A stretch of DNA of 64,000 nucleotides from Candidatus Eisenbacteria bacterium. Lineage in GTDB: Bacteria > Desulfobacterota > Binatia > DP-6. A program made the translations under genes and the position numbers. The notes under the pieces are model-generated. The model was given only the letters and a program-made list of their open reading frames with translations. It was not told the origin of the DNA and ran no database searches. Within the stretch, counting starts at the first letter, position 1. Each line of letters begins with the position of its first letter. The stretch is from the NCBI GenBank assembly GCA_035577985.1, contig DATJZY010000019.1, forward strand, positions 1 to 64,000, written 5' to 3'. Positions 1 to 64,000 of this stretch are shown here, piece by piece.

Positions 1-860
1 ATGGCGGCGTCGAGGGCGTCGACGTTCTCGAGCCGCGCACGGTTGGTGCGGAAGCGCGGATCGTCGGCGAGATCGGAGCGCCCGACGGCGCCGAGGAGGC
101 GCTGGACGATGTCGTTCGTTCCCGCCGTGATCGCGACCCAGTGGCCGTCGGCGGCGCGGTAGGTGTTGCGCGGCGCCATCGTGGGAAAGCGATTGCCGCG
201 ACGTCCGGGGTCGCCGCCGCTTCGCGCCATCTGGGCGAGGCGCTGGCCGAGTAGACCCAGAAGCGGCGCCGTCATCGCGACGTCGAACCTGGTCGGCCCG
301 CCGCGCTCGCGGGTCGCCAAGCCGACGAGCGCCGCGATGATGCCCTGGAGCACGCCGAGGTAGTCGCCCAGTCCGACGGGAGCGAGGGTCGGGGGCGCAT
401 CGGCAGGACCCGTCAAGTGCGCGAGGCCGGTCACCGCCTCGGCGAGCGTTCCCGAGCCGGGGCGGTCGGCCCATGGTCCGCTCGCGCCGTAGGTCGTGAG
501 GTTGACGGCAACCAGTCGCGGGTGGCGCGCGCGCAGCGCATCGGCACCGAGGCTCCAGGCGGCGAGCCGCTCGGCGGAGAGGGCGGAGACGAGCACGTCG
601 GCCCGCGCGAGGAGACGATCCAGCAGCTCGCGTCCCTGCGCGCGGGCGGCGTCGAGCGTGACGCACGACTTGTTGCGGTTCACGAGCTTCCACTGGATCG
701 CGACGCCGCGCGCGTCGGTGAGCTGGCGAAGTGGATCGCCGCGCGGGGGCTCCACCTTCACGACGCGCGCGCCGAGATCGCCGAAGAAGGTCGCGATCTG
801 GGGCGCGGCCCCGAGGGCCGCGACGTCGACGACGACGAGATCGGCGAACGGCGCGGTCAT
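1..860 (-). CDS. Class III (CaiB/BaiF) CoA-transferase, 3' end outside window
   Basis: Reading the minus strand from the ATG at 860 gives an uninterrupted 286-codon frame that runs off the window, so the C-terminus is missing. The N-terminus (LVVVDVAALGAAPQIATFFGDLGARVVKVEPPRGDP, residues about 8-43, quoted here only as landmarks: GARVVKVEPP) and the later GASGPWADRPG and GLGDYLG segments are typical of class III CoA-transferases, which move CoA between carboxylic acids through an Asp-bound mixed anhydride. Its ATG overlaps the TGA of the aminotransferase upstream (ATGA), so it is the last gene of the LuxE-LuxC-aminotransferase operon visible here. It may supply or recycle the CoA ester used by that pathway; this role is inferred from position. 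The family assignment is firm, the substrate unknown. Confidence 0.9.
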   Translation of the reverse strand, partial: MTAPFADLVVVDVAALGAAPQIATFFGDLGARVVKVEPPRGDPLRQLTDARGVAIQWKLVNRNKSCVTLDAARAQGRELLDRLLARADVLVSALSAERLAAWSLGADALRARHPRLVAVNLTTYGASGPWADRPGSGTLAEAVTGLAHLTGPADAPPTLAPVGLGDYLGVLQGIIAALVGLATRERGGPTRFDVAMTAPLLGLLGQRLAQMARSGGDPGRRGNRFPTMAPRNTYRAADGHWVAITAGTNDIVQRLLGAVGRSDLADDPRFRTNRARLENVDALDAA

Positions 861-2050
861 GCGAGCGCGCCGGCGATGGTCGCGACGGCCCGCTCGGCCT
901 CGTCGTCCGTCAGCACGAGCGGCGGCGCCAGGCGCACGACGGTGTCGCGGTGGAGGGTCCAGTTGAGGATGAGGCGCGCCTCGAACGCGCGCCGCGCGAA
1001 CGCGGCGCAGTGCTCCGGCGTGTCGAACTCGAGCCCGAGGAGCATGCCGAGGCCACGTACCTCGGCGAGGCCGCCGCGACCGGTGAGCGCCCCCATCCGC
1101 TGGACGAGCGATGCGCCGAGGCGCGCGGCGCGTCCGGGGAGGTCGTCGCGCAGGAGCACGTCCAGCGCCGCAAGGCCGGCCGCGCACGAGAGCGGGTGGC
1201 CGCCGAAGGTCGTCACGTGCGCGAGCGGCGGATCGTGGCTGAGCGTGGCCATGACGTCGGGTGCGCCGACGAACGCTCCGAGCGGAAGGCCGCCGCCCAG
1301 CGCCTTCGCGAGCACGAGGATGTCCGGGACGACGCTCCAGTGCTGGTGGGCGAAGAGCCGTCCCGTGCGGCCGAACGCCGTCACCACCTCGTCGAGCACG
1401 AGGAGCGCACCCGTCTCGTCGCAGCGCCGGCGAAGCGCGGCGAGATATCCGGGACGCGGGATCCGCACACCGCCCTCGGCCTGCACCGGCTCGACCACGA
1501 CCGCGGCGACGCGCTCGTCGACGAGGTCGAGCGCCGCCTCGTCGTCGAACGGCAGGAAGGCGACGTCGGGGAGCAGCGGCTCGAAGGGACGGCGGTAGAC
1601 GGGATTGCCGCCGACCGAGAGCGCGCCCCAGGTGTCGCCGTGGAAGCCGCCCTCGAACGCGACGAAGCGCGTGCGCCCGGTGTGCTTGCGCGCCGTCTTG
1701 AGCGCGCCGTCGATCGCCTCCGCGCCGCTCGACGTGAAGTAGGCGACCGAGAGCGGCGCCGGCAGCAGCTCGGCAAGCCGGGCCGCGAGGCGCACCTGCG
1801 CCCCCTGCACGAGCTCGCCGTACACCATGACGTGGAGGTGCCGCTCGGCTTGCTCCCGGATCGCGGCCAGCACATCGGGGTGCGCGTGGCCGACGTTCGC
1901 CACCCCCATGCCCGCGAGCAGATCCAGGTACGCCCGCCCGTCGGCGTCCCACACCGTCGAGCCCGCCGCGCGCGCCACGACGATCCCCATCGGCGCGTCC
2001 GAGGTCTGGCAGACGTGCCGCAGGAACAGCGTTGAGAGATCGGCGCTCAC
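857..2050 (-). CDS. Class III PLP-dependent aminotransferase
   Basis: A 397-residue fold-type I aminotransferase of the ornithine/GABA/diamine class. It shows the N-terminal GSTVWDADGRAYLDLLAG signature of the class, the TSSGAEAIDGALK cofactor segment, LVLDEVVTAFGRTG with the Asp that pairs with the PLP ring nitrogen, and the predicted PLP lysine at residue 249 in LAKALGGGLP. The start is GTG at 2050, overlapping the TGA of the LuxC-like gene (GTGA); it is the only start that keeps the conserved N-terminus without running deep into the upstream gene. Family enzymes commonly aminate aldehydes or ketones with glutamate or alanine as donor. Next to an aldehyde-forming reductase, the likely step is aldehyde to primary amine, which is an inference. 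Confidence 0.93.
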   Translation of the reverse strand: MSADLSTLFLRHVCQTSDAPMGIVVARAAGSTVWDADGRAYLDLLAGMGVANVGHAHPDVLAAIREQAERHLHVMVYGELVQGAQVRLAARLAELLPAPLSVAYFTSSGAEAIDGALKTARKHTGRTRFVAFEGGFHGDTWGALSVGGNPVYRRPFEPLLPDVAFLPFDDEAALDLVDERVAAVVVEPVQAEGGVRIPRPGYLAALRRRCDETGALLVLDEVVTAFGRTGRLFAHQHWSVVPDILVLAKALGGGLPLGAFVGAPDVMATLSHDPPLAHVTTFGGHPLSCAAGLAALDVLLRDDLPGRAARLGASLVQRMGALTGRGGLAEVRGLGMLLGLEFDTPEHCAAFARRAFEARLILNWTLHRDTVVRLAPPLVLTDDEAERAVATIAGALA

Positions 2051-3204
2051 GCTTCCACCTGGATACGGGGTTCGCTCGGGAGGCGAAAGAGCGAGCCCAG
2101 GGCCGGGCGCTGGCCGCGCGGCCAGTCGATGCGCGGTCGCTGCATGGCGCCGATCGGACAGAGTCGCGCGACACCCCGGCGCCGCAGCATGTCGGCGTCG
2201 AGCACCACGCCGGCGACGCCGACGCACTCGACCGTGGCGGGCGCGATGCGTGTCCCGACCTCGCCGGCCGTCTCGAGCGCGTGGACGAACACCGTGCGCC
2301 GTCCCACCTCGGTAGCGGTGCCGCCGACGATGACGGTTCCGCCCGTACTCTCGAGGACCGTCGCGCCCCCGAAGCGTGCCTCCTCGACCGCCAGGCGATG
2401 GGCGGCGCGCTCCGCGGTCGTGGCCGGCGGCCGAGGGAGGGAGCGCGCGACATCGTCGAGCGCGGCACGGAGGCGCTCGGCAAGTCCGGCCGCGTCTCCC
2501 ACCACGAAGACCCTGTGGGGTGAGAGACAGCCGCGCTGCTCGTAGAGGGCGACGTCGGTTGCGAGCCCCGCGACGACGGCGTCGTCGACGTCGCCCAACG
2601 CGACGGCGACGCTCGTGCGCCCGCCCTGTGCGACGACCCGCGTGCCAAGACGCCGAGCGAGGGTTCCGACGCTCGCATCGGCACCGCTGGCGACGACCAG
2701 GTCGGCCCGGCCGAGGATCGCGTCCTCCACGTCGGTCGCTCCGCCGGGCCAGTACGCCGTCACCACCGTGGCGGCGAGATCGGGATCGACGGCGGCGAGC
2801 GCGCGGTGAAAGGCAGGCGCCGAGAGCCGATCCGCGCGCCCCGACTTCACGACGGTCGCGGCACCCGCCAGGCACGAGAGCGCGATGGCCGGGACGGCGA
2901 GCCCGGGGACGTTGGACGCCAGGACGTGTGCGACGAGCGCGGGCGGCGTGCCGCTCGCCTCTCGCGCATGCACCTCGCACAGCAGTGCAGCGTCGAGCTG
3001 GCTCGCGACGATCGGGAGAACGGCGCGGACCATCCCCGCGCCGAGGTGCGCGGCCTCCGGCAGCTTCGACGACAGCGCCGGATCGCTGCGCCAGCGGGCG
3101 CCGGCGGCGGCGAGCGCCGCCGCCGTCTCGCGAACCGAGCGGCCGCACAGGCGCGCCCTCGCCGCGAGCGCGGCATCGATCTCGCGCTGCAGCCCGGCGA
3201 TCAC
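2047..3204 (-). CDS. LuxC-like acyl-CoA reductase
   Basis: A 385-residue protein of the acyl-CoA reductase (LuxC) family, related to aldehyde dehydrogenases. Family enzymes reduce an acyl thioester to an aldehyde with NADPH through an acyl-cysteine. The expected nucleophile is Cys226 in the motif YEQRGCLSPHR, matching the LuxC active-site pattern. Other visible segments are HVLASNVPGLAVPA (substrate/NADP region) and VVKSGRAD. GTG at 3204 overlaps the TGA of the LuxE-like gene, suggesting translational coupling; an ATG sits 12 codons upstream inside that gene and is less likely. No luxA/luxB genes are visible, so bioluminescence is not implied. Confidence 0.87.
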   Translation of the reverse strand: MIAGLQREIDAALAARARLCGRSVRETAAALAAAGARWRSDPALSSKLPEAAHLGAGMVRAVLPIVASQLDAALLCEVHAREASGTPPALVAHVLASNVPGLAVPAIALSCLAGAATVVKSGRADRLSAPAFHRALAAVDPDLAATVVTAYWPGGATDVEDAILGRADLVVASGADASVGTLARRLGTRVVAQGGRTSVAVALGDVDDAVVAGLATDVALYEQRGCLSPHRVFVVGDAAGLAERLRAALDDVARSLPRPPATTAERAAHRLAVEEARFGGATVLESTGGTVIVGGTATEVGRRTVFVHALETAGEVGTRIAPATVECVGVAGVVLDADMLRRRGVARLCPIGAMQRPRIDWPRGQRPALGSLFRLPSEPRIQVEA

Positions 3205-4274
3205 GACGGCACGAGGTCGGCGAGGAGCAGGCCGCATCCACGCGGCACCGCCCCCGGAACGCGCCCCACGATCTCGATTCCGTCGCCGCCGACCGCTCGG
3301 CCGAGGTCCTCGGTGAGCACGACCGACACCGAGCCGGCGTTGGCGAGATCGTGGTGGCAGAGGAGTCCCGTTGCGCCCTCCGGGACGGTCGCGAGCGTGT
3401 CCGGATCGAGGACGCGCGTGCGCAGCCACGGCGGCGCGACGAGGCGCCGCGGATCGAGGCTTCGCCCGTCGAAGCGATCGCGGAGCACGCTGTCGTAGCG
3501 CTGCGAGCAGAGCTCGGTCATCCCGTATTCGTTCACGCAGTAGTAGGTGGGAATGCCGAGATGCGTCCAGCAGGCGCGCAGAAAGCCGGCGCGCGAGACG
3601 GGGCGCGTGAGCCCCTTCTGCCCGCCGGTGTCCACGAGCCGGCTGCCGGGGCCGAGACGGATCGCGCGTCCCGCGTCGAACAGCCGCACGAATCCCGCCG
3701 TCGGGCCGGCGAGCAGGACGGCGGCGCCCGTCCGCTCCAGCGTCGCGAGGCGCTCGACCAGACGTTCGACGTCGAGGCCCGCGGCTCCCGCGAACCACTC
3801 GACGCCGGCGCCGAACGCCTCCGCCACCCACGCGCACATGTGGACGAGCGAGGAGTCGGGTCGCACGGACGGCGGGGGCAGGAGGAAGAGGCACGGCAGC
3901 CGCGCGCCGTCGGGCAGGACGAAACGCTCGAACGCGGGCAGGGCGGACGCACGATAGAGGTCCAGGTGCGGGATCGAGTGGCGACCGCGCATCTCGGGTC
4001 CACCCGTCGTGCCGCTCGTGCGGAATACGATCTCCGCCGGCCCGCATGCGAGGTCCGCGCTCCGAAACGCCCGCGCGGGTACCGCGGGCACGTCCGTCCA
4101 CGCGCCCACCGTCGCCGGCGTGACCCCGCGGCGCTCGCAGTAGGCACGATACGGCAGGTTGCGGTCGAACTGGTGGCGGAAGATGCGCACCGCCCACGCC
4201 TCGAAGTCGAGCACCGATTCGTTCGCGGCGCAGGCGCGCAGCGCGGCCGCGAGATCGACCTCGAGAGACACCAC
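3201..4274 (-). CDS. LuxE-like acyl-protein synthetase / carboxylate-activating enzyme
   Basis: About 357 residues resembling the acyl-protein synthetase LuxE family, which activates a carboxylic acid with ATP to an acyl adenylate and passes the acyl group to a cysteine. Visible are the adenylate-forming loop FRTSGTTGGPEMRGRHS, a cysteine directly before NEYGMTEL (YYCVNEYGMTELCSQ) and the downstream GLLCHHDLANAGSVSVVLTEDLG. First gene of the operon. Two adjacent GTG codons (4274 and 4271) can start it; no strong Shine-Dalgarno sequence is seen. The short gap to the divergent TPR gene at 4365 must hold both promoters. Substrate unknown. Confidence 0.85.
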   Translation of the reverse strand: MVSLEVDLAAALRACAANESVLDFEAWAVRIFRHQFDRNLPYRAYCERRGVTPATVGAWTDVPAVPARAFRSADLACGPAEIVFRTSGTTGGPEMRGRHSIPHLDLYRASALPAFERFVLPDGARLPCLFLLPPPSVRPDSSLVHMCAWVAEAFGAGVEWFAGAAGLDVERLVERLATLERTGAAVLLAGPTAGFVRLFDAGRAIRLGPGSRLVDTGGQKGLTRPVSRAGFLRACWTHLGIPTYYCVNEYGMTELCSQRYDSVLRDRFDGRSLDPRRLVAPPWLRTRVLDPDTLATVPEGATGLLCHHDLANAGSVSVVLTEDLGRAVGGDGIEIVGRVPGAVPRGCGLLLADLVPS

Positions 4275-4364
4275 GGCGAGCCTAGAAACGCCCCCGCGGG
4301 GTGTCAACGTCGCGCATGCGCGATCGGCTTGCCGCCCGGCAGCCGAATGGGTACGCATGCCGTC

Positions 4365-4700
4365 ATGGCCGACAAGTGGGAGCTCTTCGATCAGGGCGTC
4401 GATCTGGTCGCAGAGGGCAAGCTCGAGGAGGCGACCAAGCGCTACGAGGAAGCCGTCGCGCTCGATCCCGACTTCGCCGACGGGTGGCAGGGCCTCGCGC
4501 TCGTCCTGAACGACCTCGGCCAGCACGCGCGCGCGATCGAAGCCGGCAAGCGACTCTGCGAGCTCACGCCGGACGACGTGCTCGCCCACACGACGCTGTC
4601 GCGCCTGTACCAGGCGGCCGGGATGATCGCCGAGGCCGAAGCGGAAGGTGGAAAGGCCCGCATCCTCGACTGGAAGCAGCAGCTGAAAGAGGGGAAGTGA
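4365..4700 (+). CDS. Small TPR-repeat protein
   Basis: A 111-residue protein built of about three tetratricopeptide helices pairs, clear from the spacing of small and large residues in EEATKRYEEAVALDPDFADGW and the following ARAIEAGKRLCELTPDD and LSRLYQAAG segments. It has no signal peptide, so it is probably a cytoplasmic protein-protein adaptor. The chosen ATG begins MADKWELFDQG; an in-frame ATG six codons earlier (4347) is possible. It lies three bases before the next gene, which in turn overlaps a CoA-transferase, so the three probably share a transcript. Function beyond binding cannot be inferred. Confidence 0.8.
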   Translation: MADKWELFDQGVDLVAEGKLEEATKRYEEAVALDPDFADGWQGLALVLNDLGQHARAIEAGKRLCELTPDDVLAHTTLSRLYQAAGMIAEAEAEGGKARILDWKQQLKEGK

Positions 4701-4703
4701 GCG

Positions 4704-4970
4704 ATGGCCGAACGCACCGACGACGAGATGCTCGCGAAGCTGATCGAGCGGAGCCGCCTCCTGATCGCGCTCGACGACGAGATCCCGGTCGAGACGAAGC
4801 TCCAGACGCAGCCGCTCCTGAAGCAGCTGGAGCAGCTCCTCGCGGAGGTGGCCGGCGAGCGCGACCTCGGGCGGATCGAATCGACGCACGCCCTCCTGCG
4901 CCGCGAGCTCGCGGAGTTCCCGAACATCGACGCCCTCCTCGGCGCCATGGAGAACTTCCTGCCGCGATGA
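4704..4970 (+). CDS. Small helical protein of unknown function
   Basis: An 88-residue acidic protein, nearly all predicted helix, with leucine-rich heptad-like spacing (LLKQLEQLLAEVAGERD; LRRELAEFPNIDALLGAM). It has no signal peptide or membrane segment. It sits between the TPR gene and the CoA-transferase, with its TGA overlapping the CoA-transferase ATG (ATGA), which supports real translation. I do not recognise the family; a helical partner of the TPR protein is a plausible guess from position only. Confidence 0.7.
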   Translation: MAERTDDEMLAKLIERSRLLIALDDEIPVETKLQTQPLLKQLEQLLAEVAGERDLGRIESTHALLRRELAEFPNIDALLGAMENFLPR

Positions 4971-6157
4971 GCGCGCTCGCCCACGTGCGCGTTCTCGATC
5001 TGACCCGGTTTCTCGCCGGTCCGTTCTGTACGTCCATCCTCGCCGACATGGGCGCGCAGGTCGTGAAGATCGAGGCGCCGAAGGGCGGCGACGAGGGCCG
5101 CTACGGGTATCCGCCGGTCGACGGCGTGCCGGTCTTCTTCCTCGCCCTCAACCGCGGCAAGAAGGGCATCACGCTCGATCTCCGCACGGACGAGGGCCGC
5201 GCGATCCTGCGCCGGCTGCTGCCGCACTTCGACGTGCTGGTCGAGAACTTCGCGGGCGGTACGCTCGCGCGCTGGGGGCTCGCGCCCGAGGACCTCTGTC
5301 GCGAGCATCCGCGCCTGGTCGTCGCGAGCCTCTCGGGCTTCGGCCAGACAGGCCCATGGCGCGACCGGCCCTCGTACGACATCATCACGCAGGCCTCGAG
5401 CGGGTTCATGTCGCTCACCGGGTTCGCGGACAACGGACCTACGCGCGGCGGCGGCTCGCTCGGCGACTACGTACAGGGGCTCTTCGGCGCGATTGCCGTG
5501 CTCGGGGCGCTGGTGGCGCGCGACCGCACCGGGCATGGCCAGGCGATCGACGTGTCGAGCCAGGACGCGATGTTCTCGCTGCTCGACTACTGGCCGTCCA
5601 TCTTCGCCGCCTCGGGCCGTCTGCCGAAGCAGGTGGGAAACCGGCATCTCGCCGCGGTCCCGTACGACTGCTACCGCGCGAAGGACGGCTGGCTCGTGAT
5701 CGCGATCGCGAGCAACAAGCTCTTCCGGCAGCTCGCGGCGGCGATCGGGCGGCCGGAGCTGGGCGACGATCCGCGATTCCGCGGCGTGACGGCGCGGCTC
5801 GAGCACGGCGACGAGATCAACGCGATCGTCGCCGCATGGGTCGGCGAGCGGACCGTGGACGAGGTCGTCGCGACGCTCGGACCGTCGGGCGCGGGGGTCC
5901 CGTGCTCACCCGTCTACTCGGTCGACCAGCTCCTCTCGCACCCGCAGCTCCTCGCGCGCGAGATGGTCCAGCGCCTGCCGCACGCGAAGCTCGGCGAGGT
6001 CGCGGTGCCCGGCGTGGTCGTCAAGATGTCCGACACGCCGGGCACGATACGCGCGCTCGGCCCCGAGCTCGGCCAACACACCGCCGAGGTGCTGACCGAG
6101 CTCCTCGGGCTCACGCCGGACGAGCTCGCGCGGCTCCGCGCCGCGCAGGTCATTTGA
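4967..6157 (+). CDS. Class III (CaiB/BaiF) CoA-transferase
   Basis: A complete 396-residue class III CoA-transferase. The family core is clear: RVLDLTRFLAGPFCTSILADMGAQVVKIEAP at residues 8-38 (key GAQVVKIEAP), the NRGKKGITLDL segment, GFGQTGPW, and the GGSLGDYVQGLFG region, where the Asp of GDYVQG is the expected catalytic aspartate. It transfers CoA between acids, with formyl-, succinyl- or other acyl-CoA donors known in the family. It is distinct in sequence from the partial homologue at the left edge. The gene is followed, one base past the stop, by palindromic element A1. Confidence 0.93.
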   Translation: MSALAHVRVLDLTRFLAGPFCTSILADMGAQVVKIEAPKGGDEGRYGYPPVDGVPVFFLALNRGKKGITLDLRTDEGRAILRRLLPHFDVLVENFAGGTLARWGLAPEDLCREHPRLVVASLSGFGQTGPWRDRPSYDIITQASSGFMSLTGFADNGPTRGGGSLGDYVQGLFGAIAVLGALVARDRTGHGQAIDVSSQDAMFSLLDYWPSIFAASGRLPKQVGNRHLAAVPYDCYRAKDGWLVIAIASNKLFRQLAAAIGRPELGDDPRFRGVTARLEHGDEINAIVAAWVGERTVDEVVATLGPSGAGVPCSPVYSVDQLLSHPQLLAREMVQRLPHAKLGEVAVPGVVVKMSDTPGTIRALGPELGQHTAEVLTELLGLTPDELARLRAAQVI

Positions 6158-6158
6158 T

Positions 6159-6484
6159 CCGAGCCAAGACTCCGTCTTGGCTCGGGTGCGAGCGTGTGGC
6201 GTCGGTAGTACGCGCGACCGGCATGTCGCGGCCAGCAAAGCTGGCGCGACAGGCTTGTTACGCCTGCTACGCAGGTCGTCGTGGGCGCGTCCAATCGGCG
6301 AGCGGCTCGCAGCGGTCGGAGTCGCACCCAGCACGAGCCCACACGCGAGCTCTACCCGCGCTGCACCTTCGGGCGCGTACCTCGTGTGTCGCGCCAGCTT
6401 TGCTGGCCGCGACATGCCGGTCGTGCGTACCGGGGACGCTTCACTCTCGCGTTCGCCCCGGCTCAAGAGGGAGTCTTGAGCCGG
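6159..6484. repeat. Palindromic element family A, copy 1
   Basis: A long imperfect palindrome filling the gap between the CoA-transferase and the convergent membrane-protein gene. Left end hairpin: CCGAGCCAAGAC, loop TCC, GTCTTGGCTCGG (6159-6185, 12 bp). Right end hairpin: CCGGCTCAAGA, five-base loop, TCTTGAGCCGG (6458-6484). Between them, 6215-6251 and 6387-6423 form a perfect 37-bp inverted repeat; each arm itself holds a nested hairpin (GCCAGC AAA GCTGGC). The central 6255-6386 stretch is not conserved in the second copy at 16857-17147. No transposase or credible reading frame is inside. Both strands encode short open frames with the same peptide only because the arms are complementary. 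Confidence 0.9.
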
Positions 6485-6488
6485 TATC

Positions 6489-6797
6489 CTAGTTCGCCGC
6501 CGGGGCGGTCGCGCCGCGCATGGCCTTCTGGATCTCGTCGAGACGACCCTGAACGACGATGAGCTTGCCCTCGCAGTCGATCACCTTTTTGCGCTGCTCG
6601 TCGTACTTGCCCTGCAGCTCGGGCATGTTCTTGCGTAGTTGCACGGCGCCGTCGTCGCCGGCTCCCCACAACACCCACCCGGTGAAGGCGCCGAAGATGA
6701 AGACGACCAGCAGGACGATGATGCGGCCCATCCACGTCCACACCGCCTCCTGGACGCGCTTCTTCGCTTCGTCATCCGAAATCTCGTTCGGCTCCAC
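6489..6797 (-). CDS. Small single-pass membrane protein with coiled-coil tail
   Basis: A 102-residue protein of unknown family. One membrane helix (about residues 20-45, IIVLLVVFIFGAFTGWVLWG) is followed by a charged helical tail (LRKNMPELQGKYDEQRKKV) likely to form a coiled coil outside the membrane. The start is GTG at 6797 (VEPNEISDDEAKK), preceded by a GAAAGGGGG ribosome-binding sequence. That sequence lies in a potential hairpin (6798-6822). The gene is downstream of the unknown gene at 6863-7390 on the same strand and ends against palindrome A1. Anchoring or scaffolding is possible but unproven. Confidence 0.75.
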   Translation of the reverse strand: MEPNEISDDEAKKRVQEAVWTWMGRIIVLLVVFIFGAFTGWVLWGAGDDGAVQLRKNMPELQGKYDEQRKKVIDCEGKLIVVQGRLDEIQKAMRGATAPAAN

Positions 6798-6822
6798 GGG
6801 GCCCCCTTTCGTTGCGGGCCCC
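6798..6822 (-). promoter_or_regulatory. Hairpin overlapping a ribosome-binding site
   Basis: Directly before the GTG start at 6797, GGGGCCC and GGGCCCC can form a 7-bp GC stem around an 11-base loop. The purine-rich ribosome-binding sequence falls partly in the loop and partly in the 3' arm, so the stem could limit translation initiation. Only the pairing is seen; regulation is inferred. Confidence 0.4.
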
Positions 6823-6862
6823 CCATTAGCGCACCTGCCAATAGGGCGTAAAGGGGCGGCGC

Positions 6863-7390
6863 TCAGCAGATCGGCTGCGCGCGCGTCGTCATCAGGTACT
6901 CGCGAACGAGCGCCGGGGAGCGGCGAAGGCCCTCGTCGAAGTTCCGGAAGATGACTTCCCGGACCCACTCGCCGCGCACCCAGGCGTCGAACGACGACTC
7001 GTCGCCGAGCCGCACCTCGACGAGCCGCTCGCCGATCGGAGCCCCCGTGATGATGGCGCGCAGGGAGTCACCGGAGTCGACCAGGATCCCGCGTCCGTCC
7101 CGCGGGACGGGGAGGGCTGCCTTCACCTTGTCGACCCGCTGTGGTGGGACGCGCTGTCGCTCGAGCAGGTGGAGGACCGCCCAGCCGCCGGGCTCCGGCT
7201 GTGCCTCGTCGAACCACTTGAGGTTGAGATCGGTGAGGCGCCGCTGCGCACGATCCTGGTTGAAGCCGGCGGCGGTGTGGAAGAACCGGTTGCCGAACTG
7301 CGCCGGCGGCCGGTCGAGTGGCTTGCCGTCCTTGCCCTGGTCGACCCACCAGCGGTTCTCGATGCTCGGCCGATCGCCTTTGCCGCCCAC
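6863..7390 (-). CDS. Unrecognised 175-residue protein
   Basis: A soluble-looking 175-residue protein with many Trp, Asp and Arg residues (NRWWVDQGKDGKPLDRPP near the N-terminus; WVREVIFRNFDEGLRRSP near the C-terminus). It has no signal peptide, membrane helix or motif I can place. The reading frame has good codon usage and a sensible ATG. It is divergent from the SDR gene starting at 7449, with 58 bases between them for both promoters, and is followed by the small membrane-protein gene on the same strand. Confidence 0.65.
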   Translation of the reverse strand: MGGKGDRPSIENRWWVDQGKDGKPLDRPPAQFGNRFFHTAAGFNQDRAQRRLTDLNLKWFDEAQPEPGGWAVLHLLERQRVPPQRVDKVKAALPVPRDGRGILVDSGDSLRAIITGAPIGERLVEVRLGDESSFDAWVRGEWVREVIFRNFDEGLRRSPALVREYLMTTRAQPIC

Positions 7391-7448
7391 GCCGAAACCC
7401 TAGTCGAGCATTGCCGCGGCGACAAGCTTTGCGCTATTGCCGGCCGCC

Positions 7449-8249
7449 ATGAGCGGGTGGCGGCCCTTCGAGGGCGAGTGGGGCGTGATCCTCGGCGCAT
7501 CGAGCGGCTTCGGCGCCGCGACGGCGCGCGAGCTCGGCCGCCACGGGATGGGGATCGTGGGCGTCCATCTCGATCGCAAGACGACGCTGCCGGCCGCCGA
7601 AGCGGTCGCCAGCGACCTGCGCGAGGCCGGTGTCCCTGCGCACTTCTTCAATGTCAACGCCGCCGACGACGAGAAGCGCGTGCAGGTGTGCGAGCGGGCG
7701 CGCGAGCTCACGGGCGGACGGCCCCTGCGCATCGTCATGCACTCGCTCGCATTCGGGACCTTGAAGGCGCTCGTCACCGAGATGCCGGGCCAGCAGACGA
7801 CGAAGGCGCAGCTCGAGATGACGCTCGACGTGATGGCGCACAGCCTGGTCTACTGGGTGCAGGACCTCCACATCCGCGGCCTGGTCGGCGAGGGGACGCG
7901 GATCTTTGCCATGACCAGCTCGGGCGGCACGCGCGTCATGCCCTTCTACGGCGCCGTATCGGCGGCCAAGGCCGCGCTCGAATCGCACGTTCGCCAGCTC
8001 GCGCTCGAGCTCGGGTCGAAGGGCGTCGCCGTGAACGCGATCCGCGCCGGGGTCACGGACACGCCGGCGTCGCGCAAGATCCCGGTCGCGGACATCCTCT
8101 TCTCGGAGGCGCGGCGGCGCAATCCGGGCGGGCGGCTCACCGAGCCCGACGACGTCGCCGGCGCGATCGTCGCGCTGTCGCTGCCCGGGACGCGGTGGAT
8201 CAGCGGGAACGTGATCGGCGTCGACGGCGGCGAGGACGTGACTGCGTGA
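7449..8249 (+). CDS. Short-chain dehydrogenase/reductase, FabI-like
   Basis: A 266-residue SDR. The nucleotide loop is VILGASSGFGAATAREL, and the active-site region has YGAVSAAKAALESHVRQLALEL with Tyr and Lys in the YxxxK-like order Y...SAAK. The MHSLAFG segment and the overall arrangement resemble the divergent SDR class of enoyl-ACP reductases (FabI/FabL-like), where the Tyr-Lys spacing is wider than in classical SDRs. A role in fatty-acid or other enoyl reduction is possible; a general ketoreductase cannot be excluded. The ATG at 7449 is preferred over an upstream TTG at 7437. Its last 50 bases overlap the convergent zincin-like gene. Confidence 0.87.
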   Translation: MSGWRPFEGEWGVILGASSGFGAATARELGRHGMGIVGVHLDRKTTLPAAEAVASDLREAGVPAHFFNVNAADDEKRVQVCERARELTGGRPLRIVMHSLAFGTLKALVTEMPGQQTTKAQLEMTLDVMAHSLVYWVQDLHIRGLVGEGTRIFAMTSSGGTRVMPFYGAVSAAKAALESHVRQLALELGSKGVAVNAIRAGVTDTPASRKIPVADILFSEARRRNPGGRLTEPDDVAGAIVALSLPGTRWISGNVIGVDGGEDVTA

Positions 8250-8703
8250 CGCCGTAGCGGGGCGCCGGCGTCTGCGTCCCATTCGACACGCCGCGCACGA
8301 AGCCATGGGCGAAAAGGTCCGCTTTGCGCTCCGCATCGGCCCACAGCACGTAATGCCCCATCTCGTGGTAGACCGTCTGGATCCAGCGTCGCTCGCTGTT
8401 GTACTTGCGGCCGCGCTTCCAGTTCTCGGGATGGACGAGCAGGATCTTGCCGTTCTCGAAGGTCCGGCCGCCGCTCTTGCCCCAGTCGAGGTACTCGAAC
8501 CACTGCACCTCGGGCGTGCGCAGGTGGTAGAAGCGGCTGATCGCCCCGATGGCGCGCCGAAAGCGCGTCAGACCGTACGTGCGGAAGAAGTCGGTGAGCT
8601 GGCGGTCGATCGCGCGTCGCTCGCGAACGCCGGGATAGATCATGCGCATGGCGTCTGCCGTGTCCCGCTGCGGCCCCCGAGGTGGATCTCGAGGGCGGGT
8701 CAT
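8200..8703 (-). CDS. Zincin-like protein with HExxH motif
   Basis: A 167-residue protein with YHEMGHYVLW, an HExxH zinc-binding motif (His113 and His117 counted from the ATG at 8703). It is followed by AERKADLFAHGF, where an acidic residue could be the third metal ligand, as in minimal gluzincin-like peptidases. The C-terminus is an Arg-rich tail (TQSRPRRRRRRSRSR) produced by antisense overlap with the end of the SDR gene, so the true functional end may be earlier. In-frame ATGs at 8649 and 8643 are alternative starts. No signal peptide is seen. Peptidase activity is inferred from the motif alone. Confidence 0.65.
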   Translation of the reverse strand: MTRPRDPPRGPQRDTADAMRMIYPGVRERRAIDRQLTDFFRTYGLTRFRRAIGAISRFYHLRTPEVQWFEYLDWGKSGGRTFENGKILLVHPENWKRGRKYNSERRWIQTVYHEMGHYVLWADAERKADLFAHGFVRGVSNGTQTPAPRYGVTQSRPRRRRRRSRSR

Positions 8704-8841
8704 GAACGTTACCGGTGGCCGAAGAGTCCTGTCAACGCGGCGGATGCTTTGCGGCGCACGCCTAGCTCACGCTGAGATCTTGCTAGCAACCTTCCGGCCG
8801 GCGAAGGCACCGGCGCCGAGAGCCGGCGCTCGATTTCACCT

Positions 8842-9912
8842 TCAGGGCGACGCCGGCGAGACCTCGACCCAGCGTTGCGCGCGCGACGCCGTGCGGGCGG
8901 CATCGATCACGCGCTGGCACGCGACGCCGTCGTCGAAGGTGGCCGGCGCCGGCGCACCGGCCGGACGCGGACCGCGCTCGATGGCGTCGGCGAACGCCTC
9001 CGCCAGGCGAACGAAGCTCGGCAGCTCGCGCGCGGCGAAGGGTCCGGCGCCGGGCGGAATCTCCACCGGCGGCGGCGCGAGGTCGGCATCGATCGCGACG
9101 CGCGCGGGCGTCCCGGTCCGTCCCGCGAGCCAGAGATCCCATGCGTCGTCGATCCAGGCCGTGGCATCGGCGCCCGCGACCCGCATCGCGGAGAAGCGCG
9201 GGCCCAGCACGGCGGCGCTCTGGTGGAGCACCGCCCGCGCTCCCGATGCCATGCGCAGCAGCAGCGCGAACGTGTCGTCGGCCGAGCCCCGGCCGAGCGT
9301 CTCGACGAGCGCCGTCGCCGCCCCGACCTCGCCGAGCCAGACGCGCACGGCGTCGATCAAATGCGAGCCCGACGCGCCGAGCCAGCCGCCGCCCGCGTCG
9401 GCGTCGTACCACCAGGCCGGCGGCTCCTTGTAGGGCGCGACGTAGAGGGGGAGCGTGTCGACGCACGTCGCGAGACGGGGCGCACCGAGGTCTCCCCGGG
9501 CGATGAGCCGCCCCAGCATCGCGCGGGCGGGATGGAAGCGGAACTCGAAGTCGATCATGCCGACGACACCGGCGGTGCGGACGGCGTCGCGCATGGCCGT
9601 GGCCTCGCCCACGTCGCGCGCCATCGGCTTCTCGCACAGGACGTGCCGCCCGGCTCGCGCCGCCGCGATCGCGAACGCGGCGTGGGTGGAAGGTGGCGTC
9701 GCGATCGAGACCGCGTCGCAGTCCGCCAGCGCGTCGTCGAGCGACGTGAGCGCGTGCGCGACCCCGACATGCTCGGCCACCGCGCGCGTTCGCACGGCGT
9801 CCCGCCCGACGATCGCCGTCACGTCGAATCGGCCGCCGGCGCGAAGACCCGGCACCTGGATGCGCGCGCCGAACCCCGCGCCGACGACGGCGATGCGGAG
9901 CGGGCGCGGCAC
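8842..9912 (-). CDS. Gfo/Idh/MocA family oxidoreductase
   Basis: A 356-residue NAD(P)-dependent dehydrogenase of the Gfo/Idh/MocA family. The N-terminal Rossmann motif is RIAVVGAGFGARIQVPGL, the family signature CEKPMARDVGEA carries the catalytic Lys, and GGGWLGASGSHLID contains the Asp/His expected near the substrate. Members oxidise sugars, inositols or biliverdin-like substrates. It is three bases downstream of the LLM oxidoreductase gene on the same strand and probably cotranscribed. Specific substrate unknown. Confidence 0.92.
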   Translation of the reverse strand: MPRPLRIAVVGAGFGARIQVPGLRAGGRFDVTAIVGRDAVRTRAVAEHVGVAHALTSLDDALADCDAVSIATPPSTHAAFAIAAARAGRHVLCEKPMARDVGEATAMRDAVRTAGVVGMIDFEFRFHPARAMLGRLIARGDLGAPRLATCVDTLPLYVAPYKEPPAWWYDADAGGGWLGASGSHLIDAVRVWLGEVGAATALVETLGRGSADDTFALLLRMASGARAVLHQSAAVLGPRFSAMRVAGADATAWIDDAWDLWLAGRTGTPARVAIDADLAPPPVEIPPGAGPFAARELPSFVRLAEAFADAIERGPRPAGAPAPATFDDGVACQRVIDAARTASRAQRWVEVSPASP

Positions 9913-9915
9913 CGG

Positions 9916-10794
9916 CTAGGGTTTCGCCGACGCGAGCCGATCCAGATGCGCGAGCGTACCGGCGCTGTCGAGGGTGGGGATCGAGACGACCACGCGATCG
10001 GCGCCGGCGTCGCGATAGGCCGCCAGGATGTCGCGCGGCGGGAGCATCTCCAGCGCCGCCTCCTCCATGCCGGGTGGCGCGCCCATCATGACCGTGATTG
10101 TGATCTTCGAGGGGTCGCGTCCCGCCTCGCGCGCGAGCCGGCCGATCTCCGTGCGCGCCGCCGCCACGTCGCTCGGCGGCACCCCGATCGGCATCCAGCC
10201 GTCGCCCCAGGTGGCGACGCGCTTCATCACGCCCGGCCCCATGCCGCCGATGATGACGGGCGGTCCGGGTTTCTGGACCGGCTTCGGACGGCAGACGACG
10301 CTCGGGAACTTGACCCACTTGCCGGCGAACGACGCGCCGTCCTCGGCCCACACCTTGCGCATGGCCGCGACGGCCTCGCGCATGAACGCGAAGCGATAGG
10401 GAAAGTGCGGGGTGAAGAGGCGCATCTCCTCCTCGAGCCAGCCCGCGCCGATGCCGAACAGGAAGCGCCCGCCCGAGATCCAGTCGACGGTCGCGACCTG
10501 GAGCGCGGTCATGAGGGCGTCGCGCTCGGGGACGAGACAGATCCCCGTGCCGATGCGGAGCCGCTTGGTGACGGCCGCGGCGGCGGCGAGGAGCGGGAAC
10601 GGATCCGGCAGCTCGGTGTACGGACGCGGCAGCTTGCCGTCGGCCGAGAGCGGGTAGCGCGTCTCGTAGGACGCCGGCACGACCGGATGCTCGGGCACCC
10701 AGAGCGATTCCATGCCGCGCGCCTCGCAGGCCACCGCGAGATCGGTCACCCGGAGAGCGCGCTCGGTCACGAATTGAAGGATGCCGACGTGCAT
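9916..10794 (-). CDS. LLM-class flavin/F420-dependent oxidoreductase
   Basis: A 292-residue TIM-barrel oxidoreductase of the luciferase-like monooxygenase class. It starts MHVGILQFVTERALRVTDLAV, followed by ESLWVPEHPVVPASY, the TGICLVPERDALMTA strand and RFLFGIGAGWLEEEM, the usual order in TIGR03619-type F420-dependent proteins of actinobacteria and deltaproteobacteria. The cofactor (F420H2 versus FMN) cannot be read from sequence with certainty. It lies four bases after a small secreted-protein gene and three before the Gfo/Idh gene. Confidence 0.9.
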   Translation of the reverse strand: MHVGILQFVTERALRVTDLAVACEARGMESLWVPEHPVVPASYETRYPLSADGKLPRPYTELPDPFPLLAAAAAVTKRLRIGTGICLVPERDALMTALQVATVDWISGGRFLFGIGAGWLEEEMRLFTPHFPYRFAFMREAVAAMRKVWAEDGASFAGKWVKFPSVVCRPKPVQKPGPPVIIGGMGPGVMKRVATWGDGWMPIGVPPSDVAAARTEIGRLAREAGRDPSKITITVMMGAPPGMEEAALEMLPPRDILAAYRDAGADRVVVSIPTLDSAGTLAHLDRLASAKP

Positions 10795-10798
10795 CGCG

Positions 10799-11047
10799 TC
10801 ACTCCTTCGGCATCAGCGACTTCGCCTTCTTGAAGTGCTCGATCGCTTCGTCCTGCATGCCGTTCATGAGCGCCTTGTCCCCCTCCTTGTACTCCTCGCC
10901 CGCCTCGCCCAGGTCCTTGCCGTCGGCTTGCGCCTTCTTGATCTTCGGGAGGAGCTCCTTCTTCAGCTCGGTGGCGGTCTGGGCCCACGCGGGAAGGGCG
11001 ACCCCGAGCGCGGCGACGACGAGTGCGAGGCGGATGGCTGTGCGCAT
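10799..11047 (-). CDS. Small secreted helical protein
   Basis: An 82-residue precursor with a signal peptide (MRTAIRLALVVAALGVALPAWA, likely cut after AWA) and a short charged helical mature region (KKELLPKIKKAQADGKDLGEAG ... EAIEHFKKAKSLMPKE). The mature part resembles a single TPR-like helix pair. First gene of a minus-strand set with the LLM and Gfo/Idh genes; divergent from the DUF1329 gene at 11145. Periplasmic; function unknown. Confidence 0.75.
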   Translation of the reverse strand: MRTAIRLALVVAALGVALPAWAQTATELKKELLPKIKKAQADGKDLGEAGEEYKEGDKALMNGMQDEAIEHFKKAKSLMPKE

Positions 11048-11144
11048 GGCGAGAACCTCCTCCGGCGGCTCTTAGCCAAGCCGGGTCGCGGGACGCAAGA
11101 GACTCGCGATCGACCGGCTGGTTCTGGTTCGATATGGGAAGCGG

Positions 11145-12446
11145 ATGCGCTTCGCACTGCTCGCCGTCCTTCTTCTCACGCCGGTCCTCTCGGGGGCCGA
11201 CGACGCCCTGGCCCCCGGACGCGTGCTCGATCAGACGTCCGCCGCCGCGGCCGAGTCGTTGCTGCCGCCGGAGACGTTCGCGCGCTACAAGGCGGGGGAG
11301 TTCCACAACACGATCGGGGCCTGGCCGCAGGGTGCGCCGTGGGAAGAGGCGTTCGCCGCCGCGTCGCAGAAGAACGCCGAGCGTCTCGGCGTGAGCGAAC
11401 ACGGCACGATCGTCGATCGCGCGTCGGGCAAGCCCGCGAGCGGCCTGTACGGCGTGCCGTTCCGCATCGATCCCGCCGATCCGCAGGCGGGCGTGAAGGT
11501 GATGTGGAACGCGTACTACGCGCTCTGGCGCATCGGCAGCACGCACGACGCGCTCGGCATGTCGTGGGTGGGGCGCAAGGGGCTGCAGCGCGAGGCCGTC
11601 CTCGAGAGCCACATGGCGTTCCTCGAAGGCGTGCCGCCATCGCGCGCGCCCAAGGAGAACCCGCTCGATCTCGCGCAGCAGTCTCGCGCCATCGTGACGT
11701 CGCCGGCGGATCTGAACGGAACGGCGTCGCTCTCGTGGCGCTTCCGCGATCCCGACAAGCAGGACCAGTCGTGGACGTACGTGCCCGCGCTCCGGCGCGT
11801 GCGCCAGGTGTCGCCGGCCAATCGCTCGGACGGATTCCTCGGCTCCGACCTGTCGCAGGACGACGGCGCCGTGTTCGACGGCAAGCCGGAGGACTTCACC
11901 TGGAAGCTCGTCGGCGCGCGCGAGGGGCTGGTGCTCGCCGATCCCGCGAGCCTGGCCGGCAAGGTCGTCCGCAAGGAGCGGCCGGACGGCGGCTTCGACG
12001 ACGAGTGGCCGCCCGATCAAAAGGTGATCGGCTACCAGGACCCGCAATGGGCGGGGCTTCCGTGGGCGCCCGTCACGCCCGTGCTGGTGAGGCGCAAGCT
12101 CTGGGTCATCGAGGCCAAGCCGCACGATCCGTACTACCTGTTCGACCGCATCGAGCTGGCGATCGACCAGGACACGTTCCAGGGCGTCGCCAGCCGCAAG
12201 TTCGACGCGCAGGGCACGCTGCTCCGCAGCCTGCAGTTCCTGGTGGGTGCCCCGCAGCCGATCACGACGGGCGGCGAGACGCTGCTGCTGCCGGCCACAC
12301 AGATGGGCTACCTGCTAGCCGAGAACCTGAAAGCCGACCGCGCAACCGTGGCAGGGACGATGCCGCCCGGCGTCTCGGTGCACTCGCGAAGAGTCCCGAT
12401 CGACCCCGGAATCTTTGCGCTCGAGCGCCTCGGCGCAGGGAAGTAG
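11145..12446 (+). CDS. DUF1329 periplasmic/outer-membrane-associated protein
   Basis: A 433-residue protein with a short signal peptide (MRFALLAVLLLTPVLSGA). The mature part carries DUF1329 hallmarks: a repeated beta-rich LolA-like fold, the DQSWTYVPALRRVRQVSPANRSDGF segment (key YVPALRRVR) and RRKLWVIEAKPHDPYYLFDR. DUF1329 genes are often found with MMPL-type exporters and BamB-like lipid-handling genes, suggesting outer-membrane lipid or hydrophobic compound handling; here the nearest MMPL gene is at 25301. The stop at 12446 is followed three bases later by palindrome B1. Confidence 0.88.
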   Translation: MRFALLAVLLLTPVLSGADDALAPGRVLDQTSAAAAESLLPPETFARYKAGEFHNTIGAWPQGAPWEEAFAAASQKNAERLGVSEHGTIVDRASGKPASGLYGVPFRIDPADPQAGVKVMWNAYYALWRIGSTHDALGMSWVGRKGLQREAVLESHMAFLEGVPPSRAPKENPLDLAQQSRAIVTSPADLNGTASLSWRFRDPDKQDQSWTYVPALRRVRQVSPANRSDGFLGSDLSQDDGAVFDGKPEDFTWKLVGAREGLVLADPASLAGKVVRKERPDGGFDDEWPPDQKVIGYQDPQWAGLPWAPVTPVLVRRKLWVIEAKPHDPYYLFDRIELAIDQDTFQGVASRKFDAQGTLLRSLQFLVGAPQPITTGGETLLLPATQMGYLLAENLKADRATVAGTMPPGVSVHSRRVPIDPGIFALERLGAGK

Positions 12447-12449
12447 TCC

Positions 12450-12583
12450 CCGACGGGAGGCGCCGGGGGCCAGGCGGAGGCGCCTGCGAAGCGGCGCGAC
12501 GAAACGTGGGCCCGTGACGTGGCGCGTGTTTTGTCGCGCGGCGGAGCCGAAGCCGAAGCCTGGCCCCCGGCGCCTCCCGTCGG
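12450..12583. repeat. Palindromic element family B, copy 1
   Basis: Lies between two convergent genes. The outer arms (12450-12475 and 12558-12583) are perfect 26-base reverse complements. Inside, 12473-12500 (28 bases) and 12525-12554 (30 bases) are exact reverse-complement matches to 24113-24140 and 24061-24090 in copy 2, so the two copies are in opposite orientation. The central 24 bases differ. The outer arms of copy 2 have a different sequence but also pair perfectly. No protein-coding content is credible. Confidence 0.9.
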
Positions 12584-12608
12584 CGCACTCCTGCGGCGGC
12601 GAGCCGCT

Positions 12609-13445
12609 CTAGCGCAGCTTCCAGCGGGGCTTGCGCTTTTCGCGGAAGGCGGCGAGCCCTTCGGCGGCGTCTTCGGTCATGAAGATCTTCGACGAGAGGT
12701 CGGATTCGATCTTGTAGTGCTCGGCGAGCGTGGTGCGGAGGCCGAGCTGGACCGAGCGCTTGATCGCCTGGACGGCCAGGGGGCCGCAGGAGCAGATGTC
12801 GTCGGCGAGGGCGCGCGCCGTGTCCATCAGCGTGGCCGGCGGGACGACCTGGCTCACGAGGCCGCAGCGGAGGGCCTCGTCGGCCTTCATGAGGCGGCCG
12901 GTGATGAGGAGCTCCATCGCGCGGGAGAACGGGATCTGCCGCACGAGGTTCGCGGTCGAGCCGCCGCCGGGAAAGAGGCCCCACTTCGGCTCGAAGATGC
13001 CGAAGCTCGCGTTCTCGGACGCGACACGGATGTCGGTGTTCTGCAGCATCTCGAGGCCGCCGGCGGTGCAGAAGCCGTTCACCGCGCCGATGATCGGCTT
13101 CCACAGGTCCACGTTGCGCAGCACCGCGAACGTCGTCGCGTTCGGGGGAAGATCCGACGGATCGACGTCCGGGCCCCAGTCGAATTGCACCTCGCCGCGG
13201 CGGATCTGCTCGGTCTTGCCGACGGTCTGCGAGATGAACTGCTTCAGGTCGCCGCCCGAGCAGAAGGCTTTGTCGCCGGCGCCCGTGAGGATCGCGACCC
13301 AGACGTCGGCGTCGTCGCGCAGCCGCATCCACGCCCGGCACAGGCCGGCCAGGACCGGCATGTTCATCGCGTTGCGCGCCTCGGGACGGTTGATCGTCAC
13401 CGTCATCACGTGGTCGCGGACGTCGACGAGCAGCTCGTGCGCCAC
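12609..13445 (-). CDS. Enoyl-CoA hydratase/isomerase family protein
   Basis: A 278-residue crotonase-fold protein. Oxyanion-hole segments are visible: FCSGGDLKQF (first) and NGFCTAGGLEMLQNTDIRVAS (second), followed by FGIFEPKWGLFPGGGS with the position where hydratases carry catalytic glutamates. The longer-than-usual insert after GGDLKQF (residues about 70-105) is typical of a subset acting on larger acyl-CoAs. Reaction could be hydration, isomerisation or hydrolysis of an acyl-CoA. It is four bases downstream of the flavin reductase gene on the same strand. Confidence 0.92.
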   Translation of the reverse strand: MAHELLVDVRDHVMTVTINRPEARNAMNMPVLAGLCRAWMRLRDDADVWVAILTGAGDKAFCSGGDLKQFISQTVGKTEQIRRGEVQFDWGPDVDPSDLPPNATTFAVLRNVDLWKPIIGAVNGFCTAGGLEMLQNTDIRVASENASFGIFEPKWGLFPGGGSTANLVRQIPFSRAMELLITGRLMKADEALRCGLVSQVVPPATLMDTARALADDICSCGPLAVQAIKRSVQLGLRTTLAEHYKIESDLSSKIFMTEDAAEGLAAFREKRKPRWKLR

Positions 13446-13449
13446 TGAA

Positions 13450-13926
13450 TCAGGCCTCGACGAGGCGGCGGTATCTGCCCTGGAAGAAGAGGAGCGGATC
13501 GCCCCCGTTCACCTGGACGTGCTCGACGTGTCCGATGTGGATCACGTGGTCGCCGCTGTCGTGGGTCGCCGTGATGCGACATTCGATCGTCGCGAGCGCC
13601 CCGGCGATGAGCGGCGCACCGTGATGTCCCGGCGCCGTGGCGACGCCCGTGAACTTGTCGCCACCCGACTTCGCGAAGCGGTTCGACAGGTCCTCCTGCT
13701 CGCGCGTCAGGATGTTCACGGTGAAGACCTTCGAGTCGTAGAAGTGCGCGAAGCTCTCCGCCTTGCGGTCGACGCACACGAGACAGAGGGGGGGATCGAG
13801 CGACAGCGACGTGAACGCGTTGGCGGTGAGCCCGTACGGGGTGCCGTCCGCGCCGCGCGTCGTGACGATGGTGACGCCGGTCGCAAAATGGCCCATGACG
13901 CGGCGGAGGTCCTTCGGATCGAGCAT
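13450..13926 (-). CDS. Flavin reductase-like FMN-binding protein
   Basis: A 158-residue protein of the flavin reductase-like domain family (HpaC/NTA-B type). The N-terminal GHFATGVTIVTTRGADGTPYG and the SLDPPLCLVCVDRKAESF region are the flavin-binding core, with HIGHVEHVQVNGGDPLLFFQGRYR at the end as in two-component monooxygenase reductases. It would supply reduced FMN to a separate oxygenase. The LLM protein (9916) and the flavoenzyme at 60656 are possible partners in this window, but no partner is adjacent. Confidence 0.92.
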   Translation of the reverse strand: MLDPKDLRRVMGHFATGVTIVTTRGADGTPYGLTANAFTSLSLDPPLCLVCVDRKAESFAHFYDSKVFTVNILTREQEDLSNRFAKSGGDKFTGVATAPGHHGAPLIAGALATIECRITATHDSGDHVIHIGHVEHVQVNGGDPLLFFQGRYRRLVEA

Positions 13927-13977
13927 GGCCCGTCCGCGTACTGTGCGGGCGGGCGTGCTGTCAACGCAGGGGCGCGG

Positions 13978-14544
13978 TCAGGTGCGCGGCTGCGCGGCGC
14001 GCTTGCGGAGCCCGCGCGCCGCCGCCGTGAACGTCTCGCGCGTCGCTTGCGCCAGCGCCGCGAGCGAGAGCCCCTTGCCTTCCTTCACCAGGTAGCTCGA
14101 GTGGACGAGGCAGCGCTTGCCGTCGGGCGAACCCTCGAGCTGGTAGTTGCCGTCGTTGTACGTGAGATCGCTCTGCAGCGTGCGAAAATCGACCTTCCTC
14201 TTGTCGCGATCGAAGGTCCACTCGACCTTGGCGCTCGACTGGCGGCCGATCACGCGCTGCGCGATCTGCACCGTCTTCGACGTCGGCGACTGCTCGATCA
14301 GCGAGACGCTGTCGACGCCCGGAATGAAGTCGGGATAGTGCTCGATGTCGGTGAGCGCGTCGAAGACGGGCTGGCACGGCAGATCGAGCAGCGACCAGTA
14401 CTCGAGGAGCGCGCCGCCGGCCTGCTCGGTCTGGCTCTCCCGGTAGAGCAGGTTCTCCGGTGCGCTCCAGTCGACGGTGCGGCCGCCACAGCCGCCGAAC
14501 GCGAACCCCACGAGGACGAACGCCATAGCCGGCATGGACCGCAT
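13978..14544 (-). CDS. SRPBCC/START-like lipoprotein
   Basis: A 188-residue protein with a lipoprotein signal (MAFVLVGFAFGGCGG; the Cys in GGC is the expected lipidated residue) and a START/polyketide-cyclase-like fold: FDALTDIEHYPDFIPGVDSVSL is the diagnostic N-terminal helix-strand unit. Such folds bind hydrophobic ligands in a deep pocket. Membrane-anchored lipid or hydrophobe binding on the outer leaflet is a reasonable inference. It shares strand with its neighbours but is separated by 72 bases from the SDR upstream. Confidence 0.8.
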   Translation of the reverse strand: MRSMPAMAFVLVGFAFGGCGGRTVDWSAPENLLYRESQTEQAGGALLEYWSLLDLPCQPVFDALTDIEHYPDFIPGVDSVSLIEQSPTSKTVQIAQRVIGRQSSAKVEWTFDRDKRKVDFRTLQSDLTYNDGNYQLEGSPDGKRCLVHSSYLVKEGKGLSLAALAQATRETFTAAARGLRKRAAQPRT

Positions 14545-14616
14545 GGTCCCCCCTCTCGCGAGCGATCGGTCTCTTCGCGACCGCCGCTAGCACCGCGGGC
14601 GCGCCGGCGTCAATCG

Positions 14617-15441
14617 TCAGCGGCGGCGCGGGGGCCCGAGCGTCCACGCGCCGTCGGCTGGATCGCGGTACCAGCCGCCCGCGGCGTGCGTGCCGCCGTC
14701 GACGTGCAGCGTGACCCCGGTCACGTAGCGCGCAAGGTCCGACGCGAGGAACACCGCCGCACCGGCGATGTCGTCGGGCTCCGCCGCGCGGCCGAGCGGC
14801 ACCGTCCAACGAAATCGCTCGCGATCGCCCTCGGGGATCATCGCGCGCAGCCCCTCCGTCATGCACACGTCGGGCGCGATCGCGTTCACGCGGATGCCGT
14901 GCGGGCCGAGCTCGACCGCCGTCGTCTGCGTGAAGTTGACGACGCCCGCCTTGGCGGCGGCATAGGGAGCGTAGCCCGGCGCGGCGCGGACGCCCTCGAT
15001 CGAGACGATGTTGATGATGCTGCCGCCGAGCCCGCCGTCCGCCATGCGGCGCGCGACGGCCTGCGTGCAGGAGAAGACGCTCCGGAGGTTCGCGCGCAGG
15101 AGCGCGTCCCATCCCTTCTCCTTGCTCTCGAGAAACGGCGCGGCGAACGTGCCGCCGGCGTTGTTGACCAGCACGTCGAGACGGCCGGTGCGCTCGGCCG
15201 TCGTCGCGACGGCCCGCTCGACGGCCTCGCCGTCCCGCACGTCGGTCGGGATCGGGAGCGCCTCGCCACCCGCGGCGCGAATCTCGTCGGCCGTCCGGGC
15301 GCAGGTCGCCGGGTCGATCTCGAGCAGCGCCACGCGGGCGCCGAAGCGCGCGAGCGCGAGCGCGATCCCCTTGCCGATGCCGGCGCCGGCGCCGGTCACG
15401 ATCGCCGTGCGGCAGGTGAGGAGCGCGTCCTGCGGCGTCAC
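14617..15441 (-). CDS. Classical SDR oxidoreductase
   Basis: A 274-residue classical short-chain dehydrogenase: TAIVTGAGAGIGKGIALAL cofactor loop, LVNNAGGTF, and the YAPYAAAKAGVVNF active-site segment with YxxxK. The Asp-rich LLEIDPATC after beta-2 suggests NAD(H) preference. The protein ends with a short extra tail (RDPADGAWTLGPPRRR) beyond the usual HVDGGTHAAGG end. Seven bases separate it from the PPOX-like gene upstream. Confidence 0.93.
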   Translation of the reverse strand: MTPQDALLTCRTAIVTGAGAGIGKGIALALARFGARVALLEIDPATCARTADEIRAAGGEALPIPTDVRDGEAVERAVATTAERTGRLDVLVNNAGGTFAAPFLESKEKGWDALLRANLRSVFSCTQAVARRMADGGLGGSIINIVSIEGVRAAPGYAPYAAAKAGVVNFTQTTAVELGPHGIRVNAIAPDVCMTEGLRAMIPEGDRERFRWTVPLGRAAEPDDIAGAAVFLASDLARYVTGVTLHVDGGTHAAGGWYRDPADGAWTLGPPRRR

Positions 15442-15448
15442 GTCGCCG

Positions 15449-15895
15449 TCACTGGGGCGTATAGCAGACGACCACGCGGTCGCCCGATTTGAACCCGTCG
15501 CGGAAGCTCTGCTCGAACCCCTTCCAGCGCTCGGGGTACTTCTTCGCGTAGTCGTCCATGATCCGGGTCTCGAGCGCCGGATCCTTCACGAGCGCGCCGG
15601 TCGCCTGGAAGCTCGGACCGTCGGGCTTCCCCACGGCGATGCGGGCCTTCGTGCGCTTCCAGCCGATGCGTCGCACGCGCCACGAGGTCGGGCGGGTGGC
15701 GACGTACACCTTGCCGTCCTCGAAGTGGAACCAGATCTCCGCCGGCTTGCTCCACTCTCCGGTCTTGCGCTCGCTCTGCACGTAGACGTACGGCGCCTCG
15801 CGCAACGCCTTGTCCAGCTCGGGGGTGAGGGCGGCGGACGCCGCGGTCGCGGCCACCAGCACGAGACCGATCGCGAAGACGGTGGGGCGCCGCAT
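15449..15895 (-). CDS. Exported pyridoxamine-phosphate-oxidase-like protein
   Basis: A 148-residue precursor: signal peptide MRRPTVFAIGLVLVAATAASA, then a split-barrel PPOX-like domain (YVYVQSERKTGEWSKPAEIWFHFEDGKVY with the later RRIGWKRTKARIAVG). Cytoplasmic PPOX relatives bind FMN or F420 or heme; a secreted form is less common, so cofactor use is uncertain. Export through Sec would argue against a folded flavin before transport. The start ATG at 15895 was chosen to give a clean signal peptide. Confidence 0.75.
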   Translation of the reverse strand: MRRPTVFAIGLVLVAATAASAALTPELDKALREAPYVYVQSERKTGEWSKPAEIWFHFEDGKVYVATRPTSWRVRRIGWKRTKARIAVGKPDGPSFQATGALVKDPALETRIMDDYAKKYPERWKGFEQSFRDGFKSGDRVVVCYTPQ

Positions 15896-16001
15896 GGGGC
15901 GTCCATACTGCCGGCCCCCCGGGGGATCAAGCGCACGGAGTGTACTTGACCGCGAAACGAAACGCGGGCACGTGGGAGCTTCACAACTCACGGGAGGTCC
16001 C

Positions 16002-16856
16002 ATGATCCGATCCGCGCGACTCGCGACTGCTGCTTGCGTCCTCGTCCTGGCCGGTGCCCGGCTGGCGGGCGCCGACAGCGGCGAGGACCAGTTGATCAAG
16101 TACTACCGCAAGAAGAACAACGTCCCGCCGGCGGCCAAGGTCGCGGTCGAGGGCGTGAAGGACTCCACGAACATCAAGGGCGCCAAGGAAGGGACGCTCG
16201 TCATCGGTGAGGGCGCGGCGGCGCAGCGCAGGACGTTCGTCGCGTCGAGCGATCTCAAGTGGGTGGTGTTCGGCGATGTCGTCGACACGAGCGTCGACCC
16301 GGCCAAGGCCGTCATGGCGAAGATTTCGGTCAAGGACGAGCCCTTCTCGGGCGCGAAGGACGCGAAGGTCGTCATCGTCGAGTACTCGGACTTCCAGTGC
16401 CCGTTCTGCAAGCGCGGGTACGACACCATCGAGCAGCAGGTGCTGAAGGAGTACGGCGGGAAGGTGAAGTTCTACTTCAAGAGCTTCCCGTTGAGCTTCC
16501 ACCCCTGGGCCGAGCCGGCGGCGATCGCGGCCGAGTGCGCCAAGATGCAGAAGCCGGACGCGTACTGGAAGCTCTATCACTCCTTCTTCGACAACCAGCA
16601 GACCGTGAACCCGCAGAACGTGAAGGAGAAGGCACAGGAGTACCTGAAGGACAGTGGGATCGACATGGCGAAGTGGAACGACTGCTACGACAACAAGAAG
16701 AGCCTCGACCGCGTGAAGGCGCAGCAGGCCGAGGGCTCGGGCCTCGGCGTCACCGGCACGCCGGCCTTCTTCATCAACGGGCGCATGCTGGTCGGCGCCC
16801 AGCCGTACGAGAAGTTCAAGGACGTCATCGACGACGAGCTCGCATCGTCCAAATAG
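16002..16856 (+). CDS. DsbA-like thioredoxin-fold disulfide oxidoreductase
   Basis: A 284-residue precursor with signal peptide (MIRSARLATAACVLVLAGARLAGA) and an N-terminal extension of about 90 residues with a small beta domain, similar to the N-terminal part of DsbC/DsbG-type or bacterial DsbA-fused proteins. The thioredoxin domain begins at VVIVEYSDFQCPFCKRG, with the redox pair Cys133-Pro-Phe-Cys136, and contains the cis-proline strand GVTGTPAFFINGR. It likely makes or exchanges disulfides in periplasmic proteins; the Cys-rich secreted proteins at 49373-51114 are possible clients. A CGGGAGG ribosome-binding site precedes the ATG. Palindrome A2 starts one base after the stop. Confidence 0.92.
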   Translation: MIRSARLATAACVLVLAGARLAGADSGEDQLIKYYRKKNNVPPAAKVAVEGVKDSTNIKGAKEGTLVIGEGAAAQRRTFVASSDLKWVVFGDVVDTSVDPAKAVMAKISVKDEPFSGAKDAKVVIVEYSDFQCPFCKRGYDTIEQQVLKEYGGKVKFYFKSFPLSFHPWAEPAAIAAECAKMQKPDAYWKLYHSFFDNQQTVNPQNVKEKAQEYLKDSGIDMAKWNDCYDNKKSLDRVKAQQAEGSGLGVTGTPAFFINGRMLVGAQPYEKFKDVIDDELASSK

Positions 16857-17147
16857 CCGACCCAAGACTGCGTCTTGGGTCGGAGAGAACCGAGAGTGTA
16901 GCGTCGGTGGCACGCGCGACCGGTCTGTCGCGGCCAGCAAAGCTGGCGCGACAGGCTGGGTACGCGCGCGGTGCAGGCGTTCGCGACCTGGTCGCGGCCG
17001 CGTTGTGACCCTTCGTCGGCTGGTCGCGGCTCCGGGTGCGTTCCTCGTATGTCGCGCCAGCTTTGCTGGCCGCGACATGCCGGTCGCGCGTGCCACGGAG
17101 GCGACGCTCTCGCGCGCTCCCCGAGCCAAGACGAAGTCTTGGCTCGG
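16857..17147. repeat. Palindromic element family A, copy 2
   Basis: Same architecture as copy 1. End hairpins are CCGACCCAAGAC/GTCTTGGGTCGG (16857-16883, loop TGC) and CCGAGCCAAGAC/GTCTTGGCTCGG (17121-17147, loop GAA), each with a perfect 12-bp stem. Arms 16907-16953 and 17050-17096 pair over 47 bases with two mismatches. Compared with copy 1, one arm position pair changes from T-A to C-G on both sides (TACG/CGTA versus CACG/CGTG), which keeps the pairing. The centre (about 96 bases) is unrelated to copy 1. It lies between the convergent dsbA-like and glycosyltransferase genes and abuts both stop codons. Confidence 0.9.
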
Positions 17148-17149
17148 AG

Positions 17150-18202
17150 TTACGCCGTGCCGACGATGACGTGGTGACGGCTGTCGGCGCGATGCAGCGC
17201 CGCGTGCACGCTCGCGAGCTCGGCGCGGGCGAGCGGCTCCGCCGTGAGGCTGGAGAGGCTCGGCAGGCGGATCGGCCAGGTGACGTCGAGCAGCAGGTGC
17301 TCGCGATCGCACAGGAAGCGGCCGTAGTGGAGCAGCGCTTCGTCCACCTTGCCCGCGCGCTGGCACGCCTCGGCCAGGACGAGGCGAACGTCGATCCAGT
17401 CCGGCCGCAGCGCGAGCGCGGTCCGGCACGCGTTCGCGGCGCCGCTGACGTCGCCGGCCGCGAGCCGGGCACGCGAGAGCGTCTCGATCGCGAGCAGCCC
17501 GGTCATGGTCGAGCGGGTGCGCCGGAGCGCCGCTTCGGCGTGGGCGGCCGCGGCGTACGCGTCGCCCTGGGCGAACAGGGTCGCGGCCAGCCGCTGGCGC
17601 AGCTCGGCGTCGGAGGGCGCCTCGGCGACGGCGCGCTCGAGGAGGATGCGATTGCGCTCGAGGCGCCTCGTGCGCGACGCCGCCGTCGCATAGCCGTGGT
17701 GACGGATCGGGAGCGCGGCGTATTCCGTCGCCGCCGCCGTCACCCGCTCGTGGATCGGACGCTGCCAGCGGTGCCCGGGGGCGCGGCGGAACAGACGCAC
17801 GGCGAAGTGGATCGACTCGATGTCGCCGGTCGTGCCGATCTCCTCGATGGGCAGGCGCAACGCCGGCGCGCCGGCCTCCGATGCCGTGCTGCGGAGCCCC
17901 TCGGCCGCGTCGATCGAGAGCACCTCGTCCGCATCGAGCGACAGGATCCACGTGCCGCGCGCCTCCGCGAGGGCCACGTTTCGCGCGGCTGCGAAGTCGT
18001 CCTGCCACGGCGCATGGACGACGCGTGCGCCGTGCGCGAGAGCGATTGCGGGCGTGTCGTCGCTCGATCCGGTATCGACGACGATGACCTCGTCGGCGAC
18101 CGGTGCGGCGCTCGCGAGACACGCGCCCAGCGCCTGGGCCTCGTCGCGGGCGATCACGCACACGCTGACGCGAACCCCACGGCGCGGGACGGCCCGCGTC
18201 AT
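17150..18202 (-). CDS. Family 2 glycosyltransferase with C-terminal TPR
   Basis: A 350-residue protein: GT-A glycosyltransferase family 2 domain at residues about 10-210 (SVCVIARDEAQALGACLAS; EVIVVDTGSSDDTPAIA; DADEVLSID as the DxD-type metal motif in LSLDADEVL), followed by an all-helical TPR region. Such GT2-TPR proteins are cytoplasmic or membrane-associated and often glycosylate cell-surface molecules. ATG at 18202 is preferred because upstream codons lie in the divergent promoter region with the GH116-like gene. Its stop overlaps the border of palindrome A2. Confidence 0.88.
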   Translation of the reverse strand: MTRAVPRRGVRVSVCVIARDEAQALGACLASAAPVADEVIVVDTGSSDDTPAIALAHGARVVHAPWQDDFAAARNVALAEARGTWILSLDADEVLSIDAAEGLRSTASEAGAPALRLPIEEIGTTGDIESIHFAVRLFRRAPGHRWQRPIHERVTAAATEYAALPIRHHGYATAASRTRRLERNRILLERAVAEAPSDAELRQRLAATLFAQGDAYAAAAHAEAALRRTRSTMTGLLAIETLSRARLAAGDVSGAANACRTALALRPDWIDVRLVLAEACQRAGKVDEALLHYGRFLCDREHLLLDVTWPIRLPSLSSLTAEPLARAELASVHAALHRADSRHHVIVGTA

Positions 18203-18350
18203 GCCAATGACACCGTGACGACCCTCCGGCACGATCGCCTGGGTTTCCAGCACGACGGTACGGCGGCCCCGCCTTTCCGATGCCATCAAATGCAATGGCC
18301 ATGCCGGTGAACGTTTGACCCGGTCGGCGAGGCTCGGATAGCGACTCGGC

Positions 18351-20894
18351 ATGCCGCTGCGGGCGGGCTTCGATCCCTCGACCGGGACCTACATCGATGC
18401 GCGCGCGACCCGCGGCTTTCCGATGGGCGGCATCGGCGCCGGTGGCTTCACCCTGGCGACGGACGGCGGGTTCGGCGAGTTCCGGTGGAACAACAACTGG
18501 ATGTGCCCGATCCGGAACGTGCGCGGCGCGTTCCACGCGCTCTTCGTGGCGCAGCAGGATCGCCGCCGGATGGTGATGCTGCGCCGCGCGCGCGAGGACG
18601 AGTACGCCGGCGTCGAGCCCGTGCGCTCGACGATCTTCGCGGGCATGCCGCCGGCCTTCGCGCTCGCCTTCGAAGACGAGCTGCCGGTCGAGGTCGCGCT
18701 CGAGGGATTCACGCCGCACGTGCCGCACGACGTGCGCGACTCGACCCTTCCGGCGGCCGTCTTCCGCTTCCGGATCGAGAGCCGCTCCGACGCGCCATGC
18801 GACGTCGCCGTCCTGTTCGCGCTCGAGAACCTGCTCGGACGCGGCGGCACGGGGCACCTGGGCGTCGAGCTCGGCCCCGCGCAGGAGCTGACCGGCGTGC
18901 GCGCCCGCATCGTCTACGACGGCGTCGCGGGCGACTTCCAGGAAGCGGCGGCGGTGGGCGTGCGTCGGGGCGTCCGCTTCCGCACGACGCAGCGGTGGGA
19001 CGCGCGCGCACACCGCGCCGGCGTCGTCGGCGAATACCTCCTCCTGGCCGAGCCGGCGCCGGGTCTCGAGATCACGGTCTGCGACGGGTTCGATGCCGGC
19101 GGCGCGCGGCCGTTCGTGCTCGACGACTTCGCGCGCGACGGTCGCATCGAGTCTCGCCAGTCGGGGCGCCTCGGCGACGACGAGGGCCATCGCCCCGCCG
19201 CCGCCGTCGCGGCGCGCACCCGGCTCGCCGGACGCGCCGTCGCGGAGATCGTGTTCGTGCTCGCCTGGTGGACGCCCGATCACGTGACCGAGCCCGCGCT
19301 GGCCGTGCGTGGCACCGACGGCCCACACGACGGCACGCGCGTCGGGCACGTCTACGAATGCCACTTCGCGTCCGTCGACGCCGTCGCGGCACACGTCCTC
19401 GACCACCGCCGTCAGCTCGAGCACGGTTCGACCGAGGTGACGGCGCTGCTCGAAGCCTCGACGCTCCCGCACTGGCTCGTGCGGGCGCTCGGAAGCTCGA
19501 TCGACTCGACGCTCTGCAACACGATCGTGCCCGCGAGCGGTCGGATGTACACGCTCGAAGGGCTCGACTGGCACTGGCCGATGGGTGGCCTCACCGGCAC
19601 CAATGACCAGCGCCTGTCCGCGCACCCGTACACGTCGGTGTTCTTCACCGACCTCGACGTGACCGAGCTCGACGAGTTCCGCCGTCTCGCCGACGCGCGC
19701 GGCGCCATCCCGCACGGTAACGGCAACTGCGACCTCGGCCTCGGCACGACCGACGTGCCGTACGGCTGGCCGATGTTCATCAAGGACTTCCTGCCCGCCA
19801 AGGAATGGACCGATCTCACGATGTCGTTCGTCCTGCAGGCGGGGAAGCTCTGGCGGACGACGGGGGATCGCGACCTGCTCGACCGCTTCTGGCCTGCGAT
19901 GGTGCGCGGCATGGAGTACCTCTCCGGGATCGCGCCGCACGGGGTGCCGGAGGGCGGCACGACGTACGACGTGTGGGACTTCCCGGGCACGTTCGTCTAC
20001 ACGGCCACGCTCTACCTGGCGGCGCTGCGCACGATGCAGGATGCCGCCCGGGCGGCCGATCCCTCGCTCGCCGGCCGCTACGAGGAGCGCTACACGGTCG
20101 CCGCGCGTCGCACCGACACGCTGTGGGACGCACGCGGCTTCTACCGGAGCTGCGAGACGATCGATTCGATCTTCACGGCCGCCCTCGCGGGCGATTGGGC
20201 CGCCCGCTACGCCGGGCTCGATCCCGTCGTCGACCCGTCGCGGGCGGCGAGGCACCTGCGGCATCAGCATCGCGTGCTCGTCGAGGGCGCGGAGCGGGCG
20301 TCGGCGCGCCACCCGGCGCTGCCGTGGTCGGAGGCGACGTTCGACGGCGAGAAGCGCACGCACCGCCTCGCGGCGGGGCTCTCCGAGGGCGAGGAGTTCA
20401 CGTACGTCTGGCAGGTGCTGTCCTACCAGGCGATGGAGCAGGTCTACCTGGGCGAGGTCGCGGCCGGGCTCGAGACGATGCGGCGCTTCTACGAGCGCCT
20501 GTGGGACGACGGCCATGCGTGGAGCGGAGGCCTGCGCGGCAACGGCGAGTCCGTCTACATGACGCACCCGGTGATCTGGGCGGTGACGAACGCGCTCACG
20601 GGCGCGGCGCTCGACGTGCCGGGTCGGGCGCTCCATCTCTCGCCGCGGACCGGAGGCGAGATCGCACACCTCGTGTGCCCGTTCTTCTTCCCCGCGTTCT
20701 GGGCGGTCCTTCACTACCGTCCCGGCGCCGGGCGGATGACGGTGGAGGTCGTGCGCACGTTCGGCGAGCCGGTCGAGATCGATCGCGTCGTCCACCGGCC
20801 GCTCGCGGGCCCGGTGCGCGTGCACGAGCTCGGCCGCACACGCATGACGATCGGAACGAGGTTCACGGTCGCAACCGAGGAGGGATCGACATGA
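18351..20894 (+). CDS. GH116 / GBA2-type beta-glycosidase-like protein
   Basis: An 847-residue protein matching the two-part GH116 layout: an N-terminal beta-sandwich beginning GFPMGGIGAGGFTLATDG, and a C-terminal (alpha/alpha)6 barrel with MYTLEGLDWHWPMGGLTGTND and TTYDVWDFPGTFVYTATLYLAAL. In characterised members the nucleophile Glu and acid/base Asp lie in equivalent segments (the TLEG Glu and YDVWD Asp are candidates; assignment is mine by motif position). No signal peptide, so probably cytoplasmic, as for human GBA2 which cleaves glucosylceramide. Its TGA overlaps the SDR start (ATGA), and it heads a five-gene coupled operon. Confidence 0.83.
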   Translation: MPLRAGFDPSTGTYIDARATRGFPMGGIGAGGFTLATDGGFGEFRWNNNWMCPIRNVRGAFHALFVAQQDRRRMVMLRRAREDEYAGVEPVRSTIFAGMPPAFALAFEDELPVEVALEGFTPHVPHDVRDSTLPAAVFRFRIESRSDAPCDVAVLFALENLLGRGGTGHLGVELGPAQELTGVRARIVYDGVAGDFQEAAAVGVRRGVRFRTTQRWDARAHRAGVVGEYLLLAEPAPGLEITVCDGFDAGGARPFVLDDFARDGRIESRQSGRLGDDEGHRPAAAVAARTRLAGRAVAEIVFVLAWWTPDHVTEPALAVRGTDGPHDGTRVGHVYECHFASVDAVAAHVLDHRRQLEHGSTEVTALLEASTLPHWLVRALGSSIDSTLCNTIVPASGRMYTLEGLDWHWPMGGLTGTNDQRLSAHPYTSVFFTDLDVTELDEFRRLADARGAIPHGNGNCDLGLGTTDVPYGWPMFIKDFLPAKEWTDLTMSFVLQAGKLWRTTGDRDLLDRFWPAMVRGMEYLSGIAPHGVPEGGTTYDVWDFPGTFVYTATLYLAALRTMQDAARAADPSLAGRYEERYTVAARRTDTLWDARGFYRSCETIDSIFTAALAGDWAARYAGLDPVVDPSRAARHLRHQHRVLVEGAERASARHPALPWSEATFDGEKRTHRLAAGLSEGEEFTYVWQVLSYQAMEQVYLGEVAAGLETMRRFYERLWDDGHAWSGGLRGNGESVYMTHPVIWAVTNALTGAALDVPGRALHLSPRTGGEIAHLVCPFFFPAFWAVLHYRPGAGRMTVEVVRTFGEPVEIDRVVHRPLAGPVRVHELGRTRMTIGTRFTVATEEGST

Positions 20895-21763
20895 AGGAGC
20901 TTCGCGACAAGGTGGCGGTCGTGACGGGTGCCGCGAGCGGCATCGGACGCGCGCTCGCGGGGGCGCTCGCCGCCGAGGGCATGCGGGTCGTGCTCGCCGA
21001 CGTGGAGGCGGGTGCGCTCGACGAGGCGGCGCACGAGATCGCGCGCGCCGGCGCGAAGACGATCGCCGTGCGCACCGACGTCTCGGAGAGCGACGACGTC
21101 GAGGCGCTCGCCAAGGCCGCGCAGGCGGCGTTCGGCGGCGTGCACGTCGTCTGCAACAACGCGGGCGTCTCGGTCTCGGGCCTCACGTGGATGCACACGC
21201 TCGCCGACTGGCAGTGGGTGCTGGGGGTGAACCTCTGGGGCGTGATCCACGGCGTGCGCACCTTCGTGCCGATCCTGCTCGCACAGGGTGGCGAGGGGCA
21301 CATCGTCAACACGGCCTCGGTGGCGGGTCTCGTCTGCGCCCCCGGCATGAGCGTCTACAACGTGACCAAGCACGGCGTCGTCGCGCTCTCCGAGACGCTC
21401 CATCACGAGCTGCGCTTGATGGGCACGCAGATCGGCGTCTCGGTCCTGTGCCCGGCGTACGTCGACACGCGCATCATGGATTCGGGCCGCAATCGCCCTG
21501 CGACCCTCGCCGACACGGCGCAGGAGCTTCCGGGACGGGCCCAGCTCGAGCAGATGGCCCGCGATCTGCTCGCCGCGGGCATGCCGCCCGCGAAGGTCGC
21601 CGCGGTCGTCGTGGACGCCATCCGTGCCGACCGCTTCTACGTCCTGTCGCACCCGGAGTGGAAGCAGTTCGTGCGGGCGCGCGTCGACGCCATCCTCGAG
21701 GACCGTAACCCGCCGCAGGCGGCGGTCGAAGCCCTCCTGAACAATCCCGGAGCCCCCCGATGA
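20891..21763 (+). CDS. SDR oxidoreductase
   Basis: A 290-residue classical SDR: KVAVVTGAASGIGRALAGAL loop, VLADVEAG (Asp after beta-2, so NAD preferred), CNNAGVS and the active-site YNVTKHGVVALSE (YxxxK). It is clearly paralogous to the SDR at 33444-34268 (shared VN/INLWG, YNVTK and GVSVLCP segments). Start ATG overlaps the stop of the glycosidase, and its stop region overlaps the EthD start. It may oxidise the released sugar or aglycone; that is inference from the operon. Confidence 0.93.
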   Translation: MKELRDKVAVVTGAASGIGRALAGALAAEGMRVVLADVEAGALDEAAHEIARAGAKTIAVRTDVSESDDVEALAKAAQAAFGGVHVVCNNAGVSVSGLTWMHTLADWQWVLGVNLWGVIHGVRTFVPILLAQGGEGHIVNTASVAGLVCAPGMSVYNVTKHGVVALSETLHHELRLMGTQIGVSVLCPAYVDTRIMDSGRNRPATLADTAQELPGRAQLEQMARDLLAAGMPPAKVAAVVVDAIRADRFYVLSHPEWKQFVRARVDAILEDRNPPQAAVEALLNNPGAPR

Positions 21764-22128
21764 CGAAGCTCGTGTTCTGCCTGCGGCGGCTCTCGCACCT
21801 CTCGCGCGAGGAGTTCCAGCGCTACTGGTTCGATCGGCACGCACCGCTCGTCCGCTCGCATGCGGCGGCGCTCCGCATCCGGCGCTACGTACAGACGCAC
21901 ACGCTGAGCCATCCGCTGAACGAGGCACTGCAGGCGTCCCGCGGTGGCCCCGAGGCGTTCGACGGCGTGGCCGAGCTGTGGTGGGACGGTCCGGACGACC
22001 TCGCGGCCGCCACGGCCACGCCCGAGGGCCGGGCCGCGGGCGCGGCGCTCCTCGAGGACGAGCGGAAGTTCATCGACCTCGAACGCTCGCCGCTCTTCGT
22101 CGCGACCGAGCGGCCGATCGTCGCGTGA
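21760..22128 (+). CDS. EthD-like ferredoxin-fold protein
   Basis: A 122-residue dimeric alpha/beta-barrel type protein. The N-terminal VFCLRRLSHLSREEFQRYWFDRHAPLVR (key LSREEFQRYW..RHAPLV) is the EthD signature. EthD proteins are small ferredoxin-like folds found with oxidative or aldol-type degradation enzymes; some catalyse cyclisation or decarboxylation, others have unknown roles. The gene is coupled by four-base overlap on both sides, to the SDR and the GHMP kinase. Confidence 0.85.
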   Translation: MTKLVFCLRRLSHLSREEFQRYWFDRHAPLVRSHAAALRIRRYVQTHTLSHPLNEALQASRGGPEAFDGVAELWWDGPDDLAAATATPEGRAAGAALLEDERKFIDLERSPLFVATERPIVA

Positions 22129-23174
22129 GCGAGGAGCTCTTCGTCCCCGGACGGCTCTGCCTCGTCGGCGAGCACGCCGACTGGGCGGGCGCACATCGGG
22201 CGTCGCGCCCGGAAATCGCGCCGGGGTACTGTCTCGTCGCGGGCACCGATCAAGGTCTGCGCGCGGAGGTGTCGCGGTCGGACGCCGTCGAGATCGAGAC
22301 GGTCCTGCCGGACGGCGGCGCACGCGGGCCCGAGCGCACGGCGGCACGCGAGGACGCGCTCGGAGCCGTCGCAGCCGCGGGAGGGTTCTTCAGCTACGCG
22401 GCGGGCGTCGCAGCCGAGATCGTCGGCCGCTACGGCACGGGCGGCGCGCGCATCCGCATCGTCCACGACGACCTGCCGGTGGGGAAGGGGCTGTCGTCAT
22501 CGGCCGCGATCTCGGTCCTGGTCGCCCGCGCCTTCGGGCGGCTCTACGACCTCGGGCTGTCGCTCGGCGACGAGATGCGGCTCGCGTACGCCGGCGAGCG
22601 GCGCACGGGCTCGCAATGCGGGCTCATGGATCAGGTCTGCGCGTACGGACGGCGGGTCACGTTCCTCACCTTCGACGGGCCCGGCTTCGACGTCGAGCCG
22701 CTCGGGGTGGGCGGGCCGCTCCACCTGCTCGTCGTCGATCTCCGGCGCGGCAAGGACACGCGCCGCATCCTCGCCGATCTCAACGCCTGCTTTCCGGACG
22801 CGCCGGGAGCGCTCGCCGCCGGAGTGCGCGAAGCGCTCGGACCCCGCAACGCGCCCCTGGTTGCCGAGGCACGCCAGGCGGTCGCGACCGGCGACGCCCG
22901 CGCCCTGGGCGACGTGATGACGCGCGCGCAGGCCACCTTCGACGCGCTGGTCGCGCCCGCGTGCACGGAGCTGGCGGCGCCGCGGCTGCACGAGGTGCTC
23001 GCCCACCCGGCGGTCCGCGAGCTGGCGTGGGGCGGGAAGGGCGTCGGATCGCAGGGCGACGGCTGCGCACAGCTCGTCGCGCGCGGCGCGGCCGAGCGCG
23101 ACACGCTCGCGTTGCGGCTTGCACGCGAGCTCGACGTCGGCACGCTGCCGCTGACGCTCGGGGAGGCGCGATGA
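22125..23174 (+). CDS. GHMP-family sugar kinase
   Basis: A 349-residue GHMP kinase. Three motifs are clear: GRLCLVGEHADWAGAH (substrate site, in the style of galactokinase GEH-D), the ATP loop PVGKGLSSSAAISVL, and the C-terminal GGKGVGSQGDGCAQLV. It would phosphorylate a sugar hydroxyl, as galactokinase, glucuronokinase or heptose kinase do. Following a glycosidase, a sugar-1-phosphate product is an attractive inference. Start is GTG at 22125 overlapping the EthD stop (GTGA); stop overlaps the GNAT start. Confidence 0.87.
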   Translation: MSEELFVPGRLCLVGEHADWAGAHRASRPEIAPGYCLVAGTDQGLRAEVSRSDAVEIETVLPDGGARGPERTAAREDALGAVAAAGGFFSYAAGVAAEIVGRYGTGGARIRIVHDDLPVGKGLSSSAAISVLVARAFGRLYDLGLSLGDEMRLAYAGERRTGSQCGLMDQVCAYGRRVTFLTFDGPGFDVEPLGVGGPLHLLVVDLRRGKDTRRILADLNACFPDAPGALAAGVREALGPRNAPLVAEARQAVATGDARALGDVMTRAQATFDALVAPACTELAAPRLHEVLAHPAVRELAWGGKGVGSQGDGCAQLVARGAAERDTLALRLARELDVGTLPLTLGEAR

Positions 23175-24028
23175 GCGTCGTCGTTCGCGTCCTCGGTCCG
23201 GACGACGTGCCGGCGCTCGAGTCCTTCCTCCTCGAGCATCGCGACAGCTCGCTCTTCCTGCGTTCGAACCTGCGCACCGCAGGCATCGTCGACCGCGGCG
23301 AGCCGTACCAGGGAACATATGCCGCGGCGTTCGACGGTGATCGCCTGGTCGGGGTCGCGGCGCACTGCTGGAACGACAGCCTCGTCGTGCAGGCGCCCGC
23401 GGCCGTGGCGATCGTGGTCCGCGAGGCGGTGCGCGTGTCGGGACGCCGGATCCGCGGCATCGTCGGCCCGTGGGCGCAGCTCGTGGCGGCGCGGACGGCG
23501 CTCGGGCTCGACGGCGCTGCGACACGCATGTGCTCGCACGACGATCTCTTCGCCCTCGAGCTCGCAGCGCTCGTCGTGCCTGCACCGCTCGCCGAAGGCC
23601 GCGTGCATTGCCGTGCGACCCGCGCCGACGACCTCGACCTCGTCACCCGATGGCGCGTCGGCTACCGCACGGAGCTGATGGGCGGGGTGGACGGCCCCGA
23701 GCTCCGTCGCCTCGCGCGTGACGAGATCGAGCTGCTGCATCGCGCGGGATCGAGCTTCCTGCTCGAGAACGGCGGCGCCCCGGTCGCGTTCTCGGCGTTC
23801 AACGCACGCCTACCCGACGTCGTACAGATCGGGGGCGTATGGACGCCGCCCGCGCTGCGCTCGCGCGGCTACGCCCGCGCCGTCGTCGCCGGCTCGCTCG
23901 TCGCGGCGCGCGCCGAGGGCGTCACGCGCTCCATCCTCTTCACCGGCGAGGACAACCCGGCGGCGCAGCGTGCGTATGTAGCGCTCGGGTACCGCCGGAT
24001 CGGGGACTATGGGCTGATCCTCTTCTGA
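23171..24028 (+). CDS. GNAT-family N-acetyltransferase with duplicated fold
   Basis: A 285-residue protein ending in a clear GNAT domain: VVQIGGVWTPPALRSRGYARAVVAGSL holds the acetyl-CoA loop (RSRGYA), and GEDNPAAQRAYVALGYRRIGDY is the usual C-terminal beta-alpha-beta unit. The N-terminal half (residues about 1-130) looks like a degenerate second GNAT unit. Last gene of the GH116-SDR-EthD-GHMP kinase-GNAT operon; acetylation of an amino sugar is one possible role. The gene is followed by palindrome B2. Confidence 0.87.
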   Translation: MSVVVRVLGPDDVPALESFLLEHRDSSLFLRSNLRTAGIVDRGEPYQGTYAAAFDGDRLVGVAAHCWNDSLVVQAPAAVAIVVREAVRVSGRRIRGIVGPWAQLVAARTALGLDGAATRMCSHDDLFALELAALVVPAPLAEGRVHCRATRADDLDLVTRWRVGYRTELMGGVDGPELRRLARDEIELLHRAGSSFLLENGGAPVAFSAFNARLPDVVQIGGVWTPPALRSRGYARAVVAGSLVAARAEGVTRSILFTGEDNPAAQRAYVALGYRRIGDYGLILF

Positions 24029-24043
24029 GAGTGCTGTCGGGGA

Positions 24044-24157
24044 CGCGAGGTCGGGGGCGAGGCTTCGGCTCCGCCGCGCGACAAAACACGATGCGTCTCG
24101 GCCCGACGCGGCGTCGCGCCGCTTCGCAGGCGCCTCCGCCTCGCCCCCGACCTCGCG
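24044..24157. repeat. Palindromic element family B, copy 2
   Basis: Lies between the convergent GNAT and glycosyltransferase genes. The outer arms 24044-24063 and 24138-24157 are perfect 20-base reverse complements with a sequence unlike the copy 1 outer arms. Inner segments 24061-24090 and 24113-24140 match copy 1 exactly in reverse-complement orientation. The 22-base centre (24091-24112) is not conserved. The remaining 24158-24229 to the next gene is GC-rich and shows a short echo of the inner segment (CGCGACGAAACG) but no gene. Confidence 0.88.
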
Positions 24158-24229
24158 CCGCGACGAAACGCGCGCTCGCGCCGGCCGCCCCGCGCTCCAC
24201 GCCGCGGCGGAGACGCGCTCCGACGGAAC

Positions 24230-25231
24230 TCACGCGGCGACGACGTAGTCGCGCAGCTCCACCCAGCCGATGTGGGCGAGGAAGCCACGGATCTCGGCGC
24301 GCGCTTCGGCGCCGGCGACCGAGGCGACGAGGCGCCCGCGCGGAAGGGCGGTCAAGCGCTCCGGCGCGACGACGGGTGCGCCGTCGATGCGGTTGCCGAG
24401 GCGTCCGGGATGGACCTCGACGACGTGCGACGGGCGTCTTCCGTGCGCGGCCAGCGCGCGGCGAAGGGCGCGACCGGTGCCGCCGTGGCCCCACAGGACG
24501 TACGCGCCGTCGCCGGCCAGAAAGCCGTCGGCGAGGAACGCCGCCTTGCAGGCGACGATGCGCTCCTGCGCGTAGACGGGGCTCGTGCGCGTGAGGCGCG
24601 CGGACCCGTCGCGCCAGGCGACGAGACGGCGCGGGACGACGCCGATCTCGTGCCCCGCGGCGAGCAGGCGCAGCACGAGGTCGTAGTCCTCGGGCCAGCC
24701 CGCGTCGCGATAGCGGAGTCGCGCCAGCACCTCGCGCCGGATCACGAGGGTCGGATGGCCGACGGGACACTCGACGAACGCCTCCTCGCGCACGCGCCGC
24801 GGGCCGTCGACGCTCCGGAGCCATCGCTCGTAGTCGCGCAGACCGTCGGTCATGCCGCGTCGCGGGAAGAAGCGCACGTGACAGCCGACCGCGGCCAGCG
24901 CCGGATCGGCGGCGAGGACCGCCGTCTGTGCGGCGAGCCGCCCCCGGCACATGACGTCGTCGGCGTCCATGCGCGCCACCAGCGGAGCGCGGCACGCGTC
25001 GAGCCCCGCCTCGAGCGCCGCGACGATGCCGCCGTGCGGAATCGCGACGACCCGGATGCGTGCATCACGCCGCGCGGCCTCCTCGGCGACGGCCCGTGTC
25101 GCGTCGCGCGAGCCGTCGTCGACGACGATGCATTCCCAGTCGGTCTCGGTCTGGCGCGCGAGGCTTCGCAGGCACGACGGGAGCGTCGCGGCGGCATCGT
25201 ACGCGGGGATCAGGACGGAGACGCGGGGCAC
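24230..25231 (-). CDS. Family 2 glycosyltransferase with C-terminal Rossmann-like domain
   Basis: A 333-residue protein. Residues 1-230 are a GT2 domain (VSVLIPAYDAAATLPSCLRSL; CIVVDDGSRDATRAVA; ARMDADDVM as the DxD region; WPEDYDLVLRLL as the acceptor/base region). Residues about 240-333 form a separate domain starting AYVLWGHGGTGRALRRAL and containing HPGRLGNRIDGAPVVAPERL, which looks like a nucleotide-binding Rossmann half often found after such GT2 domains. The start is GTG at 25231 (VPRVSVLIP). Divergent from the MMPL gene at 25301. Likely makes a surface polysaccharide. Confidence 0.87.
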   Translation of the reverse strand: MPRVSVLIPAYDAAATLPSCLRSLARQTETDWECIVVDDGSRDATRAVAEEAARRDARIRVVAIPHGGIVAALEAGLDACRAPLVARMDADDVMCRGRLAAQTAVLAADPALAAVGCHVRFFPRRGMTDGLRDYERWLRSVDGPRRVREEAFVECPVGHPTLVIRREVLARLRYRDAGWPEDYDLVLRLLAAGHEIGVVPRRLVAWRDGSARLTRTSPVYAQERIVACKAAFLADGFLAGDGAYVLWGHGGTGRALRRALAAHGRRPSHVVEVHPGRLGNRIDGAPVVAPERLTALPRGRLVASVAGAEARAEIRGFLAHIGWVELRDYVVAA

Positions 25232-25300
25232 GCCGGGGTCATAGCGGCTTCCCGCGCCGTTCGCAGCCCGGCAATGGCCTCCGCTATAGTGCGGCGGCCG

Positions 25301-28072
25301 ATGCTGCGGTTCGCTCGCTGGCTCGCCGAGAAGCCGTGGATCACGCTCGCCGTCGCCACCCTGGCGACGGCCGTGCTCGGCTACTACGCGCTGCAGATCC
25401 GCATCGAGAGCGCGCTCGACAGCGTGCTGCCCGCCGGGGACGAGTCGGTGACCTACTACCAGCGGGTCCTCGACACGTTCGGCAGTGACGACATCGGCGT
25501 CGTCGGCCTGCTCGCCGACGACCTCTTCGCGCCGCAGACGCTCGAGAAACTGAACCGCGTGACGCTCGCCCTCGCGAAGCTGCCGGGCGTCGAGAAGGTG
25601 TTCTCGCTCACCAACGCCCCGGACATCGCCGCCGATTTCGTCACGCCCCCGAAGCTGCTCCCGCGCATGCCGCCCGCGCCCGAGGACGTCGCGGCGCTCC
25701 ACAAGCGGCTACAAGAGGTGCCGTTCTATCGGCGGAACCTGGTGTCCGACGACTACCGCGGCACGGCGATCAACGTCTTCTTCAAGCCCCTCTCGGACAA
25801 GGCCTACACCGACCTCAAGCTCGACGAGCAGATCGCGGCGATCCTGGCCGCCGAGCAGAGCGCTTCGGAGCACCTCTACTTCACCGGCGGGTCGCACGTG
25901 AAGCAGGCAGCGGTCGACATGGTGCGGGAGGATCTCTTCCGCTTCACACCGATCGCGGTCGCACTGATCATCGTCGTGCTGTGGATCTCCTTTCGCACCA
26001 AGCGCGGCGTCATCCTGCCCTTCCTGTCGGTGGTGACCCCGCTCATCTGGACGATCGGGATCATGGTGCTGACCGGGCACGCCATCAACCTCGGGACGTT
26101 CGTGCTGCCGCCGCTCCTGTTGGTCGTCGGATGCTCGTACGCCATCCACGTGATGGCGCGCTACTACGAGCAGACCGAGACCCGGACGGACCGCACCGAG
26201 GTCGTGGTACGGGCCTTCGAGCGCGTGTGGGTTCCGCTGCTCATCTCGGCGTTCACGACCGCCGTCGGCTTCGGCTCGCTCATGGTGAACCGCATCCCGG
26301 CGATCTTCCAGCTGGGCGAGTTCGCCGTCGTGGGCGTGCTGTGCCTCACGGCGAGCACGCTCGTGGCGCTCCCGGCGACGCTGGCCTTGTTGCCGGTCGA
26401 GCGCGTGGCTCGCCGCGCCGCGGCCGGCACGCCGCTCCTCAATCGCGTCCTCCAGCGGCTCGCGTGGGCGGCGTCGCATGCGCGCGTCCCGATCATGTTG
26501 GGCGCGCTCGCGATCGGCGTCGTCTCGCTGTTCGGACTTCGACGCATCCAGGTCGACGCCGACTTCCTCTACTACTTCACGCCGCGTGCCCCGGTGCGGG
26601 TCGACTTCGAGACGATCAACAAGTCGATCGTGGGCTCGAACCTCTTCAGCATCGTCATCGAGGGCGAGAAGGAGACGCTCAAGCGCTACGAGGTCCTGAA
26701 GCTCGTCAAGGACCTGCAGGGGTTCGTCGAGAGCCTGCCCGGCGTCACGTCGACCCTCTCGATCATCGACTATCTCGAGCTGCTCGAGAGTGGCCTCAAC
26801 AAACCGACGGGAGGCGACCTCGAAATCGACGAGCAGGGCAACCTCGTTCCGGCGGCGCCGCCGCGGACGTTCTGGGAAGACCCGAGCAAGCTCGCGAACG
26901 TGCTCAAGATGGTCGCGACGAAGTCGGAGACGTTCAAGGGCGCCGTCACGCCCGACTTCTCGGCGGCGAACTTCGTCGTGCGCACGCGCCTCTCGGGCTC
27001 GCGGGCGATCGAAGAGACGCTGCAGAGGATCCGCACCTACATCGCGACCCACTTCCCGAAGGATCTCCCGGTGCATCTCACGGGAAACCTCGTGCTCCAG
27101 ACCGGGACGACGTCGGACATCGTCGCCGGGCAGATCGAAAGCCTCTCGATCGCGCTCGGCGTCATCTTCATAGTGATGTCGGCGATGTTCCTGTCGCTGC
27201 GGATCGGGTTCCTGGCCATCATCCCGAACGTCCTGCCCATCGTGATCTTCTTCGGCGTCATGGGCTGGCTCGGCATTCTGCTGAACCTCGGCACGAGCCT
27301 CATCGCGGCGATCGCGCTCGGCATCGCCGTCGACTCGACCGTGCACTACATGGCGCGCCTCAACCTCGAGGTGAAGGGCGAGACGGACCAGACGGCGGCG
27401 ATCACGCGCGCCGTGAAGACGGTCGGCGTGCCGATCTTCTACACGACGGTGGCTCTGTTCTTCGGCTTCCTGACATTCGCCTTCTCGAGCTTCGTGCCGA
27501 TCCAGAACTTCGGGGTCCTCTCCGCCGTCACGATGGCGACCGCGCTGGTCGCGAACCTGCTTCTGCTGCCGGCCGTCCTCGGGACGACCAAGATCATCAC
27601 GCTGTGGGACCTGGTCGGCGTGAAGCTCGGCGAGGATCCGGCGAGCACGATTCCGCTCTTCGCGGGCTTGCGTCCCTCGCAGGCGCGCGTCGTCGTGCTC
27701 ATGGGCGAGGCGAAGAAGTTCCGGCCCGGCGAGACCATCATCCGCGCGGGCGAGATGGGCGACGAGATGTACGTCCTGCTCGACGGGCGCAGCGAGGTGT
27801 GGATCGGCGACGGCGAGGGCGAGCGCAAACGCGTCGACGAGCTGCGGCGCGGCGACGTCTTCGGCGAGATGGGGCTCGTGCGGCACGTCGAGCGCTCTGC
27901 CGACGTCGTCGCCGCGAGCGACGTCGAGGTGCTGGCGGTCGACCAGCGCTTCCTGGACCGCGTGCAGCGCCGCTACCCGCGCATCGCCTCGAAGGTGTTC
28001 CTGAACCTCTCGAAGATCCTCTCCGACAAGCTCGAGCGCACGAACCGCCGCGTCGTGGCGGCGCGGGCATAG
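25301..28072 (+). CDS. MMPL/RND exporter fused to cyclic-nucleotide-binding domain
   Basis: A 923-residue inner-membrane transporter. It has the RND/MMPL layout: one helix near residue 15-30, a periplasmic loop, five helices (about 205-375), a second half with one helix near 405-425, a second periplasmic loop and a final helical bundle (about 615-775, including GIAVDSTVHYMARLN). The last 140 residues are a cNMP-binding domain: FRPGETIIRAGEMGDEMYVLLDG then RRGDVFGEMGLVRHVERSADVV, where FGE and RSA match the phosphate-binding cassette. This suggests transport gated by cAMP, cGMP or a cyclic dinucleotide. A TATAGT sequence (25285-25290) lies 10 bases before the ATG, so the transcript could be nearly leaderless. 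Confidence 0.9.
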   Translation: MLRFARWLAEKPWITLAVATLATAVLGYYALQIRIESALDSVLPAGDESVTYYQRVLDTFGSDDIGVVGLLADDLFAPQTLEKLNRVTLALAKLPGVEKVFSLTNAPDIAADFVTPPKLLPRMPPAPEDVAALHKRLQEVPFYRRNLVSDDYRGTAINVFFKPLSDKAYTDLKLDEQIAAILAAEQSASEHLYFTGGSHVKQAAVDMVREDLFRFTPIAVALIIVVLWISFRTKRGVILPFLSVVTPLIWTIGIMVLTGHAINLGTFVLPPLLLVVGCSYAIHVMARYYEQTETRTDRTEVVVRAFERVWVPLLISAFTTAVGFGSLMVNRIPAIFQLGEFAVVGVLCLTASTLVALPATLALLPVERVARRAAAGTPLLNRVLQRLAWAASHARVPIMLGALAIGVVSLFGLRRIQVDADFLYYFTPRAPVRVDFETINKSIVGSNLFSIVIEGEKETLKRYEVLKLVKDLQGFVESLPGVTSTLSIIDYLELLESGLNKPTGGDLEIDEQGNLVPAAPPRTFWEDPSKLANVLKMVATKSETFKGAVTPDFSAANFVVRTRLSGSRAIEETLQRIRTYIATHFPKDLPVHLTGNLVLQTGTTSDIVAGQIESLSIALGVIFIVMSAMFLSLRIGFLAIIPNVLPIVIFFGVMGWLGILLNLGTSLIAAIALGIAVDSTVHYMARLNLEVKGETDQTAAITRAVKTVGVPIFYTTVALFFGFLTFAFSSFVPIQNFGVLSAVTMATALVANLLLLPAVLGTTKIITLWDLVGVKLGEDPASTIPLFAGLRPSQARVVVLMGEAKKFRPGETIIRAGEMGDEMYVLLDGRSEVWIGDGEGERKRVDELRRGDVFGEMGLVRHVERSADVVAASDVEVLAVDQRFLDRVQRRYPRIASKVFLNLSKILSDKLERTNRRVVAARA

Positions 28073-28075
28073 CCC

Positions 28076-28377
28076 CTACAGGCGGAAGTGGTCGCCGAGA
28101 TCGAGCCCTGGGCGCGACACGATGAGGCGCTCGACGTCCGCCATGTCGAGAGCGACGCGCCGCGGGTCGTTGCTCGAGGCCTGCACCTTGAGGCCGATGA
28201 CGTCCTCCGCCTGCAGCACCGGGACCGTCTCGGCGCCGAGCACCGTGTGCGCCTCCGCACGAGCGACCATGTGGCATGACGGTGGGCGGCGAGGGCGACG
28301 CCGCCGATCAGCGCAAAGGGGATGCGCTCGTCGCGCAATGCCCTCACGACGGCGTCCAGTGTCGCGCGAAGATCCAC
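28076..28377 (-). pseudogene. Decayed minimal nucleotidyltransferase (internal deletion and frameshift)
   Basis: Two pieces in different frames. From the GTG at 28377 one reads LDAVVRALRDERIPFALIGGVALAAH, the N-terminus of AbiEii/MNT-like nucleotidyltransferases. In the next frame, the C-terminal part VLQAEDVIGLKVQASSNDP...DMADVERLIVSRPGLDL...FRL ends at 28076. The family's middle segment with the catalytic Asp pair is missing, so the product would be inactive. Such genes are often part of toxin-antitoxin or resistance loci, and this is probably the relic of one. It ends four bases from the MMPL stop. Confidence 0.75.
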
Positions 28378-28474
28378 GGGTCCACGATCGCTCGTAGGCC
28401 GTGCCGCCGCGCCGGGCAAACGTGCGCTCGCGCGGCTGGATTTCGCCGGCGGGGCGTGCAACGTTCCGCCCCCT

Positions 28475-28906
28475 ATGAGCGAAGCGCCCAGGCCCCGCGT
28501 TCCCATCAAGGAGGGGTATTTCACCATTCCTGCCGACCCGGCGGCGCCGCCGCGGGTGGTCGTGTCGCGCTGCCAGGACTGCGGCGAGCACTTCTTTCCG
28601 AAGCGGATGGTGTGCGCGAAGTGCCTCTCGCGGAAGCTCGAGACGACCGAGATCGCGGCGCGCGGCACGCTCTACAGCTACACCTGGGTGCACATGCCGC
28701 TCTTCGGCTCGATGCGCGTCGAGCACATGGACGGCTACGGCGTGGGGCAGATCGATCTGCCCGAGGGACCGCGCATGCAGCTTCCGCTCGCCGGCAAGCG
28801 CGACGAGTACAAGGTCGGCATGCAGCTCGTGGGCGAGGTCGAGCCGCTCCGCGAGGACGCCGGCCGCGACGTCTGCATCCTCCGCTTCCGGCCTGCCGGA
28901 AGCTGA
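28475..28906 (+). CDS. DUF35 Zn-ribbon/OB-fold acyl-CoA-binding protein
   Basis: A 143-residue protein with an N-terminal rubredoxin-like zinc ribbon (SRCQDCGEHFFPKRMVCAKC: CxxC...CxxC) and an OB-fold C-terminal half (RGTLYSYTWVHM; GVGQIDLPEG). DUF35 proteins pair with SCP2-type thiolases and HMG-CoA synthase-like enzymes, where they channel the acyl-CoA to the thiolase. The thiolase gene follows 16 bases later. In steroid and archaeal isoprenoid pathways similar pairs carry out aldol or retro-aldol cleavage or condensation. Confidence 0.9.
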   Translation: MSEAPRPRVPIKEGYFTIPADPAAPPRVVVSRCQDCGEHFFPKRMVCAKCLSRKLETTEIAARGTLYSYTWVHMPLFGSMRVEHMDGYGVGQIDLPEGPRMQLPLAGKRDEYKVGMQLVGEVEPLREDAGRDVCILRFRPAGS

Positions 28907-28922
28907 TCCAAGGACACCGACG

Positions 28923-30059
28923 ATGAACAAGGTCGCGATTCTGGGCGTGGGTATGATCCGGTTCGGCATGTTTGCGAACCGCAGCGTGCACGAGATGGCG
29001 TGCGAGGCTGGCAATGCCGCGCTCGACGACGCCGGGCTCTCGTTCAAGGACATCGACGCGGTCTACGCGGGGCAGATCTTCCATCCGGCCCTGACGGCGA
29101 CGCGCGCCGTGAAGGAGCTGGGGCTGACCGGCGTGCCCGTCCAGCGCATCGAGAACGCGTCGGCGACCGGCTCGTGCGCGCTCCGCGAGGCGTTCCTCGC
29201 CGTCTCGGCCGGGCACTACGACCGCGTGCTCGTGCTCGGCTTCGACAAGATGACGCAGGTGATGGGCTCGGCGCCGAGCCCGCAGGAGATGGAGGAGGCG
29301 ATCCTCCCGGCCGCCTTCTTCGCGATGTGGGCGACGCGGCGCATGCACGAGCGCGGCACGAAGCCGGAGCACCTGGCGCGCATCGCGGCCAAGAACTGGA
29401 ACAACGGCGCGCTCAACCCCATGAGCCAGCGGCAGGCGAAGGAGACGGTCACGCCCGAGCAGGTGCTGGCGTCGAAGATGGTCGCCTGGCCGCTCACCGC
29501 GATGATGTCGTGTCCGATCGGCGATGGCGCCGCGGCGGCGATCGTGTGTCGCGCCGACCTGGCGAAGAAGTACCAGCCCGGCAAGCCCGTCGTCCGCATC
29601 GCCGCGTCGCACCTCGGCTCGGAGAAGTACGAGCGCGGCCATCTCTTCATGGGACCCGTCGTCGGACCCGCCCAGATGAGCCGCGACTGCGCGAAGCACC
29701 TCTGGGAGCAGACCGGCATGGGGCCGAACGACATCGACCTCGTGCAGGTGCACGACGCGTTCGCGATCGAGGAGCTCGAGTACTACGAGCTGCTGGGCTT
29801 CTGTAGGGAGGGCGAGGCCGAGAAGTGCATCGAGGAGGGACGCTTCGCGCCCGGCGGCAAGACGCCCTTCTCGACCGACGGCGGCCTCATCGCGCGCGGG
29901 CATCCCGGGGGCCCCACCGGCCTCGCGCAGATCTGGGAGACGGTGCACCAGCTCCGCGGCACGGCCGGGAAGCGCCAGGTGCCGAACGCACGCGCGGGTC
30001 TCTGCCACATGATGGGCGGCGGCAGCGTGTGCGCCGCGCACATCCTCGTCAAGGAATAG
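28923..30059 (+). CDS. SCP2-type thiolase-like protein
   Basis: A 378-residue thiolase-superfamily protein of the sterol-carrier-type branch, starting VAILGVGMIRFGMFANRSVHEMA. It has the ENASATGSCALREAF segment around the nucleophile Cys, the HDAFAIEELEYYELLGFC region (His/Glu site) and GGLIARGHPGGPTGLAQ with the catalytic His. Paired with DUF35, it may act as a thiolase or an aldolase on side-chain CoA esters. It shares reading frame with the Hsp70-like gene that follows after its TAG stop. Confidence 0.92.
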   Translation: MNKVAILGVGMIRFGMFANRSVHEMACEAGNAALDDAGLSFKDIDAVYAGQIFHPALTATRAVKELGLTGVPVQRIENASATGSCALREAFLAVSAGHYDRVLVLGFDKMTQVMGSAPSPQEMEEAILPAAFFAMWATRRMHERGTKPEHLARIAAKNWNNGALNPMSQRQAKETVTPEQVLASKMVAWPLTAMMSCPIGDGAAAAIVCRADLAKKYQPGKPVVRIAASHLGSEKYERGHLFMGPVVGPAQMSRDCAKHLWEQTGMGPNDIDLVQVHDAFAIEELEYYELLGFCREGEAEKCIEEGRFAPGGKTPFSTDGGLIARGHPGGPTGLAQIWETVHQLRGTAGKRQVPNARAGLCHMMGGGSVCAAHILVKE

Positions 30060-30062
30060 CGC

Positions 30063-31334
30063 ACGACGTCGCGGTCGATCGGCATCGACTTCGGCACCAC
30101 GAACAGCGCGGTCGCGGTCGCCGCGCCGGGCCGCGCGCCACAGCTCGCCGCCTTCGCCGACGGCGCCGACCGCACGACGACGTTCCGCTCGCTGCTGTAC
30201 GTGGATCCGGAGGCGCCCGGGGCGAACGGCATGCCGCCGCGCGTGTCGGCGGGTCCGGCCGCGATCCACGACTACCTCGTGACCGGACAGCGCGGCCGGC
30301 TGATCCAGTCGATCAAGGCGCATCTCGGGAGCCGGCTCTTCACGTCCACGAACCTCTTCGGCGTCCAGTACCACCTGGAGGACCTGGTGGGGCTCCTGGT
30401 GCTCCGGCTGCGGGCGGCGGCCGAGTCGGACCTCGGCGACCTCGGACGCGCCGCCGTGTGCGGGCGGCCGGCCCGCTTTTCCGGTGCCGAGTCGCCCGAG
30501 GACGACGCGTTCGCCGAAGGGCGCCTGCGCGCCGCGCTCGCGACCGCGGGCTTCGACGAGGTCGTGTTCGAGTACGAGCCGGTGGCGGCGGCGCTCGGCT
30601 ATCGCGAGCGCCTCGATCACGAGGAGCTGGTGCTGATCGCCGACTTCGGCGGCGGCACGAGCGACTTCTCGCTCGTGCGCCTGTCGCCGACCGACGCGGA
30701 GATCGTCGGCGTCGACGGCGTCGCGGTCGCGGGCGACGCGTTCGACGGGCGGCTGATCCGCCATCTCGCCGCGCCCGGTCTCGGGCTCGGCTCGGAGTAT
30801 CGGACCGCGTTCGGGCGCATCCTGCCGGTGCCGCTGTGGCTCTACGAGAAGGTCGAGCGCTGGGATCAGCTCTCGTTCCTGCGCAGCCGCGAGACGACCG
30901 AGCTGCTCGAGCGCCTCCACCACGAGGCGCTCGAGCCGGAGAAGGTGGCCGCGCTCCAGCACCTGATCGAGGGCGAGCTCGGGTTCCAGCTCCATGCGGC
31001 CGTCGAGCACACCAAGCACGCGCTGTCGCACGACGAGGTCACGGCCTTCGCGTTTCGCGATCCACCGATCGACCTCGGCTCGCGCGTCGCGCGTGCGGCG
31101 ATGGACGAATGGATCCGCAACGAGCTCGCAGCGATAGCGCGGACGGTGGACGGGCTCGTCGCGCGCATCGGCGTCGCGCCTGCCGACGTCGACACCGTGT
31201 TCCTCACCGGCGGCTCGGCGTTCGTTCCCGCCGTGCGGCGCCTGTTCGCCGATCGCTTCGGCGCCGACCGCCTGCGCGGCGGCGAGGAGCTGACGACGGT
31301 CGCGACGGGGCTCGCGCTGCGCGCGCGCGGCTAG
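30063..31334 (+). CDS. Hsp70/actin-fold ATPase, non-canonical start
   Basis: About 423 residues of an Hsp70 (YegD-like) nucleotide-binding domain with no substrate-binding domain: phosphate-1 loop IGIDFGTTNSAVAV, phosphate-2 IADFGGGTSDFSLV, and the adenosine motif FLTGGSAFVPAV. Between the in-frame TAG of the thiolase (30057-30059) and IDFGTTNS there is no ATG, GTG, TTG or CTG. I place the start at ACG 30063, which has an AAGGA sequence (30051-30055) seven bases upstream. The next GTG (30201) would remove the ATP loop. Amber readthrough from the thiolase frame is the alternative. An unusual gene boundary. Confidence 0.75.
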   Translation, partial: TTSRSIGIDFGTTNSAVAVAAPGRAPQLAAFADGADRTTTFRSLLYVDPEAPGANGMPPRVSAGPAAIHDYLVTGQRGRLIQSIKAHLGSRLFTSTNLFGVQYHLEDLVGLLVLRLRAAAESDLGDLGRAAVCGRPARFSGAESPEDDAFAEGRLRAALATAGFDEVVFEYEPVAAALGYRERLDHEELVLIADFGGGTSDFSLVRLSPTDAEIVGVDGVAVAGDAFDGRLIRHLAAPGLGLGSEYRTAFGRILPVPLWLYEKVERWDQLSFLRSRETTELLERLHHEALEPEKVAALQHLIEGELGFQLHAAVEHTKHALSHDEVTAFAFRDPPIDLGSRVARAAMDEWIRNELAAIARTVDGLVARIGVAPADVDTVFLTGGSAFVPAVRRLFADRFGADRLRGGEELTTVATGLALRARG

Positions 31335-31340
31335 GCTAGA

Positions 31341-31366
31341 CCGACCCAAGATACGTCTTGGGCCGG
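31341..31366. terminator. Hairpin between convergent genes (family A end type)
   Basis: CCCAAGA and TCTTGGG (31345-31351, 31356-31362) form a 7-bp stem with a TACG loop, extended by CCG/CGG after one mismatch. The sequence matches the end hairpins of palindrome family A. It sits seven bases after the Hsp70-like stop and five before the stop of the convergent DUF4412-like gene, so it could serve both strands as a terminator. No T-run follows. Confidence 0.6.
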
Positions 31367-31370
31367 CGTC

Positions 31371-32087
31371 CTAGTTCGGCGGGCCCGGCAGCGCCTGCAG
31401 CGTGAAGCCGGGGGGCACCGTCAGGACCTCGGCCGGCGGGCTTCCTTCCTTCACCTCGACCACCTCGTTCGACACGAGGAAGGTCTGGCCGCCGGCCTTG
31501 GTCTCGATGCGGGTGCGGAGCGGGAACCCCGGGAGCTGCGCCATCGCCGCGCCGAGCTGGCGGCCCGGGCCGCGCGACGCCCCGGCCGACTGCTCGATGC
31601 TCTGCCAGCGCTGGAACTCCGGCGGCTTCGGGATGGCCTGGGTCGTCCACACCGAGCCGTCGTAGGGGCCGCCCTTGAGGCTGTACTCCGACGCTTCGTA
31701 GCCGGCGATCTTGGCCGTCTTGCCGGTGGGCTTCACGGCGACCGGCGGCCCTTCCTCGAAGAGACCGCCCATCATCTTCCTCGCCTCGGGCGGCAGCTTG
31801 TCGACCTCCTTGCGGAGCGCGTCCATCTGCGCGGCGAGGTCGTCGAAGGTGACGACGTGGTAGGTGCGCTTGGTCTTGTCGGCCGCGGTGATCGTCTGGG
31901 TGTTGAGATCGACGATCGTCCGCGCCGTCGGCGAGTCGTTCACGACCTTGCTGCCCGCGAAGTACACCGTCTCGTCGCGGGGCTTCGTTCCCGGCACACC
32001 CGTCTCCGAGCGCTGCAGGACCACCAGGTCCTTGGCGAGACCGGGCGTGGCGAGCGTGAGGGCGACCAGCGCGAGAGCGATCCGCAT
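31371..32087 (-). CDS. DUF4412-like periplasmic protein
   Basis: A 238-residue precursor with signal peptide MRIALALVALTLATPGLA. The mature part is beta-rich with KRTYHVVTFDDLAAQMDALRKEVDKL (a helical insert) and the AGYEASEYSLKGG segment typical of DUF4412 and LolA-like folds. These bind or carry lipids in the envelope in some relatives, but most are uncharacterised. The ATG at 32087 was chosen for the clean signal peptide. Its 3' end meets the hairpin at 31341. Confidence 0.75.
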   Translation of the reverse strand: MRIALALVALTLATPGLAKDLVVLQRSETGVPGTKPRDETVYFAGSKVVNDSPTARTIVDLNTQTITAADKTKRTYHVVTFDDLAAQMDALRKEVDKLPPEARKMMGGLFEEGPPVAVKPTGKTAKIAGYEASEYSLKGGPYDGSVWTTQAIPKPPEFQRWQSIEQSAGASRGPGRQLGAAMAQLPGFPLRTRIETKAGGQTFLVSNEVVEVKEGSPPAEVLTVPPGFTLQALPGPPN

Positions 32088-32128
32088 GGGACCGTGTACG
32101 GAACGACGGCCGGCGGCGCAAGGCGCGC

Positions 32129-32602
32129 TCAGGATCGATCGACGAGCTCGGGATGGAACTCGGGATGGCGGTCGAGCCACGCGGCCGCGCCCTGCATGGA
32201 CTCTTCGTTCTTCTTGTTGATGAAGCGATAGATCCGTCCTTCGAACCAGCGCAGGACGGGCGTCTTCATGTGGAAGCGCTCGCGAAAGCGCAGCCGCGTG
32301 CGGTTGGGTCCCACCGGCTCGAGCACGACCGAGCCTTCGAGCCCCGAGCTCAGCATCATGTAGTCGTAGCCTTTGCCCGGCCTGACGTTCTTCACGAGCT
32401 CGAAGGATTGGCCCCGCCGCCCGAGTGGTAGCGGGTACACCACCCGGCGCAGGAGCCCGTTCCCGCCGCCGTCGCCCGGGTAGACGATCTCGACGTCGAG
32501 CACGGCGGGCGCGAACTCCTTCCACAGATCGTAGCGCTGGAAGAGCGACCACAGGCGCGGCGCCGAATGCGGCAGCTCGACGGTGTACTCGTGCTCGCGC
32601 AT
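32129..32602 (-). CDS. SRPBCC-family protein
   Basis: A 157-residue START-like protein: HEYTVELPHSAPRLWSLFQRYDLWKEFAPAVLDVEIV carries the N-terminal helix and first strands (SAPRLWSLFQRYDLW key). The last third has FHMKTPVLRWFEGRIYRFINKKNEESMQG, the long C-terminal helix. No signal peptide, so cytoplasmic binding of a hydrophobic ligand is likely. It is 41 bases before the DUF4412 gene in the same direction and may be cotranscribed with it. Confidence 0.82.
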   Translation of the reverse strand: MREHEYTVELPHSAPRLWSLFQRYDLWKEFAPAVLDVEIVYPGDGGGNGLLRRVVYPLPLGRRGQSFELVKNVRPGKGYDYMMLSSGLEGSVVLEPVGPNRTRLRFRERFHMKTPVLRWFEGRIYRFINKKNEESMQGAAAWLDRHPEFHPELVDRS

Positions 32603-32669
32603 GACGTTCTACAGATGCACGCACACGGGGGGTGGCTGTCAACGATTGCGGCCGAGCCGCCGCCGCGAC

Positions 32670-33410
32670 TCAGACGCCGAGGGCCCCCAGGAGCTCCTCG
32701 GTCAAGTAGTAGAGGACGACGCCCGCGAAGACGCTGAGCGCGATCCGCGTGCCGCCCTCCTTGTTCACCTCGGGGACGAGGTCGGACGCGGCGACGTAGA
32801 GCGTCACGCCGGCCGAGATCGCGAGCGCCCAGCCGACGAGACCCGGGAGCGCCACCATGACGAGCCCGCCGACGATGCTGGCGGCGCCGACGATCGCCGC
32901 GGCGCCGAGCGCCTGCTGGCGCGTGCCGTGCGCGGCGAGGACGACCGAGGCGATCGCGAACCCCTCGGGCGCCTTGTGCAGGACGATCGCCGTGAACAGG
33001 AGGAACCCGAGCGCCGGATCGACGATGAAGCCCGACCCGATCGTGACGCCGTCGAAGAAGCTGTGCACCGCGAGCCCGACCAGCGCCGAGACCGACGCCG
33101 CGCGGTCCCTGTGGTGCTCGTGGTGGGTCTCCTCGCCGAAGTGGAAGTGGGGCGCGACCGTGTGCTCGAAGAGATGGACCACGAGATAGCCGGCCAGCAT
33201 GAGGACCGGCGCGTGCGGGACGAGGCGCGTGCTCTCGGGGATCAGCTTCAGCAGCACCGCGGCCAGCATGAAGCCCGCGCCGAGCGCGACGAAGTAGCGC
33301 AGGAGCCGGACGTCCCACTCGCGCCGCGCGACGAACATGCCGCCGAGGACGTTGGCGGCCGCCGCCACGCCGATGCAGGCGAGCGAGAGCAGGACGGGCC
33401 CCTCCAGCAC
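32670..33410 (-). CDS. ZIP-family metal transporter
   Basis: A 246-residue, eight-helix-style membrane protein of the ZIP family. The metal-binding helices are clear: VGLAVHSFFDGVTIGSGF (HSFFDG, TM4) and VLHKAPEGFAIASVVL (HKAPEG, TM5). A His-rich cytosolic loop (HFHFGEETHHEHHRD) lies between TM3 and TM4 and may sense or buffer metal. It should import zinc, iron or manganese; selectivity cannot be read. Confidence 0.92.
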   Translation of the reverse strand: MLEGPVLLSLACIGVAAAANVLGGMFVARREWDVRLLRYFVALGAGFMLAAVLLKLIPESTRLVPHAPVLMLAGYLVVHLFEHTVAPHFHFGEETHHEHHRDRAASVSALVGLAVHSFFDGVTIGSGFIVDPALGFLLFTAIVLHKAPEGFAIASVVLAAHGTRQQALGAAAIVGAASIVGGLVMVALPGLVGWALAISAGVTLYVAASDLVPEVNKEGGTRIALSVFAGVVLYYLTEELLGALGV

Positions 33411-33443
33411 GGGGGCGGTCTGTAGCCTATCGACTGTGGCCAG

Positions 33444-34268
33444 TCACGCGCCGCGACCGGCGAGCCGTCCGCGCAACGCGAGCAGCCGCGGCGTGAGCCC
33501 GTGGAACGCGCCGGGGACGAGGCGCTTCAGCCGCCACATCCAGCGCCCGTCGCCGTGCGGCAGGATGTAGAGGCGGTTGCGCGCGACGCCCTCGAGGGCG
33601 ATCCGCGCGACGTCGTCGGCCTGCAGCTTCGCCCTGGACATGAGGCCGCGCACGAGGTCCAGGAGCTCGGGGTCGCCGCTCAGGCGCGCCGCGTCGGCGA
33701 TGCGGGTCTGGAAGAACGTGGGGCACAGCACGCTCACGCCGATGCCCTCGCCGGCGAGCTCGGCGTGCAGCGTCTCGGAGAGCGCCACCACGCCCGCTTT
33801 CGTGACGTTGTACGGGCTCATGCTGGGCGCGGCGAGGAGTCCGGCCGCCGATGCGACGTTCAGGATGTGGCCGCGTCCCTGACGGCGCAGGCGCGGCGTG
33901 AAGACGTGGCAGCCGTAGATCGGCCCCCAGAGGTTGATGCCGACCGTCCACTCCCAGTCGCCGATCGGGATCTCGCCGAGACGCCCGCCGACCGCGACGC
34001 CGGCGTTGTTGACGACGAGATCGACCCCGCCCAGCAGGCGGTCGGTCTCCGCCGCGAGCCGCTCGACGTCGGCGAGCCGCGCGACGTCGCAGCGGACGGC
34101 GTGGATCTCGGCGCCGCCGAGCGCGGTCGCGGTCGCGCGGGCCGCGTCGAGGTCGACGTCGCTCGCGACGACGCGGCCGCCGCGGCGCACGATCTCGCGA
34201 CAGAGCGCGCGCCCGAGCCCGCCGCCGGCGCCCGTCACGACGGCGCGCGGATTCGCTGCGAGCCCCAT
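33444..34268 (-). CDS. SDR oxidoreductase
   Basis: A 274-residue classical SDR (AVVTGAGGGLGRALCREIV; VASDVDLDAA; NNAGVAVGG; YNVTKAGVVALSE). It is a paralogue of the SDR at 20891-21763, sharing VGINLWG, YNVTK and GVSVLCP. The C-terminal extension (LKRLVPGAFHGLTPRLLALRGR) is basic and amphipathic. It lies between the ZIP and GST genes on the same strand with short gaps, so a common transcript is possible, though functions do not obviously match. Confidence 0.92.
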   Translation of the reverse strand: MGLAANPRAVVTGAGGGLGRALCREIVRRGGRVVASDVDLDAARATATALGGAEIHAVRCDVARLADVERLAAETDRLLGGVDLVVNNAGVAVGGRLGEIPIGDWEWTVGINLWGPIYGCHVFTPRLRRQGRGHILNVASAAGLLAAPSMSPYNVTKAGVVALSETLHAELAGEGIGVSVLCPTFFQTRIADAARLSGDPELLDLVRGLMSRAKLQADDVARIALEGVARNRLYILPHGDGRWMWRLKRLVPGAFHGLTPRLLALRGRLAGRGA

Positions 34269-34313
34269 GGCGAGGGCCGTCTAGGATTTTCGCGCCGGGG
34301 CTGTCAACGCGCG

Positions 34314-34946
34314 CTACGCGGCCGGAACGGCCATGCCGCGCTGGACCGCCGGGCGGGCGGCCACGCGATCGAGCCAGCGCTGCACGTTGCCGAGCTGCGT
34401 GATCTTCTCCGGCATCATGTTCGCGAACGGCTGCCAGGCCGCGACGATCCAGGGATACGTCGCGATGTCGGCGATCGAGTACTCGCCCGCGAGATGGTCG
34501 CGTCCTTCGAGCGCCGTCTGCAGCACGTCGATGATGCGGACCGACTCGCCGACGAAGCGCTGGATCGCGTAGGGAATCTTCTCGGGCGCCTGGTTCACGA
34601 AATGGCCGACCTGGCCGATCATCGGTCCCACCTGGCTCATCTGGAACATGAGCCACTGCATGGTCGCGGCGTGCGCCCGGACCTCGGTCGGCAGGAAGCG
34701 CTTCGTCTTCTCGGCGAGGTACACGAGGATGGCCCCGGACTCGAAGATCGTGAGCGGACCGCCCGGCGCGTCGTGGTCGACGATGGCGGGGATCTTGCCG
34801 TTCGGGTTGAGCGCCAGGAACTCGGGGCGCTGCTGCTCGAGCGCGCCCAGGTTCACCGGGACGACCTTGTAGGGCAGTCCCGTCTCCTCGAGCATGATCG
34901 AGATCTTGCGGCCGTTGGGCGTGGTCCAGGTGTAGAGATCGATCAT
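34314..34946 (-). CDS. Glutathione S-transferase, Nu/YfcG-like
   Basis: A 210-residue GST: thioredoxin-like N-terminal domain MIDLYTWTTPNGRKISIMLEETGLPY with the TTPNGRK motif typical of the bacterial Nu-class (YfcG) proteins, which lack a catalytic Tyr and act through Thr/Asn. The NPNGKIPAIVDHD and IFESGAILVYLAEK (ES glutathione-binding) segments follow, then a helical C-terminal domain with IADIATYPWIVAAW. Likely a glutathione-disulfide reductase or peroxidase. Confidence 0.93.
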   Translation of the reverse strand: MIDLYTWTTPNGRKISIMLEETGLPYKVVPVNLGALEQQRPEFLALNPNGKIPAIVDHDAPGGPLTIFESGAILVYLAEKTKRFLPTEVRAHAATMQWLMFQMSQVGPMIGQVGHFVNQAPEKIPYAIQRFVGESVRIIDVLQTALEGRDHLAGEYSIADIATYPWIVAAWQPFANMMPEKITQLGNVQRWLDRVAARPAVQRGMAVPAA

Positions 34947-35071
34947 CGCGCGTACCCTCCGCCTGCGAACCTACGAGACGCGCAGGCTCACGCAACGGGG
35001 GCGCTTGACCGCCCGGGTCGGCTCCCGGCATTGGCGGACGCCATGGTACGCCTCGCGCGCGCGGGCCGGTC

Positions 35072-36646
35072 GTGAAGGATCGCCCGCCCTGGCACCTCTG
35101 GCTCGCGCCGGTGATCGTCGCCGCGCTGCGCGCCCTGCCGTTCCTCGCCACCCGCGTGACGGCGCCCGAGCCGGGCTTCAGCATCGCACCGATCGGCTAC
35201 AACCCGAAGGACTGGCTCGCGTACGTGGCGCTCATCCGCGAGGCGGCGGCCACCGGCCACGTCGCGCTCGCGAATCCGTTCACCACCATGCCGCAGGACG
35301 GGCGCTACGTGCTCCTGTTCCAGGACGCGCTCGGCCTGGTCGTGCGCTGGACGGGGCTCGATCCGTTCGTGGTGCTCGAGCTGTCACGCATTCCGCTGCT
35401 CGCGCTCATGTTCGCGGCGCTCTGGCGAGTGACGGGCGTCGTGCTCGCCGATCGGCGCCAGCGCGTCCTCGCGTGCTGGCTGGTCGCGCTCTCGGGCGGC
35501 TTCGAAGCGGTCGTCTACGCCGCCTTTGCGGCCATCCCGGCGCAGATCCAGACTTTCGTGAACCAGGACCTCTGGCACCTCCAGGGCTGGAACACGTTCG
35601 CCGCGACCTACAACCCGCTCTGGGTCGCGGCGCTCGCGCTCACCTTCTGGACGCTCGTGCCGCTCCTGCGGTCGGCAGGGCCCGCGGGCACGCGCGACGT
35701 CGTGACGCTCGCGGCCGGGTTCACCGCGCTCTTCTGGACCCATCCGTACTCCGCCATCGTCGTGCTCGCCGTCGCCGCGACGCGTCCGGTCCTCGGCTGG
35801 ATGCTCGACGTCCCCGGCGGGCTGGCCGGGGCGGGACGGATCGCGCTCGCGCTCGCTCCCGTCCTGGTGGCGAACGGTGCGGTCGCGGCGTGGCAGAGCG
35901 CCGACGCCGTCTACAGCGCGACCTCGGGCAATGCGCTGGGTCCGCAGGCGTTGTCGCCGTTCTGGTACCCGGTGACGCTCGGCGCGGTCGGCTTCTTCGC
36001 GGCGCGGGGGTGGTCGCAGATGGTGACCGACCATCATCCGGCGCGGCTGGCGCTCGGGGCGTGGACGCTCGCGATCGTGTTCCTGCACAGCTCGAGCGTG
36101 CTGAACGGATACCACTTCGTCTTCCAGCTCTATCCACCCGTGTGCCTCGCCGCGGCGCCTGCGCTGCTGCGCACGGCAGACCGCCAGCGCGCGCTGCCCT
36201 GGGGCGCCGTCCGCGTCCTCGCGCTGGCCGTTCTCCTCTTCCAGTCCGCGATCACGCTCACCTCGAGGTGCGTCGGCGCGATCGCGACCCACCGGGTTCG
36301 CACCGACGGCATGCAGGCGATCGCGCTCCTGCACGACCGCCCGCTCGGCAACGTGCTGGCGCCCCCGGACCTCGCGAACTACGTTCCGGCGTACACGCCC
36401 CATCGCGTGTACGTGGGGCACTGGTTCATGACGCCCGGATACGCCGAGAAGACGCGGCAGGCGATCGCGGCGCTCTCGGGTCAGCTCTCGCCCGACGCCC
36501 TCGCGGCGCTCGTCGACGCCGAGCGGATCCGCTACCTGGTGACGACGGCCACGATCGCGCCGTCGCTCGCTCAGCAGCTCGGCGGGCGGGTCGAGGCGAC
36601 GCTTCCCGCGGGTCAGTACGCGGTCGTCGCGCTCCGCGGCGGCTGA
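35072..36646 (+). CDS. Polytopic membrane protein, GT-C-like
   Basis: A 524-residue protein with about ten membrane helices. Its first outside loop begins IAPIGYNPKDWLAYVALIREAAATGHVALANPF, with acidic and Tyr residues near the first helix as in GT-C glycosyltransferases (Dol-P-sugar-type or ArnT-like enzymes). No definite family motif is seen, so sugar transfer on a lipid carrier is an inference. GTG at 35072 begins VKDRPPWHLW. Its 3' end overlaps the convergent acyltransferase gene by 34 bases. Confidence 0.72.
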   Translation: MKDRPPWHLWLAPVIVAALRALPFLATRVTAPEPGFSIAPIGYNPKDWLAYVALIREAAATGHVALANPFTTMPQDGRYVLLFQDALGLVVRWTGLDPFVVLELSRIPLLALMFAALWRVTGVVLADRRQRVLACWLVALSGGFEAVVYAAFAAIPAQIQTFVNQDLWHLQGWNTFAATYNPLWVAALALTFWTLVPLLRSAGPAGTRDVVTLAAGFTALFWTHPYSAIVVLAVAATRPVLGWMLDVPGGLAGAGRIALALAPVLVANGAVAAWQSADAVYSATSGNALGPQALSPFWYPVTLGAVGFFAARGWSQMVTDHHPARLALGAWTLAIVFLHSSSVLNGYHFVFQLYPPVCLAAAPALLRTADRQRALPWGAVRVLALAVLLFQSAITLTSRCVGAIATHRVRTDGMQAIALLHDRPLGNVLAPPDLANYVPAYTPHRVYVGHWFMTPGYAEKTRQAIAALSGQLSPDALAALVDAERIRYLVTTATIAPSLAQQLGGRVEATLPAGQYAVVALRGG

Positions 36647-37734
36647 CGCTCGGGCGCCCAGCGGGACTTCAAGCGCAGGATCGGCGCCTCGAAGAAGAAC
36701 CACGACGCCGACGCCACCGCGAAGAGCGCCGCCTGCTGGGCGACGAACGAGCCGATCACCCGCCGGCCGCCGGGGAGGAGGAGCACGAGGCGGCTGTGAT
36801 CGACCGCGCTGTAGACGATCGGGTGCCAGAGGTAGAGGCCGTAGCTGATCCGCCCGACGTAGCGCAGGACGCGACCGCGCAGCACGCGCGCGAGCGGCGC
36901 ATCGCGCGATCCTCCCTCGAGCGCCAGCGCGAGGAGCCCCGCGAAGCCGAGCGCGACCACGCTGTAGACGAGGACGTCGCCCTTCACGAGGCGTGCCCCG
37001 GGCCACTCCATCGGGAGCGCCGCCACCAGCGCCGCGACGCCGCACGCGACGAGCCCCCAGCGCCGGAGCGCCGCGAACGAGAATCCGTCCTGCCGCACCC
37101 ACCACGCGACGAGGGCGCCGAAGGCGAGGCCGTCCAGCCGGCACCAGGTCGTCATGTAGACGGGCGCGGTGAGGCCCGTCGCGAGGAACGTGATCCAGCG
37201 TGCGATCGGGCTCGCGACGATGATGCCACCGAGCACCCGGCCGAGGGCCGCCACCGGCACGGTACGCACGAGCAGCGGCCACACGAGATAGAACTGCTCC
37301 TCGATCGCGAGCGACCACGTGACGATCAGCGGATCGAAGAAGAGCTCGCGGATCACGAAGTTCTGCACGAAGAGCGCGTGGTAGGGCCAGTAGCCGCGCC
37401 GGGCGGGATCGAGCGTCAGCCACACGCTCCAGTGGGGAATCGCCACGTAGGCGATCGCGAGGATCGTGTAGTAGAGCGGCCAGATGCGCAGGATGCGCCG
37501 GATGTAGAACGCGCGGAAGTAGCGCGGGTCCTCGCGGGTGTCGAGCAGGATGCCCGTGATGAGGAATCCCGAGAGCACGAAGAAGAGGTCGACGCCCATC
37601 CAGCCGTGGAGCGTCAACGATTGGATGGTCCGGCCGAACCCGCCGCACGAGTGCATGGCGAGCACGAGCAGGATCGCGATCGCGCGGAGGCCATCCAGCT
37701 CCGCGATGTGCTTCGGAAGAGGGGCGCGCCCCAT
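36613..37734 (-). CDS. Acyltransferase family 3 (OafA/YrhL-like) membrane protein
   Basis: A 373-residue membrane acyltransferase with about ten helices. The N-terminal IAELDGLRAIAILLVLAMHSCG carries the family's conserved DGLRAIA and the essential His in the following helix (MH). FLITGILLDTREDPRYFRAFYIRRILRIWPLYY matches the rest of the core (RRILRIWP). It O-acetylates or acylates an extracytoplasmic sugar, probably a surface glycan. The ATG at 37734 is chosen because the core starts ten residues later. Overlaps the gene at 35072 by 34 bases, tail to tail. Confidence 0.9.
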   Translation of the reverse strand: MGRAPLPKHIAELDGLRAIAILLVLAMHSCGGFGRTIQSLTLHGWMGVDLFFVLSGFLITGILLDTREDPRYFRAFYIRRILRIWPLYYTILAIAYVAIPHWSVWLTLDPARRGYWPYHALFVQNFVIRELFFDPLIVTWSLAIEEQFYLVWPLLVRTVPVAALGRVLGGIIVASPIARWITFLATGLTAPVYMTTWCRLDGLAFGALVAWWVRQDGFSFAALRRWGLVACGVAALVAALPMEWPGARLVKGDVLVYSVVALGFAGLLALALEGGSRDAPLARVLRGRVLRYVGRISYGLYLWHPIVYSAVDHSRLVLLLPGGRRVIGSFVAQQAALFAVASASWFFFEAPILRLKSRWAPERQPPRSATTAY

Positions 37735-37859
37735 CGGGGCTGCCTGCTCGCACGAACCGGGGGCCGGTGTCGAGGCGCGCGCGTTGACCCTGCACGGACC
37801 ACGCGCTACGGCACGAGCACGCCCGCGGTATCGGCACGAGGCGGGCGGGGAGGAGAGGC

Positions 37860-39638
37860 ATGGCGGTCGCACCAGGCGCGAGCTGGCTCGTCGCTCCGGT
37901 CGGGACACACCCGCAGTTCACGGGCGCCGACTTCACCGACACCGACCTGCTCTACGCGAAGACGGCCGAGGACTTCGTGCGCGGCGAGGTGCTCCCGCAG
38001 CTCGACGAGATCGAGGCGAAGAAGGAAGGCCTCATGCCCGCGCTGCTCAAGCGCGCCGGCGAGCTCGGCCTCCTCATGGTGGACATCCCCGAGGCCTACG
38101 GCGGCCTCGGCCTGCACAAGACCACCTCGATGCTCGTGTCCGAGCGCGGCGCGCTCTGCGCGTCGTTCAGCGTCTCGTGGGGCGCGCACACCGGCATCGG
38201 TACGCTGCCGATCGTGTACTACGGCAGCGAGGCGCAGAAGCAGCACTACCTGCCGAAGCTCGCGACGGGTGAGTGGCTCGCCGCCTACGCTCTCACCGAG
38301 CCGGGATCGGGCAGCGACGCGCTCGCGGCCAAGACGCGCGCCGATCGGGGCGCCGACGGCTCCTATCGCCTGAGCGGAACGAAGCAGTTCATCACCAACG
38401 CCGGATTTGCCGACGTCTTCACGGTCTTCGCGAAGGTCGACGGCGAGCACTTCACCGCCTTCATCATCGAGCGCTCGGCGTCCGGGGTCTCGACCGGGCC
38501 GGAGGAGAAGAAGCTCGGCATCCGTGGCTCGTCGACGCGCCAGCTCATCCTGGAGGACGTGCGCGTCCCGGCGGACGCCGTCCTCGGCGAAATCGGCCAG
38601 GGCCACAAGATCGCGTTCAACATCCTCAACATCGGGCGCTTCAAGCTCGGTGCCGGGTCGGTCGGCGCCGCCAAGGAGTGTCTCCAGGTGGCGCTCGAGT
38701 ACGCCCGCGATCGCAAGCAGTTCGGCCGCCCGATCGCGAGCTTCGGCATGATCCAACGCAAGCTCGCCGACATGGCGACGCGCATCTACGTCGCCGACAG
38801 CATGAGCTACCGGACGGCCGGCCTGATGGACGCCGCCGCCGACGCGATCGACCCGGGCGCGCCCGACGCCGTGAAGCGGCTCGTGAAGGAGTCGATCGAG
38901 GAGTTCACGATCGAGGCGTCGATCCTGAAGGTGTTCGGCACCGAGACGCTGGATGCCGTCGCCGATGAATCGCTGCAGGTGCTGGGCGGCTACGGCTTCA
39001 CCGCCGAGTATCCGGTCGAGCGCCACTACCGCGACTCGCGCATCAACCGGATCTTCGAGGGGACGAACGAGATCAACCGGCTCATCATTCCGGCGACGCT
39101 GGTGAAGCGGATCGGGCAGGGTGGCATCGCGTACTTCGACTTCCTGAAACAGGTGGAGCGCGAGATCGCCGACCGCGCCGCATGGCCGCCGGCCGTCACC
39201 GGGCCACTCGAGCGCGAGCACCGCGCCGCGGAGGTCGCCAAGCGCGTGGTCGCCTACACGACGCGCGTGCTGGTCGAGAAGGATCTGGCGTCGCTCAAGG
39301 AGAAGCAGCAGCACCTCGAGATCCTCGCCAACATGATCATCGACGTCTACGCGATCGACAGCGTCGTCAACCGCACCCGGCTGCTCTCGGGGCACGGCTC
39401 GTCCGACGACGACGCGCTCCGGCTCGCCATGACCAAGGTCTTCGTCGCCTCGGCGAACGAGCGTGTGATCGACGGCGCCCGCCGGCTGCTCGCCAACGAG
39501 TTCGAGGGGGAGGAGCTGGGCAAGCACCTCCGCCTCGAAGCCATCATCCCGCGCATCCCGATGCGCACGATCGCGGTGAAGACGCGGCTCGCCGAAGCGC
39601 TGGTGGCACGGGGGTTGGGCCCGGTGTTCCTGCGTTGA
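37860..39638 (+). CDS. Acyl-CoA dehydrogenase (VLCAD/FadE-like)
   Basis: A 592-residue FAD-dependent acyl-CoA dehydrogenase. AYALTEPGSGSDALAAKT is the FAD and acyl-CoA segment, IRGSSTRQLILEDVRVPADAVLGE the middle domain, and YRDSRINRIFEGTNEINR contains the catalytic Glu (FEGTNE). It is longer than short-chain enzymes because of a C-terminal extension (about residues 430-592), as in VLCAD/FadE types that oxidise long-chain acyl-CoAs. Good ribosome-binding site GGAGAGG before the ATG. Its last 95 bases overlap the convergent lytic transglycosylase gene. Confidence 0.95.
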   Translation: MAVAPGASWLVAPVGTHPQFTGADFTDTDLLYAKTAEDFVRGEVLPQLDEIEAKKEGLMPALLKRAGELGLLMVDIPEAYGGLGLHKTTSMLVSERGALCASFSVSWGAHTGIGTLPIVYYGSEAQKQHYLPKLATGEWLAAYALTEPGSGSDALAAKTRADRGADGSYRLSGTKQFITNAGFADVFTVFAKVDGEHFTAFIIERSASGVSTGPEEKKLGIRGSSTRQLILEDVRVPADAVLGEIGQGHKIAFNILNIGRFKLGAGSVGAAKECLQVALEYARDRKQFGRPIASFGMIQRKLADMATRIYVADSMSYRTAGLMDAAADAIDPGAPDAVKRLVKESIEEFTIEASILKVFGTETLDAVADESLQVLGGYGFTAEYPVERHYRDSRINRIFEGTNEINRLIIPATLVKRIGQGGIAYFDFLKQVEREIADRAAWPPAVTGPLEREHRAAEVAKRVVAYTTRVLVEKDLASLKEKQQHLEILANMIIDVYAIDSVVNRTRLLSGHGSSDDDALRLAMTKVFVASANERVIDGARRLLANEFEGEELGKHLRLEAIIPRIPMRTIAVKTRLAEALVARGLGPVFLR

Positions 39639-40323
39639 GGACGGGCACGTCGGCACCGCAAGACGCCGGGGCGGCCACGATGCGGACCAGCGCGAGCACC
39701 TTGGCGACGTACTCGCGCGAGCGCCGCGGGAGGCCCCCGCGCTCGGTCAGCTCCCAGAGCGTCGCGCCGGGACGCCGGGCGAGCGCGCGATCGACGCGCC
39801 CCTCGCCCGCGTTGTAGGCCGCGATCGCGAGCGGCCAGTCGTCGTAGCGCTCGTGGAGGAAGACGAGGTAGCGCGCCGCCGCTTGCGTCGAGCGCTCGAG
39901 GTGCATCCGCTCGTCGCGTCCCCGCGTCACCTCGAGCCCGAAGCGACGCGCCGTCGCGGGCCGGAGCTGCCAGATGCCGAGCTCGCCGTGGCTGCCCCGT
40001 GCGTCGGCGTGGAAGCGGCTCTCGACCGCGGGCACGGCGATCAGGGCGCGCGGCAGGCCGTGCGCGGTGAGCACGGCCTCCAGGCGCGGGAGCTGCGCGC
40101 GGCTCCGCGTGAGCCCGTATGCCGCCGCCGCCCGCTTCGCCGATTTGCCGCACAGCCGGCGCGTCCACTCGAGCGTCCGCGGATTGGCGAGCGCGCTCGC
40201 GGGCATCCCGGTGCCGAACGTGTCGTCGTTGCGCGCCGCCGGTGGCGCCGGGACGGGCACCTCGCGGAAGAGCCCGCAGCCCGTCACCGCGACGAGCGCG
40301 CCGACTACCCACCACCGCGCCAT
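39544..40323 (-). CDS. SLT-type lytic transglycosylase lipoprotein
   Basis: A 259-residue protein with a lipoprotein signal (MARWWVVGALVAVTGCG; lipidated Cys in TGC) and a lysozyme-like transglycosylase domain. Glu101 in VPAVESRFHADARGSHGELGIWQLRP is the expected catalytic residue (E-S-R-F with GELGIWQL), and AIAAYNAGEGRVDRAL is the third conserved block. It cleaves peptidoglycan. The C-terminal ~35 residues (Pro/Ser/Cys-rich) are encoded antisense over the end of the acyl-CoA dehydrogenase and may be only structural filler. Confidence 0.9.
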   Translation of the reverse strand: MARWWVVGALVAVTGCGLFREVPVPAPPAARNDDTFGTGMPASALANPRTLEWTRRLCGKSAKRAAAAYGLTRSRAQLPRLEAVLTAHGLPRALIAVPAVESRFHADARGSHGELGIWQLRPATARRFGLEVTRGRDERMHLERSTQAAARYLVFLHERYDDWPLAIAAYNAGEGRVDRALARRPGATLWELTERGGLPRRSREYVAKVLALVRIVAAPASCGADVPVLNAGTPGPTPVPPALRRAASSPRSCASGCAG

Positions 40324-40480
40324 GCCGGCAGGTGGAGCAAGATTCCCGCCGCCTCCGCGGCGCCTGCCGTGCCGGGTGCAGGTTCACGCCCGATTTGCCA
40401 CGCCCGGCGGTGGCGGTGCGCCATGCGCCGCGGCGCGGTCGGGTGCGTCGGCCGTGTCGGAGCGCGTGCGCCGTGCAGCG

Positions 40481-40504
40481 CCGGCGCCACCCGGGTGGCG
40501 CCGG
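40481..40504. repeat. Perfect 24-bp palindrome
   Basis: CCGGCGCCACCC joined to its exact reverse complement GGGTGGCGCCGG. It lies in the 234-base gap between the lytic transglycosylase start and the LPMO-like stop, 54 bases beyond that stop, so a transcription terminator or protein-binding operator is possible. No U-rich tail follows on the minus strand. The rest of the gap (40324-40480, 40505-40557) shows no gene. Confidence 0.65.
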
Positions 40505-40557
40505 GTGTGCGATCCTGCGCACCAAGAGTGCGCGCGCAGGGCGGCGAGGACGGGGCT

Positions 40558-41400
40558 TCAGCTCTTCGGCGCGAGCGTGGCGAGCGTGGCGCGCAGCTCG
40601 GCGACGAGCGTGCCGACGCTGCCCGCGCAGCTCTCGCTGGTGCGGCCGAGCGAGGCCGTGCGCGTCGCGCGCTTCAGCACCGCGGCGAGCTTCTTGTCGG
40701 CCCGCTTCAGCAGGCGCTTCACCTGCGCGGGCTTGGTCTTCGTGCGCGCGGTCTGGACGAGCGTCTGGACCTTCCCGAGCCCGAGGCGGAGCGCGTTGTC
40801 GAGCGTCGGATCCATGGTGTCGCCGGCGCACGGCGGGTCGGCGAGGGCCTTCGCGACCTGGCAGTCGGCGTGATCGAAGCCGTCCAGGTTCGCGCAGCCG
40901 TCGTCGGCGAGCGTCGTCGTGGTGGTCGTCGACGAGCCGTCCGGCAGCGTCGACGTGGTCGTGGTGGTCGTGGTCGCGGGCGCCACGACGCGGATGTCGG
41001 CGCACGAGTAGTAGCCGCCGCCGCCATTGCGCTGGAAGAGCTGGAGCACGCACGGGTCGCACCCGACGGCCGGCATCTGCACGGTCACCATGTGCGAGGC
41101 GCCGTTCGACTGCGCCGCGATGTTGTCCATGAGGACGTTTCCGAAGGTCGTGTTGTCGCTCGACAGGGCGAGCCGGAAGGTGCCGTGGCTCTGAACCTCG
41201 CTGAAGCTCACCTGGACCATCTGGCCCGTCGTGTACGTCTGGACCGGCATCCCGACGTTGGGGCCCGCGCCGCACGGCGCCGTCGTGCTGATGGTCTGCG
41301 ACCGCGGCGACGGCGTGACCAGGAGCGAATGCGCGCCCGCGGCGAGCGGACGCAGAGCCAACGACGCGAGGACCACCCAGCCAGCGACAACCTGCCTCAT
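40558..41400 (-). CDS. Secreted LPMO-like protein with Thr linker and helical tail
   Basis: A 280-residue precursor. The signal peptide MRQVVAGWVVLASLALRPLAAGA should be cut before His24 (HSLLVTPSPRSQT), giving an N-terminal His as required for the histidine brace of copper lytic polysaccharide monooxygenases. The second brace His is a candidate in SNGASHMVTVQMP, and GYYSCADIRVV supplies aromatics and Cys. This looks like the SCE4755-type LPMO-like family of deltaproteobacteria. A Thr/Ser linker (about 145-167) joins a C-terminal helical domain with Cys residues (CANLDG...CQVAKALADPPC). Oxidative polysaccharide cleavage is inferred. Confidence 0.8.
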   Translation of the reverse strand: MRQVVAGWVVLASLALRPLAAGAHSLLVTPSPRSQTISTTAPCGAGPNVGMPVQTYTTGQMVQVSFSEVQSHGTFRLALSSDNTTFGNVLMDNIAAQSNGASHMVTVQMPAVGCDPCVLQLFQRNGGGGYYSCADIRVVAPATTTTTTTSTLPDGSSTTTTTTLADDGCANLDGFDHADCQVAKALADPPCAGDTMDPTLDNALRLGLGKVQTLVQTARTKTKPAQVKRLLKRADKKLAAVLKRATRTASLGRTSESCAGSVGTLVAELRATLATLAPKS

Positions 41401-41485
41401 GTTGCCAGGGTGTGGGGCCGCCGAGCGAGTCACAAACATCGTACGGTGCCATGGCATCCACCACAGCGTGCCGACGCGTGCGTGA

Positions 41486-43309
41486 TCAGCCGCCGCTCGC
41501 CGCGAGGGTCGGGTCGAGCACGAAGCCGGACCCGAGGTCGCCCGCACGGCGCAGGCGGAGGGCCGGGTTCGGGAATGGCGTGCAGGGCAGGGGTGCGTCC
41601 CAGCACGACTGCGCGACCTCGGGCACGTTGACGACGAGGCCCGACGCGAGAGTGACCGGATGCACGCGCGGGGCCGCGGCTTCCTCGAAGTCGTGCAGGT
41701 CGCGCCACAGCGGGCGCCCGTGCGCGACCGGCAGCCACGCGAGCGCGAGGGCGCCCACCGCGGCGAGCGCGCAGAACGCTCGTCCCAGGTCGTGGCGGCG
41801 GCCGCGCGCGACCAGCACCACGGCCTCGGCGGCGAGGATCCAGATCGACGCGCCGACGTAGCGCGCGAGCCGCCCTGCGATGAAGCAGTACAGCGCGGAG
41901 ACGATCGGCGGGACGACGATCAGCGCGGAGAGGTACGGAGCAGGTCGCACGCTGCGACGAGCGGTCGCCAACCGCACGACCAGGGCGACGGCGAGCGCCA
42001 CTGCTGCGATCGTCGCCGGCACGACGACGTCGCGCTCGCGCCAACCGAAACGCTCGAGCACGACCAGGAACCACGCCGGCTGCCGGAACGGCGCCGACCA
42101 GGGCACCTCGAACATGTAGGGCCCGAGCACCTCGGCCGCGGCGGCCGGCGGGAGCCGCCAGGGGACGTCGACGCCGCCGACGAGGCTCGGGAACGCCGGA
42201 TATCCCGTGAGGACGACGCCGCGGATCGTCCACGGCACGAGACCCAGGAGCGCGATCCCGAAACCCGCCGCGACGACCCGCGCGACGGCGCGCAGCGGCG
42301 GGCGATCGTGCACGAGCGCGAACAGAACGCCGACCACGACGCTCGCCACCGCGAGGCCCGCGAAGCTGAGCTTCACCGTGATCCCGGCCGCCGCGAGGGC
42401 GACGAGCGCGAGGAGCCGCCCGGCACTCGTGGCGCCGCGTGCCCACGCCGCGCCGGCGCCGGCCGACGGCGATCGCGTGAGCAGCGCCACCACCTCGCCC
42501 GAGAGCACGATACCGAGACCGAAGACCGCCGCGTCCGGGGACGGACTGGTGAGATTGATGCCCAGCGCGAGGTCGGCGACGGCCGGGATCAGCAATGCGT
42601 AGAAGAGATCCACGGGCGCGACGTCCCGCCGTCCCAGGACGCGGGCGGCGCCGAGCAGCGCGCGCCCGAAGAGGATCAGCACGAGGATGCCGTTCGCAAC
42701 GTGGTGCGAGCGATGCGCGAGCGGGCCCCACTCGAGCATGGCGGTGTAGAGGAACGACGACTGGTTGTCGCCGAGCGCGAAGAAGAGGTTTCCGAGCCCG
42801 GGAACGATCGGACGCTCGACGAGCCAGCGGATGGTCGGGACGTGGTAGAGCCCGCTGTCGCCGTGCTGCGGACCGCCCTGGGCGAGGTTCGAGAGCCACC
42901 ACGTGACGGCGAGACCCAGGGCGACGGCGGCGACGGCTCGGAGCGGCCGGCGTGCGAGGTCGCGCAGCGGGCGCCGGGCGCATGCCGCGAATCCGGCGAC
43001 GCCGAGCGCGGCGACGACGAGGGGCGCACGGGGTTGGACCGGCGCGGCGAGCTGCCACAGCTCCAGGACGAAGACCGCGGCGGCCCAGCCGAGCCAGAAG
43101 GCGAGCAGCAGGCGATCGGCGCCCTCGTCCGGCACGCGGAGGATCCGTGCCACGGCGAGGCCCATACCACCGAAGACGACTGCCAGGACCATCCAGGCGG
43201 CGGCGATCACGATCTGTGCGGCGCTGACGATCGCTCCCCCGTTCGGGGGGCTCGCAAGCCCGGCCATCGCCACGGGAGGCGTGTAGCGGGGGACGCCCCG
43301 ACTTACCAT
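41486..43309 (-). CDS. Polytopic membrane protein, GT-C-like
   Basis: About 607 residues with 11-12 predicted helices. A conserved-looking outside loop holds QHGDSGLYHVPTIRWLVE, with the Asp after the first helix block reminiscent of GT-C glycosyltransferases; NQSSFLYTAMLEWG follows. Two ATG starts fit: 43309, with AAAGG seven bases upstream (used here), and 43267, which trims 14 residues. The C-terminal end is a soluble periplasmic segment. Glycan assembly is the best guess; it could instead be an uncharacterised polysaccharide exporter. Confidence 0.7.
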   Translation of the reverse strand: MVSRGVPRYTPPVAMAGLASPPNGGAIVSAAQIVIAAAWMVLAVVFGGMGLAVARILRVPDEGADRLLLAFWLGWAAAVFVLELWQLAAPVQPRAPLVVAALGVAGFAACARRPLRDLARRPLRAVAAVALGLAVTWWLSNLAQGGPQHGDSGLYHVPTIRWLVERPIVPGLGNLFFALGDNQSSFLYTAMLEWGPLAHRSHHVANGILVLILFGRALLGAARVLGRRDVAPVDLFYALLIPAVADLALGINLTSPSPDAAVFGLGIVLSGEVVALLTRSPSAGAGAAWARGATSAGRLLALVALAAAGITVKLSFAGLAVASVVVGVLFALVHDRPPLRAVARVVAAGFGIALLGLVPWTIRGVVLTGYPAFPSLVGGVDVPWRLPPAAAAEVLGPYMFEVPWSAPFRQPAWFLVVLERFGWRERDVVVPATIAAVALAVALVVRLATARRSVRPAPYLSALIVVPPIVSALYCFIAGRLARYVGASIWILAAEAVVLVARGRRHDLGRAFCALAAVGALALAWLPVAHGRPLWRDLHDFEEAAAPRVHPVTLASGLVVNVPEVAQSCWDAPLPCTPFPNPALRLRRAGDLGSGFVLDPTLAASGG

Positions 43310-43370
43310 CGACGGACCTTTGCGATACGCCCGGGACGGGATATCGATTTCCCCCCGAGGGAGGACCGAC

Positions 43371-44846
43371 ATGTCCGTTCGTTCGAGGCGGCGTCTCGTC
43401 GCCGTAGTGGCACCCGTCTGCGCGCTGTTGCTCGCCCGTGCGGCGTCGGCCCAGGTGCCGACGCCGACCGTCGAGGGTCCGATCACGTCGCCGGGAGCGA
43501 TCTTTCTGCAGGCGACGAGCTTCGATCCGGCGCAGGTCGGCTACGTGCAGGAGGAGTACTTCATCTCGGGGACTGCGAGCGCCTTCACGAACGTCGGCCC
43601 GCTCGGGCTCGACGGCAAGTGGACCGTGACGCCCGGTGCGACCGCGCCGTACAAGACGCGTGTCGTCGTCTTCCGCCCGATCGACCGCAAGAAGTTCAAC
43701 GGCACCGTAATCGTCGAGTGGCTCAACGTGAGCGGCGGCGTCGATGCCTCGCCCGACTGGACGCAAGGGCACACGGCGCTCATCCGGGACGGATTCGCCT
43801 GGGTCGGCGTGTCGGCGCAATACGTGGGCGTCGAGGGCGGCCCGGGTCTCGTCAACGTGATCAGCCTTCCCCTCAAGACGGCGAACCCGGCGCGCTACGG
43901 GACGCTGAGCCATCCCGGCGACAGCTTCTCGTACGACATCTTTTCCCAGGCGGGATCGCTGGCGCGCCCCGCCGCGAACCAGCGGATTCTCGGCGATCTC
44001 AAGGTGAAGCGCGTGATCGCCGCGGGGGAGTCGCAGTCGGCTTTTCGGATGGTGAACTACATCGATGCGATCCATCCGATCGCCCACCTCTTCGATGGCT
44101 ACTTCGTCCACAGCCGCTTCGCCTTCGGTGCACCTCTCTCCGAAGCGCCCCAGCCGGCGATCAACCCGCCGGGCGCCGCGCAGATCCGGAGCGATCTCGA
44201 CGTTCCGGTGCTCACGCTCGAGACGGAGAGCGACCTCACCTTCCCCGTCGTCGGCTATTTCGCGGCGCGGCAGGAGGACAGCGAGGGATTCCGACTCTGG
44301 GAGGTCGCGGGCACGTCGCACGCCGACTGGTACCTGACCAACGGAACGGCCGACATTGGCAAGACGCCGGATTTCGCCGGCATCGGGCTCACGTCGTCCC
44401 CGGTGCCAGGGATCGTCGACTGCCCTTCAGCGATCAACTCCGGCCCGCAGCACTTCGTCGTGAGCGCCGCGATGGTCGCCCTCGATCGCTGGGTGCGGAC
44501 GGGCAAGCCGCCGAAGTCGGCGCCGCGCCTCGAGGTTGCCGCCGGTCCGCCGCCGGCGATCACGAGGGACGCGAACGGCAACGCGCTCGGCGGCATTCGC
44601 ACGCCACAGGTCGACGTGCCGATCGCGGCGTTCACGGGCAACCAGGGTGGATCGCTCCTCTGCCAGCTCTTCGGTACGACCACGCCCTTCGACGACGCGA
44701 AGCTGGCCGCGCTGTATCCGACCCACAAGGCGTTCATCGCCGCGTACAACAAGGCGATCAAACGGTCGGCCAAGAACGGGTGGATCCTCAAGCCCGATGC
44801 GAAGCTCATGAAGAAGTGGGCGGCCGGGTCGGGCATCGGCGGCTGA
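43371..44846 (+). CDS. Secreted alpha/beta hydrolase-domain protein
   Basis: A 491-residue precursor with signal peptide MSVRSRRRLVAVVAPVCALLLARAASA. The mature part resembles the alpha/beta-hydrolase domain family (PF20091 type): TVIVEWLNVSGGVDASPDW, the nucleophile-elbow-like GESQSAFRMVNYI (G-E-S-Q-S) and a late WEVAGTSHADWYL containing the candidate catalytic His. An ester or lactone hydrolase is likely; the natural substrate is unknown. Strong ribosome-binding site GGGAGGA. The gene faces away from the GT-C-like gene at 43309. Confidence 0.82.
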   Translation: MSVRSRRRLVAVVAPVCALLLARAASAQVPTPTVEGPITSPGAIFLQATSFDPAQVGYVQEEYFISGTASAFTNVGPLGLDGKWTVTPGATAPYKTRVVVFRPIDRKKFNGTVIVEWLNVSGGVDASPDWTQGHTALIRDGFAWVGVSAQYVGVEGGPGLVNVISLPLKTANPARYGTLSHPGDSFSYDIFSQAGSLARPAANQRILGDLKVKRVIAAGESQSAFRMVNYIDAIHPIAHLFDGYFVHSRFAFGAPLSEAPQPAINPPGAAQIRSDLDVPVLTLETESDLTFPVVGYFAARQEDSEGFRLWEVAGTSHADWYLTNGTADIGKTPDFAGIGLTSSPVPGIVDCPSAINSGPQHFVVSAAMVALDRWVRTGKPPKSAPRLEVAAGPPPAITRDANGNALGGIRTPQVDVPIAAFTGNQGGSLLCQLFGTTTPFDDAKLAALYPTHKAFIAAYNKAIKRSAKNGWILKPDAKLMKKWAAGSGIGG

Positions 44847-44979
44847 GCACGTTGCCTCGATCGGGGGCACGGCTGCCTTCGATCGCGGCAGTAGTTGGAG
44901 CACGACCCCCGGTAGCTCGATAGTTGGAGGCGGCATACGCCTTGCTCGGTAGGGGTGCGGCCCTTCGCGTGGCCGCCGC

Positions 44980-45450
44980 ATGGAACGCCGAGCCGATACC
45001 CGCTGCTCCCTCGCCTCGATCGCCCTGGCGATCGGCGTCACGCTCGCCGCGGCGGGTCCCGCGGGCGCCGTCGGCTACGCGTCGTTCCTCCGCCGCGAGG
45101 TCGGGATGCGCGCGGCCGAGGCGATCCCCGCGCCGTCGCGGCGCCGGAGCGCCGCACCGCGGTCCACGCACCAGCGCGGCGACGAGAACTCGCGGGCCAC
45201 GAATCCCGGTCACGGTCCGATGGGCGGCAACGCCCTCCTCGCCCAGCAGCACGACGGGCGAAGCCGGCGGCGGATGTCCGACTCGCGTCTCACGTCCGAC
45301 CCGCGCCGGTCGCGTCCCTACCGCGCCGGGCGGATGCCGGAGACGGCGGGCGAGCGGCTCGTCGCTGGCTCGGGCGCCGTCTTCCACGACGCGCACGCAC
45401 CGCCGGCCCTCGCGACCTTCGGGTCCGACGCCGCCGGCCACCGCGCCTAG
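44980..45450 (+). CDS. Possible secreted low-complexity protein
   Basis: A 156-residue open frame starting with a plausible signal peptide (LASIALAIGVTLAAAGPAGA) but with an Arg/Ser/Ala-rich remainder lacking any recognisable fold or motif. It sits 97 bases upstream of the ammonium transporter gene. Coding evidence is weak: no family, and high-GC DNA gives such frames by chance. The upstream gap 44847-44979 contains two TAGTTGGAG sequences (44892-44900 and 44921-44929), which may be regulatory. Confidence 0.35.
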   Translation: MERRADTRCSLASIALAIGVTLAAAGPAGAVGYASFLRREVGMRAAEAIPAPSRRRSAAPRSTHQRGDENSRATNPGHGPMGGNALLAQQHDGRSRRRMSDSRLTSDPRRSRPYRAGRMPETAGERLVAGSGAVFHDAHAPPALATFGSDAAGHRA

Positions 45451-45547
45451 ACGCTCCATCGAGCGGTCTCGCCGGCCCACCCGTGCCGAACGCGCTCGCG
45501 CGCTCGGTCGCTCGGCGACACCCCTTCTCGACAGAGGAGATCCCTCG

Positions 45548-46960
<1,413 letters not shown>

Positions 46961-46981
46961 GCGAGTCGCCACCCCCTTCGC

Positions 46982-48244
46982 TCACGCCGGGGCGGACGCT
47001 TCCGCGAAGCGTCCGTCCTCCTTCGGCGTGAGCTCGCGACGCAGTCGCAACGCCACGAGCGACGCCCCGAGCGGACCCAGGACGAGCGACGCGACCCACA
47101 CGCCCGCCCAGCCGCCGCCGGCGCCGAGGAGGAGCCCCGTGAGCGTCGAGCCGATCGCAGCCCCTGCGCCCCAGCTCATGCTCGCGGTCGCGTTGTAGCG
47201 CCCGCGGATGTGCTCGGGCGCGATGTCGTTGACGAAGCTCGGCGCGACGGGCGACCAGGCCGTCTCGCCGATGCCGAAGACGGTGGTCGCGAGGACCAGC
47301 AGCACGACGGCCGCCGGCGTCCCGGGCACGAGGCCGGCCGAGCCGAAGAGCGCCCAGGCCGCCGCCCAGGTGACGCCGACCAGGGCGAACATGCGCGTCC
47401 GGGAGCGACCCTCGATGAGCCGCAGGACGACGAGCTGCCCGACGACGATGGTCAGCGTGTTGGCCGCGAACTCCCACGCGACGACGCGCACGTCGTGTCC
47501 GGCGTACTGCGTCGTCCACGCCGCGAGCCCGATCTCCACCTGCCCGTAGCCGAAGGTCATGAGGACGAGGCTCATCAAGAGGAAGAGGCGCGCCTTGCGG
47601 TCGCGCAGGACGTCGGCGAACGAGCCCTCGCGCCCGGCGTGCTCGGCGGCCACGTCGACGGCGCGCAAGCGTCCCGCGTGGCGCAGCACCACGAGGAACG
47701 CCCCCGCGAACAGAAAGGGCGCCATCCCCGAGATGCGATAGAGCCGTTCGAAGGTCTCCGGCCGCTCGCGATCGGCGACGTATCCGGCAACGAGGCCGCC
47801 GAGACCGATGCCGAGGTTCAACAACATGAACTGCAGCGCGAAGACGCGCTGCCGTCGCTCCTCGGGCACGAGGCGCGCCACGGTGGTGCCGAGCGCGGGA
47901 AAGATCACGGCGCGTACGACCGGCAGGAGGCCGGCCACGAGGAAGGCCTGCCAGACCTGGGTCACGTCGGCCCAGAGCGCGATGCCGATGCCTTCGAGGC
48001 CGAGACCGGCGGCCGCCGACACCACTGGCCCGACGCGATCGATGATGCGACCTGCGAGCGGGGCGGCGAGGAGCCCGGCGATCGCGCTCGAGGCGATGAT
48101 GAAGCCCGCGGTCTCGGTGGCGAAGCCGCGGACGTCGTGGAGGTAGACGACCAGGAGCGGCAGCACGAGCCCCGTTCCGATCGCGGCGACGAAGTTGCCG
48201 GCCAGCACCCACACGACCGCCGTCCGATGACGGCCGGGCGGCAT
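46982..48244 (-). CDS. MFS exporter
   Basis: A 420-residue, 12-helix major facilitator protein of the drug/multidrug:proton antiporter type. Motif A-like GRIIDRVGPVV follows TM2 (LAGRIIDRVG), and a second GRSRTRMFALVG loop follows TM8. It starts three or so codons after the end of the PhyH-like gene on the same strand, so the two are probably one unit. A TTG at 48259 would overlap that gene; the ATG at 48244 is preferred. Export or uptake of a small hydrophobic compound is likely. Confidence 0.88.
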   Translation of the reverse strand: MPPGRHRTAVVWVLAGNFVAAIGTGLVLPLLVVYLHDVRGFATETAGFIIASSAIAGLLAAPLAGRIIDRVGPVVSAAAGLGLEGIGIALWADVTQVWQAFLVAGLLPVVRAVIFPALGTTVARLVPEERRQRVFALQFMLLNLGIGLGGLVAGYVADRERPETFERLYRISGMAPFLFAGAFLVVLRHAGRLRAVDVAAEHAGREGSFADVLRDRKARLFLLMSLVLMTFGYGQVEIGLAAWTTQYAGHDVRVVAWEFAANTLTIVVGQLVVLRLIEGRSRTRMFALVGVTWAAAWALFGSAGLVPGTPAAVVLLVLATTVFGIGETAWSPVAPSFVNDIAPEHIRGRYNATASMSWGAGAAIGSTLTGLLLGAGGGWAGVWVASLVLGPLGASLVALRLRRELTPKEDGRFAEASAPA

Positions 48245-48251
48245 CGCCGCG

Positions 48252-49067
48252 TCAGCCAACGGGCTCGCCGCTTCGCAGGACCTGGAACTGCCGATCCGGC
48301 GCGTTCGCGGGCTCGCTCGTGCCGTCGTCGCGGACGATGCGCGCACCGTCGGGCGCGAACTGCACGATGTACGCCTTGCGGACGTGCGGCGTTAGATTCG
48401 GCCCGGTCGTGTGCGGCGTCAGCGACGAGAAGACGACGATGCTGCCGGCGCGCGCCGGTACGGGCGTCGCGCCGGGCGGGTCGTGGAGGCACTCCCAGCC
48501 GAGGTCGGTCATCCAGTGCCGCAGCGTCCCGCCGCGGTGCAGGCCGGGCGCGACCCAGGGACAGCCGTTCTCGACCGTCGCGTCGGTGAGCGCAATCCAG
48601 CAGGTGAGATACTGCTGCGGCTCGACGTACGTGTAGCCGTTGTCCTGGTGCCACGGGAAGCGCCGTGACTTCTCGGGCTTCTTGTAGACCGCCTGGTCCC
48701 AGTAGAGGCGCACGTCGGGGCCCACGAGGTCGTGCGCGAGGTCCCGGAAGACGGGCCCCGCGCAGAAGGCGCGCAGGAGCGCCGAGTGCACGACGAGGTG
48801 GACGCTGAACGTGATCGCCTCGGCGTCCGCGATGAAGAGCCGTCCGTCGGGACGGCCGCGCAGGAACTCCGTCACGCGGGCCTCGAACGGGTCGATCTCC
48901 GCCACGACGGCGGCGAGCGTCGCCGCGTCGAACGCGTCCTCGAGCACGAAGAACCCGTCCTCGTCCCAGGCGCGCGCCTGCGCGGCCGTCACGCGTCGAT
49001 ACGGCCCGCCACGCGATCGCCAGGTGAACCGGGTGTTCAGCGCGTGACGCTCGGGCGGCGTGCCCAT
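48252..49067 (-). CDS. Phytanoyl-CoA dioxygenase-like Fe(II)/2-oxoglutarate enzyme
   Basis: A 271-residue PhyH-family protein. The iron-binding HxD is in RRFPWHQDNGYTYV (His-Gln-Asp), the distal His in LTPHTTGPN, and the 2-oxoglutarate Arg in HVRKAYIVQFAP. It hydroxylates a carbon next to an acyl or other group using O2 and 2-oxoglutarate. Coupled with an MFS gene (7-base gap), it may make a secondary metabolite that is then exported. The substrate is unknown. Confidence 0.9.
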   Translation of the reverse strand: MGTPPERHALNTRFTWRSRGGPYRRVTAAQARAWDEDGFFVLEDAFDAATLAAVVAEIDPFEARVTEFLRGRPDGRLFIADAEAITFSVHLVVHSALLRAFCAGPVFRDLAHDLVGPDVRLYWDQAVYKKPEKSRRFPWHQDNGYTYVEPQQYLTCWIALTDATVENGCPWVAPGLHRGGTLRHWMTDLGWECLHDPPGATPVPARAGSIVVFSSLTPHTTGPNLTPHVRKAYIVQFAPDGARIVRDDGTSEPANAPDRQFQVLRSGEPVG

Positions 49068-49081
49068 GGGGTCCGCTCCCA

Positions 49082-49143
49082 GCTACAGCTCGGGGCTCGA
49101 CGGCGCGTCGCCGCACGCAAGGACGCCGCGCACCGTCGACTCA
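49082..49143. repeat. Decayed copy of the gltD 3' end
   Basis: Bases 49082-49103 repeat 51160-51181 exactly (the last codons and stop of gltD), and 49107-49143 resembles a later part of the gltD end (CGCGTCGCCGCA ... GCACCGTCGACT). Intervening gltD sequence is missing. The PHM-like and four-Cys genes lie between this relic and intact gltD. It looks like a scar of duplication or insertion. The rest of the 305-base gap 49068-49372 has no gene. Confidence 0.65.
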
Positions 49144-49372
49144 TGGGCCATCGGGCGACGCTACGGCGGCGACGGGCAGGGGTCAACCGCGCGAAGAACG
49201 AGGCGATCCGGCCCGATCCGGTCGCCTCCCGGGGCTCCGATCCGCTCGCACCGGCGCCGTCGGCCGTGCCGCGACGCAATTCGTGCCGGACGCCGGCACG
49301 TCGTGCCGTCGATCGTAACGCCTCAGGAAGTGTCCGTCCCTTTGGCGGCGACGGAGCGAATGGGAGGTGCCG

Positions 49373-50533
49373 ATGACCTTCTTCGATTCCAGGGTCCGAC
49401 GTCGCGTCGGGAATACGGCGGTCCTCGGCCTCGTCTGCGCGCTTTCCCTCGACGTCGCCGGCGCGGCGTCGACGCCGCACGGGCCGTGTGCGGCCGCCAA
49501 GCTGAAGGCGGCCGCCAAGAAAACGGCGGCGAAGCTCAAGTGCTATTCGGGTGCCATCAAGCGCGCCCGCGCGGTCGACCTCGGCTGCCTGCTCGAGGCC
49601 GAGCAGAAGTTCGGGGCCGCCGTCGCGAAGGCCGAGGCGAAGGGCGGGTGCATCGCGACCGGCGACGCGGACGCTGTCGAGGGCGACGTCGACGTCGGCG
49701 TCGGAACGGTCGTGGCCGACGAGCCCGGCGGCCCGGGCGGCGACTGGGTGGCGTTGGTCGGACGCGCCTGGTCGATGCCGGCGGGGAGGGAAGCTTACCG
49801 ATGCCGGCGCATCCGGATCGGATCGGACATGTACATCAGGGCCTTCCGCCCGGTGTCGCCGCCCGGCGTGTTTGCGATGTTCGTCACCGTATCGCCGTCC
49901 ACGTCCTCGCCGCTCGGCGACTACGACTGCAATGCAGGGTCGCTCGATCAACGGCTCATCTACGCGTCGGGCATAGGAACGGGCGACTTCGAGTTCCCGC
50001 TCGACGTCGGCGTGCAGCTCCACGCCGGCGACTACGTGAACCTGAACCTGTTCCTCGCCAACGCCGACCCCGATCCAGCCGACGGGATCGCGGGCGTCCT
50101 CGCGCGCACGGGATCGGCAGCGACCGTGCACCAGGACGCGACGATGCTGCTCGCCGGGACGTTCAACATCGGCATTCCCAGTGACGGCCAGCCGCATACG
50201 GCCGGCGGAGGGTGCGTCTGGGAACACGAGAGCCAGCTCGTCGGGGTCTGGCCGCATCTGCATTCCCGCGGCACGCACGTGGAGATGACGATCACGCATG
50301 GCGCGTCACCGACCACCGTGCTCGACCAGCCGTACGTGCTCGACCAGCAACCCATCATCCCGACGTCGTTCGCGCTCCATACGAGCGACTCCGTTCAGAC
50401 GACGTGCACGTACGTCAACGACACCGGACACACCATCTTCTTCGGGGAGTCCTCTGGGGCGGAGCAGTGCTTCGTCGGGATGTACGTGTGGCCTTCGGAC
50501 GGCCTCTCGATGTTCGACTGCGCATCAAACTGA
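49373..50533 (+). CDS. Secreted four-Cys module plus degenerate type II copper monooxygenase-like domain
   Basis: A 386-residue precursor (signal peptide within the first 33 residues). Residues about 38-120 form a helical module with four Cys spaced C-x17-C-x14-C-x20-C, also present in the next gene. The rest resembles the two-domain PHM/DBM copper monooxygenase fold: RCRRIRIGSDMYIRAFRPVSPPG, then GVWPHLHSRGTHVEMTI with His295-x-His297, then CTYVNDTGH and ESSGAEQCF. The usual double-His and His of the CuH site are absent, and the CuB-site Met position reads Gln365 (AEQC instead of EMC). Likely non-catalytic or altered. Ribosome-binding site GGGAGG. Confidence 0.75.
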   Translation: MTFFDSRVRRRVGNTAVLGLVCALSLDVAGAASTPHGPCAAAKLKAAAKKTAAKLKCYSGAIKRARAVDLGCLLEAEQKFGAAVAKAEAKGGCIATGDADAVEGDVDVGVGTVVADEPGGPGGDWVALVGRAWSMPAGREAYRCRRIRIGSDMYIRAFRPVSPPGVFAMFVTVSPSTSSPLGDYDCNAGSLDQRLIYASGIGTGDFEFPLDVGVQLHAGDYVNLNLFLANADPDPADGIAGVLARTGSAATVHQDATMLLAGTFNIGIPSDGQPHTAGGGCVWEHESQLVGVWPHLHSRGTHVEMTITHGASPTTVLDQPYVLDQQPIIPTSFALHTSDSVQTTCTYVNDTGHTIFFGESSGAEQCFVGMYVWPSDGLSMFDCASN

Positions 50534-50541
50534 GGGACGCC

Positions 50542-51114
50542 ATGACGAGAGCACTTCGCGTAGCAGGCCCGGTCCTCTTCGTTCTCCTCGCGACACGTGC
50601 GGCCATCCCGGCCACGCCCGCCGACACGTGCGCGGCCGCCAAGCTCACAGCCGCCGGCAAGAAGGTCGTCGCCAAGCTCGCCTGCTGGGGCAAGGCCGTC
50701 AAGAGCGGCCTCGTGGCCGACGACGCCTGTCTCGCGAAAGCCGAGCAGAAGTTCACGACGGCGTTCGCTGCGGCCGAGGCGAAGGGCGGCTGCCGCACGA
50801 TCGGCGACGCGACGCAGGTCGAAGGTCACGTCGACGACCTGGTCGCCATGCTCGTCGCCGACGAGCCCGGGGATTGCGGCGAGACCGGCGATGCGTGCGA
50901 CCCGGCGGCGTGCTGTCCCGAGCTCGTGTGCGACACGTCGGCGGGGCCGCCGACCTGTCAGACCTCGACCACGACGACGACGGTCACCACGACGACCCTG
51001 GTGCCCTGCGCGCTCTCTCTATCGTGCGGAGGAAGCTGTCCGTCCGGCCTGCACTGCATCGCCCAGGGGGCGTTTCCGCCGTTCACCTGCACTTGCGCTC
51101 CCGATCCCAAGTAG
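50542..51114 (+). CDS. Secreted Cys-rich protein sharing the four-Cys module
   Basis: A 190-residue precursor with signal peptide (VAGPVLFVLLATRAAIPATPA), then the same module as the previous gene (C-x17-C-x14-C-x20-C; AEQKF...AEAKGGC in both), followed by GDACDPAACCPELVC, a Thr-rich linker and a second Cys cluster (CGGSCPSGLHC ... FTCTC). Extracellular, probably disulfide-rich. Starts eight bases after the previous stop, so the two form one unit. Its 3' end faces gltD with a 46-base gap that includes a short inverted repeat (GCTACG/CGTAGC). Confidence 0.8.
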   Translation: MTRALRVAGPVLFVLLATRAAIPATPADTCAAAKLTAAGKKVVAKLACWGKAVKSGLVADDACLAKAEQKFTTAFAAAEAKGGCRTIGDATQVEGHVDDLVAMLVADEPGDCGETGDACDPAACCPELVCDTSAGPPTCQTSTTTTTVTTTTLVPCALSLSCGGSCPSGLHCIAQGAFPPFTCTCAPDPK

Positions 51115-51160
51115 CCGCGAGGGCCGGTGCTACGGACACGAGGTCGTAGCGCGTTCGCGG

Positions 51161-52603
51161 CTACAGCTCGGGGCTCGACGGCAGCGACGTCTCGCCCATG
51201 AGGTACGCGTCGACGCCGCGCGCGCATTCGCGCCCTTCCCAGATCGCCCACACGACGAGCGACTGGCCGCGGCGCGCGTCGCCGCAGGCGAACACGCCCG
51301 GCACCGTCGACTGGTAGTCGGGGCCCGCCTTCACGTTGCCGCGCTCGGTCAGCTCGCAGCCGAGCTGCGCGATCGCCGTGTCGGTCTCGGGGCCGAGGAA
51401 GCCCAGGGCCAGCAGCACGAGCTCGCACGGCAGCTCGAACTCGCTGCCGGGAATCTCCTTCATGACCGGACGGCCGTTCTCCTGCGCCCAGTCGAGCCGC
51501 ACGCCGCGCAGCGCCCGCACGCGGCCCTGCGCATCGGCGAGGAAGGCCTTGGTGTTGATGCTGAAGTCGCGCATCACGCCTTCCTCGTGCGAGCTCGAGG
51601 TGCGCAGGATCATCGGCCAGTTGGGCCACACGTGGGGCGGGCGGTCCTTCGGCGGCTCGGGCAGGAGCTCGAACTGGTGCACCGAGACGGCGCCGTGGCG
51701 GTTCGAGGTGCCGAGGCAGTCCGAGCCGGTGTCGCCGCCGCCGAGGATGACGACGCGCTTGCCGGTCGCCAGGATCTGCCCGGTGATCTCGTCGCCCGCG
51801 ACGACCTTGTTCTGCTGCGGCAGGAACTCCATCGCGAAGTGGATGCCCGCGAGCTCGCGGCCGGGCACGGGCAGGTCGCGGGGCTTGGTGGCGCCCCCCG
51901 AGAGCACGACGGCGTCGAACTGGCGCCGGAGCTCGTCGGCCGCGACCGTCACGCCGACGTGCACGCCGGTGCGGAAGGTCACCCCCTCGGCCGCCATCTG
52001 CTCCATGCGGCGGTCGATCAGGTGCTTCTCCATCTTGAAGTCCGGGATGCCGTAGCGGAGCAGCCCGCCGATGCGGCTCTCGCGCTCGAAGAGCGTGACG
52101 TCGTGTCCCGCGCGCGCGAGCTGCTGCGCGCAGGCCATTCCGGCCGGGCCCGATCCGACGACGGCGACCTTCTTCCCGGTCTTCCGCTCGGGGAGCTGCG
52201 GCGTCACCCAGCCCTCCTTGAAGGCGTAGTCGATGATGCTCTTCTCGATCAGCTTGATCGTGACCGGGTCGTTGTTGATGTTGAGGACACACGCCTCCTC
52301 GCAGGGCGCGGGGCAGATACGCCCGGTGAACTCGGGGAAGTTGTTCGTCGAGTGCAGGCGATCGATCGCGTCCTTCCAGCGGTTGCGGTACACGAGATCG
52401 TTCCAGTCCGGGATGATGTTCCCGAGCGGGCAACCCTTGTGGCAGAACGGAATGCCGCAATCCATGCAGCGCGCGCCCTGGATGCGCAGCTCCTCCTCGG
52501 GCATCTTCTGCTCGAACTCGTGCCAGTGCTTGAGCCGCTGCGGCACCGCCTCCTTGTGCGGCGTCTCGCGCTCGTACTCGAGAAAGCCCGTGATCTTACC
52601 CAT
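51161..52603 (-). CDS. gltD: Glutamate synthase small subunit
   Basis: A 480-residue NADPH-dependent glutamate synthase beta subunit. N-terminal [4Fe-4S] cysteines: [17 protein letters not shown] and [16 protein letters not shown]-binding [23 protein letters not shown]-binding [15 protein letters not shown], and the C-terminal [18 protein letters not shown]. It passes electrons from NADPH to GltB for glutamine plus 2-oxoglutarate to two glutamates. It starts 14 bases downstream of gltB and is cotranscribed with it. Confidence 0.97.
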
Positions 52604-52617
52604 GGAGCCTTGCCATC

Positions 52618-55600
52618 CTAGATCGCGGCGACGCGCGCCGCATCGGTGTCGAGGTGCTGCCGTGCGAGCACGGCCTTGTAGTCGGTCGGCATGACCTTCA
52701 CGAACCGCGTGCGCACGCGGTCCCACTCGCCCAGGATGCGCGCCGCGACGGCGGACCCGGTGAGCGCGCCGTGGCGCTCCACCAGCTCCCGCAGCGTCCG
52801 CTCGTCCTGCGCGGTCAGCGGGTCGAGCCCGACCATGCCCTTGTTGCAGTGGCCTTCGAAGGTGCCGTCCTCGTCGAGGACGTAGGCGACGCCGCCCGAC
52901 ATGCCGGCCGCGAAGTTGCGCCCGGTCTTGCCGAGCACGACGACCGTGCCCTTCGTCATGTACTCGCAGCCGTGGTCGCCGACGCCCTCGACGACGGCCG
53001 TCGCGCCGCTGTTGCGGACGCAGAAGCGCTCGCCCGCCTGGCCGCGCAGGAAGACCTCGCCGCCCGTCGCGCCGTACAGCGACACGTTGCCGACGATGAT
53101 GTTGTCCTCGGCGACGAAGCTCGCCCGCTTGGGCGGGTACACGACGACGCGCCCGGCCGAGATGCCCTTCGCGAAGTAGTCGTTCGCGTCGCCTTCGAGC
53201 TCGACCGCGATGCCCGGCGCGAGCCAGGCGCAGAAGCTCTGGCCGGCCGAGCCCGTGAACTTCAGCCGGATGGTGTCGGGCGGCAGGCCCTCGGCGCCGT
53301 GGCGGCGCGAGACCTCCGCCGACAGCATCGTGCAGGCCGTTCGGTTTCGGTTCGTGATCGGCAGGTCCAGTGTCACCTTCTCGCGTCGCTCGAGCGCCGG
53401 CGCCGCCCTGGCGATGAGCGTGCGATCGAGCGCCTTCTCCAGGCCGTGGTCCTGCGTCGTGACGCACCGGATCGCGACCTCGGGCGGCACGTCCGGCTTG
53501 TGGAGGATCGCGGAGAGGTCGACGCCCCGCGCCTTCCAGTGCTCGGAGACGTCGCGCACGTCGAGCGCGTCGACGCGGCCGACCATGTCCGCGACGGTGC
53601 GGAACCCGAGCTCGGCCATCACCTCGCGCAGCTCCTCGGCGAGGAACATCATGTAGTTGACGACGTGCTCGGGCTTGCCTTCGAACTTCTTGCGCAGCCG
53701 CGGGTCCTGCGTCGCGATGCCCACGGGGCAGGTGTTGAGATGGCAGACGCGCATCATGATGCAGCCCGTCGCGACGAGGGCCGACGACGCGAAGCCGTAC
53801 TCCTCGGCGCCGAGCAGCGCCGCGATCGCGACGTCGCGCCCGGTCTTCAGCTGGCCGTCGGTCTCGACCCGGATGCGGCCGCGGAGGTCGTTGGCCACCA
53901 GGATCTGCTGCGTCTCGGCGAGGCCGAGCTCCCACGGGATGCCGGCGTGCTTGATCGAGGTCAGCGGTGACGCGCCCGTGCCGCCGGAGTCGCCGCTGAT
54001 CAGGACGACGTCGGCCTTCGCCTTCGACACGCCGGCCGCGACCGTCCCGACGCCGACCTCGGCCACCAGCTTCACGCTGATGCGCGCGCGGTCGTTCGAG
54101 TTCTTGAGGTCGTGGATGAGCTGCGCGAGGTCCTCGATCGAGTAGATGTCGTGGTGCGGCGGCGGCGAGATCAGGCCGACGCCGGGCGTCGAGTAGCGGA
54201 TCCTGGCGATGTACTCGTCGACCTTGTGGCCGGGGAGCTGGCCGCCCTCGCCGGGCTTCGCACCCTGCGCCATCTTGATCTGCAGCTCGTCGGCGTTGAC
54301 GAGGTAGTAGCTGGTGACGCCGAACCGTCCCGACGCCACCTGCTTGATGGCGCTACGGCGCAAGTCGCCGTTCGGATCGCGCTGGTAGCGGACGGAGTCC
54401 TCGCCGCCTTCGCCGGTGTTCGACTTGCCGCCGATCCGGTTCATGGCGATGGCGAGGTTCTCGTGCGCCTCGCGCGAGATCGAGCCGAGCGACATGGCGC
54501 CCGTCTTGAAGCGCTTGACGATCTCGGACGCCGGCTCGACGTCGTCGATGGGGATCGGCGTGCCCGGCTTGAAGCGCAGGAGCCCGCGAATGGTGCACAG
54601 GCGCCGGCTCTCGTCGTTCGCCGTCGCCGTGTACTCCTTGAAGAGGCGGTAGTCGCCCTTGCGCACCGCGTGCTGGAGCTTCGCCACGGTGTTGGGATTG
54701 TACATGTGGTGCTCGCCGCGGCGGCGCCACTGGTACTGGCCGCCGACGTCGAGCTCGCCGTCGAGCGCGGGCGAGACCTGGAACGCGTAGTCGTGGCGGC
54801 GCTGGGCCTCCTCGGCGATGACGTCGAGGCCGATGCCCTCGATGCGCGACGCGGTCCAGGTGAAGTAGCGGTCGATCACCCGGCGGGAGAGACCGATCGC
54901 CTCGAAGATCTGCGCGCCACGGTAGCTGTGCAGCGTCGAGATCCCCATCTTGGTCATGACCTTCAGGACGCCCTTGTCGATCGCCTTGCGATAGTTCTTG
55001 AGCGCCGTCTCCTGGTCGACGTCGCGGATGACGCCTTCCATCTCCATGTCGCGCAGGGTCTCGTAGGCGAGATACGGGTTCACCGCGCCCGCGCCGTAGG
55101 CGAGGAGCAGGCTGAAGTGCTGCACCTCGCGCGGCTCGCCCGACTCGAGCACGATGCCGACGCGCATGCGCGTGCCTTCGCGGATGAGATGGTGGTGCAC
55201 GGCGCCGACGGCCAGCAGCGACGGGATCGGCACCTTGCGCTCGGAGACGCCGCGATCGGAGAGGACGAGGATCGTGTAGCCCTGTGTCACGGCGTCGGAG
55301 GCGCGCTCGCACAGCTCGTCGAGGGCGGCCCCGAGCCCCTCGCCGCCGAGCTTCGCGGGAAACAGGATCGGCAGGGTGATGGCGCGCAGCGATCCCTCGT
55401 CGAGCGCCTTCACCTGCGCCAGCTGCTCGTCGCTGAGGATGGGGCTCTTCAGCTGGAGCTGCGCCGCGTGCTCGGGCGTCTCCTCGAAGAGGTTCTGCTG
55501 CGGCCCGATCGTCGTCTGCACCGACATGACGAGCTCCTCGCGGATCGGGTCGATCGGCGGGTTCGTCACCTGCGCGAAGAGCTGCTTGAAGTAGTTGAAC

Positions 55601-57141
55601 AGGAGCTGCGGGCGGTCCGACAGGACGGCGAGCGGTGTGTCGGTACCCATGGAGCCCACCGCCTCCTGGCCGTTCAGGGCCATCGGCGTCATGAGGATGC
55701 GCAGATCCTCGATCGTGTAGCCGAACGCCTGCTGGCGGGTGAGGAGCGTGTCGGGCGAATGGGCCGGCGCGAGGACCTCGGCCTCGGGCAGGTCGTCCAG
55801 GTGCTTCAGGTTGAGGTCGAGCCACTGGCGGTACGGCTTGCGTACCGCCATGGACTCCTTGATCTCCTCGTCGCCGACGATCCGTCCCTGCTCGGTGTCG
55901 ACCAGGAACATGCGACCGGGCTGCAGGCGATCCTTGTGCTCGACGTTCTCGGGCGCGATGTCGAGCACGCCGACCTCGGACGCCATCACGACGAAGCCGT
56001 CCTTGGTGACGACGTAGCGCGACGGCCGCAGGCCGTTGCGGTCGAGGACCGCACCCACGACCCGACCGTCGGTGAAGGCGATCGAGGCCGGGCCGTCCCA
56101 CGGCTCCATCAGGCACGCGTGGTACTCGTAGAACGCGCGCTTGCTCGGGCCCATGCTCTCGTGGCCCTGCCACGCCTCGGGGATCATCATCATGACCGCG
56201 TGCGGCAGCGAGCGCCCGGTGTGGACGAGGAGCTCGAGCGCGTTGTCGAAGTTTCCCGAGTCGCTGGTCGCGGGATCGCAGATCGGGAAGAGCTTCATGA
56301 CGTCGTCGAAGTCGGGGGAGGCGAACATCGCCTGGCGCGCGTGCATCCAGTTGACGTTGCCGCGCAGCGTGTTGATCTCACCGTTGTGCGCGATGAACCG
56401 GTAGGGATGCGCGCGGTCCCACGACGGGAACGTGTTGGTCGAGAAGCGCTGGTGGACGAGCGCGATCGCCGACACGAACAGGGGATCGACCAGGTCGTGG
56501 TAGAAGGCCGGGATCTGCTCGGGGAGCAGCAGGCCCTTGTAGACGATCGTGCGCGCCGAGAGGCTCGGCATGTAGAACCGCTCCGATTCCGGCATGGTCG
56601 AGGTGCGCACGAGGTTCTCGACCCGCTTGCGGATGACGTACAGCTTGCGCTCGAGGGCCGTGGGGCCCTTGGTGTGGCGGCCGGCGCCGACGAACACCTG
56701 GCGAATGACGGGCATGGCCTTCTGCGCGACCGGACCCGGCTTCGTCTCGTCGATCGGGACGTGCCGCCAGCCGAGGACCTTCTGGCCCTCCTCGCGCACG
56801 ACCTTCTCGATGATGCGTTCGCACTCGTTGCGCTGGTGCACCTCGGCGGGGAGGAAGACCATCCCGACGCCGTAATCGCCGGGCGCCGGCAGGTCGATGC
56901 GAAGCGACTTCGCCTCGCGCCGCAGGAACGCGTCGGGCATCTGCATGAGGATGCCCGCGCCGTCGCCGGTCAACGGGTCGCAGCCGCACGCCCCACGGTG
57001 CGTCAGGTTCTGGAGAACCGTCAGCCCCTTCTGCACGATGTCGTGCGACCGCTCGCCCTTCACGTTGACGACGAATCCCACCCCGCATGCGTCGTGCTCG
57101 ATCCGCGGGTCCCTCAGCCACTGTGTGCTTCGTTGCGCCAT
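52618..57141 (-). CDS. gltB: Glutamate synthase large subunit
   Basis: A 1507-residue ferredoxin/NADPH-type glutamate synthase alpha subunit. The N-terminal amidotransferase begins after a short propeptide, with Cys19 in HDACGVGF as the nucleophile. The synthase domain has the FMN-binding [18 protein letters not shown] region, and [3Fe-4S] cysteines [15 protein letters not shown]. The C-terminal beta-helix domain includes [20 protein letters not shown]. The stop of the Lrp-like gene is one base from this start, so regulator and enzyme are one unit. Confidence 0.98.
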
Positions 57142-57142
57142 G

Positions 57143-57697
57143 CTACGCTCTCCGCAGATGTCCGGTTCCCTCGCTCGAGCGCCGCGTGCGCCGGGTGTGC
57201 GTGGGCGGCACGGTGTCCTCGGGCTCGAGGCCGAGCTGCACGCGCTCGATGTGGGTCGACAGGACGACGGTCGTTTCGGTCCGCGCCACGCCGTCGATGG
57301 AGCGGATCTTCGAGATCAGCCGCTCGAGCGTCGACGTGTTCGCGGTCTTCACCTTGAGCAGGAAAGTGAACGCCCCGGTCACGTGATGGCACTCGAGAAC
57401 GTTCTCGACCGCGGTCACCTGCTGCTCGAACGCTTCGATCGAATCGGGATTGGTGGTAAGGACGCCGATGAATGCGGTGACGTCGAGGCCGATGCGACGC
57501 CCGTCGAGGATGGCGTGGTAACCGGTGATGACGTTCGCGGCCTCGAGCTTCTTGATGCGCTCGAGCACCGCGGGCGCCGAGAGCCCCACCTGCTCGCCCA
57601 GACGCGCGAGCGGAGTGCGGCAATCCTCCTGCAAGAGCGACATGATGCGGAGATCCGTGTCGTCTGGCGCGGCGTCTGCGTTGGCTCCGAATCTCAT
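57143..57697 (-). CDS. Lrp/AsnC-family regulator
   Basis: A 184-residue Lrp/AsnC protein: winged helix-turn-helix at residues about 14-70 ([42 protein letters not shown]) followed by a RAM effector domain ([24 protein letters not shown]) and a longer C-terminal tail. It directly precedes gltB and gltD, so it probably senses an amino acid such as glutamate or leucine and controls glutamate synthase, as Lrp does in enterobacteria. A strong promoter lies just upstream. Confidence 0.93.
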
Positions 57698-57723
57698 AAG
57701 GTGCTCCTGGGGGTTTAGTCCAC

Positions 57724-57752
57724 TTTTATTCAGGATCTTCCATGCGTGTCAA
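57724..57752 (-). promoter_or_regulatory. Sigma70-type promoter for lrp-gltB-gltD
   Basis: On the minus strand, TTGACA (57752-57747) is followed after 17 bases by ATAAAA (57729-57724), close to the consensus -35 and -10. It lies 26 bases upstream of the ATG of the Lrp gene, which has an AGGAG ribosome-binding site. The region is the most AT-rich part of the neighbourhood. It faces away from the decayed gene on the plus strand. Confidence 0.7.
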
Positions 57753-57782
57753 TGGTTTATTAGGCATGCCAAAGGGGGAAGC

Positions 57783-58149
57783 ATGAGGGCAGCCATGGCG
57801 TCGATCGGGGTGGCTCTGGCCGTGACCATGGCCGCGGCGCAGCCGGTCTCGCAGCGCATCACCGCGGCGGACACGGCGCTCCTGTTCGGCGGTGCGGACG
57901 CCGAGGGCGGCATCGGCGATTGGTACGTGTCCAACGGCGTCGTGCAGGCGATCGACCAAGACGAGGGCGTCGCTGGTGACCGCGAGCGGCACCGAGCCGC
58001 GGAAGCGCGCCGTGCCGCCGCTCGATGACGCCCGCCGCGCCACACGGTTCCGCAGGGCGTGGTCGCCGTGCTCGACGCACGCACCGACGAGCCGGTCGTG
58101 CGCTACGGACGGGAGGGCGCCGTCGTCGCCCTAACCGGGGCGCGGTAGC
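57783..58149 (+). pseudogene. Decayed secreted-protein gene (several frame changes)
   Basis: It starts as a convincing secreted protein (MRAAMASIGVALAVTMAAAQPVS) with ADTALLFGGADAEGGIGDWYVSNGVVQAI, but then the reading frame drifts to DRERHRAAEARRAAAR and stops at 58028. A protein-like segment in another frame (GVVAVLDARTDEPVVRYGREGAVVALTG) ends at 58149. This fits a truncated, frameshifted remnant of a longer gene. I do not recognise the family. Confidence 0.55.
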
Positions 58150-58193
58150 CGGCGGCGCGGCGAGCGTGCTAGACGCCGCCGGAGGAGGGCCGG

Positions 58194-58877
58194 ATGGCGA
58201 AGGCACGCAAGCGCAAGAAGACGAAGGCGAGCGGGCGCAAGCGGGCTTCCGGGCGCGCGACCAAGCCGAAGAAGCGGGCGAAGCGCCGCCCCAAGCGCTC
58301 GGCGAAGCCCAAGACCCGCACGCGGCGCGCCGCCAAGCCGAAGGCGCGCGCCAAGCGTCGCGTCGCGCCGCGCACGAAGGTGCGCGCGATGGCCTCGCGA
58401 CCTCCGCAGCCCGCAACCGCGGCGTTCGCGCCCCCTCCTATCGCGCCGGCGGCGGTGCCGGCGGACGGGCTACGCGCGAAGGTCGAGGCCTCGCTCGTCG
58501 CCCGCGGCTACCATCCACCGGAAGCGACGGTCGTCGACGTGCTGACGTCGATCGGACACGGCTACGAGCAGGGTCCCTCGGCGCCGCCGGCGGGATTGAA
58601 TCTCGACATCGACGGCCCGGTGTCCGACGGCCTCGCCGATCGCTACGCCAAGGGCGACCGGGCGCCGTTCCCGGTCCGCTCGGCCCATCGCCACCCGGTC
58701 CGCTCGACGGTCGACTTCAACCTGGTACAGCTCGGCCTCGGCTCGACGAGCGAAGCGGCGCGCGAGGCGCTGACGTCGTTCTGCCTGGGCTCGTGGAATC
58801 CCGACGCCGATCCGATCACGATGCGCGACGCCATCGCCGGACCGGTCGTCGCCTGGTATCGCACCGGGCTCGGCTGA
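58194..58877 (+). CDS. Lys/Arg-rich N-terminus fused to unknown domain
   Basis: A 227-residue protein. The first ~65 residues are almost only Lys, Arg, Ala and Pro (KARKRKKTKASGRKRASGRA), like histone H1-like or SWIB/ribosomal tails, and would bind nucleic acid. The rest (residues about 85-227) has a compact domain with ATVVDVLTSIGHGYEQG and DNLVQLGLGS-type helices and strands (FNLVQLGLGS), which I do not recognise. A chromatin or RNA-associated role is a guess from the tail only. It ends 13 bases from the convergent APS kinase gene. Confidence 0.7.
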   Translation: MAKARKRKKTKASGRKRASGRATKPKKRAKRRPKRSAKPKTRTRRAAKPKARAKRRVAPRTKVRAMASRPPQPATAAFAPPPIAPAAVPADGLRAKVEASLVARGYHPPEATVVDVLTSIGHGYEQGPSAPPAGLNLDIDGPVSDGLADRYAKGDRAPFPVRSAHRHPVRSTVDFNLVQLGLGSTSEAAREALTSFCLGSWNPDADPITMRDAIAGPVVAWYRTGLG

Positions 58878-58889
58878 GCCCGGGGGCCT

Positions 58890-59504
58890 TCACGCGCGCG
58901 GAACGATCCCCTTCGACGCGAGGTAGTCGACTACCTTCGCGACCGCCGCGTCGACCGACAGCTCGTGCGACTCGAGCGTGAGCTCGGGCTTCGCCGGCGC
59001 CTCGTATGGGGCCGAGATGCCGGTGAACTCCTTGATCTCGCCGGCGCGGGCCTTCTTGTAGAGGCCCTTCACGTCACGCTGCTCGCAGACCTCGACCGGG
59101 CAGTCGACGAAGATCTCGACGAAGTCGCCGGGCTTCATGAGCGCCCGCACCTGATCGCGATCGGCGCGATAGGGCGAGATGAAGGCCGTGATCGCCACCA
59201 GCCCGGCGTCGGTGAAGAGCTTCGCGACCTCACCGATGCGGCGGATGTTCTCGGTCCGGTCCTCGGGCGAGAAGCCCAGGTTCTTGTTGAGGCCATGCCG
59301 GATGTTGTCGCCGTCCAGGATGTACGTCCGCACGCCGCGCTCGCACAGGCGCTTTTCGAGGTCGACCGCGATGGTCGACTTGCCGGAGCCCGAGAGCCCC
59401 GTCAGCCACACGGTCGCTCCCTTGTGTCCGTTCAGCTTTTCGCGGTCGTCGCGGTTCACGGCACCCTGGTGCCAGACGATGTTCGTTGCCTTCTGCTCAG
59501 CCAT
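58890..59504 (-). CDS. cysC: Adenylylsulfate (APS) kinase
   Basis: A 204-residue APS kinase. P-loop GLSGSGKST at residues 36-44, the [26 protein letters not shown] segment that binds APS, and [13 protein letters not shown] with later [24 protein letters not shown]. It phosphorylates APS to PAPS for sulfonation or sulfate reduction. No sulfate adenylyltransferase gene is adjacent. Start ATG at 59504; the promoter must lie in the divergent gap to the STAS-ECF gene. Confidence 0.96.
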
Positions 59505-59652
59505 AGGGGCGAGAGCATTATCGGGGTCGGTCGGGCGGGGCAAGCCTACGCGTAGGCCCTCGACATTCGGCGGCCGCTCGCGACGCGTGGTGGTTCCGCG
59601 AAATGCCGTGGGCCGTCGTGGGCGGCGGCCGCGGCGTGCGTTCAGGGCCAAC

Positions 59653-59685
59653 TCGCCGATCCGTCGCAGGATTCCGGATCGGCGA
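59653..59685. promoter_or_regulatory. 11-bp inverted repeat upstream of STAS-ECF gene
   Basis: TCGCCGATCCG and its exact complement CGGATCGGCGA are separated by 11 bases, 45 bases before the ATG of the STAS-ECF sigma gene and 149 beyond the cysC start. It could be a repressor or sigma-autoregulation operator, or a 5' leader hairpin. The rest of the 225-base gap shows no gene. Confidence 0.5.
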
Positions 59686-59729
59686 CGCCCACGATCGGCC
59701 TCGGTACGAGCGTTGCTCTACCGAACCGC

Positions 59730-60611
59730 ATGCTGCGAATCACACGCCTCCCCGGAGCCGACCGGACCACCCACCTGCGCGCCGAAGGACGCATCGTCGC
59801 GCAGAGCGCGGCCGAGCTCGATCTCGCGTGCCGCCGCGCTCCTGGCCAGGGCCTCGTGCTCGACCTCGCACGAGTGACCTTCGTCGACGCCGTCGGAACC
59901 GAACTGGTCCGAGGCCTCGCCCGCGAGGGCGCGACGCTGGTCGGATCCTCGTCGTTCGTCCGCGAGCTGCTGGGCACGCGCGAGGCCGAGACCGGCGACC
60001 CCGAAGAGGCGCCGCTCGTGGCCCGCCTGCGGGGCGGCGACGCGGCGGCATTCGAGGCACTCGTGCGCGCCCATGGCGGCCGCCTCCTCGCGGTCGCGCG
60101 TCGCATGATGGGGGGCAACGAAGCCGACGCGCGCGACGTCGTGCAGGACGCGCTCCTCCAGGCGCACCGGGCCATCGCGAGCTTCAACGGCACGTCGCGG
60201 CTGTCGACGTGGCTGCACCGCATCGTCGTCAACGCGGCCTTGATGAAGCTTCGCTCGCGCCGCCGCCGTCCCGAGGAGTCGATCGACGACCTGCTGCCGC
60301 GCTTCGACGACGACGGGCATCGCCTGGAGGCGAGCAGCGAGTGGGCGACGCCGGGCGAGGAGGCGGCGCAGCGACGGGAGACCCGCGCGATGGTGCGCCG
60401 TCTGATCGATCGCTTGCCCGAGAGCTACCGCACCGTCCTCCTCATGCGCGACATCGAGGATCTCGACACCGAGGAGGTGGCGGAGGCGCTCGGGATCACG
60501 GCCAACGCGGTGAATGTGCGCCTGCACCGCGCGCGGCAGGCGCTGAAGGCGCTGGTCGAGCGGGAGCTGGGCGTCGGCAGGACCGGCGTGCCGACCGCCG
60601 TCGCATCCTGA
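59730..60611 (+). CDS. STAS-domain fused to ECF sigma factor
   Basis: A 293-residue protein with two joined parts. Residues about 1-84 look like a STAS (SpoIIAA/anti-anti-sigma) fold (GRIVAQSAAELDLACRRAPGQGLVLDLARVTFVDAVGTELVRGLA; key VLDLARVTFVDAVGTE). Residues about 95-280 are an ECF sigma factor: region 2 FEALVRAHGGRLLAVARRMMGGNEADARDVVQDALLQAHRAI and region 4 LPESYRTVLLMRDIEDLDTEEVAEALGITANAVNVRLHRARQ. A STAS domain in cis would let the sigma factor be held or released by a partner binding its own N-terminus, or sense a signal. Not a usual ECF architecture. Confidence 0.85.
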   Translation: MLRITRLPGADRTTHLRAEGRIVAQSAAELDLACRRAPGQGLVLDLARVTFVDAVGTELVRGLAREGATLVGSSSFVRELLGTREAETGDPEEAPLVARLRGGDAAAFEALVRAHGGRLLAVARRMMGGNEADARDVVQDALLQAHRAIASFNGTSRLSTWLHRIVVNAALMKLRSRRRRPEESIDDLLPRFDDDGHRLEASSEWATPGEEAAQRRETRAMVRRLIDRLPESYRTVLLMRDIEDLDTEEVAEALGITANAVNVRLHRARQALKALVERELGVGRTGVPTAVAS

Positions 60612-60655
60612 TCGGGCCTTGCCGGCGCGGCCGCTTTCCCATTAGAGGTCGCGCC

Positions 60656-61837
60656 ATGGTGGAGAGCGTTCCGGAGCGCCTGCACGGGCCTCTGGATGGG
60701 GTCGCGCGCCTGGCGCCTCTCATTCGCGAGCACGCAGAGCGCTCGGAGCGCGAGTCCCAGCTCGCAACGGAGGTCGTCGAAGCGTTCCACGAGGCGGGGC
60801 TCTTCCGGGTCCTCCTGCCGCTCGAAATGAAGGGCAGCGGCCTCACGATCCCCGAGACGCTCCGGGTCTACGAGGCCGTCGCCCGCATCGACGGCTCCTG
60901 CGGCTGGAACCTCGCCATCTGCGCCGACGGTCCCGTGTTCGGCCACTTCCTGCCGCACGCGACGTATGACGAGATTTTCGGCGACCCGCGCGCGCTGATC
61001 GGCGGATCATTGAACCCGATGTCCACGCGCGCCGTCCGGTGCGATGGAGGTTGGCGCTTTTCGGGGAAGGCCACGTTCGTGAGCGGCTCGGCGCAGCTCA
61101 CCTGGGTCATGTCGTCCGGGATCGTGTTCCGCGACGGCGCGCCCGAGATGGGGTCGAACGGCATTCCCGTCATGCGGTCGGGGGTGTTGCCCAAGCGCGT
61201 GTGCACGGTGCTCGACACGTGGTCGGTCAGCGGCATGCGCGGGACGGGCAGCAACGACTGTGCCTTCGAGGACGTGTTCGTCCCCGACGCGTTCACGTTC
61301 GATTGGCCGGATCCGCGCTCGTCCTGGCAGCGCGGGGCGTTCGCCGCCGTTCCGCTCGTGACCCAGTTGGGTGGCGGTCTCGCGTCGGTCGCGCTCGGCA
61401 TCGCACAGCACGCGATCGATGCGCTCGTGGAGCTGGCGACGACGAAGGTCCCGGCGGCCACGCGCGCGACGCTCTGCGAGCGGCCCCTTGCCCAGATCCA
61501 GGTCGCCCAGGCCGAGGGGCTACTGCAGGCGGGGCGCGCGTACCTGTGGAGCGCGAACGAGGAGGCGTGGCGCAGAGGCGAGGCGGGTGCGCCATTCGGC
61601 GCGCCGGAGCGCGCCGCGGCGCGGCTGGCTTCGGTGACGGCGGCGAAGCTCGCTGCCCAGGCCGTCGATCTCGTCTACGACGCCGCGGGCGCGACGTCGA
61701 TCCAGAAGTCGTCTCCGATCGAGCGCTGCTGGCGCGACGTCCACGCCGTCACGCAGCACGTGATCCTCAGCACCGGCCGCTTCGAGATCGTCGGCCGCGT
61801 CCTGTTCGGCCTCGACCCGGGCGCGCCGATCATCTGA
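60656..61837 (+). CDS. Acyl-CoA dehydrogenase-like flavin monooxygenase
   Basis: A 393-residue acyl-CoA dehydrogenase-fold protein of the DszC/HsaA-type branch: VVEAFHEAGLFRVLLPLEMKGSGLTIPETLRVYEAVARIDGSCGWN at the N-terminus (key RIDGSCGWN), GGWRFSGKATFVSGSAQLTWVM in the middle domain, and DAAGATSIQKSSPIERCWRDVHAVTQHVILS near the C-terminus (R-D-x-H-A). Such enzymes hydroxylate aromatics or heterocycles with reduced flavin from a separate reductase; the reductase at 13450 is a distant candidate. It is 44 bases downstream of the STAS-ECF gene. Confidence 0.87.
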   Translation: MVESVPERLHGPLDGVARLAPLIREHAERSERESQLATEVVEAFHEAGLFRVLLPLEMKGSGLTIPETLRVYEAVARIDGSCGWNLAICADGPVFGHFLPHATYDEIFGDPRALIGGSLNPMSTRAVRCDGGWRFSGKATFVSGSAQLTWVMSSGIVFRDGAPEMGSNGIPVMRSGVLPKRVCTVLDTWSVSGMRGTGSNDCAFEDVFVPDAFTFDWPDPRSSWQRGAFAAVPLVTQLGGGLASVALGIAQHAIDALVELATTKVPAATRATLCERPLAQIQVAQAEGLLQAGRAYLWSANEEAWRRGEAGAPFGAPERAAARLASVTAAKLAAQAVDLVYDAAGATSIQKSSPIERCWRDVHAVTQHVILSTGRFEIVGRVLFGLDPGAPII

Positions 61838-61856
61838 TGGCCGGCCACGCCGCACG

Positions 61857-63689
61857 CTACTTCTGGTACCAGCGTCCGTCGTCGGCCTCGAGCCACTCGT
61901 CCGGATAGGAGCGCAGGCGCCACTGCTCGGCGTAGTCGTGCTGGACGAGGTCGAGCGGCTTCGCGTCGCGACGCGCGACGTAGCGGTAGACCTCGTCGCG
62001 GCTCGCGTTCTCGCGCCTGACGAGCTCCTCGGCGCCGGGAAACCGATCGTCGATCCCGGTGGTGCGGGCTTCGAGGAGCCCGCGCGCGTTCTCGCCGACG
62101 AGCCGGAGGTTCTTCATGGCCTGCACGTCACCGGAGCGCAGGCGCTGCTCGGCGACCGCCGCGCCGATGCGGGCGCGCTCCGCGTCGGCCTCGGTCGACT
62201 CCGCGATCCCGAGCGTCTCCTGCAGGAAGCGCGTGACCTCGCCGCCGAGCTCGACCGACATGCGCGTGCCGCGTGTGTTGACGAGATCGCCGCGGCCCTT
62301 CGCCACCTGCGTCCCCGTGCCGGACGCCGCGACGTCGAGCCCGGCCAGGCCCGGCAGGGCCAGGCGATCGAACGGCGCCGCGCGCCCGAGGTCGGTGCCG
62401 CGCGCCGACGCCGTCGCCGACCAGACGAGGGAGAAGTTCGCGCCCACCCAGCCGTTCGCGTACGACGCGCCCACCTCGCTGCCGAAGCGCAGGTCGGCCT
62501 TCGCCTCGGCGTCGCGACTGACGGCGGCTCGGACGGGTGGAGCCGGCATGATCGTCAAAGACAACCACGGGTTCCGCGCGCGGGTCCCGTTCCAGACGAG
62601 CTCCTCGGCCTTGACGCTGCGGACGACGTTCTCGTCGCCCGTCTGCGGCGGCCAGTTGAAGCGCAGGTCGCCGCGGAGGCCCCGGACGTGCAGGCCGTAC
62701 TCGGGGAGATCCCAGTCCGGCTCGGCGACCTTCAGCTCGGTGCGCAGCAGGAACGCGCCGTTCGGATCGAGCGGCACGTCGCTGGCGTCGGTGCTGAACT
62801 TGAAGGGAAGGCGGAGCTGCACCACGCCCCAGGAGCTGAGGGCCATCTCCAGCCCCTCGACGTCGAAGCGCGAGAGCACGAACGGCGCCTCCGCCGCGGA
62901 CGGCACGCCCGACGCCGCCACGGCCGTCGCGGCGGGCCGCGCCCCCCCCAGGTCCTCGACGAGGTGGAACCAGTCCTCGCCGATGTGGAGGACCGGATGC
63001 TCGATCCGCAGCTCACCGATCCGTCGCGCCGCGAGGTCGCGCCAGGTGAAGCGCACGACGACCGCGTCCACGGTGACGAGCGGCGCCATCGGGCCGTAGG
63101 CGGCGCTCATGACGACCTGGTCCGCGCGCAGCGTCTGCGGCGCGTCGTCCTGCGGGTTGGCGCCGAGGTTGCCGAGATGGACGTCGTGCAGCACGAGCGC
63201 GCTGTCGCGGGCGAAGCGCAGCGGGATGGACGTGCCACGCGCCGAGAGGTTGTCGACGTGGACCGTGATGTCCGAGACGGCGAGCGTTCCGATGCGGTAC
63301 GGCGTGGACGAATCCGACGGGGCGGCGGAGCCCGCCGCGTTCGAGAACGCCTCGCCGAGCCAGAGCTCGGGCCCGCGGATCTCGACCTTCTCGATCCGGC
63401 GATTCCACCAGAGGTCCAGCGGCCGGTACTCGACGTCGATCTCGGCGACCCGCAGGAAGACCGGCCGTGCGCTCGTGTCGGCGTCCGAGAGCTTCGGCGC
63501 CGCCATCTTCACGTTGACCATCTGGACGTGACGCAGATCGAAGCGGGTGAACTCGCCGGCCGCGAGCCCGAGGCTCTGGCGCAGCGTGTCCCCGAGCAGC
63601 CCGGCGAGGAGCCCCGCGCCGCGGTCGCCGCCACACCCCGCGAGGATCCCGACGGCGAGGAGGAGACCCCGAAGGCGGCGCGCGGCCAC
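61857..63689 (-). CDS. AsmA-like/DUF748-type envelope lipoprotein
   Basis: A 610-residue lipoprotein (MAARRLRGLLLAVGILAGCGG; lipidated Cys in AGC). The rest is long beta-rich sequence with repeated IxxLxVxDITVHVDNLS-type strands, resembling AsmA/DUF748 proteins that form elongated lipid-conducting or assembly scaffolds in the envelope. The C-terminal ~120 residues are helical and charged, ending LRSYPDEWLEADDGRWYQK. Location: outer or inner membrane facing the periplasm. Function uncertain. Confidence 0.72.
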   Translation of the reverse strand: MAARRLRGLLLAVGILAGCGGDRGAGLLAGLLGDTLRQSLGLAAGEFTRFDLRHVQMVNVKMAAPKLSDADTSARPVFLRVAEIDVEYRPLDLWWNRRIEKVEIRGPELWLGEAFSNAAGSAAPSDSSTPYRIGTLAVSDITVHVDNLSARGTSIPLRFARDSALVLHDVHLGNLGANPQDDAPQTLRADQVVMSAAYGPMAPLVTVDAVVVRFTWRDLAARRIGELRIEHPVLHIGEDWFHLVEDLGGARPAATAVAASGVPSAAEAPFVLSRFDVEGLEMALSSWGVVQLRLPFKFSTDASDVPLDPNGAFLLRTELKVAEPDWDLPEYGLHVRGLRGDLRFNWPPQTGDENVVRSVKAEELVWNGTRARNPWLSLTIMPAPPVRAAVSRDAEAKADLRFGSEVGASYANGWVGANFSLVWSATASARGTDLGRAAPFDRLALPGLAGLDVAASGTGTQVAKGRGDLVNTRGTRMSVELGGEVTRFLQETLGIAESTEADAERARIGAAVAEQRLRSGDVQAMKNLRLVGENARGLLEARTTGIDDRFPGAEELVRRENASRDEVYRYVARRDAKPLDLVQHDYAEQWRLRSYPDEWLEADDGRWYQK

Positions 63690-63719
63690 GCTACAGGATC
63701 ATCGGCGGGCGGGGCGCTG

Positions 63720-64000
63720 TCAAAGGCAGAGCGTGCCGTCGACGACCGTCAGCGCCGTGCCGCCGATCTCGACCGTGCGCCCTTCGCGAGCGACCGCGAC
63801 GTCGACGATGCCGTCGCGACCGAGCTCGCGTCCCTGGCTCGCGCGATAGCGCTCGCCAGTCTCGGCGACGAGGCCGCTGACGCCGAGGTAGGCGCCCACC
63901 GAGGCGTTGCCGCTGCCGCAGACCGGATCCTCCGGCACGCCGGCCGCGGGCGCGAACGACCGCACGGCGATCGGGTTGCCACGCGCGCCGAGCGCGAAAA
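63720..64000 (-). CDS. PhzF-family isomerase/epimerase-like protein, 5' end outside window
   Basis: The C-terminal 93 codons of a PhzF-type protein on the minus strand: ARGNPIAVRSFAPAAGVPEDPVCGSGNASVGAYL (key VPEDPVCGSG) matches the second half of the two-domain fold, where the GSG-type loop closes the active site. The N-terminal half with the catalytic Glu is beyond the window. It ends 31 bases before the AsmA-like gene on the same strand. Substrate unknown. Confidence 0.8.
   Translation of the reverse strand, partial: FALGARGNPIAVRSFAPAAGVPEDPVCGSGNASVGAYLGVSGLVAETGERYRASQGRELGRDGIVDVAVAREGRTVEIGGTALTVVDGTLCL

Follow-up and report, generated by a model that had tools for sequence, protein, structure and literature searches.

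Two palindromes in the window (the whole 64,000-nucleotide stretch of DNA that was analysed), copy A at 12450-12583 on the plus strand and copy B at 24044-24157 on the minus strand, are members of a newly recognised family of hairpin elements that are located just past gene ends. Pattern, BLAST and covariance model searches find about 60 copies dispersed in the 5.7-Mb draft genome that carries the window (denoted G000 below; L numbers denote loci). The exact number is uncertain because several copies fall at the ends of contigs, where repeats would be expected to end up in a draft assembly. The constrained fold of these elements belongs to one strand, on which G.T is tolerated and A.C is not. 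The explanation that we favor, with about even confidence, is that they are lineage-specific, long, REP-like extragenic palindromes, i.e., small, non-autonomous and probably mobile elements the arms of which are homogenised by template switching combined with selection for the hairpin of one strand.

Copies A and B and the family they represent

The layout of the two copies and of the adjacent genes in the window is as follows.

12450..12583, plus strand (the element's + orientation): copy A, whole element, between convergent genes
12450..12475, plus strand: 5' outer arm of copy A, CCGACGGGAGGCGCCGGGGGCCAGGC, in perfect 26-bp pairing with 12558-12583
12476..12501, plus strand: 5' core of copy A, GGAGGCGCCTGCGAAGCGGCGCGACG, nearly invariant among the ~60 copies, with GNA internal-loop halves inside
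12529..12557, plus strand: 3' core of copy A, TTTTGTCGCGCGGCGGAGCCGAAGCCGAA
12558..12583, plus strand: 3' outer arm of copy A, GCCTGGCCCCCGGCGCCTCCCGTCGG, which pairs with the 5' arm
24044..24157, minus strand: copy B, whole element, inverted relative to copy A, with an outer arm that is exactly the family consensus
24138..24157, minus strand: 5' outer arm of copy B, CGCGAGGTCGGGGGCGAGGC, in a perfect 20-bp outer stem
24112..24137, minus strand: 5' core of copy B, the same as that of copy A
24064..24086, minus strand: 3' core of copy B, TTTTGTCGCGCGGCGGAGCCGAA
24044..24063, minus strand: 3' outer arm of copy B, GCCTCGCCCCCGACCTCGCG
12609..13445, minus strand: right-side gene of copy A, enoyl-CoA hydratase-like according to its translation, with its stop 25 nt past the 3' arm
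11145..12446, plus strand: convergent gene left of copy A, ending 3 nt ahead of the arm
23171..24028, plus strand: host gene of copy B, GNAT-like according to its translation, with its stop ~16 nt from the 3' arm

The preliminary description of these copies as mutually inverted, with identical inner segments and perfectly paired outer stems (26 bp in A, 20 bp in B), is accurate. The core halves GGCGCCTGCGAAGCGGCGCGACG and TTTTGTCGCGCGGCGGAGCCGAAGCC are common to A and B and occur at no other place in the window, for which shuffling gives expectations of 0.03 and 0.00 matches, respectively. The 3' core of copy B (24064-24086) lacks one GAAGCC unit that is present in the other aligned copies.

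The further assertion that the outer stems are unrelated in sequence does not hold. The 11 bases adjoining the core, GGGGGCCAGGC in A and GGGGGCGAGGC in B, agree at 10 positions, and other copies, e.g., L178 with CGCGAGGTCGCCGGGGGCGAGGT, are intermediates that bridge the A arm and the consensus arm. The arm of copy A, CGGGAGG-CGCCGGGGGCCAGGC, can be derived from the family consensus CGCGAGGTCGGGGGCGAGGC by substitutions and indels that are mirrored between the two arms. The reading of the stems as unrelated was accordingly dropped, given that the other copies show the arms of copy A to be homologous to the consensus.

The unit is ~114-135 nt long, typically ~125 nt. In the element's + orientation, which is that of copy A, the consensus is CGCGAGGTCGGGGGCGAGGC GGA GGCGCCTGCGAAGCGGCGCGACGAAATGT..GGGCCGTGACG....TGTTTTGTCGCGCGGCGGAGCCGAAGCCGAA GCCTCGCCCCCGACCTCGCG. 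Among 60 regions taken around core matches, 49 elements are measurable with both arms; considering both arms together, the stem is 20 bp long in 32 of these, 21 bp in 11, 22 bp in one, 23 bp in three and 24 bp in two. At L163:2917-3049 and L162:2976-3107, the outer arms are strongly replaced and still paired, as in copy A. The 65-nt sequence L316:2001-2065 is a derivative without the central ~60 nt, the hairpin of which is still almost perfect. A search with the arm returns mostly arms of the element, plus a few solitary matches, and no Rfam family matches above the gathering score.

The window also contains a second, larger palindrome family, at 6188-6450 and 16891-17112, between convergent genes, with arms of 76-84 nt and the core CCAGCAAAGCTGGCGCGACA, for which there are ~60 matches in the genome. 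Short hairpins CCAAGACNNNGTCTTGG at 6164-6180, 16862-16878 and 17126-17142 flank these larger palindromes, directly after gene stops. In the relative G002, a palindrome resembling the larger family follows purA (L275), with CCGACCCGAGAC..GTCTCGGGTCGG at the position of the short hairpins.

Mirrored changes in the arms and the fold of one strand

Across 48 copies, 99.0% of the cells are paired. The number of cells changed on both sides is 87, compared to 13.2 in shuffles (0/500) and at most 19 in slid controls. RNAalifold yields 33 pairs, 16 of which have two-sided changes. All two-sided changes fall within the outer stem; the inner core retains its mismatches and its GNA/GNA-type 3x3 loops, which vary at their central position. 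Pair counts from one alignment (A4) were not used because the palindromic element let reverse-strand rows in. The stems had been predicted to be complementary and yet unrelated among the copies of the genome. The first part of this prediction is borne out by the fraction of paired cells and the second is not: for most copies of this genome, the outer stem is conserved by descent, the very result named beforehand as the one that would speak against the proposal. Thus, the premise of wholly unrelated stems was wrong, and the conclusion that the fold rather than the sequence is kept survives, with pairing that holds over the 48 copies and across four genera.

The changes in the arms are predominantly mirrored. 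In the 32 ungapped 20-bp stems, 56 mirrored Watson-Crick changes are found versus 10 G.T, 3 A.C and 15 other one-sided or unpaired states; mirrored length changes (21-24 bp) are present in 17 of the 49 copies, and mirrored transversions, blocks and indels are frequent. For example, the close pair L159 and L194 has 3 inner differences, and the stems of the two differ by several mirrored changes, among them an indel, and by none that is one-sided. Near-identical inner sequences combined with differing mirrored stems are what template switching from one arm to the other would be expected to leave, and template switching is a documented mechanism for mirrored multi-base changes in hairpins (PMC8794818). 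The four-gamete test fails in 7 of the 33 informative comparisons, which suggests recurrent mirrored change or recombination. Rebuilding of the palindrome by copying, which the preliminary description offered as an alternative, gains credence from the mirrored multi-base changes and mirrored indels, which far exceed one-sided ones.

The one-sided states reveal a polarity. Counted outward from the core in the 49 copies, they comprise 15 G.T and a single A.C (two-sided binomial probability about 0.0005 if independent, a value that is indicative given that the copies share ancestry). The RNA energy of the + strand is lower in 48 of the 49 copies (mean -89 vs -80 kcal/mol), and so is the DNA energy in 47. 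In the divergent copies described below, there are 12 G.T and 3 A.C states, with four of the G.T located at the stem edge.

These observations bear on the possibility that the elements are inert repeats in which the arms are copied by mutation only, through template-switch correction of a quasipalindrome, without any selection on the fold. Such a process, documented for hairpins as indicated above, would readily produce the mirrored indels and mirrored multi-base blocks. As the complete explanation it appears improbable: in none of the 48 copies have the conserved internal mismatches and the GNA loops been 'corrected', and the excess of G.T over A.C is unexpected from a strand-symmetric process, so that selection seems to be needed besides copying. 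Conversely, stepwise compensatory selection does not readily account for the mirrored indels. Therefore, neither fold selection alone nor arm copying alone suffices.

Gene ends, relatives and mobility

With gene positions taken from a codon-usage gene caller, 52 of 53 calls are intergenic, and the neighboring genes have various housekeeping functions. In 50 of the 57 calls in G000, the element is followed by a gene that is transcribed towards its right side (the 57 include L209, a chance core match), with its stop typically ~5-40 nt away. Convergent genes flank 31 of the G000 copies, and 7 lie between tandem genes with the upstream gene at the element's right. Of the two convergent genes, the right one is nearer in 22 cases and the left one in 6, with two ties (two-sided sign test about 0.004); taken alone, the tandem cases (7 vs 2 in G000) do not reach significance. 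The left gene lies at a widely varying distance, 7-805 nt. Where two elements share an intergenic space, they are always inverted, with the 3' ends outward and each towards its own gene; this outward arrangement is seen in 7 of 7 clear pairs (L161, L191, L198 and L204, and the G004 loci L302, L303 and L305) and in one partial pair (L162). The location of the stop of the right-hand gene beyond the 3' arm, together with the outward pairs, indicates that the folding strand is usually antisense to the accompanied gene.

A covariance model of the G000 copies detects divergent elements in G004, which represents another genus of the same family. With the G004 copies added, a second model yields 14 matches in G004 (one of these on the reverse strand), which represent at least 12 distinct places, as well as two places in G003, a single one in G006 and four additional ones in G000; it detects no element in G001, G002, G005 or the 12 more distant genomes searched. 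Thus, homologs exist outside G000 in at least three further genera of that family (G003, G004 and G006), with arms that are different and still paired: the left arms of the divergent copies have on average 12.5 identities out of 20, with a minimum of 6, and yet pair. The G004 copies are located beside other genes than the G000 copies. Several other candidates were rejected. BLAST matches in 57 relatives are weak DNA matches that are unlike the element once folded and read. Among 85,000 species genomes of GTDB, the 20-mer core occurs a single time in each of 59 contigs, never accompanied by the partner half, and these are hence chance matches. A search of viral contigs and plasmids produced no match.

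The purA locus provides a comparison of occupied and empty sites. In G000, an element lies between purA and its convergent neighbor, a gamma-glutamyltransferase gene (read from its end sequence), whereas the purA-ggt spacer without an element is ~14 nt in G001 and ~36 nt in G009. With empty sites in two relatives, at least this copy looks inserted; the comparison covers one locus, the junctions of which are too diverged for a target-site duplication to be read. A MITE is characterised by such a duplication and by a cognate transposase that has matching terminal repeats; of these elements' relation to MITEs, the data show the empty sites at purA-ggt and the arm matches mentioned above.

The main rival is that the elements function as RNA hairpins at the 3' ends of genes, with a dispersal that would be old or secondary. 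A + strand transcript, originating from the convergent neighbor or from antisense transcription, would fold near the end of the right-hand gene, where it would set RNA 3' ends and exclude antisense transcripts from the gene, or else block 3' exonucleases. The excess of G.T over A.C and the purine-rich GNA/GNA loops on one strand are compatible with such a role, as are an orientation that is similar across genera and the position at gene ends, mostly convergent, a location at which REPs are considered to function as RNA elements (PMC3733652). We regard this possibility as less probable than the preferred one, considering that the strand that folds is opposite to the mRNA of the associated gene, that the left gene lies at no fixed distance, that a U-tract is absent at both ends, and that the purA-ggt pair of the relatives lacks any element. 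The more specific identification as an intrinsic terminator was rejected because flank composition shows no U-tract directly after the hairpin and a terminator scan is at background level.

Under the preferred reading as long, REP-like palindromes, the elements are located shortly after stop codons. What a protein recognises would be the hairpin of the + strand, with the conserved mismatches and GNA/GNA loops, most simply as single-stranded DNA during mobilisation, by analogy with RAYTs, which read REP hairpins. The long outer arms would have no fixed sequence; arm-to-arm template switching would keep them complementary, and purifying selection would remove unpaired, but not G.T, states. The step from a selected hairpin of one strand to single-stranded DNA that is read by a mobiliser is one that we infer, with the RNA role as its main rival. 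A more detailed version, which we put forward tentatively and with well below even confidence, is that of a mobile or once-mobile extragenic element without an IS200-type transposase, present once per gene 3' end in the antisense orientation, with a GNA/GNA hairpin recognised as a single strand, sequence-free arms and ongoing template switching.

Comparison with known systems

Integron attC sites have a folded antisense strand, lie after a stop codon, combine conserved structure with variable sequence, carry RYYYAAC/GTTRRRY core sites and form cassette arrays. The present elements share with attC the folded strand antisense to the preceding gene, the post-stop position (~20 nt past the stop) and the conservation of structure while sequence varies, and the imperfect, strand-polarised hairpin also would fit integron-type sites folded from the bottom strand, one per gene 3' end. 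This reading was nevertheless rejected and has only a minimal chance of being correct: the terminal core sites RYYYAAC/GTTRRRY are missing from the consensus and the flanks, and the copies are dispersed, not arranged in cassette arrays, next to core genes such as purA with its syntenic partner.

ERIC and YPAL-type repeats are imperfect palindromes with an intergenic location and MITE-like dispersal. Compared by description, the present elements resemble these enterobacterial repeats in all these respects as well as in size (ERIC, or RU-1, is 127 bp long and the YPAL-type, or RU-2, 168 bp; PMC2759123). The differences are that, in the present elements, the outer arms are freely replaced yet paired, and the fold is strand-polarised. 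The mirrored multi-base changes that preserve the stems are akin to those in RNA hairpins maintained by template switching (PMC8794818); there, however, the subject is RNA genes, whereas here a dispersed repeat family records the process in tens of copies within one genome.

REPs are defined as extragenic, palindromic stem-loop sequences with a short unit of 14-40 nt and many copies that share a consensus (PMC12306157). The elements described here are extragenic stem-loop palindromes with many copies and a common consensus, and depart from this definition in the length of the unit (~114-135 nt vs 14-40 nt). The GTAG and CGTC superfamilies of REPs are tagged at one end by an unpaired tetranucleotide, GTAG or CGTC, CGTC REPs have stems of 8-9 bp and loops of 4-5 nt, and convergent REPs are mostly located within 20 bp of both ORF ends (PMC3733652). 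By comparison, the outer stem of the present elements is 20-26 bp long and is followed by a long imperfect core. A classical REP/BIME family mobilised by a RAYT would be in line with multi-copy extragenic palindromes near the stops of convergent and tandem genes, as known for GTAG and CGTC REPs (PMC3733652), and is still very unlikely: no Y1_Tnp (PF01797; IS200-type, RAYT transposase) match is found in the draft genome, which is 99.5% complete, by a search that gives matches in 5 of 14 control genomes; the unit is ~125 nt rather than 20-40 nt; the GTAG tag is absent; and CGT precedes the C of the arm in only 21 of 49 copies.

Like REP/BIME and the GTAG/CGTC repeats (PMC3733652, PMC12306157), the elements are dispersed, extragenic and species- or genus-specific, lie near stops, mostly of convergent or tandem genes, and form inverted dimers; CGTC REPs likewise have no dedicated transposase. 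Unlike REP/BIME, they possess a covarying outer stem of 20-26 bp, an imperfect conserved core and a preferred orientation to the gene. Given that the location and dispersal match those of REPs while the length and RAYT do not and the CGTC tag is inconsistent, the family is best described as REP-like, outside the described REP families. Dozens of diverging copies, together with the sister genera, constitute a natural experiment on long perfect stems in which fold selection can be set against arm-to-arm copying. The strand-polarised mismatches and the preferred gene-end orientation suggest that the hairpin of one strand has a specific reader, in a genome in which no RAYT is detected, and the family thus bears on how transposase-less REP families, such as the CGTC REPs, spread.
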